Positions 1 to 34,373 of a DNA stretch of 34,373 nt are shown one piece after another. The position numbers were made by a program, and so were the translations under genes. Source of the DNA: a virus. The stretch is taken from IMG/VR virus record IMGVR_UViG_3300005529_001088, positions 1 through 34,373 of that record; one strand, 5' to 3'. The notes below the pieces were generated by a model. It saw nothing but the letters and a program-made list of their open reading frames with translations, made no database searches and was not told where the DNA came from. The stretch's first letter is position 1, and every line of letters begins with the position of its first letter.

Positions 1-930
1 ATGGAACGCGACGTCGCTGCCTTCCTGGCCGACCTGGCCGACCAGGGCCGATCACCCAACACCGTCGCCGCCTACCGCAACGACCTCGGCCAGTTCCTGG
101 CCGCGCGGCCGCGCGCGGCAACGGCCGGCCCGCGCCGCGCCGACGTGGCCAGCTGGGTCGCCGACCTGGCCGAGCACTACGCGGCGGCCAGCATCGCCCG
201 CAAGATCGCGGCGGTCCGGGCATGGTGCCGCTGGCTCGTCGGCTGCGGCGCCCTCGATGCCGACCCGACGACCGGCATCGAGGGCTCGCTGCCCCGGCTG
301 GGGCGCAGGGCCACAACCGCGCCGCCAGGAGAAGCCGTCGCCGTGCTGCTAGACGGGGCCGCCCGGCGCGGGCGCGCGGCCCCGGCGGACCTGAGGGACG
401 ACGCGATCGTCCGCCTCCTCGCGGCGACCGGGGTGCGGGCGTCCGAGCTCTGCGCCCTCGACGTCGCGGACCTCGAGGGCGGCGTCGTCCGCGAGGGGGA
501 GCAGGACGCCCGGGCACTGCTCGTGAACGTGCGGGGCCGGCGCGGGTGCCGGACGATCGCGCTCGATCCCGCCACCGAAACCGCGCTGCGCCGCTACCTC
601 GAGCACGCTCGGCCCTGCCTGGCGAACGACGCGGGGGACGCCGACGCGCTGTTCGTGAACCGGCGTGGCCGGCGCCTGGGGCGCCAGGGGTTGTGGGTGA
701 TCCTGGCGCGCCGGGCCGCGGCGGCGGGGCTCACGGGCCGCCTGCCACCGCGTGCGCTCCGGCGGGCGGCGGCGGCGCGCGCCGCGAGCAGGGGCATCGC
801 CGAGGCGCAGCGCCTCCTCGGCCACGCGCGGCCCGAGACGACGCGCGCCTACGCGCCTGCCTCGGCGGGCGGGCGCCGACCGCCCGGCCGACCAGGTCGA
901 CCGGAGGAACGCCTGGCTCGACCGGCCTAG
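1..930 (+). CDS. int: Tyrosine recombinase (phage integrase, XerC/D-like)
   Basis: Site-specific recombinase that would integrate and excise the phage genome. At 309 aa it has the usual XerC/D length. The N-terminal part (about residues 1-90) is a SAM-like core-binding domain (SPNTVAAYRNDL). The C-terminal part is the catalytic domain, with the first catalytic Arg at R146 (TGVRASEL), the second Arg at R254, His at H275 (LLGHA) and the nucleophile Tyr at Y284 (TTRAY). The HxxR motif reads R251-A-L-R254, so its usual His is Arg. The gene starts at the first base of the window; its likely Shine-Dalgarno sequence (AGGTGATC) is in the last bases of the window, which implies a circular molecule. 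Its stop overlaps the convergent gene by 4 bases. Confidence 0.9.
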   Translation: MERDVAAFLADLADQGRSPNTVAAYRNDLGQFLAARPRAATAGPRRADVASWVADLAEHYAAASIARKIAAVRAWCRWLVGCGALDADPTTGIEGSLPRLGRRATTAPPGEAVAVLLDGAARRGRAAPADLRDDAIVRLLAATGVRASELCALDVADLEGGVVREGEQDARALLVNVRGRRGCRTIALDPATETALRRYLEHARPCLANDAGDADALFVNRRGRRLGRQGLWVILARRAAAAGLTGRLPPRALRRAAAARAASRGIAEAQRLLGHARPETTRAYAPASAGGRRPPGRPGRPEERLARPA

Positions 931-1313
931 CCGTCGCCACCGGCGCGCCGCGCCCGGTAGCGGCGCGCCGCCGCGGCCTGGGCGCAGCGCTGCGAGCAGT
1001 AGCGCCGCCGGCCGGGCGGCAGCTCGGCCCCGCAGCGGGGGCAGGGCGTGCCGGGCGGCGCGGCGCGGGCCGCAGTGAGCGCGGCGGCGAGCAGCGACGG
1101 CGCCGACCGCGGTTCCCCGGCCGTGAGCGGGCGGCCACAGCCGGCGCACGTGGCGTCGGGTCCGGCGCCGGGGACGGGTTCCAGCCGCAGGTCGTCGCCG
1201 CCGCCGGCCGCGGTCCAGGCGGCGATCCGGTCAGCGACGGTCTGCACGGCGCAGACCGCGCAGTAGCGGGTCGCGCCGAGCGCGCTCCCCACGCGGACGG
1301 CGGCCGTGGTCAT
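927..1313 (-). CDS. Small protein with multiple zinc-finger CxxC motifs
   Basis: A 128-aa protein with four cysteine pairs: CAVC (C18/C21), CAGC in the middle, then CPRC and YCSQRC in an Arg-rich C-terminal tail. The ending CPRCGAELPPGRRRYCS resembles the treble-clef tails common in small zinc proteins of high-GC bacteria. The start is well supported: on the minus strand GGGGGAGG lies 7 nt before the ATG. It converges with the integrase and its stop overlaps the integrase stop. A nucleic-acid-binding role is likely, but no specific function can be assigned. It is transcribed out of the AT-rich island at 1358-1383. Confidence 0.65.
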   Translation of the reverse strand: MTTAAVRVGSALGATRYCAVCAVQTVADRIAAWTAAGGGDDLRLEPVPGAGPDATCAGCGRPLTAGEPRSAPSLLAAALTAARAAPPGTPCPRCGAELPPGRRRYCSQRCAQAAAARRYRARRAGGDG

Positions 1314-1532
1314 TCCGTTACCTCCCCCGGGCCGCCCCTGCCGCGCGGTCCCGGCGCGTCTATATTAGCGCAGCCGTGTCTATCATCACGGCTCGGAGAC
1401 GCTGGCCACAGCCAGGCGGTCCGGACGCCGACGGTTGACGGCTGCTACCATCCACCACGGACCTATCCGGCATCCGGCGGTCGCGGCGCCCGACGGGGCG
1501 CACCGCCGCTTTTCGCTTAGGGGGGTGACGGC
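1314..1532. promoter_or_regulatory. Intergenic region between zinc-finger gene and terminase: candidate promoters, repeats, hairpin
   Basis: This gap of about 220 bp holds the only AT-rich island near the integrase (1358-1387). It contains two GTCTAT direct repeats at 1358-1363 and 1378-1383, exactly 20 bp apart. An extended -10 motif, TGCTACCAT, lies at 1443-1451. A perfect hairpin GCGCCC-gacg-GGGCGC is at 1486-1501, followed by a short T run (GCTTTTCGCTT). GGGGGTG precedes the terminase ATG at 1533. The region could hold divergent promoters, attP or a packaging site; which of these it does cannot be settled from sequence alone. Confidence 0.4.
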
Positions 1533-1988
1533 ATGGGGCGTAACGCCGCCGCCGACGCGGCCGACCACCGGCGCGCCCGCGTCGCGCACCACCGCCTGCG
1601 GCGGCTCTCGGTCCGCGAGATCGCAGCCGAGCTCGAACGCGAGGGGCTGCGCAACCCCGAGACCGGCGAGCCGTGGACCTGGGTCACGGTGCACCGCGAT
1701 TGCCAGGCGCTCGCGCGGCGTTGGCAGCGCGAGGCGCTGGCCGACACCGCGCCGCTCAAGGCCGAGCTCTGGGCGGAGCTGCGCGCCGTGCGGCGCCAGG
1801 CCTGGACGGACGGCGACCTGGCGACCGTGCTCCGCGCGCTCAAACAGGAGGCGGAGCTGTTGGGGCTCGACGCGCCGGTCAAGGTCGACGTGGTGGCGTA
1901 CGTGCGCGATCTGGCCGCGCGGGAGGGCCTCGACCCCGACGAGGCCGTCGCGACGGCCGAGCGTATCCTGCGGGACGCGCGTGCCTAG
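1533..1988 (+). CDS. terS: Terminase small subunit-like protein
   Basis: A 151-aa protein directly upstream of and overlapping the large terminase. The N-terminal half looks like a helix-turn-helix (about residues 20-60, LSVREIAAELEREGL followed by a second helix), as expected for a packaging-site recogniser. The middle contains LKQEAELLGLDAPVKVDV, a sequence style common in small terminase subunits. The ATG at 1533 follows GGGGGTGACGG. The call rests on the HTH, that motif and the position; overall similarity cannot be checked here. It is the first gene of the late rightward operon. Confidence 0.65.
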   Translation: MGRNAAADAADHRRARVAHHRLRRLSVREIAAELEREGLRNPETGEPWTWVTVHRDCQALARRWQREALADTAPLKAELWAELRAVRRQAWTDGDLATVLRALKQEAELLGLDAPVKVDVVAYVRDLAAREGLDPDEAVATAERILRDARA

Positions 1989-3300
1989 GCTGCTCGACCG
2001 CGCGGAGGCGGAAGCGGTCGGCGCCGTCGCGATCGCGGCCCTCCGCGCAGCGCGGCGCGAGGAGCAGCGGGAGGGGCCGCGGTACGACTGGCGCGCGATC
2101 GCGCGCCCGGAGCAACTGCCGCCCGCGGGCGACTGGTCGACCTGGCTGATCCTGGCCGGGCGCGGCTGGGGCAAGACCCGCACGGGCGCTGAGTTCGTGC
2201 GCGCGGAGGTCGAGGCGGGGCGGCTCCGCCGCCTCGCGATCGTGGGCCGCACGGCCGCGGACGTGCGCGACGTGATGATCGAGGGCGAGTCGGGGATCCT
2301 GGCCGTCAGCCCGCCGTGGCGCCGGCCGCGGTACGAGCCGTCCAAACGGCGGCTGACCTGGCCGAACGGTGCCGTCGCCACCGCGTTCTCCGCCGACAAG
2401 CCCGACCTCCTGCGCGGGCCCGAGCTCGATGGATACTGGGCCGACGAGCTGGCGAGCTGGCGGTTCGGCCAGGAGGCGTGGGACAACCTGCAGTTCAGCC
2501 TGCGCCGCGGCCGGCACCCGCGGGGGGTGGTGACCACGACGCCGCGGCCGACGCGGCTCATCCGTGACCTGCTCGCCGATCCGGCGACGCACGGCACGCG
2601 CGGCACCACGTTCGAGAACGTGGCCAACCTGGCGCCGCGCTTCGTCGAACGGATGCGCGCGCACTACGAGGGCACGCGCCTCGGGCGCCAGGAGCTGCTC
2701 GGCGAGATCCTCGACGACACGCCGGGCGCGCTCTGGACCCGCGCCCGGATCGAGGCGCTGCGCGTGCGCCGTCCGCCCGAGCTCGTGCGGGTCGTCGTCG
2801 CGGTCGACCCCGCCGCGACCAGCGGGGAGGACGCCGACGAGACGGGGATCGTCGTGGCTGGCCTCGGGGTGGACGGGCACGCCTACGTGCTGGACGACCG
2901 GACCGTCCGGGGCACGCCGTACGACTGGGCGGCCGCGGCGGTGGCGGCGTTCCACGAGCACCGGGCCGACCGCGTGGTCGGCGAGGCGAACAACGGCGGC
3001 GAGATGGTCGGCTACACGGTCGCGACCGTGGACCCGACGGTGCCGTTCAAGGCCGTGTGGGCGAGCCGGGGGAAGCGCACGCGGGCCGAACCGATCGCCG
3101 CGCTCGACGAGCGGGGCCTGGTCCACCACGTGGGCTCCTTCCCCGAGCTCGAGGACCAGATGTGCACGTGGCGGCCGGGCGAGGCCAGCCCCGACCGGCT
3201 CGACGCCCGGGTCTGGGCGCTCACCGAGCTCCTCCTCGAACCGGACGGGGCCGGTGGCGTCGCGTTCTACGACGAGCGGGTGGAGATCAGCCCGATCTGA
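1981..3300 (+). CDS. terL: Terminase large subunit (DNA packaging ATPase and nuclease)
   Basis: Motor that pumps phage DNA into the prohead and cuts it. The protein is 439 aa from a GTG at 1981 that overlaps the end of terS by 8 bp. Walker A is GRGWGKT (residues 60-66). Walker B ends in D155-E156 (LDGYWADE). A coupling-motif-like VVTTTPRPT follows at about residue 183. The C-terminal RNase H-like nuclease has acidic residues D276 (VAVDPAATSG) and D408 (PDRLDARVWAL), with GEANNGGEM between them. This arrangement matches gp17-like terminases of the type seen in gene transfer agents and many siphophages. A 14-bp tandem duplication spans the stop codon. Confidence 0.93.
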   Translation: MPRLLDRAEAEAVGAVAIAALRAARREEQREGPRYDWRAIARPEQLPPAGDWSTWLILAGRGWGKTRTGAEFVRAEVEAGRLRRLAIVGRTAADVRDVMIEGESGILAVSPPWRRPRYEPSKRRLTWPNGAVATAFSADKPDLLRGPELDGYWADELASWRFGQEAWDNLQFSLRRGRHPRGVVTTTPRPTRLIRDLLADPATHGTRGTTFENVANLAPRFVERMRAHYEGTRLGRQELLGEILDDTPGALWTRARIEALRVRRPPELVRVVVAVDPAATSGEDADETGIVVAGLGVDGHAYVLDDRTVRGTPYDWAAAAVAAFHEHRADRVVGEANNGGEMVGYTVATVDPTVPFKAVWASRGKRTRAEPIAALDERGLVHHVGSFPELEDQMCTWRPGEASPDRLDARVWALTELLLEPDGAGGVAFYDERVEISPI

Positions 3301-3312
3301 TCAGCCCGATCT
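3285..3312 (+). repeat. 14-bp perfect tandem duplication over the terL stop
   Basis: GATCAGCCCGATCT occurs twice in direct succession (3285-3298 and 3299-3312). The first copy supplies the last codons of terL and forms the TGA stop at the junction. Without the second copy the reading frame would end in TAG after the same residues, so the duplication leaves the protein unchanged and lengthens the gap before the portal ribosome-binding site. Confidence 0.9.
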
Positions 3313-3328
3313 AGGGGGTGGCACACGC

Positions 3329-4984
3329 ATGGGAGTGCGCGACTGGTTAGCCGAGGCCTTCCGCGACGAGCCGCGCCGGCCCTCGGGGCCGCAGGCGGCG
3401 CTCGCGCTCGCGGAGCGCGAGCGGTACGAGGCGACGGTCGAACTGCTGCAGGAGCGCCTCGCCGAGCTCGAGCTCGCCGTCGAGGACGCCGGGTGGCAGC
3501 GGCTCACCGGCGAGTCCGCCCGCGAGTTCTCGCGCGACGGGCTGCGCCGCATCGCCGCGCTGTCGCGGCTCTTCTTCCTGAAGAACCCGCTCGTCGCGCG
3601 GGCGGTGAGGCTGCAAGCCATCTACGTCTGGGGGCAGGGCGTCAACATCCATGCCCGCCACCCCGCCGTGGACGCCGTCGTGCAGCGGTTCCTGGACGAC
3701 CCGGCGAACAGGGCCGAGCTGACGAGCCACCAGGCGCGTGTGCTCAAGGAGATCGACCTCCAGGTCGAAGGCAACCTGTTCCTCGTGCTCTTCCCGTCGC
3801 CGGTCGACGGCCGCGTGCGCGTGCGCTCGATCCCGCCGGACGAGATCGTCGACATCGTCACCAACCCCGACGACGCGAAGGAGGTGTGGTTCTACAAGCG
3901 CGCCTGGTCGGTCCGCGGGTTCGACCCGGCCACCGGGACCTCCAGCCCGCAAACCCGGACCGCGTACTACCCCGACTGGCGCTACCGCCCGGCGGCGGCG
4001 CGCCCGACCGCGATCGGCGGGGCCCCGGTCGAATGGGACACGCCGGTCTACCACGTCCGCGTGGGTGGCCTCTCCGACATGCGCTTCGGCGTGCCCGAGA
4101 CGTACGCCGCGCTCGATTGGGCCCGCGCCTACAAGGCGTTCCTCGAGGATTGGGCGACCATCACCCGAGCCCTCAGCCGATTCGCCTGGAACCTGACCAC
4201 GCGCGGCGGCGCCAAGGGCGTCGCCGCCGCGCGCGCGCGGCTCGGGACCACGCTCGCGGCTGGCGCCTCCGCCGAGCAGGTGGAAACCAACCCCCCGCCG
4301 CTGACGGGGTCGGTCTTCATCGGCGCCGAGGGCACCAGGCTCGAGCCGGTCCGCACGTCGGGCGCGACGACCTCGGCCGAGGACGGCCGGCGGCTCCTGC
4401 TGATGGTCGCCGCGGCGACCGGCCTGCCCGAGAGCTTCTTCGGCGACGTCTCGGTGGGGACGCTCGCCACCGCGCGGAGCCTCGACCGGCCGACGGAGCT
4501 CAAGTTCCGGGACCGCCAAACGCTCTGGGCAGACGTGCTCAACGACCTCCTGCAGTATGCGATCGACTGGGCGGCGCGCGCCCCGGCCGGCCCGTTGCCC
4601 GCGGCCGCGGGCGAGGCCGACCCCGGCGCGCTGCACGTCGCGCTCGGCGAGGACCCCGACACCGGCGAGCCGATCGACCGGTACGTGTCGATCGAGTTCC
4701 CGCCGATCCTCGAGCACGACGTCGAGGCGACCATCGGCGCGATCGTCGCGGCCGCGACGCTGGGGGGCAACGCCCCGGCCGGCACGATCGATCCCAAGCT
4801 CGTCAGCAAGCTGCTCCTGACGGCGCTCGGCCAGGACGACGTCGACGAGCTCCTGGGCGAGATGTACCCGGAGGACGACGAGGGCCAGGATGCGGCGGCG
4901 TCGACGGCCGCGCCGCCGGCCGAGGCGCTCGTCGCCGCCGTACGGCAGTTGACCGAGGCGGTCCGTGCGCTCCGCGCTGGCTGA
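3329..4984 (+). CDS. Portal protein
   Basis: A dodecameric portal forms the DNA entry vertex of the head and docks the terminase. The product is 551 aa from an ATG at 3329 preceded by AGGGGGTGG. An early coiled stretch (about residues 30-55) leads into a region with FFLKNPLVARAVRLQAIYVWGQGVNI, typical of portal wings. The part around GLPESFFGDVSVGTLATARSLDRPTELKF matches the conserved clip and stem region of phage portals. The acidic, low-complexity C-terminus overlaps the next gene by 20 bp. Position between terL and a Mu F-like gene supports the call. Confidence 0.88.
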   Translation: MGVRDWLAEAFRDEPRRPSGPQAALALAERERYEATVELLQERLAELELAVEDAGWQRLTGESAREFSRDGLRRIAALSRLFFLKNPLVARAVRLQAIYVWGQGVNIHARHPAVDAVVQRFLDDPANRAELTSHQARVLKEIDLQVEGNLFLVLFPSPVDGRVRVRSIPPDEIVDIVTNPDDAKEVWFYKRAWSVRGFDPATGTSSPQTRTAYYPDWRYRPAAARPTAIGGAPVEWDTPVYHVRVGGLSDMRFGVPETYAALDWARAYKAFLEDWATITRALSRFAWNLTTRGGAKGVAAARARLGTTLAAGASAEQVETNPPPLTGSVFIGAEGTRLEPVRTSGATTSAEDGRRLLLMVAAATGLPESFFGDVSVGTLATARSLDRPTELKFRDRQTLWADVLNDLLQYAIDWAARAPAGPLPAAAGEADPGALHVALGEDPDTGEPIDRYVSIEFPPILEHDVEATIGAIVAAATLGGNAPAGTIDPKLVSKLLLTALGQDDVDELLGEMYPEDDEGQDAAASTAAPPAEALVAAVRQLTEAVRALRAG

Positions 4985-5765
4985 CGCCGCCGACGCGTTT
5001 CTGCGGGAGGCGGCGCGGCCCGTCCGCGACCTCGCCCTGGAGCGGGAGCGCCGCCGGCTCGAGCGGCGGCTGGGGCACGCCTGGGAGGTCCAGGGCGCGG
5101 CGTTCCTGCGGCGGCTCGCCGCGCTCAGGCCGCGGTTCCCCGACGTGCAGGAGGCGGTCCGGGTCCAGGACTGGGAACCGCTGCTCGACGCCGCGCTCCG
5201 CCTCACGCGCGGCCTGTTCCGGCGGGCGCTCGACCGCGCCATCCGCGCGGCCGTCCGCCTCGGTTTCGACGCCGGGCGCGTCGCGGCCTCCTTCGACCTC
5301 GCGAACCCGCGCGCGGTCGCCTACCTGCGCGACCACGGCGCCGAGCTCGTCGCCGGGATCGAGGACACGACGCGCCAGGAGATCCGCGCGCTCCTCGTCC
5401 AGGCCGCGGCCGAGGGCTGGTCCTACGACCGGGCGGCCCGGGCGATCGCCCGGCGGTTCGCCGAGTTCCGGGACGGCCGGCCCCAGGAGCACATCCGCAG
5501 CCGCGCCCACCTGGTCGCGGCGACCGAGCTCGGCAACGCCTACGAGCACGGCACCCTGCTGGCGGCCGAGCAGGCACACGCCAGCGGCACGCCGATGGAG
5601 AAGGCGTGGCTGGCCGTGCTGGACGACCGGACCGAGCAGGAGTGCCGGGATAACCACGCCGCGGGCTGGATCCCCATCGACCAGGCGTTCCCGTCGGGGC
5701 ACCAACGACCACTCGCGCACCCGGCGTGCCGGTGCACGCTGCTGACGCGGCCGAGGGCCGGCTGA
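4965..5765 (+). CDS. Phage minor head protein, Mu gpF-like
   Basis: A 266-aa head morphogenesis protein, probably a minor capsid component near the portal. The C-terminal part carries the Mu F-like domain: a helix-rich section with RSRAHLVAATELGNAYEHG, then VLDDRTEQECRDNHAAGWIPIDQ, ending in HPACRCTLL. The Cys and His residues in that last segment are characteristic of the family. The GTG start at 4965 lies inside the 3' end of the portal gene, so translation is probably coupled. Gene order portal then gpF-like is standard for this head type. Confidence 0.85.
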   Translation: MRSALADAADAFLREAARPVRDLALERERRRLERRLGHAWEVQGAAFLRRLAALRPRFPDVQEAVRVQDWEPLLDAALRLTRGLFRRALDRAIRAAVRLGFDAGRVAASFDLANPRAVAYLRDHGAELVAGIEDTTRQEIRALLVQAAAEGWSYDRAARAIARRFAEFRDGRPQEHIRSRAHLVAATELGNAYEHGTLLAAEQAHASGTPMEKAWLAVLDDRTEQECRDNHAAGWIPIDQAFPSGHQRPLAHPACRCTLLTRPRAG

Positions 5766-5954
5766 GTGGCGGACGCCGCGGCGTCCGCCGAGGCCGCGCC
5801 GGTGACCGACATGGCGCCGCGCTGCTGGCGCTGCGGCCGCACGCTGGCGGAGTGGCTGTCGCGGCCCTGGTCGCTGCGGTGCCAACGGTGCAAGGCCGCG
5901 AACCGCCGCGGCGACCCGCCCGCTGCGGCGTCCGCCACCGCGGAGCCCGCGTGA
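5766..5954 (+). CDS. Com-like zinc-ribbon protein (Mu Com family)
   Basis: A 62-aa protein whose core PRCWRCGRTLAEW...SLRCQRCKAANRRG has two CxxC pairs (C20/C23 and C39/C42). This spacing and the CxxCKxxN ending match the Com protein of phage Mu, which is also about 62 aa. Mu Com binds the mom mRNA as a zinc protein and opens a hairpin that hides the translation start. Here the gene starts with a GTG directly after the gpF-like stop. It ends 55 bp before a long hairpin that covers the ribosome-binding site of the next gene. An RNA-binding activator role is inferred from that arrangement; it could equally be a generic zinc ribbon. Confidence 0.7.
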   Translation: MADAAASAEAAPVTDMAPRCWRCGRTLAEWLSRPWSLRCQRCKAANRRGDPPAAASATAEPA

Positions 5955-5955
5955 C

Positions 5956-5985
5956 TTGACAGCCCGACCGCCCATCGCATACCGT
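5956..5985 (+). promoter_or_regulatory. Sigma70-type promoter candidate before the protease gene
   Basis: TTGACA at 5956-5961 matches the -35 consensus exactly. TACCGT at 5980-5985 fits TAnnnT as a -10 element with an 18-nt spacer. Transcription would begin near 5992, just ahead of the hairpin at 6010-6058. The site lies in one of the few real gaps in the late operon. Confidence 0.55.
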
Positions 5986-6009
5986 CCGACCAACCGAACA
6001 GTCCGGTCG

Positions 6010-6058
6010 AGCGGCCCCCGCTGCATCGCGGCCCAGAATGCAGCACAAGGGGGCCGCT
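6010..6058 (+). promoter_or_regulatory. Long hairpin over the protease-gene ribosome-binding site
   Basis: Outer arms AGCGGCCCCC (6010-6019) and GGGGGCCGCT (6049-6058) are perfectly complementary. Directly inside, GCTGCAT (6020-6026) pairs with ATGCAGC (6038-6044) around an 11-nt loop, leaving only ACAA bulged on the 3' side. The GGGGG of the 3' arm is the only Shine-Dalgarno-like sequence for the TTG at 6063, so the folded RNA should block translation. Only TT precedes CATTG, so the U tract is poor for an intrinsic terminator, though an attenuator is possible. The Com-like gene is immediately upstream. Confidence 0.75.
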
Positions 6059-6062
6059 TTCA

Positions 6063-7736
6063 TTGGACGCGCGGGCGCTGCTCGTTCAGCTGTTGGACCT
6101 GGCCGAGGCCGGCCGGATGATCTCCGCGGCGAACCTCGCCGCGATCAAGGCGGCCTGCGACGCCCTGCTGGCGCTGATCGCGCGGGCCGAGGGCGGGCAG
6201 GACGCACCCTCGGAGGCGGAGGTCAGGCGGGCGACGGAAGCCGCCCGGGCGCTCCTCGAGGCGGACCTCAGCTTCGACGACACCGTCCAGGCGCTGCGCG
6301 CGGCGCTGGTCGCGGAGCACGGCGGCCGCGACGTCTGGGTCCGCGACTGCTACGACGACTACGTCGTCTACGAGGTCTGCGACCCCGCCGACGGCGGCGG
6401 GGCGCCGACGGGCGCGCTCTATAAGCGCGCCTACGTCGTCGGCGCCGACGGCGGGGTGACGCTCGGCGACCCGGTCGAGGTTCGCCGGGTCACGAGCTAC
6501 GAGCCCGTCGCCGAGGCCCGCGACCCGAACGTCGGGGGCGGCGTCGACCGGTCGGAGATCCCGGCCGAGGACTTCGCCGGCAAGGGGCGCTCGTTCCCGA
6601 TCGTCACGCCCCGGGACGTGGCCGACGCGGCCGCCTCGATCGGGCGCGCCGGCGCCGACAACTACCCGCCGGACGAGCTGAAGCGGCGGATCGTCGCGAT
6701 CGCGCGACGGAAGGGCGACGCCTTCGTCGCGCGCCTCCCGAAGGCGTGGCGCGACGAGCTGGGGGAGGCGACCGCGCTCGACGTGTCGGGCGAGGTCATC
6801 CCCCTGGTCGAGCGCGCCGTCCGGCGCGACGGGACCGTGCCGATCAAAATCATCGCCCCCGGCTGGGGCTCGTCGGGCTACTACCCGGCCGAGGTGCTCG
6901 AACGCGACGGTCCCGTCGCGTTCCCGGCGGGCACGAAAATGTTCTGGGACCACCCCCTCCCGTCCGAGGAGGCGGACCGGCCCGAGCGCTCGCTGCGGGA
7001 CCTCGCCGCGGAGCTCGTGTCCGACGCGCGCTGGGAGCCGGCCGGTCCGGCCGGTCCAGGGCTCTACGCCGACGCGAAGGTTTTCGGCGCGTACCGGGAC
7101 GCGCTCGAGGAGCTCGCGCCCCACATCGGCGTCTCGATCCGCGCGCTGGGGCGCGGCCGGGACGGGGAGGCCGAGGGGCGGCGCGGCAAGGTGATCGAGG
7201 CGCTCGTGGCCGGCCGTTCCGTCGATTTCGTGACGGTGCCCGGCGCGGGCGGCCGGGTGTGCCAGTTGTTCGAGTCGGCGCGGGCCCGCGCCGCCGACCA
7301 GCCAACGGAGGGACGAGGCATGACCGAAACCGAGGCCCAGGCCCTGAGGGAGGCCAACCGCGCGCTCCTGGGGCGCGTCGACCAGCTCGCCGCCCGCCTG
7401 CTCGAGGCGGACGCGCGCGAGTTCGCACGCGAGCGGCTCGCCGCCGTGCAGCTGCCGGAGGCCGCGCGGCAGCGCCTAGCCGCCGCTCTGGTGCCGCGGG
7501 CACCCGCGCGGGACGGCGCGCTCGACCGTGAGGCGTTCGCCGCGGCGATCGCCGAGGCGGCTGCGGCCGAGGCCCGCTACCTCGGCGAGTGCGCCCAGGC
7601 GGGCGCCATCCGTGGGATGGGCTCGGCGCCGGCTGAGGTCACCGCGGAGGAGGCCACCGGCCGCCTGGAGCGCGCGCTGCGCGACCTCGGGCTCAGCGAA
7701 TCCGCCGCGAAGATCGCGGCCGTCGGGAGGGTCTAG
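6063..7736 (+). CDS. Capsid maturation protease with C-terminal scaffold domain
   Basis: A 557-aa protein in the position of a head maturation protease. Residues around 180-225 (SFPIVTPRDVADAAASIGRAG then RRIVAIARRKGDAF) are a short domain often seen in phage protease proteins. The protease part follows: KIIAPGWGSSGYYPAEVLE, then FWDHP with candidate catalytic H297, then IGVSIRALG with candidate Ser nucleophile S358. The end (about residue 420 on) is helical and Glu/Ala-rich, as expected for a scaffold. The start is TTG at 6063; ATG at 6117 (residue 19) is an alternative. A second in-frame start lies at 7320. Confidence 0.72.
   Translation: MDARALLVQLLDLAEAGRMISAANLAAIKAACDALLALIARAEGGQDAPSEAEVRRATEAARALLEADLSFDDTVQALRAALVAEHGGRDVWVRDCYDDYVVYEVCDPADGGGAPTGALYKRAYVVGADGGVTLGDPVEVRRVTSYEPVAEARDPNVGGGVDRSEIPAEDFAGKGRSFPIVTPRDVADAAASIGRAGADNYPPDELKRRIVAIARRKGDAFVARLPKAWRDELGEATALDVSGEVIPLVERAVRRDGTVPIKIIAPGWGSSGYYPAEVLERDGPVAFPAGTKMFWDHPLPSEEADRPERSLRDLAAELVSDARWEPAGPAGPGLYADAKVFGAYRDALEELAPHIGVSIRALGRGRDGEAEGRRGKVIEALVAGRSVDFVTVPGAGGRVCQLFESARARAADQPTEGRGMTETEAQALREANRALLGRVDQLAARLLEADAREFARERLAAVQLPEAARQRLAAALVPRAPARDGALDREAFAAAIAEAAAAEARYLGECAQAGAIRGMGSAPAEVTAEEATGRLERALRDLGLSESAAKIAAVGRV
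7320..7736 (+). CDS. Nested in-frame scaffold protein (internal start in the protease gene)
   Basis: Within the protease gene, GGAGGG (7307-7312) lies 7 nt before an in-frame ATG at 7320 (residue 420 of the long product). The resulting 138-aa protein begins MTETEAQALREANRALLGRVDQL, a good coiled-coil start, and is helical and Ala/Glu/Arg-rich throughout. This is the layout of lambda C/Nu3, where the scaffold is made separately from the 3' end of the protease gene. Evidence is the strong ribosome-binding site at a domain boundary; expression is inferred. Confidence 0.55.
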   Translation: MTETEAQALREANRALLGRVDQLAARLLEADAREFARERLAAVQLPEAARQRLAAALVPRAPARDGALDREAFAAAIAEAAAAEARYLGECAQAGAIRGMGSAPAEVTAEEATGRLERALRDLGLSESAAKIAAVGRV

Positions 7737-8090
7737 GTGGCCACGAACCGGAACCACGAGCGGGGCAGACAGCTCAGCGTCGCCGTCTCCGACCCGGCGA
7801 CGCCGACGTCGGGCGCGCCCGTCCGCGTCGGATCCTTCTGCGCCGTCGCGCTCACGGACGAGCGCTCGGACGGCACGACCTCGGTCCAGACCGACGGGGT
7901 CTTCACGCTGTCGGTCAAGGGCGTGGACGCCGGCGGCAACGCGGCGGTCGCGGTCGGCGACATCCTCTACTACGTCGACGCCGACACACCCAAGTTGTCC
8001 AAGAAGAACACGGGCACGCGGTTCGGCTACGCCCTGGAGGCGGTCGGTTCCGGTGCCACGGCCTCGATCAAAGTGAAGCTGGGGTACTGA
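7737..8090 (+). CDS. DUF2190-type capsid decoration/stabilisation protein
   Basis: A 117-aa protein between protease/scaffold and major capsid genes, the usual place for a head-decoration protein. The C-terminal half GDILYYVDADTPKLSKKNTGTR followed by FGYALEAVGSGA and SIKVKLG matches the style of DUF2190 proteins (a beta-rich, Gly-rich trimer-forming fold in related phages). The GTG start comes directly after the TAG of the preceding gene. Few charged residues and many Thr/Ser/Gly fit a virion surface protein. Confidence 0.7.
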   Translation: MATNRNHERGRQLSVAVSDPATPTSGAPVRVGSFCAVALTDERSDGTTSVQTDGVFTLSVKGVDAGGNAAVAVGDILYYVDADTPKLSKKNTGTRFGYALEAVGSGATASIKVKLGY

Positions 8091-8094
8091 GCCG

Positions 8095-9297
8095 ATGGAC
8101 TTCCTGGAGACGATCGAGTCCCTGCGCGCGGCGGACGCCGGCGTCCGCGAGTTGTTCGGCGGCGAGGGCCGCGGCGTGCGGTCGGCCGCCGCGGCGCGGT
8201 CGCCGCGCTACACCGCGGCGCTCGCGGAAGCCGCCGCCTTCCTGGCGGACGTGTGGGCGGGCCGGCGCCCCCTCCACCACCTCCGCGAGGCGCTCACGAC
8301 GAGCGACTTCCCGCAGCTGTTCGGCGACATCCTCGACCGCTCGGTCCTGGCCGCCTACCGCGAGTGGCCGGCGATCTGGCCGGCCATCGCCCAGCGGCGC
8401 ACCGTCCGCGATTTCCGCACCGTCAAGCTCTTCCCGCCCGCCTGGGGCGCGGACACGCGGCTCACGGCCGTGGCGCAGGACGCCGAGTACCCGGAGGCCT
8501 CGGTCACCGAGCAGGCGCCGATCACGTTCGCCGTCCAGAAGTACGGCCGCCGCATCGCGTTCTCCTGGGAGACGATCGTCAACGACGACCTCGACCAGTT
8601 CAAGGACATCCCGGAGCGGTTCGGGCGGGCCGCCCGGCGGACCGAGTCCCGGTTCGTGACCGAGTTGTACGTCGACGCCAACGGCCCGCACGCATCGCTC
8701 TACTCGAACGGCAACAAGAACCTGGTCAACGTCGCCAATGGCGCGGCTTCGAACAACCCGCCGCTGTCGATCGCGGCGCTGCAGGACGGGATGACGGTCC
8801 TGGCCGCCCAGGTGGGCGAGAACGGCGAGCCGATCATGGTCGAGTCGGTGGCGCTCGTCGTGCCGCCCGCCCTCGAGGTCACGGCGCGCAACATCCTGAA
8901 CGCGACCCAGATCTGGTTGACCCAGGCGGGCGGCGTGCGCGACGCCGGCGCTGGCCAGCAGCAGCTCATCGCCCAGAACTGGATGCAGAACAAAGTCCAG
9001 CTCGTCGTGGACCCGTACATCCCCCTCACCGCCACGACGAACGGCAGTACCTCGTGGTTCCTGTTCGCGGACCCGAACGCCGGACGCCCGGCGCTGACGA
9101 TCGCCTTCCTGCGCGGCCACGAGGAGCCCGAGATCTTCATCCGCGAGCCGAACGCGCGCCGCGCCGCCGGCGGCGCGGTCGACCCGCTGGACGGGAATTT
9201 CGAGACCGACGCCGTCGACTACAAGGTCCGGCACGTCCTCGGCGGCGCGCGCGTCGACCCGCGCGCGACGGTCGCCTCGAACGGCAGCGGGGCCTAG
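8095..9297 (+). CDS. Major capsid protein (HK97-fold, Mu gpT-like)
   Basis: A 400-aa protein following protease and decoration genes. Residues 60-150 hold the N-arm and E-loop-like region (DILDRSVLAAYREWPAIW, then RRTVRDFRTVKLF). A conserved capsid stretch follows (YGRRIAFSWETIVNDDLDQF), then a helix RRTESRFVTELYVDANG. The C-terminal part includes VLVVPPALEVTARNILNAT-like A-domain sequence (ALVVPPALEVTARNIL) and ends VDYKVRHVLGGARVDPRA, typical for Mu gpT-like major head subunits. It starts 4 bp after the preceding stop and should be among the most abundant proteins made. Confidence 0.82.
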   Translation: MDFLETIESLRAADAGVRELFGGEGRGVRSAAAARSPRYTAALAEAAAFLADVWAGRRPLHHLREALTTSDFPQLFGDILDRSVLAAYREWPAIWPAIAQRRTVRDFRTVKLFPPAWGADTRLTAVAQDAEYPEASVTEQAPITFAVQKYGRRIAFSWETIVNDDLDQFKDIPERFGRAARRTESRFVTELYVDANGPHASLYSNGNKNLVNVANGAASNNPPLSIAALQDGMTVLAAQVGENGEPIMVESVALVVPPALEVTARNILNATQIWLTQAGGVRDAGAGQQQLIAQNWMQNKVQLVVDPYIPLTATTNGSTSWFLFADPNAGRPALTIAFLRGHEEPEIFIREPNARRAAGGAVDPLDGNFETDAVDYKVRHVLGGARVDPRATVASNGSGA

Positions 9298-9320
9298 CGC
9301 AGGCGGGGGTGCGTCCGGAC

Positions 9321-9506
9321 ATGACGGAGCTGCTGCCGACGCCCGCGACGGCGGCGGAGCTCTACCTGGCGGCGATCCTCCGCGAGCTCCGCGGGCTGCG
9401 CGCCGGGCACGACGGCGCCGCCCGGGGCCCCGCGCCTGCCGCCGAGCCGGCTGCGGCCGTCGAGCTGCGCGAGCCGGCGCCCCCGGCGCGGCGCCGGCGG
9501 CGGTAG
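9321..9506 (+). CDS. Small Ala/Pro-rich protein after the capsid gene
   Basis: A 61-aa protein, MTELLPTPATAAELYLAAIL followed by a short amphipathic helix, an Ala/Pro-rich stretch and a terminal RRRRR. It fits exactly between the capsid and connector genes. Small proteins with a helical start and basic end are often found here in siphophages, but no function is known. Ribosome-binding support is weak (GGGGGTG 13 nt upstream). Confidence 0.5.
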   Translation: MTELLPTPATAAELYLAAILRELRGLRAGHDGAARGPAPAAEPAAAVELREPAPPARRRRR

Positions 9507-9509
9507 GCG

Positions 9510-9902
9510 ATGCCGTTCACCTACGACCTCGCCACCGACCGCGGGAGGGTGCGGCTGCTGGTCACCGACGTCGACCAGACCCAGCCGCTTTTCCAGGACG
9601 ACGAAATCGATGCGTTCCTGGCCATCGAGGGCGGCAGCGTGCCGCGCGCCGCCGCCCTCGCGCTGGACACTATCGCCTCGAACGAGTCGCTCGTCCAGAA
9701 AGCGAGCCGGCTGGTCGACTTCCAGACCAACGGCCCGGCCGTCGCGGCCGACCTGCGCGCCCACGCCGCTGCCCTGCGCGCCCGGGCCGACGAGCTCGAT
9801 GCCGCCGCGAGCGGCGGCGCCTTCGACTGGGCCGAGATCGTGACGGGCGCCTTCGGCGCGCGGGAGCGCGTCGTCGACGAATGGCTGAGGGCGGGGGCCT
9901 GA
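9510..9902 (+). CDS. Head-tail connector protein (gp6-like)
   Basis: A 130-aa protein beginning MPFTYDLATDRGRVRLLVTD, followed by LFQDDEIDAFLAIEGGSVPRA and a helix-rich remainder. This pattern (an N-terminal loop with VRLL, a DDEI motif, then helices with AAALALDTIA) is characteristic of gp6-type connector proteins that sit below the portal. It lies between the capsid gene and the adaptor gene, in the expected order. Confidence 0.72.
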   Translation: MPFTYDLATDRGRVRLLVTDVDQTQPLFQDDEIDAFLAIEGGSVPRAAALALDTIASNESLVQKASRLVDFQTNGPAVAADLRAHAAALRARADELDAAASGGAFDWAEIVTGAFGARERVVDEWLRAGA

Positions 9903-9903
9903 C

Positions 9904-10314
9904 GTGCCGCTGCTGACGTTCCGCCACCGGCCGCCGGTCACGGCGCCCCAGCGCGCCTCGATGGCCGCTTGGCTCGAGGACACGCTGACCGAGCGGTGCA
10001 CGATCCGCCGGATCGTCGGCCGGACCCCCGACGGGCAGGGCGGCGAGCTCGACACGTGGGCGGACGCCGCCACGGCCGTGCCGTGCCGCCTGCGGTCGGT
10101 CGTCACCCAGGCGTCCGAGCAGGTCCTGGGCGAGCGGCTCACCGGCGTCATCGCCTGGACGATCGTGCTGCCGGACGGCCAAGACGTCGCGGTCGAAGAC
10201 CGCATCGTGCTCACGTCGCGGACGCCGAACCGCACCTTCGAGGTGACCGGGATCCCCGGCACCGACACGCTCGGCGCCGCGACCGAGGTCGCGGTCGTGG
10301 AGGTCGAGGCGTGA
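9904..10314 (+). CDS. Head-tail adaptor (head closure) protein
   Basis: A 136-aa, beta-rich protein. CTIRRIVGRTPDGQGGELDTW resembles the N-terminal strand region of head-closure proteins (phage head-tail joining family), and VEDRIVLTSRTPNRTFEVTGIPG is a typical later segment where a measured value is put in a normalised frame. GTG start just after the connector stop. Its last bases overlap the start of the glycosyltransferase (GTGA). Confidence 0.65.
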   Translation: MPLLTFRHRPPVTAPQRASMAAWLEDTLTERCTIRRIVGRTPDGQGGELDTWADAATAVPCRLRSVVTQASEQVLGERLTGVIAWTIVLPDGQDVAVEDRIVLTSRTPNRTFEVTGIPGTDTLGAATEVAVVEVEA

Positions 10315-11483
10315 GGCTGCTGTGGTTCTCGGATCCGCCGTTCGTTGCCTCCGGCTACGGCGTCCAGACCGCGCTCGTCGCGCCGCGCATCGCCGGCCTC
10401 GGGCACGACCTGGCGATCGCCGCGAAGTCGGGCCTGGCGGGCGCGCTCATCCGGTGGGCGGGTCTGCCGCTGTACCCGTGCGGCCGGGACGTGCACAGCC
10501 GGGACGTCCTCGCCGCCCACGCCGCCCACGTCGGGGCCGAGCTGCTGCTGACGCTGTGCGACGGGTGGATCGTCGAGCCGCGCCTGCTCGGCGGGGTGCG
10601 GTGGGTGCCGTGGCTGCCCGTGGACGCGGCGCCGCTGGCCGGCGACCTGCGCGCGCGGCTGGCGGCGGCGCACCGCGTGGTGGCGATGTCGCGCTTCGGC
10701 GAGCTGGCGTGCCGGGAGGCCGGGCTCGACGTGCGGTACGCCCCGCTCGGCGTGGACACGGCCCTCTTCGCGCCGGGGGACCGGCGGGCGAGCCGGGAGC
10801 GGCTCGGCCTGCCCGACGACCGGTTCGTCGTGGGCATGGTCGCCGACAATAAGGACCCGCACGACCGGAAGGCGTTCGTGCCGCAGCTCGCCGCGTTCGC
10901 GGACTTTCGGCGGGCCCACCGGGACGCCCTGCTCTACCTGCACACGAACCTCGGCCTCGACGGCCGCGGCCTCGACCTGCCGGCGGTGTGCAACGCGCTC
11001 GGCCTCGACGTCGGGCGGGACGTGCTCGTCGTCGGCCAGTACGAGCGGCTCGTCGGCGTCCCGCGGCAGGGCATGGCCGACGTCTACAACGCCATCGACG
11101 TGCTGCTCGCCGTCTCGGCCTGGGAGGGGTTCGGGCTGCCGCTCGTCGAGGCGCAGGCCTGCGGCGTTCCGGTCGTGACCGGCGACTGGACGAGCATGGG
11201 CGAGCTCTGCTGGGCCGGCTGGACGGTGCCGGCCGCCGAGACGGAGCCGCGCTGGGACCAGTGGCGCGGCTTCTGCCGGGTCCCGCGCGCCGGCGCCGTC
11301 CGCGAGGCCCTCGAGGCGGCCCACCGCGGCCGCCCGGCCGCGCTGCGCGACCGGGCGCGCGCCGGCGCGCTCGCCTACGACGCGGACCACGTGGTCGCGG
11401 CGCACTGGGCGCCGATCCTCGACGAGCTGGCGGCCGAGCTCGCCGGCGCGCCGAAGAATTTCCGCGAGGCGGTGCTCGCGTGA
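10311..11483 (+). CDS. Glycosyltransferase, GT-B fold, GT4-like
   Basis: A 390-aa enzyme expected to transfer a sugar from an activated donor. The N-terminal Rossmann-like half begins LLWFSDPPFVASGYGVQT; the C-terminal half has the donor-site signature E272-GFGLPLV-E280 (the EX7E motif of GT4-type retaining enzymes) followed by AQACGVPVVTGDWTSMGEL. The GTG overlaps the adaptor stop, so it is part of the late operon. A methyltransferase gene follows with the same overlap. The target is unknown: virion proteins (as shown for some mycobacteriophages) or host surface sugars are the likely options. Confidence 0.85.
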   Translation: MRLLWFSDPPFVASGYGVQTALVAPRIAGLGHDLAIAAKSGLAGALIRWAGLPLYPCGRDVHSRDVLAAHAAHVGAELLLTLCDGWIVEPRLLGGVRWVPWLPVDAAPLAGDLRARLAAAHRVVAMSRFGELACREAGLDVRYAPLGVDTALFAPGDRRASRERLGLPDDRFVVGMVADNKDPHDRKAFVPQLAAFADFRRAHRDALLYLHTNLGLDGRGLDLPAVCNALGLDVGRDVLVVGQYERLVGVPRQGMADVYNAIDVLLAVSAWEGFGLPLVEAQACGVPVVTGDWTSMGELCWAGWTVPAAETEPRWDQWRGFCRVPRAGAVREALEAAHRGRPAALRDRARAGALAYDADHVVAAHWAPILDELAAELAGAPKNFREAVLA

Positions 11484-12004
11484 CGCCCCCGCTCGGCCAT
11501 CCCGCGACGGATACGGCGGCGGCCGCCGCGCCGACGCTCCACCTGGGCTGCGGCGAGCGCCCGCTCGCCGGCGCGGTCAACCACGACCGGACGAGCCACG
11601 CGCCGCACGTCGACGTCGCGCACGACCTGGACGAGCTGCCGTGGCCGTGGCCGGACGGCTCGTTCCGCAAGGTGGTCGCGCTCGACGTCTTCGAGCACCT
11701 GCGCGTCGACGTCGCCGACTGGCTGGGCGAGTGCTGGCGCGTCCTCGGGCCGGGCGGCCGGCTCGTCTTCCGCGTGCCCGCCTGGGACGGGCCGAACCTC
11801 TGGCGCGACCCGACGCACCGGCGGGCCTTCCACGAGGAGACGTTCGACTTCTTCGACCCGGACCGGCCGTTCTGGCGGCGCGCCGGGCGCGTCTACTTCG
11901 CCGACCGCTACGCCGGCGGGGCGCGCTGGTGGAGGGTCGAGCTCGTCGAGCGCGAGGCCGCCTCGGGCGACCTGTGCTTCGTCCTGCGCAAGAGGGACCG
12001 GTGA
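11480..12004 (+). CDS. SAM-dependent class I methyltransferase
   Basis: A 174-aa methyltransferase. Motif I is LHLGCGE (about residues 21-27). An acidic stretch follows with AHDLDELPWPWPDGSFRKV, then DVFEHL and ECWRVLGPGGRLVFRVP, the usual order of small class I enzymes acting on sugars or other small groups. GTGA overlap with the glycosyltransferase suggests the two work in one pathway, for example methylating the transferred sugar. A related, degraded copy lies at 13730. Confidence 0.82.
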   Translation: MTPPLGHPATDTAAAAAPTLHLGCGERPLAGAVNHDRTSHAPHVDVAHDLDELPWPWPDGSFRKVVALDVFEHLRVDVADWLGECWRVLGPGGRLVFRVPAWDGPNLWRDPTHRRAFHEETFDFFDPDRPFWRRAGRVYFADRYAGGARWWRVELVEREAASGDLCFVLRKRDR

Positions 12005-12357
12005 TGGCCGCCGACGAGATCCGCCTCGACCTGAGGAAGCTCGACTCGCTCCTGGCGGCGCTCGACGGGCGCGCGGAGCGGCTCGTCGCGGAGCTCGCGG
12101 CCGAGGCGGTCAACCGCACGAAGCAGAAGGCGCCCGTCCGCACCGGCAACCTGCGCCGCTCCTACCACTACGAGCTCGACCCGACCGACCCGCACGGCCT
12201 GACGGCGGTCGTCGGGACGGACGTCGAGTACGCGCCGTACGTGGAGTTCGGCACGCGCCGGATGGCGCCGCGGCCGCACCTGCTCCCGGCGTTCGAGGAG
12301 GTGCGCGCGCTGGCGCCCAGGCGCGCCGCCGAGCTGTTCGGGGTCCCGGGTGCCTGA
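12004..12357 (+). CDS. Tail-completion protein, HK97 gp10-like
   Basis: A 117-aa protein. The segment NRTKQKAPVRTGNLRRSYHY followed by VEYAPYVEFGTRRMAPRPHLLPAF is the signature of HK97 gp10-like proteins, which join the finished tail to the head. ATG start overlaps the methyltransferase stop by 1 base. This shows that the sugar-modifying pair is inserted inside a normal connector gene series. Confidence 0.85.
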   Translation: MAADEIRLDLRKLDSLLAALDGRAERLVAELAAEAVNRTKQKAPVRTGNLRRSYHYELDPTDPHGLTAVVGTDVEYAPYVEFGTRRMAPRPHLLPAFEEVRALAPRRAAELFGVPGA

Positions 12358-12773
12358 TGAACGCCCTCGCCGCCGCGCTGTACGGCCGCCTCACGGCCAC
12401 GCCCGCGCTGACCGCGCTCCTCGCCACGCCGACCTCGGTCTACTCGCGGCGCGTGCCGCAGCGCGCGGCGTACCCCGCCGTGCTCTTCGCGAAGCAGTCG
12501 GGGGTGGACGACAACGACAACCCGCACCGGGCGCGCCAGCTCGTCTACCTCGTCAAGGCGATCGTGGCCGACGCGGACGGGGTGTCGGGCGCGACGGTCG
12601 GCGCGATCGACGACCAGATCGACGCGGCGCTGCACCTGCAGCCGTTGGTGGTTGCCGGCTGGACGAACGTCTGGCTCGCCCGCGAGTCGGACGTCGACTA
12701 CGAGGAGGACGCGCCGGGCGGGAAGCGCTTCTGGCACGCCGGGGGCCTCTACCGCATCCGGCTGGCGCGATGA
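12357..12773 (+). CDS. Tail terminator/completion protein (DUF3168-like)
   Basis: A 138-aa protein with the layout of tail terminator proteins: an N-terminal helix (NALAAALYGRLTATPALTAL), a beta strand with VYSRRVPQRAAYPAVLFAK, and a strand-rich end in which YLVKAIVADAD and FWHAGGLYRIRLAR correspond to the conserved edges. Position before the tail tube gene supports the call. The start overlaps the preceding stop (ATGA). Confidence 0.65.
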   Translation: MNALAAALYGRLTATPALTALLATPTSVYSRRVPQRAAYPAVLFAKQSGVDDNDNPHRARQLVYLVKAIVADADGVSGATVGAIDDQIDAALHLQPLVVAGWTNVWLARESDVDYEEDAPGGKRFWHAGGLYRIRLAR

Positions 12774-12791
12774 CCAACAAGGAGGTGACCG

Positions 12792-13187
12792 ATGCCTGAG
12801 TACGTGGGCGGGGCGGCCGGCTACATCAAGTTCGGCACGACGGTGCTCGCGGCCGATTTCCGCACGTTCGACGCCGAGGAGGAGGTCGGCCTCGCCGACG
12901 CGTCGGCCGGGAACGACGCCAACCGCACGTACCTCGTGACGCTGAAGGACGGGAAGGCGACGATCGAGCTGGTCGCGCAGGCGGACGGCACCGCGCTCTG
13001 GAACGCGCTCGCGCCGGGCACGCAGGGCACGCTCGAGTGGGGCGACGAGGGCTCGGCGGTCGGGAAACCGCGGCACACGGTCAACGCCATCGTGCAGAAG
13101 CGCAAGCGGACGGTGCCCTACGACGACATCGTCGTCCTGAACTTCGACCTCCAGTTCAGTGGGGCCGTCGCGGACGGGACCTACTGA
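12792..13187 (+). CDS. Major tail tube protein
   Basis: A compact 131-aa, beta-rich protein, VGGAAGYIKFGTTVLAADFR, then long strands ending FDLQFSGAVADGTY. It lies between the terminator and tail chaperone genes, where the tail tube gene is expected. Its ribosome-binding site AAGGAGGTGA (12779-12788) is close to a perfect anti-16S match, which fits a protein needed in many copies. It is short compared with lambda gpV but similar in size to many siphophage tube proteins. Confidence 0.7.
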   Translation: MPEYVGGAAGYIKFGTTVLAADFRTFDAEEEVGLADASAGNDANRTYLVTLKDGKATIELVAQADGTALWNALAPGTQGTLEWGDEGSAVGKPRHTVNAIVQKRKRTVPYDDIVVLNFDLQFSGAVADGTY

Positions 13188-13483
13188 TGGACACCGAGCG
13201 CAACGTCTTCTACGTCGGGGGCCGGCGGGTCAAGCTGCGCGACCGGATCCCGCTCAAGACGGCGCCGCACCTCCCGAAGCTGCTCCGCGCGGTCGAGGAC
13301 GACTACAACGCGATCGCGCGGCTCGGCGCGCTCCTCGTCGAGGAATGGGAGTTCGACGGCGACCCGGGCGACATCCGCGCCTGGCAGGAACTCGACCTGC
13401 TGTCGGAGATCCCGGTGTTCGCGGTCGAGATCGGCAAGAACCTCAGTCAGCGCCAGGAGGCGGCCGGCGTCCCAAAAGGCTAG
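13187..13483 (+). CDS. Tail assembly chaperone (G-like)
   Basis: A 98-aa chaperone-like protein (MDTERNVFYVGGRRVKL, then helices) between tube and tape measure genes, where G/GT-type proteins are encoded. Its last codons carry a -1 slippery heptamer, C-CCA-AAA, two codons before the TAG stop. The -1 frame beyond it is coding and has no start codon of its own, so a longer GT-type product is likely. Confidence 0.75.
   Translation: MDTERNVFYVGGRRVKLRDRIPLKTAPHLPKLLRAVEDDYNAIARLGALLVEEWEFDGDPGDIRAWQELDLLSEIPVFAVEIGKNLSQRQEAAGVPKG
13471..13477 (+). other. -1 programmed ribosomal frameshift site
   Basis: CCCAAAA in frame 0 reads C-CCA-AAA, the X-XXY-YYZ pattern; after slipping, the two tRNAs re-pair with CCC and AAA. 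It sits four bases before the TAG of the G-like gene. The -1 frame continues PKRLGKAVFLAIAFPGQGAL, which looks like real protein. Confidence 0.7.
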
Positions 13484-13616
13484 GGAAAGCCGTCTTTCTG
13501 GCGATCGCGTTCCCGGGCCAGGGGGCGCTGAGCGCGGAGCAACGGTGGAAGCTCCACCGGGCGCTCCTCGCCAGGGAGACCGGGTGGACCTTCCAGCATA
13601 TCGAGGAGGAGATGAG
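13474..13616 (+). pseudogene. -1 frame tail chaperone extension (T-like), frame apparently broken
   Basis: After the slip, the -1 frame encodes KRLGKAVFLAIAFPG, then LSAEQRWKLHRALLARETGW and TFQHIEEEM, similar in style to the T part of tail chaperones. From 13617 on, this frame turns into Arg/Ser-rich sequence typical of an out-of-frame reading and does not stop until 13863. Removing one copy of a 5-bp tandem duplication (AGATG twice at 13610-13619) joins it in frame to the small gene at 13617-13733. So either a recent 5-bp duplication broke the T frame, or the sequence has an error. Confidence 0.5.
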
Positions 13617-13733
13617 ATGGACCACACCGAAGTGCTCGAAACCCTCGAAATCTTCGACGCGGTGGACCGGGCGCACGCGCACATCCGGCAGCGCCAGGCC
13701 GCGGCGCGGGGCGGTCGGAGGCGGGCGGGATGA
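13617..13733 (+). CDS. Small helical protein before the tape measure (probable 3' part of the T chaperone)
   Basis: A 38-aa reading frame, MDHTEVLETLEIFDAVDRAH followed by AHIRQRQAAARGG. The ATG at 13617 follows GAGGAGGAGATGAG, which could act as a ribosome-binding site. The sequence is helical and looks like the natural end of the preceding -1 frame product (IEEEM then DHTEVLETLEIF). It could be translated alone, by re-initiation, or as the end of an unbroken T protein in relatives. Confidence 0.5.
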   Translation: MDHTEVLETLEIFDAVDRAHAHIRQRQAAARGGRRRAG

Positions 13734-14125
13734 CCGCGGACGGTGGCGGCGCCCCGCGGCGGTGCCTGGCGCTCGCCTGCGGGCGGGACGGCCGCGCGGG
13801 CGATGCCCTCCGGCACGACTACACCCGACCCGCCGTGGGCGACACGGTGACGCTCGCGCATGACCTCCGCGACCGGCCCTGGCCGTGGCCGGACGGTTCG
13901 TTCGACGAGATCGCCGGGGTCGGCGTGCCCGAGCGCGCCGGGCTCGCCGCCGAGGAGCTGCTCGCCGAGTGCGCGCGGCTGCTGGCGCCGGGCGGGCGGC
14001 TGCTGCTCGCCGCGGGTCCGGGCGGCGAGGCGGTTCTGGCGGCCGTCGCCGCCGCGGCGGGGGACCGTTGGCGCGCCGCCGGGACCACGGGCGAGCAGCT
14101 CGAGCTCGAACTGGTCAGGGCCTGA
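13730..14125 (+). CDS. Degenerate class I methyltransferase, paralogue of the 11480 gene
   Basis: A 131-aa protein whose middle, AHDLRDRPWPWPDGSFDEI, is nearly identical to AHDLDELPWPWPDGSFRKV of the complete methyltransferase. ECARLLAPGGRLLLA matches its ECWRVLGPGGRLVF. Motif I is weakened (LALACGRDG instead of LHLGCGE) and the DVFEHL segment has become GVGVPERA. The protein also lacks the C-terminal third. It probably arose by duplication and may not bind SAM normally. ATGA overlap with the preceding small gene. Confidence 0.6.
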   Translation: MTADGGGAPRRCLALACGRDGRAGDALRHDYTRPAVGDTVTLAHDLRDRPWPWPDGSFDEIAGVGVPERAGLAAEELLAECARLLAPGGRLLLAAGPGGEAVLAAVAAAAGDRWRAAGTTGEQLELELVRA

Positions 14126-14140
14126 CCGGGGGGCGGCGCG

Positions 14141-16264
14141 GTGGCACAGCAGCAGCAGGTCGCATCGCTCTACGGGCGCATCAGCGTCCAACTCCGCGAC
14201 GCGCTGGCCGGGCTGCGCGACTTCCGGTCGCGCCTGGGGCAGGCCACCAACAACCTCAAGGTGATGCGCGACCAGTCGAAGATCACGGGCGCGGCGGTCA
14301 ACGCCGCGCTCACCGTGCCGCTCGACCTGCTCGGCAAGACCGCCGTCGGGATGTCCGCCGACTACGAGAAGAGCATGAACGTGTTCCAGCTCGTCACCAA
14401 GGCCTCGGCCGAGGAGATGGCGGCCGCGGGCGCGGCGGTCGAAGCGCTCTCCCACGACCTGGAGCTGCCCCAGTTCACCAAACCGCAGGTGGCCGAGGCC
14501 CTGACGGAGCTCGCCAAGGCCGGTCTGACCGCGTCGGACGCCGTGTCGGCGCTGCGCCCAGCACTCCTGTTGGCGGCTGCCGGCGAGGCCGACGCGGTGC
14601 AGGGCGCCGCGCTGCTCGGCGCGGCCCTCAAGGAGTGGCAGCTCCCGGCGACCGACGCGCGCACCGTCGCCGACCTGCTCGCCGCGACGATGAAATTCTC
14701 CGGCGTCTCGTTCACGGACCTCGTCAACACCGTCCAGAACGCCGGGCCGGCGTTCGCCGCGGCGAAGATCCCGATGGCCGATTTCCTGACGGCGGTGGGC
14801 ATCCTCGCCCAGAATGGCATCAAGGGCGCCGAGGCGGGCACCGCGCTGCAGAACGTCCTGCAGTCGCTGCTGGCCCCGACCGACCAGGCCCGTGCGCTCA
14901 TGGCCGGGCTCGGCGTCCACGTCTACGACGCCCAGAACCGGGTCAGGCCGTTCCGGGACATCATCGGCGATCTGCACGACGCCTTCGCCCGGCTCAACCC
15001 CGCCCAGCAGGAGGCCTACGCGCAGACGATCTTCGGGTCGAGCGCCTTCGGCGAGGCGCTGGTCCTCATCAAGGGCGGCTTGCCGGCCTACGACGCGATG
15101 CACGACAAGATCACGCAGGTGGGCATCGCCGAGGAGCTCGCCAAGGCCAAGACCGAGGGGCTCTCGGGCGGGATCGCCGACGTCAACCGCGAGGCGCAGA
15201 ACGCCGCGATCTCGGCGATCGAGCCGCTCGCCGGCGAGCTGACCTACCTGGCGCACACGCTCGCCGACGCGTTCCGGTGGTTCCAGGCGCTCCCGGCGCC
15301 GGTCCGGGAGGGCGCCGCCGTCCTGGCCGCGCTCCTCGCCGTGCTCGGGCCGCTGGGGCTGTTGTTCGCGGGCGCGTCGGCGGCGATCGGCGGGCTGGCG
15401 GCCGCGGCGGGCGCCGTCGTCGGCGTGCTCGGCGCCGTCGCCGAGGTGCTCGCCGTCGTCGGCGCCGCGATCGGCGGGCCGATCCTCCTCCTGGCGCTCC
15501 TCGCCGCCGCGCTCGTCATCGCCTACCAGCACAGCCAGGCGTTCCGCGACGTCGTCGACGCGGCGTTCGCGGCGGTGGCCGGGGCCGTGCGGGACGCGGT
15601 CGGGTTCGTCGTCTCGCTCCTGGGCGGGTTCGCCGCCGCGGTGGTCGACGCGGGGAGCCACGCCGGCGGCTTCGGCGCGGCGGTCGCGGGGGGGTTCGGC
15701 GCGGCGGGGCAGGTGATCGCGGACTGGTGGAACGGCGCCGCGCGGCTCCTCAACGACTTCCTCGGCCTGATCCAGCGGGTCGTCGACGCCGTGGGCCGGC
15801 TGACCGGCCTGCGGATCACGCTCCCCACGGTGCCGACGATCCCGAACCCCGTCACCGCGATCGGCGGCCTGTTCGGGGGCGGCGGGTCGTCGCCCCCGGC
15901 CGGCTTCTCGTTCTACAACACGCGTGGCCAGTACATCGACGACGTCATCGGCCCGGGCGCGCACGAGACCGAGGCGTTCCGGTCGGGGACCGACGTCGTG
16001 GCGCGCTACCGCGCGGCCGGCGGCCCCGTCGAGCGCGGCGAGGCCTACGTCGTGGGCGAGGCGGGTCCGGAGTTGTTCGTCCCCGCCTCGTCGGGCCTGA
16101 TCGTGCCCAACGGCGGCCTGGCCGCGGTGGGCGGCGGCGGCGACGTGAACGTCAACTTCTACGGCCCGGTGTTCGGCTACCAGGACTTCGAGGACCAGGT
16201 CGTCCTGGCGGTCAAGCGCGCCAACCAGGCCGGGCGCCGCGTGGCGCTGGCGGGGACGGTCTGA
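14141..16264 (+). CDS. Tail tape measure protein
   Basis: Sets tail length and is ejected with the DNA. The product is 707 aa, short for the family, implying a short tail. Residues 40-330 match the conserved core of TP901-type tape measures (STAVGMSADYEKSMNVFQLV-like start, SGVSFTDLVNTVQNAGPAF, then LYDAQNRVRPFRDII-like DAQNRVRPFRDIIGDLHDAF). A strongly hydrophobic stretch at about 390-465 would span membranes. The C-terminus carries GGPVERGEAYVVGEAGPELF, a tail-end motif seen in many tape measures. GTG start at 14141. Confidence 0.88.
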   Translation: MAQQQQVASLYGRISVQLRDALAGLRDFRSRLGQATNNLKVMRDQSKITGAAVNAALTVPLDLLGKTAVGMSADYEKSMNVFQLVTKASAEEMAAAGAAVEALSHDLELPQFTKPQVAEALTELAKAGLTASDAVSALRPALLLAAAGEADAVQGAALLGAALKEWQLPATDARTVADLLAATMKFSGVSFTDLVNTVQNAGPAFAAAKIPMADFLTAVGILAQNGIKGAEAGTALQNVLQSLLAPTDQARALMAGLGVHVYDAQNRVRPFRDIIGDLHDAFARLNPAQQEAYAQTIFGSSAFGEALVLIKGGLPAYDAMHDKITQVGIAEELAKAKTEGLSGGIADVNREAQNAAISAIEPLAGELTYLAHTLADAFRWFQALPAPVREGAAVLAALLAVLGPLGLLFAGASAAIGGLAAAAGAVVGVLGAVAEVLAVVGAAIGGPILLLALLAAALVIAYQHSQAFRDVVDAAFAAVAGAVRDAVGFVVSLLGGFAAAVVDAGSHAGGFGAAVAGGFGAAGQVIADWWNGAARLLNDFLGLIQRVVDAVGRLTGLRITLPTVPTIPNPVTAIGGLFGGGGSSPPAGFSFYNTRGQYIDDVIGPGAHETEAFRSGTDVVARYRAAGGPVERGEAYVVGEAGPELFVPASSGLIVPNGGLAAVGGGGDVNVNFYGPVFGYQDFEDQVVLAVKRANQAGRRVALAGTV

Positions 16265-18999
16265 TGACCGCCGTCACGCGCCAGCTCCTCGTCGATTGGA
16301 ACGGCGACGGGGTCGTCGGCCCGCCGGGACAGCGGGAGGACGTCACGGCCGACCTGCGCCAGCCGGCGGCGACGACGTTCCGCTACGGCCGGGACCAGAT
16401 CCGCGAGCTCTCCCCGCTGGCGGCCGGCCGGGCGCAGTTCGTGCTCGACAACCAGGCGCTGGTCTACAGCCAGGACAACGCGTCCTCGCCGCTCTACGGC
16501 CAGGTCGTGCCGAACCGCCTCGTCGTCGCCCGCGCGACCGCGACCCTGCCCGTGGGCTACCGGCAAACCGTGCTCGACGACGCGCCGGTCGGCTACTGGC
16601 GCCTGGGCGAGTCGAGCGGCACCACCGCCAACGACGCGAGCGGCAACGGCAACAACGGCGCGTACACGGCCGACCCGCTCAACCTCATCGCCAACCCCAG
16701 CGCCGAGGTCGATGCGTCCGGCTACAACACCTACAACGGGACGACCACGCGGGTGACGACGACCGCGAAGTTCGGCTCGGCGTCGCTGAAGCACGTGCGG
16801 TCCTTCGCGGGCGCTGCCGGTGGCCCGTTCTTCGACGGGCGGAGCACCGGCACCTACCCCATCCCCGTCGTCGCCGGGTTGCCGTACACGTTCTCGGTCT
16901 ACGCGAGGCTCGACGTGCCGGGCAGCCAGAGTTTCCGCGCCCGCATCGAGTTCTACGACGACGCTGGTGTGCCCAAGGGGTCGGTCGATGGCACGTATAC
17001 CCCCCTCAACACGACCGACTGGAGCCAGCGCTTCAGCGTCACCGCGACCGCGCCGGCCGGATCGACCAAGGCGGTGCCTGCTTTCTACTGGACGAGCGAC
17101 CCCGGCGCCGGGTTCACGTTCTACACGGACGGCTGGCAGTTCGAGCAAGCCACCAACGCCTCGTCGGGGCCGAGCGCCTACACCGACGGGTCGCAGACCA
17201 ACTGCGCCTGGACCGGGACGCCGAACGCGAGCACGTCGAAGCGCCTGCCGACCCTCGGCACCGCCGGCCTGCTCGCGGCGGAACCCAACGGCGGCTCGGA
17301 CACGGCCGTGCGCTTCCTCAACAGCTACGTCACGGTGCCGGACTCGGCCTCGCTCGTGTTCACGGCCGGCTTCAGCCTCGAAGCGTGGTTCGTGCTGGAC
17401 GCGCTGCCGACGCAGGCCGCCATGATCCTCGCCAAGGGCGGCGAGTTCTTGCTGCGCGTGGACGCGGCGAGCGAGGGCAACAAGCTCAGCGCGTCCGTGA
17501 TCATCGGCGGCGGCGCAGAGCCGCGGGCCTCGTGGGCGACCGTGCCGACGCCGGGCGTCGCCTACCACGTCTGCGCGACGTGGGACGGCACGACGCTGCG
17601 CCTCTACGTCAACGGCAGCCAGGTCGCCTCGCAGGCCAGGTCAGGCTCGGTCACCAACACGACCAACCAGGTCATCGTCGGCAACGACGGCGTGGGCAGC
17701 ACTTTCCCCGGCGTCATCGACGAGGTCGCCGTCTACAACACCGCCTTGTCGGCGGCGCGGGTGCTGGCGCACTACCAGGCGGGGCTGGACCAGACGAAGG
17801 GCGACCAGGCGGCCGCCACGTACGGGCTGTTCCGGGGGTTCCTCACCCAGCCCGACGAGCACGGCATGCGCCAGGACCAGACCGTCGCGTTCCAGGCCGT
17901 CGACGTCCTCGGCGCGTTCAACGCCCGGACCGTCGAGACCGCGATGCTCACGAACGCCCGCTCGGACCAGGCGATCGCCGCCGTGCTCGACGCGCTCGGC
18001 TGGCCGTCCGGCTCACGCGTCCTGGACACCGGCGCGGCGACGTTCGCGCGCTGGTGGGCGTCCGGGGTCACCGGGTTCGAGGCGATCCGCCAGATCGTGC
18101 TCTCCGAGGGGCCGCCCGCGGTCGCCTACGTCGACCCCGACACCGGGGCCTTCCACTTCGAGGGGAGGCGCTACCGGCTGCTCACCGGCCGCTGCCTGTC
18201 GAGCCAGGCCGTCCTCCGCGACACGGGCACCGAGCCGTGCTACAGCCGCTCCGACCCGTCGACCCCGGCCGAGAACATCGTCAACAGCTGCACCGTCAAC
18301 GTCCGCTCGTACACGCCGACGGCCGGGCAGGCGCTGGTCGTCGGCGGGCCGCCCTTGCCGCTCACGCTGCCGCCGGGCGGGTCGGCCGAGTTCCCGGTCA
18401 CCACGACGGCCGACGCCTTCGACGCGGCGGTGCCGAGCGTGACGTACGCCGCGGGCTCCGGCGCCGCGTCCCTCGACCGCACCAGCGGCCGCACCGCCAC
18501 GCTCACCGTCACCGCGGGCGGCGCCGGCTGCACGATCAGCGCGGTCGCCGTGACCGCGACGACCTACGCGATCAGCGTGACGCCGGTCTCGAACACGATC
18601 GACGCCTCCGCCTCGATCGCCCGCTACGGCGAGCGGCCGCTGCCCGGCGACTACCAGCCGGTCTGGCTCTCCGACCGCGCCACCGCGGTCGCGTTCTGCG
18701 ACTACGTCGTGAGCCGCTACCAGGATCGGGTGAAGCAGAACGTGCTGGCGCTCAACAACCTCGACCCGCGCCGCCTGGCCCAGGGGCTCGCCCGGCGGGT
18801 GTCCGACCGGGTCACGGTGGTCGAGAGCCGGACCGGGGAGAGCGCGGACTACTTCGTGGAGCAGGTCACGTGGCAGTGGCTGCCGGGCGGTGGCGTCGAG
18901 GCGAACCTCGGCGTCGAGCGAGCGCTGCCGCAGGCCTACTGGCGGCTGGGCATCGCTGGCCTCAGCGAGCTCGGGCTGGCGACGAGGCTGTCGTTCTGA
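16264..18999 (+). CDS. Tail hub/baseplate protein with inserted LamG-like and carbohydrate-binding-like domains
   Basis: A 911-aa protein after the tape measure, the normal place of the distal tail and hub proteins. The start (LLVDWNGDGVVG, DVTADLR) and the last 400 residues (ending VTWQWLPGGGVEANLGVERA) look like tail hub sequence. Between them lies a LamG/ConA-like lectin domain: GYWRLGESSGTTANDASGNG (residues 110-129), and later YVTVPDSASLVFTAGFSLEA through LRLYVNGSQVAS and DEVAVYNTALSAARVLAHYQ (about 340-508). That lectin domain is itself split by an insert (about 140-330) starting NLIANPSAEVD, with the look of a CBM4/9-type module. Receptor or sugar binding is inferred. Confidence 0.75.
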   Translation: MTAVTRQLLVDWNGDGVVGPPGQREDVTADLRQPAATTFRYGRDQIRELSPLAAGRAQFVLDNQALVYSQDNASSPLYGQVVPNRLVVARATATLPVGYRQTVLDDAPVGYWRLGESSGTTANDASGNGNNGAYTADPLNLIANPSAEVDASGYNTYNGTTTRVTTTAKFGSASLKHVRSFAGAAGGPFFDGRSTGTYPIPVVAGLPYTFSVYARLDVPGSQSFRARIEFYDDAGVPKGSVDGTYTPLNTTDWSQRFSVTATAPAGSTKAVPAFYWTSDPGAGFTFYTDGWQFEQATNASSGPSAYTDGSQTNCAWTGTPNASTSKRLPTLGTAGLLAAEPNGGSDTAVRFLNSYVTVPDSASLVFTAGFSLEAWFVLDALPTQAAMILAKGGEFLLRVDAASEGNKLSASVIIGGGAEPRASWATVPTPGVAYHVCATWDGTTLRLYVNGSQVASQARSGSVTNTTNQVIVGNDGVGSTFPGVIDEVAVYNTALSAARVLAHYQAGLDQTKGDQAAATYGLFRGFLTQPDEHGMRQDQTVAFQAVDVLGAFNARTVETAMLTNARSDQAIAAVLDALGWPSGSRVLDTGAATFARWWASGVTGFEAIRQIVLSEGPPAVAYVDPDTGAFHFEGRRYRLLTGRCLSSQAVLRDTGTEPCYSRSDPSTPAENIVNSCTVNVRSYTPTAGQALVVGGPPLPLTLPPGGSAEFPVTTTADAFDAAVPSVTYAAGSGAASLDRTSGRTATLTVTAGGAGCTISAVAVTATTYAISVTPVSNTIDASASIARYGERPLPGDYQPVWLSDRATAVAFCDYVVSRYQDRVKQNVLALNNLDPRRLAQGLARRVSDRVTVVESRTGESADYFVEQVTWQWLPGGGVEANLGVERALPQAYWRLGIAGLSELGLATRLSF

Positions 19000-19520
19000 T
19001 GGACCACCTGCTCCGCGACCGGATCGGCGGCGCGCGCGAGGCGCACGGGCTCGACGCCTACGCGCGCGCGCACGGGCTCGACGACCTGGCCGAGGCCTAC
19101 CGCCGGCTCGCGCGCGAGGTCCTGGCGCACAACCACCTCGCGCTGGGGCACGCCGCGCCGCCGCAGCTCGCGCACGCCGGCACGCGCCGCGCCTACGTCA
19201 GCGGCGGCTGGTGGGTGGTGCGGTGCGCCGAGCCACGGCCGGACGGCTCCTGGGGGCCGGGCTGCCGCAACTGCCCGCACCCCGAGGTCGGCAGCCGGAT
19301 CGCGGTCTGCTTGACCTGCGGCCGCGTCTACGACGTCGAGTTCCCGGCGGACGCCGACGCGGCCGAGGCCGCGCTGCTCGCGCGCGGCAACCCCCGCACC
19401 CGCAACTACTTCTGGCACGCCTCGCACCCGCTCCACCTCGCGGGCGGCCGGCCCGAGACCGCCGCGAGCCTCCGCCGCGAGAACCGCGCGCGCGGCCTCG
19501 GGCGCCGGGGGGGCCGCTGA
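18999..19520 (+). CDS. Zinc-ribbon protein between hub and tail fibre genes
   Basis: A 173-aa protein with CRNCPHPEVGSRIAVCLTCG in the middle, two CxxC pairs that probably bind one zinc ion. The N-terminal third is helical and His/Ala/Arg-rich. The segment GGWWVVRCAEPRPDGSWGPG before the zinc site is unusual. It overlaps the hub stop by 1 base (TGATG) and ends directly before the fibre gene, so it may be a tail accessory protein. No known family recognised. Confidence 0.55.
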   Translation: MDHLLRDRIGGAREAHGLDAYARAHGLDDLAEAYRRLAREVLAHNHLALGHAAPPQLAHAGTRRAYVSGGWWVVRCAEPRPDGSWGPGCRNCPHPEVGSRIAVCLTCGRVYDVEFPADADAAEAALLARGNPRTRNYFWHASHPLHLAGGRPETAASLRRENRARGLGRRGGR

Positions 19521-21496
19521 TGGCCTGGCTCGTCCCCACCGATTTCTCGACCGGCCGGCTCGTCACGGCCGCGGACTGGAACGCGGAGCTGGGGACGAGC
19601 GGGAACATGTCGATGACGATGCCAGCGATCGTCCTGGCAGCTGGCGACCTCGCCTACGCCACCGGCCCTAACACCCTCACGAGGCTAGCCATCGGCGCGG
19701 CAGGCAGCTACCTGGGGCCTGTCTCCGGCGCGCCCGCGTGGACGACGCAGCAGCTAGCGATCACGGCCGGCACGGCCGGGGCGCCCAGTTACAGTTTCGC
19801 CGGGAGCACCAACACCGGCATATTCTCCCCTGCCGCGCAGACGGTGTCGCTCGCGACGGCCGGCGCCGAGCGGGTCCGGGTGGACTCGGCGGGCAACGTG
19901 TTCGTCGGCGCGAACCTGAGCACGACCAACGTCGCCGGCGTCAACGTCTACTCGACCACGGCCGGGAACGGCCTGATGCTCCAGGTCAGCGCGGCGAGCG
20001 CCACCCAAGCCGCGATGTACGTCTACGGCTCGCGCGGGGCGGTCGCCTCCCCGGCCGACGTGGCCAGCGGCGATTACCCGTTCCAGCTGGTCACTCGGGC
20101 CTACTCGGGCGGGACGTGGTTCTCCACGTCGGAAATCGCCTTCGCCGTGGACGGGACGTTCACGAGCGGCCAGCGCCCACCGTCCCGGATCGAGTTCTGG
20201 ACGAACGGCGCGAACGCCGCGCCCGCTAATCGGTGGCAGATCAACGCCTCCGGCCACTTCCTCGCCGGCACCGACAACGCCTACGACATCGGCGCGTCGG
20301 GCGCGAACCGGCCGCGCAACGGGTATTTCGCGGGGTATGTGGCGGTTGCCAGCGGCCTGAACGTCTCGGCGGGTGTCTTGACCCTGCCGGCCGGCTCGGC
20401 TGGGGCGCCGTCGCTGACGTTCGCCGGCAACACCAACAGCGGTCTCTTCAGCTCCGCGGCCGGCGAGGTATCCATCACGACGAGCGGCGTGCAGCGCCTC
20501 GTGGTGGCCAGCACCGGCATGACCGCGCGCACCACGACCTCGACCTCCTACGTCGGCCTCTCGCTGATCAACGACGCTTCGCGTCGGCTGGACATCAACT
20601 ACGCCGGCAGCGGCTACGTCGGTGGGATCCTGGCCGGCGGCCCGAGCGGCGAAACGGCGATGATCGCGACCTCCGGCGCCAACGTGCTGCAGTTCGGCAC
20701 CAACGGCACGTCGCGGTGGTACATCGACGCCTCCGGTAAATTCCTCTCCTCCTCCGACAACGCCTACAGCATCGGCACATACGGTGCTAACCGGCCGGCC
20801 TACGTCTACGTGGCCACTGCGTTTGCCGGGCCGGGCAGTCCTATTGCATCAACGGGGGCCATACGGCTTAGCAACTTTATCAGTAATCCCTATTCCGCCA
20901 TCGCCATCTGCGCACGCAACTACAACGATACCGCCGACATTCACATGTTGTCTTGCGACGGAGTTAACGTTACGGTAGGCGACATTTTCGCCGCTAGTAC
21001 TGGACTTATACTGTACGGGGGGTCTAGCTATGGGTACGCCGCCACCAACGTAGGACTGTATCCGCTCACTGATAATTTAGTATCGTGCGGCAAGACTAAT
21101 GGTAGATGGACGGCTGTATGGGCGGTAAACGGAACAATCCAAACGTCGCATTCGTCGGCTAAGAACATACTCGACGTAGTTAGCCCAGCCGATGCGCTGC
21201 GCGTCGCGCGTTCGCACAGCTACCACTTGTTCACGTACAAGCTTGGCCCAGTGCTCGAAAGTGCCGATCTAGACGAACGGAACCGGTTAGCAGACTACCG
21301 CCACGTCGGCATCAAGGCCGAAGAGGCACACGAATGGCTGTCCCCGGACGGCGAGACCGTCAACCCGCAAACCACCGCGTGCATTGCTCTGGCAGCCGTC
21401 GCCGGTGAGGCCGACGCCCGCGAAGCGGCTATTGCTGCACTCAGTGCCGAGATTGCTCGGCTTCGCGCCGAATTGGCCGCCCTCAGGAGGAACTGA
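19520..21496 (+). CDS. Tail fibre with repeats and C-terminal S74-like chaperone domain
   Basis: A 658-aa fibre. N-terminal anchor MAWLVPTDFSTGRLVTAADW is followed by two related blocks: TAGAPSYSFAGSTNTGIFSP and SAGAPSLTFAGNTNSGLFSS, each later followed by a version of NAYDIGASGANRPRNGY. The end is a self-cleaving intramolecular chaperone of S74 type: TSHSSAKNILDVV (about 542-554), YHLFTYK, RHVGIKAEEAHEWLSP, then a coiled coil (AEIARLRAELAALRR). The Ser-Lys dyad would be S543 or S545 with K548; the register is uncertain. From about 20815 to 21490 base composition drops sharply. Confidence 0.82.
   Translation: MAWLVPTDFSTGRLVTAADWNAELGTSGNMSMTMPAIVLAAGDLAYATGPNTLTRLAIGAAGSYLGPVSGAPAWTTQQLAITAGTAGAPSYSFAGSTNTGIFSPAAQTVSLATAGAERVRVDSAGNVFVGANLSTTNVAGVNVYSTTAGNGLMLQVSAASATQAAMYVYGSRGAVASPADVASGDYPFQLVTRAYSGGTWFSTSEIAFAVDGTFTSGQRPPSRIEFWTNGANAAPANRWQINASGHFLAGTDNAYDIGASGANRPRNGYFAGYVAVASGLNVSAGVLTLPAGSAGAPSLTFAGNTNSGLFSSAAGEVSITTSGVQRLVVASTGMTARTTTSTSYVGLSLINDASRRLDINYAGSGYVGGILAGGPSGETAMIATSGANVLQFGTNGTSRWYIDASGKFLSSSDNAYSIGTYGANRPAYVYVATAFAGPGSPIASTGAIRLSNFISNPYSAIAICARNYNDTADIHMLSCDGVNVTVGDIFAASTGLILYGGSSYGYAATNVGLYPLTDNLVSCGKTNGRWTAVWAVNGTIQTSHSSAKNILDVVSPADALRVARSHSYHLFTYKLGPVLESADLDERNRLADYRHVGIKAEEAHEWLSPDGETVNPQTTACIALAAVAGEADAREAAIAALSAEIARLRAELAALRRN
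20815..21490 (+). other. Low-GC, atypical-codon segment within the tail fibre gene
   Basis: Counting sample lines, 20881-20940 has 33 G/C of 60 and 21061-21120 has 28 of 60, while 19981-20040 in the same gene has 45 of 60. The segment uses codons that are rare elsewhere in the window, such as TTA (L520) and ATA (I550). It covers the fibre tip and the chaperone domain, and GC content returns to normal at the gene end. This points to a recent acquisition of the receptor-binding tip. Confidence 0.8.
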
Positions 21497-21957
21497 TGCC
21501 CGCGCCCAAGCAGATCACGGTCCGCCACCGGACCGAGGCCGACAACGAGGTGTTCGAGTTCACCGTCGTGACGCCGGGCGACCGGTCGTTCACGATCAGC
21601 CGCGCCGAGCAGAACCCCGACGGCACCAAAACCGTCGCCCAGATGGCCGACGACGCCTACCGGGCGATCCGGGCCGCCGTCGAGGCGCGCGTCGGCGAGC
21701 TCGACGGCGCGTTCGGCGCCGCGGGGGCGCTGTTCGTGCCGGCGGCGGACGGCCAGCCGGCCACGCTCACGCCCGTCGACGCGCCGCCGCCGAGCGTGGA
21801 CGAGCTGCAGGCACGGCTCGCGGCGACCAACGCCAAGGTCGCCGAGACGCAGGCCGCGCTCGTCGCCGCCGTCGCCGAGGTGGACCCGGCGCTGGCCGAG
21901 CGGGTCGACGCGCTCATCGAGCAGGCGAAGCAGGAGGTCGCTGGTGGCGAGGGCTAA
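21496..21957 (+). CDS. Fibre-associated protein of unknown function
   Basis: A 153-aa protein: a beta-like N-terminal half (ITVRHRTEADNEVFEFTVVT) and a helical C-terminal half, with FVPAADGQPATLTPVDAPPP between. That middle peptide is repeated almost exactly at the end of the next gene product. ATG overlaps the fibre stop. It may be a fibre chaperone or tail accessory protein; no family recognised. Confidence 0.6.
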   Translation: MPAPKQITVRHRTEADNEVFEFTVVTPGDRSFTISRAEQNPDGTKTVAQMADDAYRAIRAAVEARVGELDGAFGAAGALFVPAADGQPATLTPVDAPPPSVDELQARLAATNAKVAETQAALVAAVAEVDPALAERVDALIEQAKQEVAGGEG

Positions 21958-22333
21958 GCAGGCGCCAAGGCAGCCCGCCAGCCCCCCGAGGCAGCCCGCC
22001 AGCCCCGCGGTGCCGTCGGCGGGTGCGTCCGGGCCGCCGACGGTGACCAGCCGGCTGACCGAGGTCGAGCGCAAGACGCTGCTGCCGTTCCAGGTCAAGG
22101 TGGCCGCGGCGCTGCAGGAGTTCCAGGGCGTCTTCCGGGCGCTCCTCGCCGGCAAGGGGATCGACGCGGACGAGTGGGAGGTCGTCCTGCCCCTCGATCC
22201 GCAGCAGAGCCACTACGAACGGCGCCGGCGGTCCGCGGCCCCCGCCGCGGCCCCCGCCGCATCGCGGGGCGAGGCGCCGTTCGTGCCGGCGGCGGACGGC
22301 CAGCCCGCCGCGCTCACGCCGTTGGACGCGCCG
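21732..22333 (+). repeat. 55-bp dispersed direct repeat (21732-21786 and 22279-22333)
   Basis: The two copies match at 50 of 55 positions and are identical over the first 27 bases. Both are read in frame as FVPAADGQPAxLTPxDAP, once inside the 21496 gene and once at the end of the 21944 gene. The similarity at DNA level points to a copied or recombined segment. Confidence 0.85.
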
Positions 22334-22354
22334 GCCACCCCCGGGGAGGGCTGA
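21944..22354 (+). CDS. Pro/Ala-rich tail accessory protein of unknown function
   Basis: A 136-aa protein with a flexible N-terminus built of two 7-residue repeats (RQPASPP, RQPASPA; 21-bp DNA period at 21968-22006). A short structured core (ERKTLLPFQVKVAAALQEF, DEWEVVLPLDP) follows. It ends FVPAADGQPAALTPLDAP, shared with the preceding gene product. AGGAGGT precedes the GTG at 21944. Confidence 0.6.
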   Translation: MARAKQAPRQPASPPRQPASPAVPSAGASGPPTVTSRLTEVERKTLLPFQVKVAAALQEFQGVFRALLAGKGIDADEWEVVLPLDPQQSHYERRRRSAAPAAAPAASRGEAPFVPAADGQPAALTPLDAPATPGEG

Positions 22355-22358
22355 GGCC

Positions 22359-22769
22359 GTGGCCGACGCGCCCAACGGCGAGGGCTCGGTCCGGTTCTCG
22401 ATCCGCGAGCTGTTCGCGGACATCAAACGCGAGCTCACGGAGCTCCGCGCGGACATCGCCAGGCGGGACGAGCAGACCGCCCGACGCCTCGGCCGGCTCG
22501 AGCAGGAGGTCGCGGGCGTCGCGGGCCGGGTCGAGCTCCACGAGGCGCTGCCGGGCCACCCGGAGGGCATGAGACGGCTCGCGGCGACCGAGGCGAGCGT
22601 CCAGGCGCTGGCGTCGCAGGCGGAGGCGCGCTCGGCGCTGGCCGCCTACGTCGACCGGGCGGGGCAGCGCTCGGCCGAGACCCAGCGCTGGCTGATCGGG
22701 CTGACGCTCGGCTCCGCGCTGACGCTGGGGCTGGCGATCGCGCGGCTGCTCACGCAGGGGCACCTGTGA
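22359..22769 (+). CDS. Coiled-coil protein with C-terminal membrane segment (XhlA-like layout)
   Basis: A 136-aa protein: a long charged helix (SIRELFADIKRELTELRADI and onward) and one membrane segment near the end (RWLIGLTLGSALTLGLAIAR). This coil-plus-single-membrane-segment layout resembles XhlA-type lysis accessory proteins, though it is longer. It opens the lysis region. GTG start after GGGGAGGG. Role inferred from layout and position. Confidence 0.55.
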   Translation: MADAPNGEGSVRFSIRELFADIKRELTELRADIARRDEQTARRLGRLEQEVAGVAGRVELHEALPGHPEGMRRLAATEASVQALASQAEARSALAAYVDRAGQRSAETQRWLIGLTLGSALTLGLAIARLLTQGHL

Positions 22770-22894
22770 GCGCCGGTTGCCCGGGGACGCCGGCGCTCGT
22801 CTGGGCGTTGGCCGCGTTCGGCGGGGTCGGGGTCCTTCTCGTCGCCACCGTGCTCTACCAGCTCGTTTACGAGGCGTGGGAGAGGCGGCGGTGA
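22766..22894 (+). CDS. 42-aa single-membrane-segment protein (holin-like)
   Basis: GTG at 22766 overlaps the preceding stop, and the TGA at 22892 overlaps the endolysin GTG. The product starts MSAGCPGTPALV and has one hydrophobic stretch (ALAAFGGVGVLLVATVLYQL) and a basic end (EAWERRR). Its overlap on both sides supports it as a real gene. A holin or antiholin role is possible from topology and position only. Confidence 0.55.
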   Translation: MSAGCPGTPALVWALAAFGGVGVLLVATVLYQLVYEAWERRR

Positions 22895-24417
22895 GCCTCC
22901 TGGTCGGCGTCCACCTCGACAACGTGGACCAGCCGCCGGAGTCCTCGTTCCGGCGGCTGGCGCTGGCGCGCCCCGAGGCCGCGCTCGCGCTCTGGACGGC
23001 CGGCACGCGCCATCGGCGCGGCGTCTACCGCCGGCTGCGCGCGCTCGGCGTCGCGCGGGTTTGCGTCCGGGTCGGCGACGAGCGGATCGCGGGCTCCGTG
23101 GACGACTACCTGCGCGACGTCGACGCCGCGCTGGACGAGGCGGTCGCGGGGGGGTTCGCCGAGGACGACGTCGACGTCCAATTGCTGAACGAGCCGAACC
23201 TCGGGCCCAACAGCGCCACCGACGTCGGGCTGTTCGTCGGCCAGGTGGTGCGCCGGTGGCGCCGACCGGCACGGGCGGTGCTCCCGCCCGTCTCGCGCGG
23301 CCGGCCGGGCTGGCAGGGCTACGCCGCCCAGGTCCTCGCCGTCGCGGGGCCGCTGCCGGCGCGGGTCGCCCGCGCGGAGCACGCCTACGCGGGCGACCTC
23401 GAGGCGCTGCCGCCGTGCGACCCGGCGGGCCCGCCAGTCCTGGTGACCGAGTTCTCGCGGCCCGACCTCACGGGCGCCGCGCGCGGTGGGTGGGTGGTCG
23501 ACCAGCTCCGCGCCCTCGCCGCGAAGGGCTACGCGCAGGCGCACCAGTTCATCCTCGACGGGCGCCCAGGCGGCGCCTGGTCGGATTCCTACCGGATGAC
23601 CGACGACGAAGCGGCCGTGATCGGGCGGCGCGGGGCGCTGCCCGACGGCCGCCCGAAGGAGCGCAGCATGCTGCGGATCATCGACATCAGCAACTACCAG
23701 GGCCTGGTCGACCCGTCCAGCTGGCGGGCGGCCGGCATCGACGGCGCGGTCGTCCGTGTCTCGGAGGACGGCGCCGAGCTCGACCCGTTCGCGCCGGGCA
23801 ACGTGCGGGCGATCCGCGGCGCCGGGCTCCTGCTCGGCCTCTACCACCTGAGCGACCCGCGGTTCGCCGCCCCCGTCCAGAGCCTGGAGACGTTCCAGCG
23901 CGGCATCGACAACGTCGGTGGCCTCGAGCCCGGGAACGTCCTGGTCAACGACTCCGAGCTCGGCCCGGAGGGGGACCTGGCCCAGTGGCACGCGGAATGG
24001 GGCGACGGCGCCAGGCGCAAGTGGGGCTTCAAGGCGCTGTTCTACAGCGGGCCCTGGTGGATGGGGCCGCACAACCTCTCGATCGAGGGGGTCGCCGCGC
24101 AGTACGCCGGCCTGTGGGAGGCCAACTACACGGGGGACCCGTCCTTCCGGCCGGCCAACGTCGACGGCTGGCGAGACCTGGTCATGGTGCAATACACCGC
24201 CAGCGGGACCGCGCCGGGCGTCAGCGGGCCGGTCGACCTGAGCACGTTCTTCGGCGGCCGGGACGACTGGCTGGCGCTCGGCATGCCGGCCCCGACCCCG
24301 GCGCCGGCGCCGCCGCCGACCCCGGCGCCCCCCGACCCCGTCGCGGCCGCTCTGGCCGACCTACGGGCCGCGGTCGGCCGCCTCGAGGCGGCGATCGCCG
24401 CGCGGGCCGCCGCGTGA
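22891..24417 (+). CDS. Two-domain endolysin: GH-A-like glycosidase fused to GH25 muramidase
   Basis: A 508-aa cell-wall hydrolase. Residues 1-250 look like a TIM-barrel glycosidase of clan GH-A: acid/base in N100-E101 (LLNEPN) and likely nucleophile E187 (VLVTEFSRP). Residues 260-460 look like GH25 lysozyme: IIDISNYQG (D265), DxE motif D354-S-E356 (VNDSELG), then FYSGPWWMG and LWEANYT. A Pro-rich linker and a final helix follow. GTG overlaps the preceding stop. An in-frame ATG with a strong ribosome-binding site at 23668 would give the GH25 part alone. Confidence 0.8.
   Translation: MSLLVGVHLDNVDQPPESSFRRLALARPEAALALWTAGTRHRRGVYRRLRALGVARVCVRVGDERIAGSVDDYLRDVDAALDEAVAGGFAEDDVDVQLLNEPNLGPNSATDVGLFVGQVVRRWRRPARAVLPPVSRGRPGWQGYAAQVLAVAGPLPARVARAEHAYAGDLEALPPCDPAGPPVLVTEFSRPDLTGAARGGWVVDQLRALAAKGYAQAHQFILDGRPGGAWSDSYRMTDDEAAVIGRRGALPDGRPKERSMLRIIDISNYQGLVDPSSWRAAGIDGAVVRVSEDGAELDPFAPGNVRAIRGAGLLLGLYHLSDPRFAAPVQSLETFQRGIDNVGGLEPGNVLVNDSELGPEGDLAQWHAEWGDGARRKWGFKALFYSGPWWMGPHNLSIEGVAAQYAGLWEANYTGDPSFRPANVDGWRDLVMVQYTASGTAPGVSGPVDLSTFFGGRDDWLALGMPAPTPAPAPPPTPAPPDPVAAALADLRAAVGRLEAAIAARAAA
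23668..24417 (+). CDS. Nested GH25 lysozyme from internal in-frame start
   Basis: AAGGAG at 23656-23661 lies 6 nt before an in-frame ATG at 23668 (residue 260), exactly at the boundary between the two endolysin domains. The product (249 aa) would be a complete GH25 unit beginning MLRIIDISNYQG. Internal starts of this kind are known in several endolysin genes. It may instead be a leftover from fusion of two genes. Confidence 0.5.
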   Translation: MLRIIDISNYQGLVDPSSWRAAGIDGAVVRVSEDGAELDPFAPGNVRAIRGAGLLLGLYHLSDPRFAAPVQSLETFQRGIDNVGGLEPGNVLVNDSELGPEGDLAQWHAEWGDGARRKWGFKALFYSGPWWMGPHNLSIEGVAAQYAGLWEANYTGDPSFRPANVDGWRDLVMVQYTASGTAPGVSGPVDLSTFFGGRDDWLALGMPAPTPAPAPPPTPAPPDPVAAALADLRAAVGRLEAAIAARAAA

Positions 24418-24596
24418 TCACGGTGCGCCAGCAGGGCGAACGGGTCGTCGCGTGCTCGCGGCCCGGCACGCCGACGGTCTACCTGCTCGACACGGCCACC
24501 TACGCCGCCATCGCCCAGACCGCGGACGAGGAGACGCGCTGGCGTCTGATCAAGCGGAACTGCCTCGCCCGCGCTCGGAAGGAGGAAATCCCGTGA
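24414..24596 (+). CDS. Small hypothetical protein in the lysis region
   Basis: A 60-aa protein, MITVRQQGERVVACSRPGTP and TVYLLDTATYAAIAQTADEE, with a basic end. Both ends overlap neighbouring genes (GTGA), which supports it as real. No membrane segment and no known motif. Function unknown. Confidence 0.55.
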   Translation: MITVRQQGERVVACSRPGTPTVYLLDTATYAAIAQTADEETRWRLIKRNCLARARKEEIP

Positions 24597-24781
24597 CACC
24601 CGGCATCGACGTCCAGAAAATCGCGGTCTTCCTGATCAGCCTCGTCGTCCTGGTGGGCGGCGGCGCGGCCGTCGTGCTCCGCCAGGACCTCCCGGCCGCG
24701 GTCCAGACCGCCATCCTGACGGCACTGGCCGGCGTGGTCGCCTATTGGTTCAGCCACTCGACCAACCGGCCCGCCGACTAG
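24593..24781 (+). CDS. Holin candidate (two membrane segments)
   Basis: A 62-aa protein with two hydrophobic segments, IAVFLISLVVLVGGGAAVVL and AVQTAILTALAGVVAYWF, separated by a short turn (RQDLPA). Size, topology and place right after the endolysin fit a class II holin that permeabilises the membrane. A strong ribosome-binding site (GGAAGGAGG) precedes the GTG at 24593. Last gene of the rightward late operon. Confidence 0.7.
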   Translation: MTPGIDVQKIAVFLISLVVLVGGGAAVVLRQDLPAAVQTAILTALAGVVAYWFSHSTNRPAD

Positions 24782-24796
24782 CCCTCGCCGGGGCCC

Positions 24797-25546
24797 TCAG
24801 CCGACCCTGGTCCAGGAGCCGCAGCCCCGCGACTCGAACCCGACGTCGCTGGCCGCGATCCGGACGGACGCCGGTCCGGCCGGGACGTCGTTGGCGACGA
24901 TGCTGCTCACCGTGCCGGTGAAGTCGCGGAGCCTGGCCCAATAGCAGCGCTCGCCGCCGGGGGCACGCCAGGTGCCCGGGGCGACGTCGGTGCCCACAAG
25001 GTAGGTGCCCTGCGGCAGGGCCGCATCGGGGTTCCGGCTGCCGGGGCTGGCCGTGACGTCGACCCACCGGCGGCAGCCGCGTGACTGGAACGCGGCGTCG
25101 CTCGGCAGGATGGTGACCACGGCCGGCCCCGCCGCGAGGCCGTTGGCCAGGACGTCGGCGATCTCCCCCGAGAGCCCCTTGAGGCGCGCCCAGTAGCAAC
25201 CGTCCGCGTCGGCGCGGTACGTTCCCGCGGCGACGTCGGCGCCGACGCGGAAGACCCCGTCGCCGAATGCCGCTGGGCCCGCGGTGGCTGCGGTGGCCGG
25301 GCCCGTCGGGGCCTGGCTGGCGACGGGCGCGGCCGTCCCTGGCCGGAGCTCGCGGACCGCCACGGCCGTGGTGGCGGTCGGGTCGGGCGGTCGTGCCCGC
25401 GCCGTGCCGGCGCGGGGCGTCGGCGCCGGCACGGCGCAGCCGGCCAGGAGCAGGCCTGCGGCCAGGACGAGCGCCGGCACCCACCCCCCTATCCCGCGAC
25501 GGATAGCGGGGCCACGGCCGCGGCTGGGGCGCACCCCTGCCCTCAC
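24797..25546 (-). CDS. Lysogeny-operon lipoprotein with two repeated domains
   Basis: A 249-aa secreted lipoprotein: basic start, hydrophobic segment (WVPALVLAAGLLLAGC) and lipobox with C37. After a Thr/Pro/Ala-rich linker come two related domains of about 65 aa: VGADVAAGTYRADADGCYWARL...SRGCRRW and VGTDVAPGTWRAPGGERCYWARL-type sequence ending SRGCGSW. Each has one Cys pair. GTG at 25546 overlaps the ImmA-like stop, so it is made in the lysogen together with the repressor. A surface role such as blocking other phages, as with the TP-J34 lipoprotein, is inferred. Confidence 0.75.
   Translation of the reverse strand: MRAGVRPSRGRGPAIRRGIGGWVPALVLAAGLLLAGCAVPAPTPRAGTARARPPDPTATTAVAVRELRPGTAAPVASQAPTGPATAATAGPAAFGDGVFRVGADVAAGTYRADADGCYWARLKGLSGEIADVLANGLAAGPAVVTILPSDAAFQSRGCRRWVDVTASPGSRNPDAALPQGTYLVGTDVAPGTWRAPGGERCYWARLRDFTGTVSSIVANDVPAGPASVRIAASDVGFESRGCGSWTRVG
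25489..25506. repeat. Inverted repeat in the lipoprotein signal-peptide coding region
   Basis: CTATCC (25489-25494) and GGATAG (25501-25506) are perfect inverted arms around CGCGAC. The arms are richer in A/T than the surrounding coding DNA. It could be a local operator or an RNA hairpin near the lipoprotein start; no partner copy was seen elsewhere. Confidence 0.4.
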
Positions 25547-26031
25547 GCGCGGGAACGGAGCGGGACGCCGGGAGCGAGCGCCGCGCGCAGCCAGCGCTCG
25601 ACGCTGAGGTACGGCGCCCGCGCCCATGCGCAGACGGCGCCGACGCCCTCCTCGAGCACCGCGAGCGGCGGCGGGCCCCCGTCCTCGCCGGCGCACAGGA
25701 GCCAGCCGGCGAACGCCTCCGCCTGCCACTCCTGCTGGCTGCGGGCGGCGCGCGCGTCCTGGTGGAAGAACCACACGCCGGGCTTGTGGAGCAGCCAGTG
25801 GCCGAGCCCGTGCGCGATCAGCCACCGCCGCTCGCACGGGTCCAGATCGCACGCCAGGCACAGGCAGTCCTCGATCAGGACCTCCCTGACCCGGCCGACC
25901 AGCTCCGGGCACCCGTCGAGGACGGTCAGGCCCTCGGCTTCGCAGACGGCCAGGAGCGCCTCGTCGGTCGGCGGCGAGCGCAGGCCGTAGCGGTCACGGA
26001 TGGCGAGAGCGCGGCGCTTCGCGGTGCTCAC
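25543..26031 (-). CDS. ImmA/IrrE-like protein lacking the catalytic glutamate
   Basis: A 162-aa protein with the fold signature of ImmA-type metallopeptidases, which destroy phage-style repressors. The zinc motif HExxH reads H74-G-L-G-H78 (codon GGG where GAG would give Glu). The later EADxFA-type segment reads QAEAFAGWLL, so the third metal ligand is probably also changed. It follows the repressor gene on the minus strand with a 48-nt gap and a GTG start. It is therefore likely an inactive relative that binds the repressor without cutting it; this is inference. Confidence 0.75.
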   Translation of the reverse strand: MSTAKRRALAIRDRYGLRSPPTDEALLAVCEAEGLTVLDGCPELVGRVREVLIEDCLCLACDLDPCERRWLIAHGLGHWLLHKPGVWFFHQDARAARSQQEWQAEAFAGWLLCAGEDGGPPPLAVLEEGVGAVCAWARAPYLSVERWLRAALAPGVPLRSRA

Positions 26032-26079
26032 AATGCGTTCCCCACGTGCCGACAGGGGCGTGCCGGTTGGGGCCCCCGG

Positions 26080-26643
26080 TCACTCCTGCCGGCGCCTCCT
26101 ACCCATCCGTCCCTGCGGCCGCCCCATCAGCCGCTTCGCCAGCGCGATCACGCCGGCCTTTTCCGCCTCGGTCAACTCCTCCCAGATCACCCCGGAGAAC
26201 AGGACCGGAATCCGCTCATCCAGCGTAGAGGAATCCTCTACGCCCGCGCGTTGCAAAACGGTTTCCATTTCCTGGTGCACTCCCCCGCCCGCGAGGCGCT
26301 CTAGCACCCGCTCGGCGACCTCGTCGGCGATCCGCCCGGTGATCAACTCGGCGATCTGCGCGATCGCCCCGGCCTCCAAGCTGACCTCGGTCCGCCGCCC
26401 GCGACGGCGCGTGCGCGCGGCGAGCGCCAGCATCTCGTCCGGGTCGTCGCCGAAGTACTCGGCCAACCGGATCACGATGTCGTCGGGCGGCACCTTGAGC
26501 CCGTCGACGTAGGCCCGGAGGGTCGTCCGCTCGACGCCGACCCGCTCCCCGGCCTGCCGGTCGCTCTTGAATCCGGCGCGGCGGTAGCGGTCGGCGAGCC
26601 ACTCAGCGGTGCTGCCGAATGGCTGCTGGCGGCCGGCGTCCAT
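26080..26643 (-). CDS. Lysogeny repressor-like XRE protein
   Basis: A 187-aa DNA-binding protein. Residues about 10-60 form a helix-turn-helix: SDRQAGERVGVERTTLRAYV followed by a second helix and VIRLAEYFG. The rest is helical and lacks an S24 self-cleavage domain, which fits a repressor controlled by an ImmA-type partner. The start chosen is ATG at 26643, close to a -10-like TACGAT (26658-26653), so the mRNA may be nearly leaderless; no Shine-Dalgarno sequence is visible. A GTG at 26682 is an alternative. It is divergent from the Cro-like gene. Confidence 0.72.
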   Translation of the reverse strand: MDAGRQQPFGSTAEWLADRYRRAGFKSDRQAGERVGVERTTLRAYVDGLKVPPDDIVIRLAEYFGDDPDEMLALAARTRRRGRRTEVSLEAGAIAQIAELITGRIADEVAERVLERLAGGGVHQEMETVLQRAGVEDSSTLDERIPVLFSGVIWEELTEAEKAGVIALAKRLMGRPQGRMGRRRRQE

Positions 26644-26668
26644 CGACAGAGCATCGTACAGCGCGGGC

Positions 26669-26697
26669 TTGACAGCCGCCACCGCTGCGCCGATAAT
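26669..26697 (+). promoter_or_regulatory. Early rightward promoter
   Basis: TTGACA (26669-26674), a 17-nt spacer and GATAAT (26692-26697) form the best sigma70-type promoter in the window. It would transcribe the Cro-like gene and the whole early operon, starting near 26704. It faces away from the repressor gene. Confidence 0.8.
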
Positions 26698-26721
26698 GGC
26701 GGCTGGTGGCGTACAGCCACC
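26675..26721. promoter_or_regulatory. Candidate operators in the lysogeny switch
   Basis: GCCGCCA (26675-26681) and TGGCGGC (26697-26703) are perfect inverted arms flanking the promoter spacer and -10. Next to it, GGTGGC (26705-26710) and GCCACC (26716-26721) flank GTACA over the start site. ACAGCC occurs in both units (26672 and 26713). Binding of the repressor or Cro-like protein here would shut the early promoter. Confidence 0.5.
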
Positions 26722-26745
26722 GACCACCACGGAGGGGGCGTCGGG

Positions 26746-26955
26746 TTGGACAACGTCTGGGAGGTCCTCGAGCACCAGGGCCGGAGGATCCGGTGGCTCG
26801 CGCGAGCCACCGGATTCAGCGAGGACCTGCTCCTGTCGATCAAGGCCGGCCGGCGGCGCGCGTCGCCGCGCTTCCGGGAGCGCTGCGCGCTCGTGCTGGG
26901 TGTGCCTGAGTCGCTGCTGTTCCACGCCGATACCTCCAAACGCGACGCCGCGTGA
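26746..26955 (+). CDS. Cro-like XRE transcriptional regulator
   Basis: A 69-aa protein almost entirely made of a helix-turn-helix: RIRWLARATGFSEDLLLSIK then RASPRFRERCALVLGVPESL. It is the first gene behind the early promoter and divergent from the repressor, the usual place of Cro. The start is TTG at 26746, 7 nt after GGAGGGGG. The role as a lytic switch protein is inferred from fold and position. Confidence 0.72.
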   Translation: MDNVWEVLEHQGRRIRWLARATGFSEDLLLSIKAGRRRASPRFRERCALVLGVPESLLFHADTSKRDAA

Positions 26956-27089
26956 CGGGCCGAGCGTCGGTCGCGGCCGTCGCGGTTCCGTCGAGCACCC
27001 GCTCACGGACCGTCGAACCCCACAGCAGCCCATTGTCCGGCGGATCGCCGGGCGTGAGCGATTCGAACGGAAAGGAGGTGATGACCGGG

Positions 27090-27458
27090 ATGCCGAACAG
27101 GACGAGCGGCGCGCCGCAGATCCAGGCCGGCGGCTGCGTGGTGTACTTCACGCAGGCGAACGCCGACGCGATCGACGACGAGGTCGCGGCCTGCCAGCAG
27201 GTCGAAGACATCGAGGCGGTGATCGCGCAGCTGACCAGCCGCCGGGACGCGATCCAGGACCGGCTCCGCGCCAGGCTGGACGTGCACCGGCGGATGAACG
27301 CCGAGATGCACGCGCGGCTGGTCGCGGGGCCCCTCGAGGTCCGCCGCTTCATGCGCGTGCGCGGGATCCCCGACACGGACCCGTCGCAGGCGCGCCTGGC
27401 CGAGCTGGCCAGGCACAGGAAAGCCGCGCTCGGCGGAGACGCGCCGAGCGCGGCCTGA
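27090..27458 (+). CDS. Early coiled-coil protein of unknown function
   Basis: A 122-aa protein: short N-terminus (GGCVVYFTQANADAIDDEVA), a long helix with QVEDIEAVIAQLTSRRDAIQ and a basic end. The start is chosen from an exceptional Shine-Dalgarno match AAAGGAGGTGAT (27071-27082). ATG 27081 is too close, so 27090 is preferred. The frame is also open back to a GTG at 26952 overlapping the Cro-like stop, which would add a low-complexity Ser-rich start. The 26956-27070 stretch shows no other feature. Function unknown. Confidence 0.55.
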   Translation: MPNRTSGAPQIQAGGCVVYFTQANADAIDDEVAACQQVEDIEAVIAQLTSRRDAIQDRLRARLDVHRRMNAEMHARLVAGPLEVRRFMRVRGIPDTDPSQARLAELARHRKAALGGDAPSAA

Positions 27459-27478
27459 CAGTCGGGAGCCAACCACAG

Positions 27479-27515
27479 CCCCGGCCAGTGCCGAGTGTAC
27501 GGCGGCGGGCCGGGG
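27479..27515 (+). promoter_or_regulatory. Hairpin in the leader of the 27539 gene
   Basis: CCCCGGCC (27479-27486) and GGCCGGGG (27508-27515) pair perfectly; inside them GCCG and CGGC pair again around AGTGTA. No T run follows, so a terminator is unlikely. It sits just before the ribosome-binding site (GAGAGGAG) of the next gene and may tune its translation. Confidence 0.4.
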
Positions 27516-27538
27516 ACTTCAAGAGAGGAGACCCTTGG

Positions 27539-28012
27539 ATGCCAACCGAGACGAGCAGGGACCGCATGGCCGCCGTGCGCCACGCGGTGCGCATCCTGGC
27601 GACCGAGGTGATCGAGGTCGCGCTGGCCGACCGGGACCGGATCCGGCTCGGACACGCCAACTACGGCCACATGGAGACGGCCGACTTCCTCCACGACGCC
27701 ATGAAGGCCGTGGTCGACCGGGTGCACCGCGCCGTGGACGAGCAGGTCTTCGCCTGCCTGCGCGACGCGGCGGAGCAGATCGAGCCCGATGGCCTGGCGC
27801 GCGCCGGGACGACCTGGATGGCGTCCCTGGTCCTGCACGCCATCGGCCACGAGGCCGGGAAGCGCGGGATCGTGCGCGTCGTCGAGGCCGCCGCCGCCCT
27901 GGCCCGTGACCGGGAGGGGGTGGACGGCGGCCCGCTGGCCGACTGGTTGCCCCTGGCCGACTGGTCGCCCACGACTGCGGCTCCGTCCGAGCCCGACCAG
28001 GTGCCGTTCTGA
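27539..28012 (+). CDS. Early protein of unknown function
   Basis: A 157-aa mainly helical protein: RMAAVRHAVRILATEVIEVA, then ADFLHDAMKAVVDRVHRAVD and MASLVLHAIGHEAGKRGIVR, with a flexible Pro-rich end. GAGAGGAG lies upstream of the ATG at 27539. No known domain recognised. It is placed in the early operon before small genes and the annealing protein. Confidence 0.6.
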   Translation: MPTETSRDRMAAVRHAVRILATEVIEVALADRDRIRLGHANYGHMETADFLHDAMKAVVDRVHRAVDEQVFACLRDAAEQIEPDGLARAGTTWMASLVLHAIGHEAGKRGIVRVVEAAAALARDREGVDGGPLADWLPLADWSPTTAAPSEPDQVPF

Positions 28013-28191
28013 TGGCGCCGCAACCGCAACAGGACTGGCGCATCATCTTCGTCAGCTGGTCGGGGCGAAGCGAGGTCGACTCGTTCTTCCGCGGCACCGC
28101 CGCGGAGGCCCGGGCCGAGGTCGCCAGGCTGAACGAGCGCTGGGCGCTCGCTTGGGGCAACCGGCCCTTCCGCGCGGAGCCCCTGCCGTGA
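28012..28191 (+). CDS. 59-aa early protein
   Basis: ATG at 28012 overlaps the preceding stop and the TGA at 28189 overlaps the next GTG. The product starts MAPQPQQDWRIIFVSWSGRS and then forms a helix (TAAEARAEVARLNERWALAW). Three Trp residues in a short basic protein suggest a compact fold. Function unknown. Confidence 0.55.
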   Translation: MAPQPQQDWRIIFVSWSGRSEVDSFFRGTAAEARAEVARLNERWALAWGNRPFRAEPLP

Positions 28192-28568
28192 CGGCGCGCG
28201 AGCTCGCACAGATCTGCGCCGCGGAGATCGCGCACCACCCCGAATCGCTCACGGAGGGCTTCGTCTTCGAAATGGTCCTCGGGGCGATCAACCGCGCGCT
28301 CCGCGACGCCGCCGCGGCGCCGGATGACGCCCCGCGCGAGGTCCGCCACACGTACGCGCCGCCGCTCGGGGGCGTCCGGGTGAAGCTCGAGACGAACTCC
28401 CGCGGGACGAACGTCGAGGTCGGCGTCGACCGGCCGCGCGAGGCCGGCGAGTCGTTCGAGGACGCGGCGAGGGCCGCGACCGAGATCGCCAGCCTCGCGC
28501 GGGAGCTCGCCCTCGGCGCAGTCGGAACGTCCGGGCTGCCGGTCGGGGGCGACGGGGGGCGGCCATGA
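28188..28568 (+). CDS. Early protein of unknown function
   Basis: A 126-aa protein: helical N-terminus (ARELAQICAAEIAHHPESLT), a strand pair around VRVKLETNSRGTNVEVGVDR, then a helix AARAATEIASLARELALG. GTGA overlap with the preceding gene and ATGA with the next. Position just before the SWIM and annealing genes suggests a recombination or DNA-metabolism role, which is not proven. Confidence 0.55.
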   Translation: MTARELAQICAAEIAHHPESLTEGFVFEMVLGAINRALRDAAAAPDDAPREVRHTYAPPLGGVRVKLETNSRGTNVEVGVDRPREAGESFEDAARAATEIASLARELALGAVGTSGLPVGGDGGRP

Positions 28569-28837
28569 GCGGGCGGGGGGCAGCCGGCGCCGTCCGCGTC
28601 GCCGGCGCGGCGCCAGGCCCGGGCGCGTTCGAGGTCGCGTCGGCCACCGATCCGGGCCGCCGTTGGGTCGTCGAGTGGCGGTCGGCCAGGACGCACTGGT
28701 GCGGCTGCCCGCGGTTCGCGCGGGCGGGCCGTTGCCGCCACGTCCAGGCGGTGTTCGAGGCCATCAAGGCCGAGTACGGGACGCTCCGGGCATCCGGGGC
28801 GTTCCGTCGTTGGCCGGCTAAGGAGGCTGCGGCGTGA
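28565..28837 (+). CDS. SWIM-type zinc-finger protein
   Basis: A 90-aa protein containing C46-G-C48, then C57-R-H59 (WCGCPRFARAGRCRHVQAV), the CxCxnCxH pattern of SWIM domains that bind DNA or protein partners. The preceding part (VASATDPGRRWVVEWRSART) fits the usual beta strands before it. It overlaps both neighbours by 4 bases. Its neighbour is a RecT/Bet-like protein; SWIM proteins act with recombinases in other organisms. Confidence 0.72.
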   Translation: MSGRGAAGAVRVAGAAPGPGAFEVASATDPGRRWVVEWRSARTHWCGCPRFARAGRCRHVQAVFEAIKAEYGTLRASGAFRRWPAKEAAA

Positions 28838-29715
28838 GCGAAGCACGGAACGCGCGGGCGCTGGAGCCGGTGGCGACCGCCGCGGCGCCGCCGGCAAGGG
28901 ACCTTGCGCTCGACGCGGAGCGCCTGGCGCTGCTGTCGAGGACGATCGGGGCGGATCTGCGGCCGGACGAGCTGCAGCTCTTCCTGGCCGTGGCCGCGCG
29001 GACGGGGCTGGACCCGTTCGCGCGGCAGATCTACGCCATCAAGGACCGGCAGGGCCGGTTCTTCGTGCACATCGGCATCGAGGGGCGCCGCGCGATCGCC
29101 CAGCGCACCGGCCTGGTCGACGGCATGCTCGGGCCGTTCTGGTGCGGCCCGGACGGCCAGTGGCGGGACGTTTGGCTGGACCGCGAGCCCCCGCTCGCGG
29201 CGCGGGTCGGCGTCCTCAAGCGAGGCTGCCGGGAGCCGTTCTGGGGCACGGCGCACCTCCGGTCCTTCCGGGGCGGCAACCCGAACTGGACGGACCGCGC
29301 CGAGCACATGCTCGCCAAGGTTGCCGAGGACCACGCCCTGCGCCGCGCCTTCCCGTACGAGATGGGGGGCGCCGGCGCCTACCACCCCGAGCACGACCCC
29401 GACCAGGAGCCGGATGATCCGGGTCCTGGCGGGGGCGAGGCCGACGACGGCGAGCGCGAGCCGGCAACGGTGGCGGGAGGCCCCCGGCCGCGGGCGGCCG
29501 ACGAACTGGACGCCGAGTCCGGGCAACTGCCGGCCCAGGCGGCCGCAGGGGCACCGGCGTGGGCCAACACGCCGCTCGGGCGCCAGGTGTCGGCACTCGT
29601 CGATGCGCTCGTCGAGGCAGGCAGGCGGATCTCGCCGCCGCCCGACGACGCGGACGAGCAAGCCCTCCGGGGCTGGATCGCCTCCAAGCGCGCCCTCCTG
29701 GGGGGCCCGAGGTGA
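28834..29715 (+). CDS. RecT/Bet-family single-strand annealing protein
   Basis: A 293-aa recombination protein. Residues about 40-185 match the Bet/RecT core: LRPDELQLFLAVAARTGLDP, then FARQIYAIKDRQGRF, FVHIGIEGRRAIAQRTGL, WCGPDGQWRDVWL, and the closing MLAKVAEDHALRRAFPYEM. The C-terminal third is acidic and low-complexity. It anneals single strands in phage recombination. GTGA overlap with the SWIM gene. No matching exonuclease gene was recognised in the window. Confidence 0.85.
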   Translation: MSEARNARALEPVATAAAPPARDLALDAERLALLSRTIGADLRPDELQLFLAVAARTGLDPFARQIYAIKDRQGRFFVHIGIEGRRAIAQRTGLVDGMLGPFWCGPDGQWRDVWLDREPPLAARVGVLKRGCREPFWGTAHLRSFRGGNPNWTDRAEHMLAKVAEDHALRRAFPYEMGGAGAYHPEHDPDQEPDDPGPGGGEADDGEREPATVAGGPRPRAADELDAESGQLPAQAAAGAPAWANTPLGRQVSALVDALVEAGRRISPPPDDADEQALRGWIASKRALLGGPR

Positions 29716-29939
29716 TCGGGCTCAGCCCGCGCGCGGCGATCGCGGCGGGCCGCCTCTGGGCGACGGCGTCCTACGCGGCCGGGGCCGATCCGCGGCGGCT
29801 TGCCCGTCGCAGGCTCGGCCGGCTGTTCTGGCGCCTGCAGAGCGGGCATACGCGGCGCCTCTTCGTGCGTGGGTTCCTCTGGCAGTGGCGGCTGATCGAG
29901 GCCGCGCTGGCCGTTCGCGACAGGAGGGAGACGGCGTGA
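29712..29939 (+). CDS. 75-aa basic early protein
   Basis: Overlaps the annealing gene stop (GTGA) and the next GTG. The sequence is strongly basic and helical: RRLARRRLGRLFWRLQSGHT then FLWQWRLIEAALAVRDRRE. It may bind nucleic acid. No family recognised. Confidence 0.5.
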   Translation: MIGLSPRAAIAAGRLWATASYAAGADPRRLARRRLGRLFWRLQSGHTRRLFVRGFLWQWRLIEAALAVRDRRETA

Positions 29940-30517
29940 CGTTGTTCGCCGTGGCGGGGCGCGCGCGGGTCACCGACGTGAAGATGCGAGCGTCCCAGAA
30001 GGCAGGCGTGGAGATCGTGGTCGGCATCGCCTTCGCCCGTTCGGGCCTGTCGGAGGCCGAGCGGGCGTCGCTGCAGGACTACTACGGGAACTACGTCGAC
30101 GTCGAACTGGCCGCGTGCCGGGACCGCGACGACCCCGCGCGCCTACCGCTGGACGAGGCACTGGCGCGCGTCGAGGGGCGGGACGGCCGGACGGAGCGGG
30201 GGCAGCCAGGCCCCGAAGACACATGCCGCGGTTGCGGCAAGGCGGTCGGCGATGACCCGCGGGCGGGGTTCCACGTGCCGCTGGCCGGACCGCCGTCGCC
30301 GCTCTGCGGGGCATGCCTCGCCGAGCGACTCGGCAAGCACGAAGCCCGGAACTACTGGCTCAACGTCGCGGACGGGCAGGACGTCGACGTGCAGAGCGAC
30401 CGGGATGAGGCCGACGAGGAGGAGTTGGCGCGGGACCTCGACCTCGTCCGGACGGACGACCCGCCCGGCGACGCCGAGCCGCCGTCGCACCCCATCACTA
30501 AGTCGGGCGGGGATTGA
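29936..30517 (+). CDS. Early protein with a C4 zinc site
   Basis: A 193-aa protein: N-terminal strand-helix region (VTDVKMRASQKAGVEIVVGI), then DTCRGCGKAVGDDPRAGFHV and PLCGACLAERLG, giving two CxxC pairs. The C-terminus is acidic. AGGAGGGAG precedes the GTG at 29936, overlapping the preceding stop. It is directly upstream of the replication initiator gene. Function unknown. Confidence 0.6.
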   Translation: MTLFAVAGRARVTDVKMRASQKAGVEIVVGIAFARSGLSEAERASLQDYYGNYVDVELAACRDRDDPARLPLDEALARVEGRDGRTERGQPGPEDTCRGCGKAVGDDPRAGFHVPLAGPPSPLCGACLAERLGKHEARNYWLNVADGQDVDVQSDRDEADEEELARDLDLVRTDDPPGDAEPPSHPITKSGGD

Positions 30518-30524
30518 AACAACC

Positions 30525-31403
30525 GTGTCCTGGGTGAAACTGGACGACGGCTTCTTCCGGCACCACAAGGTCATCCTCGCCGGCCGGGAGGCCCGCGACC
30601 TGGCGCTGGCGGCGCTCTGCCATGCCAGCGCCAGCCTCTCCGACGGCTACATCCCCGCGGGCGCACTGCGGCAGCTCGCGGCCGACGCGCAGGTCAGCAA
30701 CCCGAAGCGGCTGGCCGCCCGGTTGGTCGAGGTCGGCCTCTGGGAGGTCGCGCCGGGCGGCTACCGGATCCATGACTACCTGGCCTACAACCCCAGCCGT
30801 GAGCGCGTCCTCGAGACCCGCGCCAGGCGGGTCGCGGCGGCGAGCAAAACGCGAGCACACGCCGAGCAAAACGCGAGCAAAACGCGAGCAAAACGCGAGC
30901 ATTTTGCTCGCGACGACGCCCTCGCGGAGGCCGAGCAAAATGCTGGCCCGCGTGACACCCCCCCGTCCCATGACCCGTCCCGTCCCCTCGAGTCGCCTCC
31001 GTCGGAGCACCCGGGGGAAGCGACGGAGACCGGTGGGGGTACACGCATCGCGCGCGCGCGCGCGATGGCCGTGCCGAAGCCCGGGCTGCCGCCGGGGAGC
31101 ACCGAGGCGGCGCTGCGCGCCGAATTCGCGCTCCTGCTCGGACCGCCGGGCACGGAGGGCGAGCGACGCCGCGAGAACGTGGCCATCGGCGAGCTGGCAC
31201 GGGCGGGGGTCCGGCCGGGCGAGCCGCAGCAGCTCGTGGACGCGTGGCGGGAGCTCTACACGGTGCCCTGCACGGTCCGGGCGATCGCCGACAACCTGCG
31301 GACGCTGCGCCGGCCCGTCCGCGGCCGTGGGCCGGGCCGGCGGCGCGAGACGGCGGCCGAGCAGATCGACCGCGTGTTCGCGGAGCACGGGGTGGCCTCG
31401 TGA
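30525..31403 (+). CDS. Replication initiator-like protein (lambda O/DnaD-type winged helix)
   Basis: A 292-aa protein. The start WVKLDDGFFRHHKVILAG and the winged-helix-like sequence through LRQLAADAQVSNPKRLAARL and EVGLWEVAPGGYRIHDYLAY are typical for phage replication proteins with an O-like N-terminus. The C-terminal half (GPPGTEGERRRENVAIGELA onward) would interact with a helicase or loader. Between the two lies low-complexity sequence that is encoded by an 11-bp iteron array. GTG start at 30525, since it gives the family-typical MSWVKLDD start. Confidence 0.75.
   Translation: MSWVKLDDGFFRHHKVILAGREARDLALAALCHASASLSDGYIPAGALRQLAADAQVSNPKRLAARLVEVGLWEVAPGGYRIHDYLAYNPSRERVLETRARRVAAASKTRAHAEQNASKTRAKREHFARDDALAEAEQNAGPRDTPPSHDPSRPLESPPSEHPGEATETGGGTRIARARAMAVPKPGLPPGSTEAALRAEFALLLGPPGTEGERRRENVAIGELARAGVRPGEPQQLVDAWRELYTVPCTVRAIADNLRTLRRPVRGRGPGRRRETAAEQIDRVFAEHGVAS
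30840..30941 (+). repeat. Iteron array: candidate phage replication origin
   Basis: Five copies of an 11-bp unit lie head to tail (30840-30894): GCGAGCAAAAC at 30840, 30873 and 30884, CCGAGCAAAAC at 30862, and a diverged GCGAGCACACG at 30851. Directly after, GCGAGCA (30895-30901) meets an inverted TTTTGCTCGC (30902-30911). A further CCGAGCAAAAT starts at 30931. The period of 11 is not a multiple of three, so the repeat is kept as DNA rather than as peptide. It sits inside the O-like gene, as the lambda origin does. Confidence 0.75.
31046..31065. repeat. 20-bp perfect palindrome with a (CG)7 core
   Basis: CATCGCG...CGCGATG forms a perfect palindrome whose centre is fourteen alternating C and G bases. 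It lies about 100 bp downstream of the iterons, inside the same gene. Such tracts can adopt Z-DNA or a cruciform and could be part of the origin. Confidence 0.6.
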
Positions 31404-32290
31404 CCGCCGACCAGGTCAAGGTCTGCCTCCGGCTGCTGCGGGCCGGTGCGGTGCCCCAGGAGCTCGACGACGAGCGCCTCGAGCTGTTCGCGCTGCACCT
31501 CCGGCCGCTGCCCTACGCGCGCACGGCCGACGCGATCCGCCGCTACCTGGCGACGCCGGGCCCGTCGGACCGCGACGGTAGGTCGCGGCCGCGGTTCGTC
31601 GCGAGCGTCGACGAGCTGCTCGCGGCGTGCGACGTCCACGGCCAGGCGAGACTCCTGGTCGCCGAGGCCGCGCACCGCGGCGGCGACGTCGAGCCGGACT
31701 TCCGTGCGACCTGCGGTTGGTCGCTCGTCCGGTCCGGCGAGCCGCCGCCGGTCGGCGTGCTGGAATGGCGCGCCCTCAACGGGCTGCTCGTGACCGACGA
31801 GGACTGGGAGGCGCTGCGGGCCGCGCGCGACCGCGAGCTGCCACCAGGCCGGGCGCTGCCGGCCGGCCGCGGTGGGCCGGTCCGGCTCCCGGCGCTCCTC
31901 GGCGAGCTCACGGCCGGGAGCCGGTCGATCGCGCGGCGCGCGCCGGCCCGCGCCGAGGAGCGCGAGTTGCCGGCTCCCCTGCGCGAGGCAGTCGATCGGT
32001 TCCAGCGGCAGGCCGACCAGCTCGCCGCCGAGCAGCGCGCGCTCCGGGAGATCCGGGCGGAGGCGGAGGAGGCCCTGGCGGGCGGTGAGGTCCCGACCGT
32101 GGCCGTCCGGTCGGTCGCCGAGAGGGTGCTGCGGCGGCTGGCGTCGGACCCCGACGAAGGGCCGGTTAGTGCGGCGGAGGTGCTGGCGGCGGCCTGCTGG
32201 CCGGGCCTCGAAATCCGCGAATTCAAGCAAACGCCGGACGACGAGGACCCGTCGACGGTCCGGATCGTCCTGAAACGGAGGGCGAAATGA
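31400..32290 (+). CDS. Replication-region protein of unknown function
   Basis: A 296-aa protein following the initiator (GTGA overlap). The N-terminal third (QVKVCLRLLRAGAVPQELDD, LRPLPYARTADAIRRYLATP) is helical; the middle holds Trp-rich pieces; a coiled coil (RFQRQADQLAAEQRALREIR) leads to a C-terminal winged-helix-like end. No Walker motifs, so it is not a typical helicase or loader. Position suggests a replication partner; function unknown. Confidence 0.6.
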   Translation: MTADQVKVCLRLLRAGAVPQELDDERLELFALHLRPLPYARTADAIRRYLATPGPSDRDGRSRPRFVASVDELLAACDVHGQARLLVAEAAHRGGDVEPDFRATCGWSLVRSGEPPPVGVLEWRALNGLLVTDEDWEALRAARDRELPPGRALPAGRGGPVRLPALLGELTAGSRSIARRAPARAEERELPAPLREAVDRFQRQADQLAAEQRALREIRAEAEEALAGGEVPTVAVRSVAERVLRRLASDPDEGPVSAAEVLAAACWPGLEIREFKQTPDDEDPSTVRIVLKRRAK

Positions 32291-32517
32291 GCGTCTGTCG
32301 GACGACCGCGGGGTGCGCCACCTGCGGCGGCGCAGGCTGGCTGCGCCGCCCGTGGGACCCCTCGCGCGGGCCGCGCGAGCTCGGGCTCGAGCGCTGCCGC
32401 TGCAACCCTGCCCCGACCGAGCGACTCGCCGAGGCCGAGCGCGCGCGCGTGTACGGCGACGAGTCCGACGCCCAGGGGCGCGTCCGGCGCAACCGGCGCG
32501 AGTGGTGGGCTCGATGA
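32287..32517 (+). CDS. Small zinc-ribbon protein
   Basis: A 76-aa protein with CATCGGAGWLRRPW and ERCRCNPAP, giving CxxC and CxC metal ligands in an arrangement like a small zinc ribbon. The C-terminus is strongly basic. It overlaps both neighbours (ATGA). Unknown function, perhaps an accessory to replication. Confidence 0.55.
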   Translation: MSVCRTTAGCATCGGAGWLRRPWDPSRGPRELGLERCRCNPAPTERLAEAERARVYGDESDAQGRVRRNRREWWAR

Positions 32518-33161
32518 GGATCAGCAAGCAGAACCTGGCGATCGAGCAAGCCCCCACATCCGACGACCGGCGCAGCTTCACGCAGATCCAGGGGATCCTC
32601 TTCGAGCGCGACGGCTCGGTCTCGACCGACCGGTTCCGGCTCGTCTTCGTGCCCTACCCCGAGCCGTGCGACGACGACGACCCCGCGGTCGGCACGGTGG
32701 TCCCCATCGACCTGGCGCGCCGCGCGGCGACGGTCGCGCGCTGGCGCGACCGGATCGAGCTGACGCGCGAGGGTGGCCACGTCCTGCTGACGATCTCGCC
32801 ACCCGGCGACGACGGGGACGACGACGACGACGCGCCGGCGCCCGGCCCGACGATCCGGCTCAGAGCCCGCGTGGCCGACCAGCCGTTCCCGGCCTGGCGC
32901 AGTCTCGTCCCGGCCAGCGACCAGATCACGTCTGAGACTGTGGTCGATACGGCCTACCTCGCCGAGGCGGCCGAGAAGCTGCGCGAGGCCGGCTGCTTCG
33001 CGGTCCGGCTGAGGGTGCCCGGCGACGCGCAATCGCCGCTGGTGGTCGAGGGGCTGAGGCACGGCGAGGCCGAGGGTCCGCTCGTCCTGATCATGCCGAT
33101 GCGCTTCCGCGACCGCCGCCACCTGGCGCCCGTCGAGGCCGGGGAAAGGGCGGACCGATGA
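32514..33161 (+). CDS. Compact DNA polymerase sliding-clamp-like protein (DnaN-like)
   Basis: A 215-aa protein with two DnaN marks. The end LVLIMPMRF corresponds to the final VVMPMRL of the bacterial clamp, which forms its peptide-binding pocket. FPAWRSLVP matches FPDYRRVLP at the start of clamp domain III, followed by AYLAEAAEKLREAG like YVLDVLNALK. STDRFRLVFVPYPEP resembles the TDGHRLA strand of an earlier domain. It is far shorter than the usual 370 aa, so one or more domains are missing or reduced. It probably contacts host polymerase or binds partner peptides. Confidence 0.65.
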   Translation: MRISKQNLAIEQAPTSDDRRSFTQIQGILFERDGSVSTDRFRLVFVPYPEPCDDDDPAVGTVVPIDLARRAATVARWRDRIELTREGGHVLLTISPPGDDGDDDDDAPAPGPTIRLRARVADQPFPAWRSLVPASDQITSETVVDTAYLAEAAEKLREAGCFAVRLRVPGDAQSPLVVEGLRHGEAEGPLVLIMPMRFRDRRHLAPVEAGERADR

Positions 33162-33757
33162 GCGGCGCGGCCCGTCTCCCCCTCGACCGCGCCCGCCGCC
33201 TGGCCTGGGAGGTCGTCGTGTTGTTGCAGGACCAGTGCGAGCGGATCGAGGTCGCCGGATCGATCCGCCGCGCGAAGCCGGACGTCGGCGACGTCGAGAT
33301 CGTCTGCGTGCCGAAGATCAGCGAGACGGCGACCGGCCTGTTCGGCGACATCCTCGACCGCCGCGACGAGCTGCACGCGCGCTGCCAGAGCCTCGTCGAG
33401 GACGGCGTGTTCGCCCACCGGCTGGCCAGCAACGGCCAGCATGCCTTCGGCGAGCGGCTCAAGCGCCTCACCTACGGCCGCGTGGCGCTGGACCTGTTCT
33501 GCGTGCTGCCGCCCGCCCAGTGGGGCCTGATTCTGGCGATCCGCACCGGACCCGCCGAGTTCAGCCGTCGCCTCGTCACGCCGCGCCGCATGGGAGGCCT
33601 GCTGCCCGACTGGCTGAAGGTCCACGACGGGGCGATCTGGCACGGCGTCGACCCGGTACCGACACCGGAGGAGGCCGACGTGTTCCGGGTCCTCGGGCTG
33701 CCGTACATCCCACCCGCCGACCGGACCGGGAACGAGCGCGCGGCGGTGCCGGCATGA
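33158..33757 (+). CDS. DNA polymerase X-like nucleotidyltransferase
   Basis: A 199-aa protein with the palm of PolX enzymes: AGSIRR (G34-S35), then VGDVEIV with D45 and E47 as metal ligands (most PolX have Asp at the second), and ALDLFCV with D112. GLILAIRTGPAEFSRRLVTP and TPEEADVFRVLGLPYIPPAD match the thumb-like end. It lacks the N-terminal helix-hairpin-helix and the PHP domain, so it is a minimal core. Overlaps the clamp-like gene. It may fill gaps or add nucleotides in phage DNA. Confidence 0.75.
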   Translation: MSGAARLPLDRARRLAWEVVVLLQDQCERIEVAGSIRRAKPDVGDVEIVCVPKISETATGLFGDILDRRDELHARCQSLVEDGVFAHRLASNGQHAFGERLKRLTYGRVALDLFCVLPPAQWGLILAIRTGPAEFSRRLVTPRRMGGLLPDWLKVHDGAIWHGVDPVPTPEEADVFRVLGLPYIPPADRTGNERAAVPA

Positions 33758-34113
33758 GCGGCTCCGACCGTGCCGCCTACGGCCGGCTCGACGTCGCCCG
33801 CGTCAGGGCGGCGATGGAACGCCACGTGGGACCCGAGAACGCGGCGCCGATCGGGCGGATCGCCCGCGAGGCGGGGCTGAACGAGCGCAAGGTCCGCGCG
33901 ATCCTGAGCGACTACGACGGCGAGGCGTTCCTGCAAGGCGAGTGCGGCGTCGGGCGCTTCGTCGCCCGGACGCCCGAGGAGGCGGGGGCGATGACCGCAC
34001 GGCTGAAGGCACGCGCGCTGGAGGAGCTGGCGCGCGTCGAGCGGCGGGAGGCGTTCGCCGCGGCGATGCGCGTCCGGCCGGTCGAGCAGCTCGCTCTCGG
34101 GTTGGCGTCGTGA
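33754..34113 (+). CDS. Helix-turn-helix protein of unknown function
   Basis: A 119-aa protein with a winged-helix-like core (APIGRIAREAGLNERKVRAI) and a strand pair (GECGVGRFVARTPEEAGAMT), followed by a long helix. Overlaps PolX (ATGA) and the excisionase-like gene (GTGA). It may regulate excision or late gene switching; unknown. Confidence 0.55.
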   Translation: MSGSDRAAYGRLDVARVRAAMERHVGPENAAPIGRIAREAGLNERKVRAILSDYDGEAFLQGECGVGRFVARTPEEAGAMTARLKARALEELARVERREAFAAAMRVRPVEQLALGLAS

Positions 34114-34373
34114 CGGACGCCAACCCGCTCAGGCTTCTCGGGATCCGGGAGGCCGCGCAGCTCCTCGGCACGGACAAGGAAAACGTGCTCGCGTGGATCA
34201 ACAGCGGCGTGCTGCCCTGCGTCCGGGTCGGCCGCAGGGGCGAGCCGCGCGTCTCGGCCGTGATGTTGGAGGCGTGGCAGCGGTGTCTCGGCACTAGCCA
34301 ATCCGCTAGCCAAAGACGGCCGTCCCGGCGCGCCCCAGGCCGCCCGTCGGCGCCCTTGCAGGTGATCAGATGA
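34110..34373 (+). CDS. xis: Excisionase-like helix-turn-helix protein
   Basis: An 87-aa protein whose first 55 residues form a MerR-like helix-turn-helix: LLGIREAAQLLGTDKENVLA and WINSGVLPCVRVGRRGEPRV, as in excisionase and AlpA-type directionality factors. The tail is Ser/Arg/Pro-rich. GTG at 34110 overlaps the preceding stop. It ends at the last base; in a circle the integrase ATG follows at once. AGGTGATC (34360-34367) near its end would serve as the integrase ribosome-binding site. Role as Xis is inferred from fold and position. Confidence 0.72.
   Translation: MTDANPLRLLGIREAAQLLGTDKENVLAWINSGVLPCVRVGRRGEPRVSAVMLEAWQRCLGTSQSASQRRPSRRAPGRPSAPLQVIR

Follow-up and report, generated by a model that had tools for sequence, protein, structure and literature searches.

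A Com-like gene and a putative regulatory leader upstream of a viral capsid protease gene, and a GAGCGCC-repeat leader class preceding phage head genes

The zinc-ribbon protein Com is known from one job, i.e., switching on the DNA-modification gene of phage Mu. It acts by opening a translation inhibition structure, and the RNAs selected by Com in vitro (SELEX) carry the motif 5'-CC(N)2-3GAG-3' plus a second half, GAG(N)2CC (PMC6483171). The Mu site, GAATGCCTGCGAGCATCC, is located in the 3' end of com. Here we describe a locus where a Com-like gene precedes a head protease gene, and a class of phage leaders to which this locus may belong.

Organisation of the protease leader

The window, i.e., the whole stretch of DNA that was analysed, comprises the 34,373 bases of a complete IMG/VR record. 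Its head module shows the order integrase, terminase, portal, MuF, Com-like ORF, protease, decoration protein and capsid protein; a scan based on the portal found no relatives. The gene of the MuF-like minor head protein (4965..5765, + strand; PF04233, E 8e-12; PHROG head morphogenesis) ends with a stop codon that abuts the start of the Com-like gene (5766..5954, +). The 62-aa zinc-ribbon gene proposed at this position is real: it has a GTG start and a C-x2-C-x15-C-x2-C arrangement of cysteines, and its family counts 71 loci in IMG/VR. Right at this GTG start (5768-5789) there is a perfect 9-bp hairpin (GGCGGACGC/GCGTCCGCC), and elsewhere in the window overlapping inverted repeats (CGCGAGCAAAA/TTTTGCTCGCG) are clustered at 30863-30944.

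The anatomy of the region between the Com-like gene and the protease gene can be read directly. The promoter of the original prediction (5956..5985, +) was found again, with TTGACA at 5956-5961, a spacer of 18 nt and TACCGT at 5980-5985, and its score is equalled by only 0.4% of the other 160-nt segments of the same contig; a stricter promoter scan of the window listed none. It is followed by an imperfect palindrome, ACCGAAC-A-GTCCGGT (5993..6007, +), that might act as an operator, and by CCGGTCGAGCGGCC (6003..6016, +), which resembles a degenerate Com site of the form CC-N4-GAG-N3-CC. Then comes a hairpin (6010..6058, +) made, as had been described, of two perfect stems, an outer one of 10 bp (6010-6019/6049-6058) and an inner one of 7 bp (6020-6026/6038-6044), the foot of the 5' arm being GAGCGGCC. 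The RNA folding proposed as a check yielded a z of -2.9, with one of 200 shuffled sequences as stable, and a z of -4.4 when the flanking foot was included. Judged as an intrinsic terminator, the stem is strong and the tail, TTTCATT, has an nT of 2.2-2.9 against a median of 3.0 for the elements described below. Perfect stems of at least 10 bp number 27 in the window, compared with 5-12 in first-order Markov sequences. We have rejected the hairpin by itself as a chance-proof rarity: a lone 10-bp perfect arm is not rare at 74% GC, and it is the conjunction with a promoter, a T-rich tail and a start codon that counts. This succession of promoter, T-tailed hairpin and head gene start is also the layout of the attenuator class presented below.

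The 3' arm of the hairpin contains AAGGGGG (6047..6053, +), which is indeed the only strong Shine-Dalgarno sequence for the protease gene, 9 nt before the TTG at 6063, and this TTG lies only 4 nt past the hairpin end. Freeing the AAGGGGG site would cost about 18 kcal/mol, the highest value among 20 positions (putative starts) tested in the window, and the ribosome site of the target gene is thus predicted to be buried in the hairpin, as in a switch of the Mu mom type. The gene itself encodes a head maturation protease/scaffold protein (6063..7736, +; PHROG 15531, E 5e-29). The next in-frame ATG, at 6117, is unlikely to be the true start because a conserved EAGR motif is located upstream of it. 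The Com-like ORF and the protease gene share the reading frame, and no stop codon is found between the TGA at 5952 and the TTG at 6063, so that stop readthrough would fuse both; a Com-protease fusion via the TGA at 5952 is possible on paper. The third-position GC of the gap between the two ORFs looks non-coding.

Relatives of the protease leader and of the Com-like protein

The closest relative, found in a wider scan of protease relatives, is the locus L105, whose protease is 60% identical to that of the window over residues 235-556. L105 shows the order MuF, Com, a 177-aa ORF, a promoter overlapping the stop codon, a hairpin, GTTTTTC and a TTG start. Its Com, which occupies the slot of the window's Com-like gene after MuF, is recognised by PF10122 (33.6 bits, cut-off 22.9), and its promoter, TTGACA-N18-TACAGT, agrees with that of the window in spacing and position. 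The homology of both leaders is observed directly in their alignment, which scores 62.5 compared with 32.7 +/- 7.4 for shuffled sequences (1 of 1000), L105 being the best match among the protease leaders compared with the window. In addition, the L105 protease leader carries the Com motif, GAGCGCCAUCGAGCGCC being the predicted Com-binding RNA sequence. None of the first 26 head-module relatives has a Com gene at the MuF/protease junction, where promoters and hairpins recur, and these relatives led us to reject a conserved proximity of Com to the protease; L105 later showed this arrangement.

Com also lies beside the protease in other protease families (L240 and L364), and L208 has a weaker Com-like ORF at this place. 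The L208 locus mirrors the window, with a com-like gene, a promoter-like sequence, a hairpin with AAGGGGG, TTTC and the GTG of an HK97 protease, and in L306 a Shine-Dalgarno sequence is found within the terminator arm, with the ATG right after the T-run. L306 and L208 show that leaders exist in which a predicted terminator and a ribosome site are merged. The L306 record also contains a skipping-rope RNA (Rfam RF02924; L306:5843-5983, - strand) immediately upstream of the Com ORF of this phage contig.

The Com-like protein of the window belongs to what we call the RPW subfamily, whose 71 loci in IMG/VR share the consensus PRCWRCxRLLAExxTRPWxIxCxRCKAxN and which has relatives in Arthrobacter phages as well. 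It is 54% identical over 33 aa to gp5 of Arthrobacter phage Ottawa, which passes PF10122 (23.6, cut-off 22.9). In the profile search the window protein itself fell below the curated PF10122 Com cut-off, without a hit, and it matched the translational regulator PHROG 6417 with an E of 0.076 only. The family alignments place in it the four-cysteine zinc-ribbon pattern RCxxC..LL..IxCPRCK, and when an RPW profile was compared with one built from classic Com and Mu Com, E was 1.6e-9, a value that stands without a control against unrelated zinc ribbons.

The usual place of RPW-type genes is after a tail terminator and before a gene encoding a calcineurin-like phosphoesterase, a position kept in many environmental phages (L023-L093). 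Among the RPW relatives examined, neither a hairpin nor a Com motif was found 3' of these genes, the gaps being of 1-2 nt or occupied by another ORF, and the idea of a hairpin conserved downstream of them was rejected. Relatives that keep the gene and lack the hairpin, which the original prediction had named as evidence against itself, are what this subfamily offers.

The GAGCGCC-repeat leader class and its link to Com

The protease junctions of L104, L110 and L125 contain a promoter or a -10-like sequence, GAGCGCC-A-N1-2-GAGCGCC, a terminator and the start codon. In the protease loci (1.77 Mb, both strands) the pattern GAGCGCC-N2-4-GAGCGCC occurs seven times, in all seven cases within 90 nt before the protease. 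This motif had been noticed before testing; the control by permutation, the Com-only sample and the comparison of records followed later. Searched more widely, the class leader reads GAGCGCC-A-N1-3-GAGCGCC, its second copy being the 5' arm of an intrinsic terminator; the combination of repeat and terminator arm was found in 48 IMG/VR contigs, and in none with a permuted heptamer. The covariation score of the stem is 0.483 compared with 0.150 +/- 0.019 (slid controls at most 0.103), and for the pairs that extend the stem the count is 119 of 144 compared with 65 +/- 6. The predicted stem beyond the second GAGCGCC is kept by compensatory change. Where the genes behind the leader have a PHROG match, they encode mostly the large or small terminase subunit, portal, protease, scaffold or neck proteins. 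Among the promoters preceding the elements, 12 of 38 are in the top 1% of their own contig.

The linkage of Com, motif and terminator is observed directly in these phages. Com is present in 15 of 41 element records and in none of 45 protease relatives lacking the element (p 3e-6; p 5e-4 after dropping the seeds and collapsing near-duplicates). It lies directly upstream of the element in L259, L314, L317, L320, L331 and L332, and in L240 and L364, too, it closely precedes the motif and a terminator or head gene. No Com was seen in most element-bearing contigs, many of which are short fragments, and its absence is thus weak evidence. Three GAGCGCC leaders in about 5 kb, together with a Com gene, are found on one phage contig (L331/L340), which points to a small regulon.

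The GAGCGCC repeat matches both the SELEX motif and the Mu site. Among the matches listed by a motif-first scan (GAGCGCCAN{1,3}GAGCGCC) there are loci with a Com-family ORF, the position of its stop codon relative to the motif ranging from -89 to +78 nt. At one of these loci com is paired with mom (E 6e-72 to PF25680 for Mom and E 4e-15 for Com), and at another with a gene for a D12 methylase. An annotated Aeromonas phage with com and a methyltransferase gene has GAGCACCTCCGAGTGCC at the corresponding place. The Com-only sample consisted of 19 Com genes of bacterial genomes that were picked by PF10122 alone, without use of the motif. Seven of them, com-mom pairs included, show GAG(N)2CC-N2-4-GAG(N)2CC close to the stop codon of com; the sites near com amount to 10 in 7.6 kb, compared with 6 in 48 kb (p 8e-6), an enrichment inflated by overlapping sites in L351. 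Judged from its sequence, the GAGCGCC repeat would be the Com site. In two bacterial genomes (L351 and L352, of G236 and G430) one to three GAG(N)2CC repeats stand between a chromosomal Com-family ORF and a downstream TonB-dependent-receptor-like gene, and Com-type control may extend beyond phages.

The Shine-Dalgarno sequence is outside the hairpin in 26 and inside an arm in 4 of the 30 assignable cases of the class, which makes transcription attenuation the better general model, and the usual mode in the class looks like attenuation of transcription rather than masking of translation. No Rfam family matched the leader in the records scanned, and the literature searched, with incomplete coverage, reported neither the GAGCGCC motif nor a control of head genes by Com, so that its novelty is provisional.

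A model for the window and its alternatives

In the model that we propose, 5956-6062 would be the regulatory leader of a capsid operon encoding the protease, the decoration protein and the major capsid protein. Its dedicated promoter would start a short leader RNA, and the stable hairpin, until opened by a factor acting in trans, would stop the polymerase and/or hide the only ribosome site. In the class, a Com-family zinc-ribbon protein would bind an RNA site of GAG(N)2CC repeats that shares sequence with the 5' arm of an intrinsic terminator; the bound protein would thus block the terminator, and the head genes would be transcribed; in cases of the L306 and L105 type the ribosome site would lie within the same hairpin. 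The likely effector in the window would be the 62-aa Com-like protein encoded next to the leader, its target being a re-specified site near 6003-6016, and we infer for the window the site, the binding of RNA by this protein and antitermination.

The strict repeat GAG(N)2CC-N2-4-GAG(N)2CC was absent from the window in the motif search, and the covariance model R1, with filters off, gave no hit at 6010-6058. The nearest site, at 6003-6016, has four nucleotides between CC and GAG (CCGGTCGAG), compared with the two or three of the Com motif and the CC-N3-GAG-N3-CC of Mu. The plan of the class is kept, i.e., promoter, hairpin foot, T-tail, start and an adjacent Com-like gene, and since L306 and L208 contain merged leaders, the most likely assignment of the window, on a roughly even balance, is that of a divergent class member where terminator and Shine-Dalgarno hiding are merged. 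The original prediction, that a Com-like protein may control a capsid-protease leader, is borne out by the Com and motif linkage in L105 and in unrelated phages, and it is not proven for the window, given a protein below PF10122, the lack of a canonical site and subfamily relatives devoid of the hairpin. Com-family control of head genes appears well supported as a kind, and only likely in this window.

The main competitor is an ordinary operon boundary, where a capsid-operon promoter is followed by a plain terminator, an mRNA-stabilising leader or a weak attenuator, and the Com-like protein is a passenger or has a tail or neck function. Promoters with hairpins or terminators do recur before proteases without Com (L014, L021, L009, L094 and L101), and the RPW-type relatives adjoin tail genes in the absence of any hairpin. 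However, the homologous leader of L105 comes with both Com and the Com motif, a terminator 17-25 nt past its own promoter makes little sense unless it is relieved, and the Shine-Dalgarno sequence is buried deeper than at any other start tested. We regard this explanation as a real, if lesser, possibility. In the L009 leader, a promoter and a long hairpin lie directly before the protease (L009:5570-5662), the -10 being enclosed by an inverted repeat (GAGCGG/CCGCTC); no Com was found in this record, searched as L175.

A translational switch of the Mu mom type, as originally proposed, where the Com-like protein melts the hairpin and exposes the Shine-Dalgarno sequence without any attenuation of transcription, would agree with the masking of both the ribosome site and the start, with the way in which Mu Com opens its inhibition structure (PMC6483171) and with a T-tail in the window that is weaker than or equal to the class median. 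Nevertheless, the hairpin of the relatives is a terminator with the Shine-Dalgarno sequence mostly outside, that of L105 ends in GTTTTTC, and the site is inside com in Mu and L187, whereas in the window it would belong to another transcript, started by a promoter of its own; this makes such a switch unlikely. Chance, i.e., a stem as large as this one and a G-run resembling an SD meeting by accident in GC-rich DNA, which the many perfect stems of the window would allow for, is very improbable in view of the co-occurrence with a top-ranking promoter, the fold z-scores and the homologous leader of L105.

Our leader model, with the window as a divergent class member and its own Com-like protein as the likely effector, is weakened by the missing canonical site and the failure of the covariance model, by the usual position of the RPW subfamily after tail terminators without the element, by the weak T-tail, by the Com-less promoter and hairpin of L009 and by the many element-bearing contigs, often short fragments, where no Com is seen; we consider it evenly balanced between true and false. 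Somewhat more probable than that is the general proposal, i.e., that zinc-ribbon proteins of the Com family would be general regulators, in many phages, of the operons for head and packaging, through a conserved, undescribed, terminator-overlapping GAG(N)2CC leader (Com-relieved attenuation), with com-mom as a special case and the window as a divergent, re-specified member controlling the capsid protease. If true, the release of terminators by Com before terminase, portal, protease and scaffold genes would be an unrecognised device for timing head assembly, and com-mom would be one branch of a larger regulon. The leader RNA would then offer a defined motif, a covarying stem and a likely protein partner.

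Compared with Mu com-mom (PF10122 Com; PF25680 Mom), the window has in common a small four-cysteine Com-like protein encoded just upstream and a hairpin over the ribosome site of the gene that follows, and its relatives share the RNA motif CC(N)2-3GAG. In contrast, its target is a head protease instead of Mom, it has its own promoter between the com-like gene and the target, the hairpin of its relatives is terminator-shaped, and it combines the lack of a canonical site with a protein of a divergent subfamily. As in attenuators of the TRAP and BglG/LicT type, the RNA-site repeat of the relatives overlaps one terminator arm, so that binding and termination would be mutually exclusive; unlike them, the effector would be a phage zinc ribbon, the targets are virion head genes and there is no Rfam match. 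Finally, the promoter placed closely upstream of a terminator ahead of late genes recalls the late-gene antitermination of lambda Q, but Q acts at the DNA site qut, whereas the class conserves an RNA motif and a terminator arm, and it is found before single head operons.
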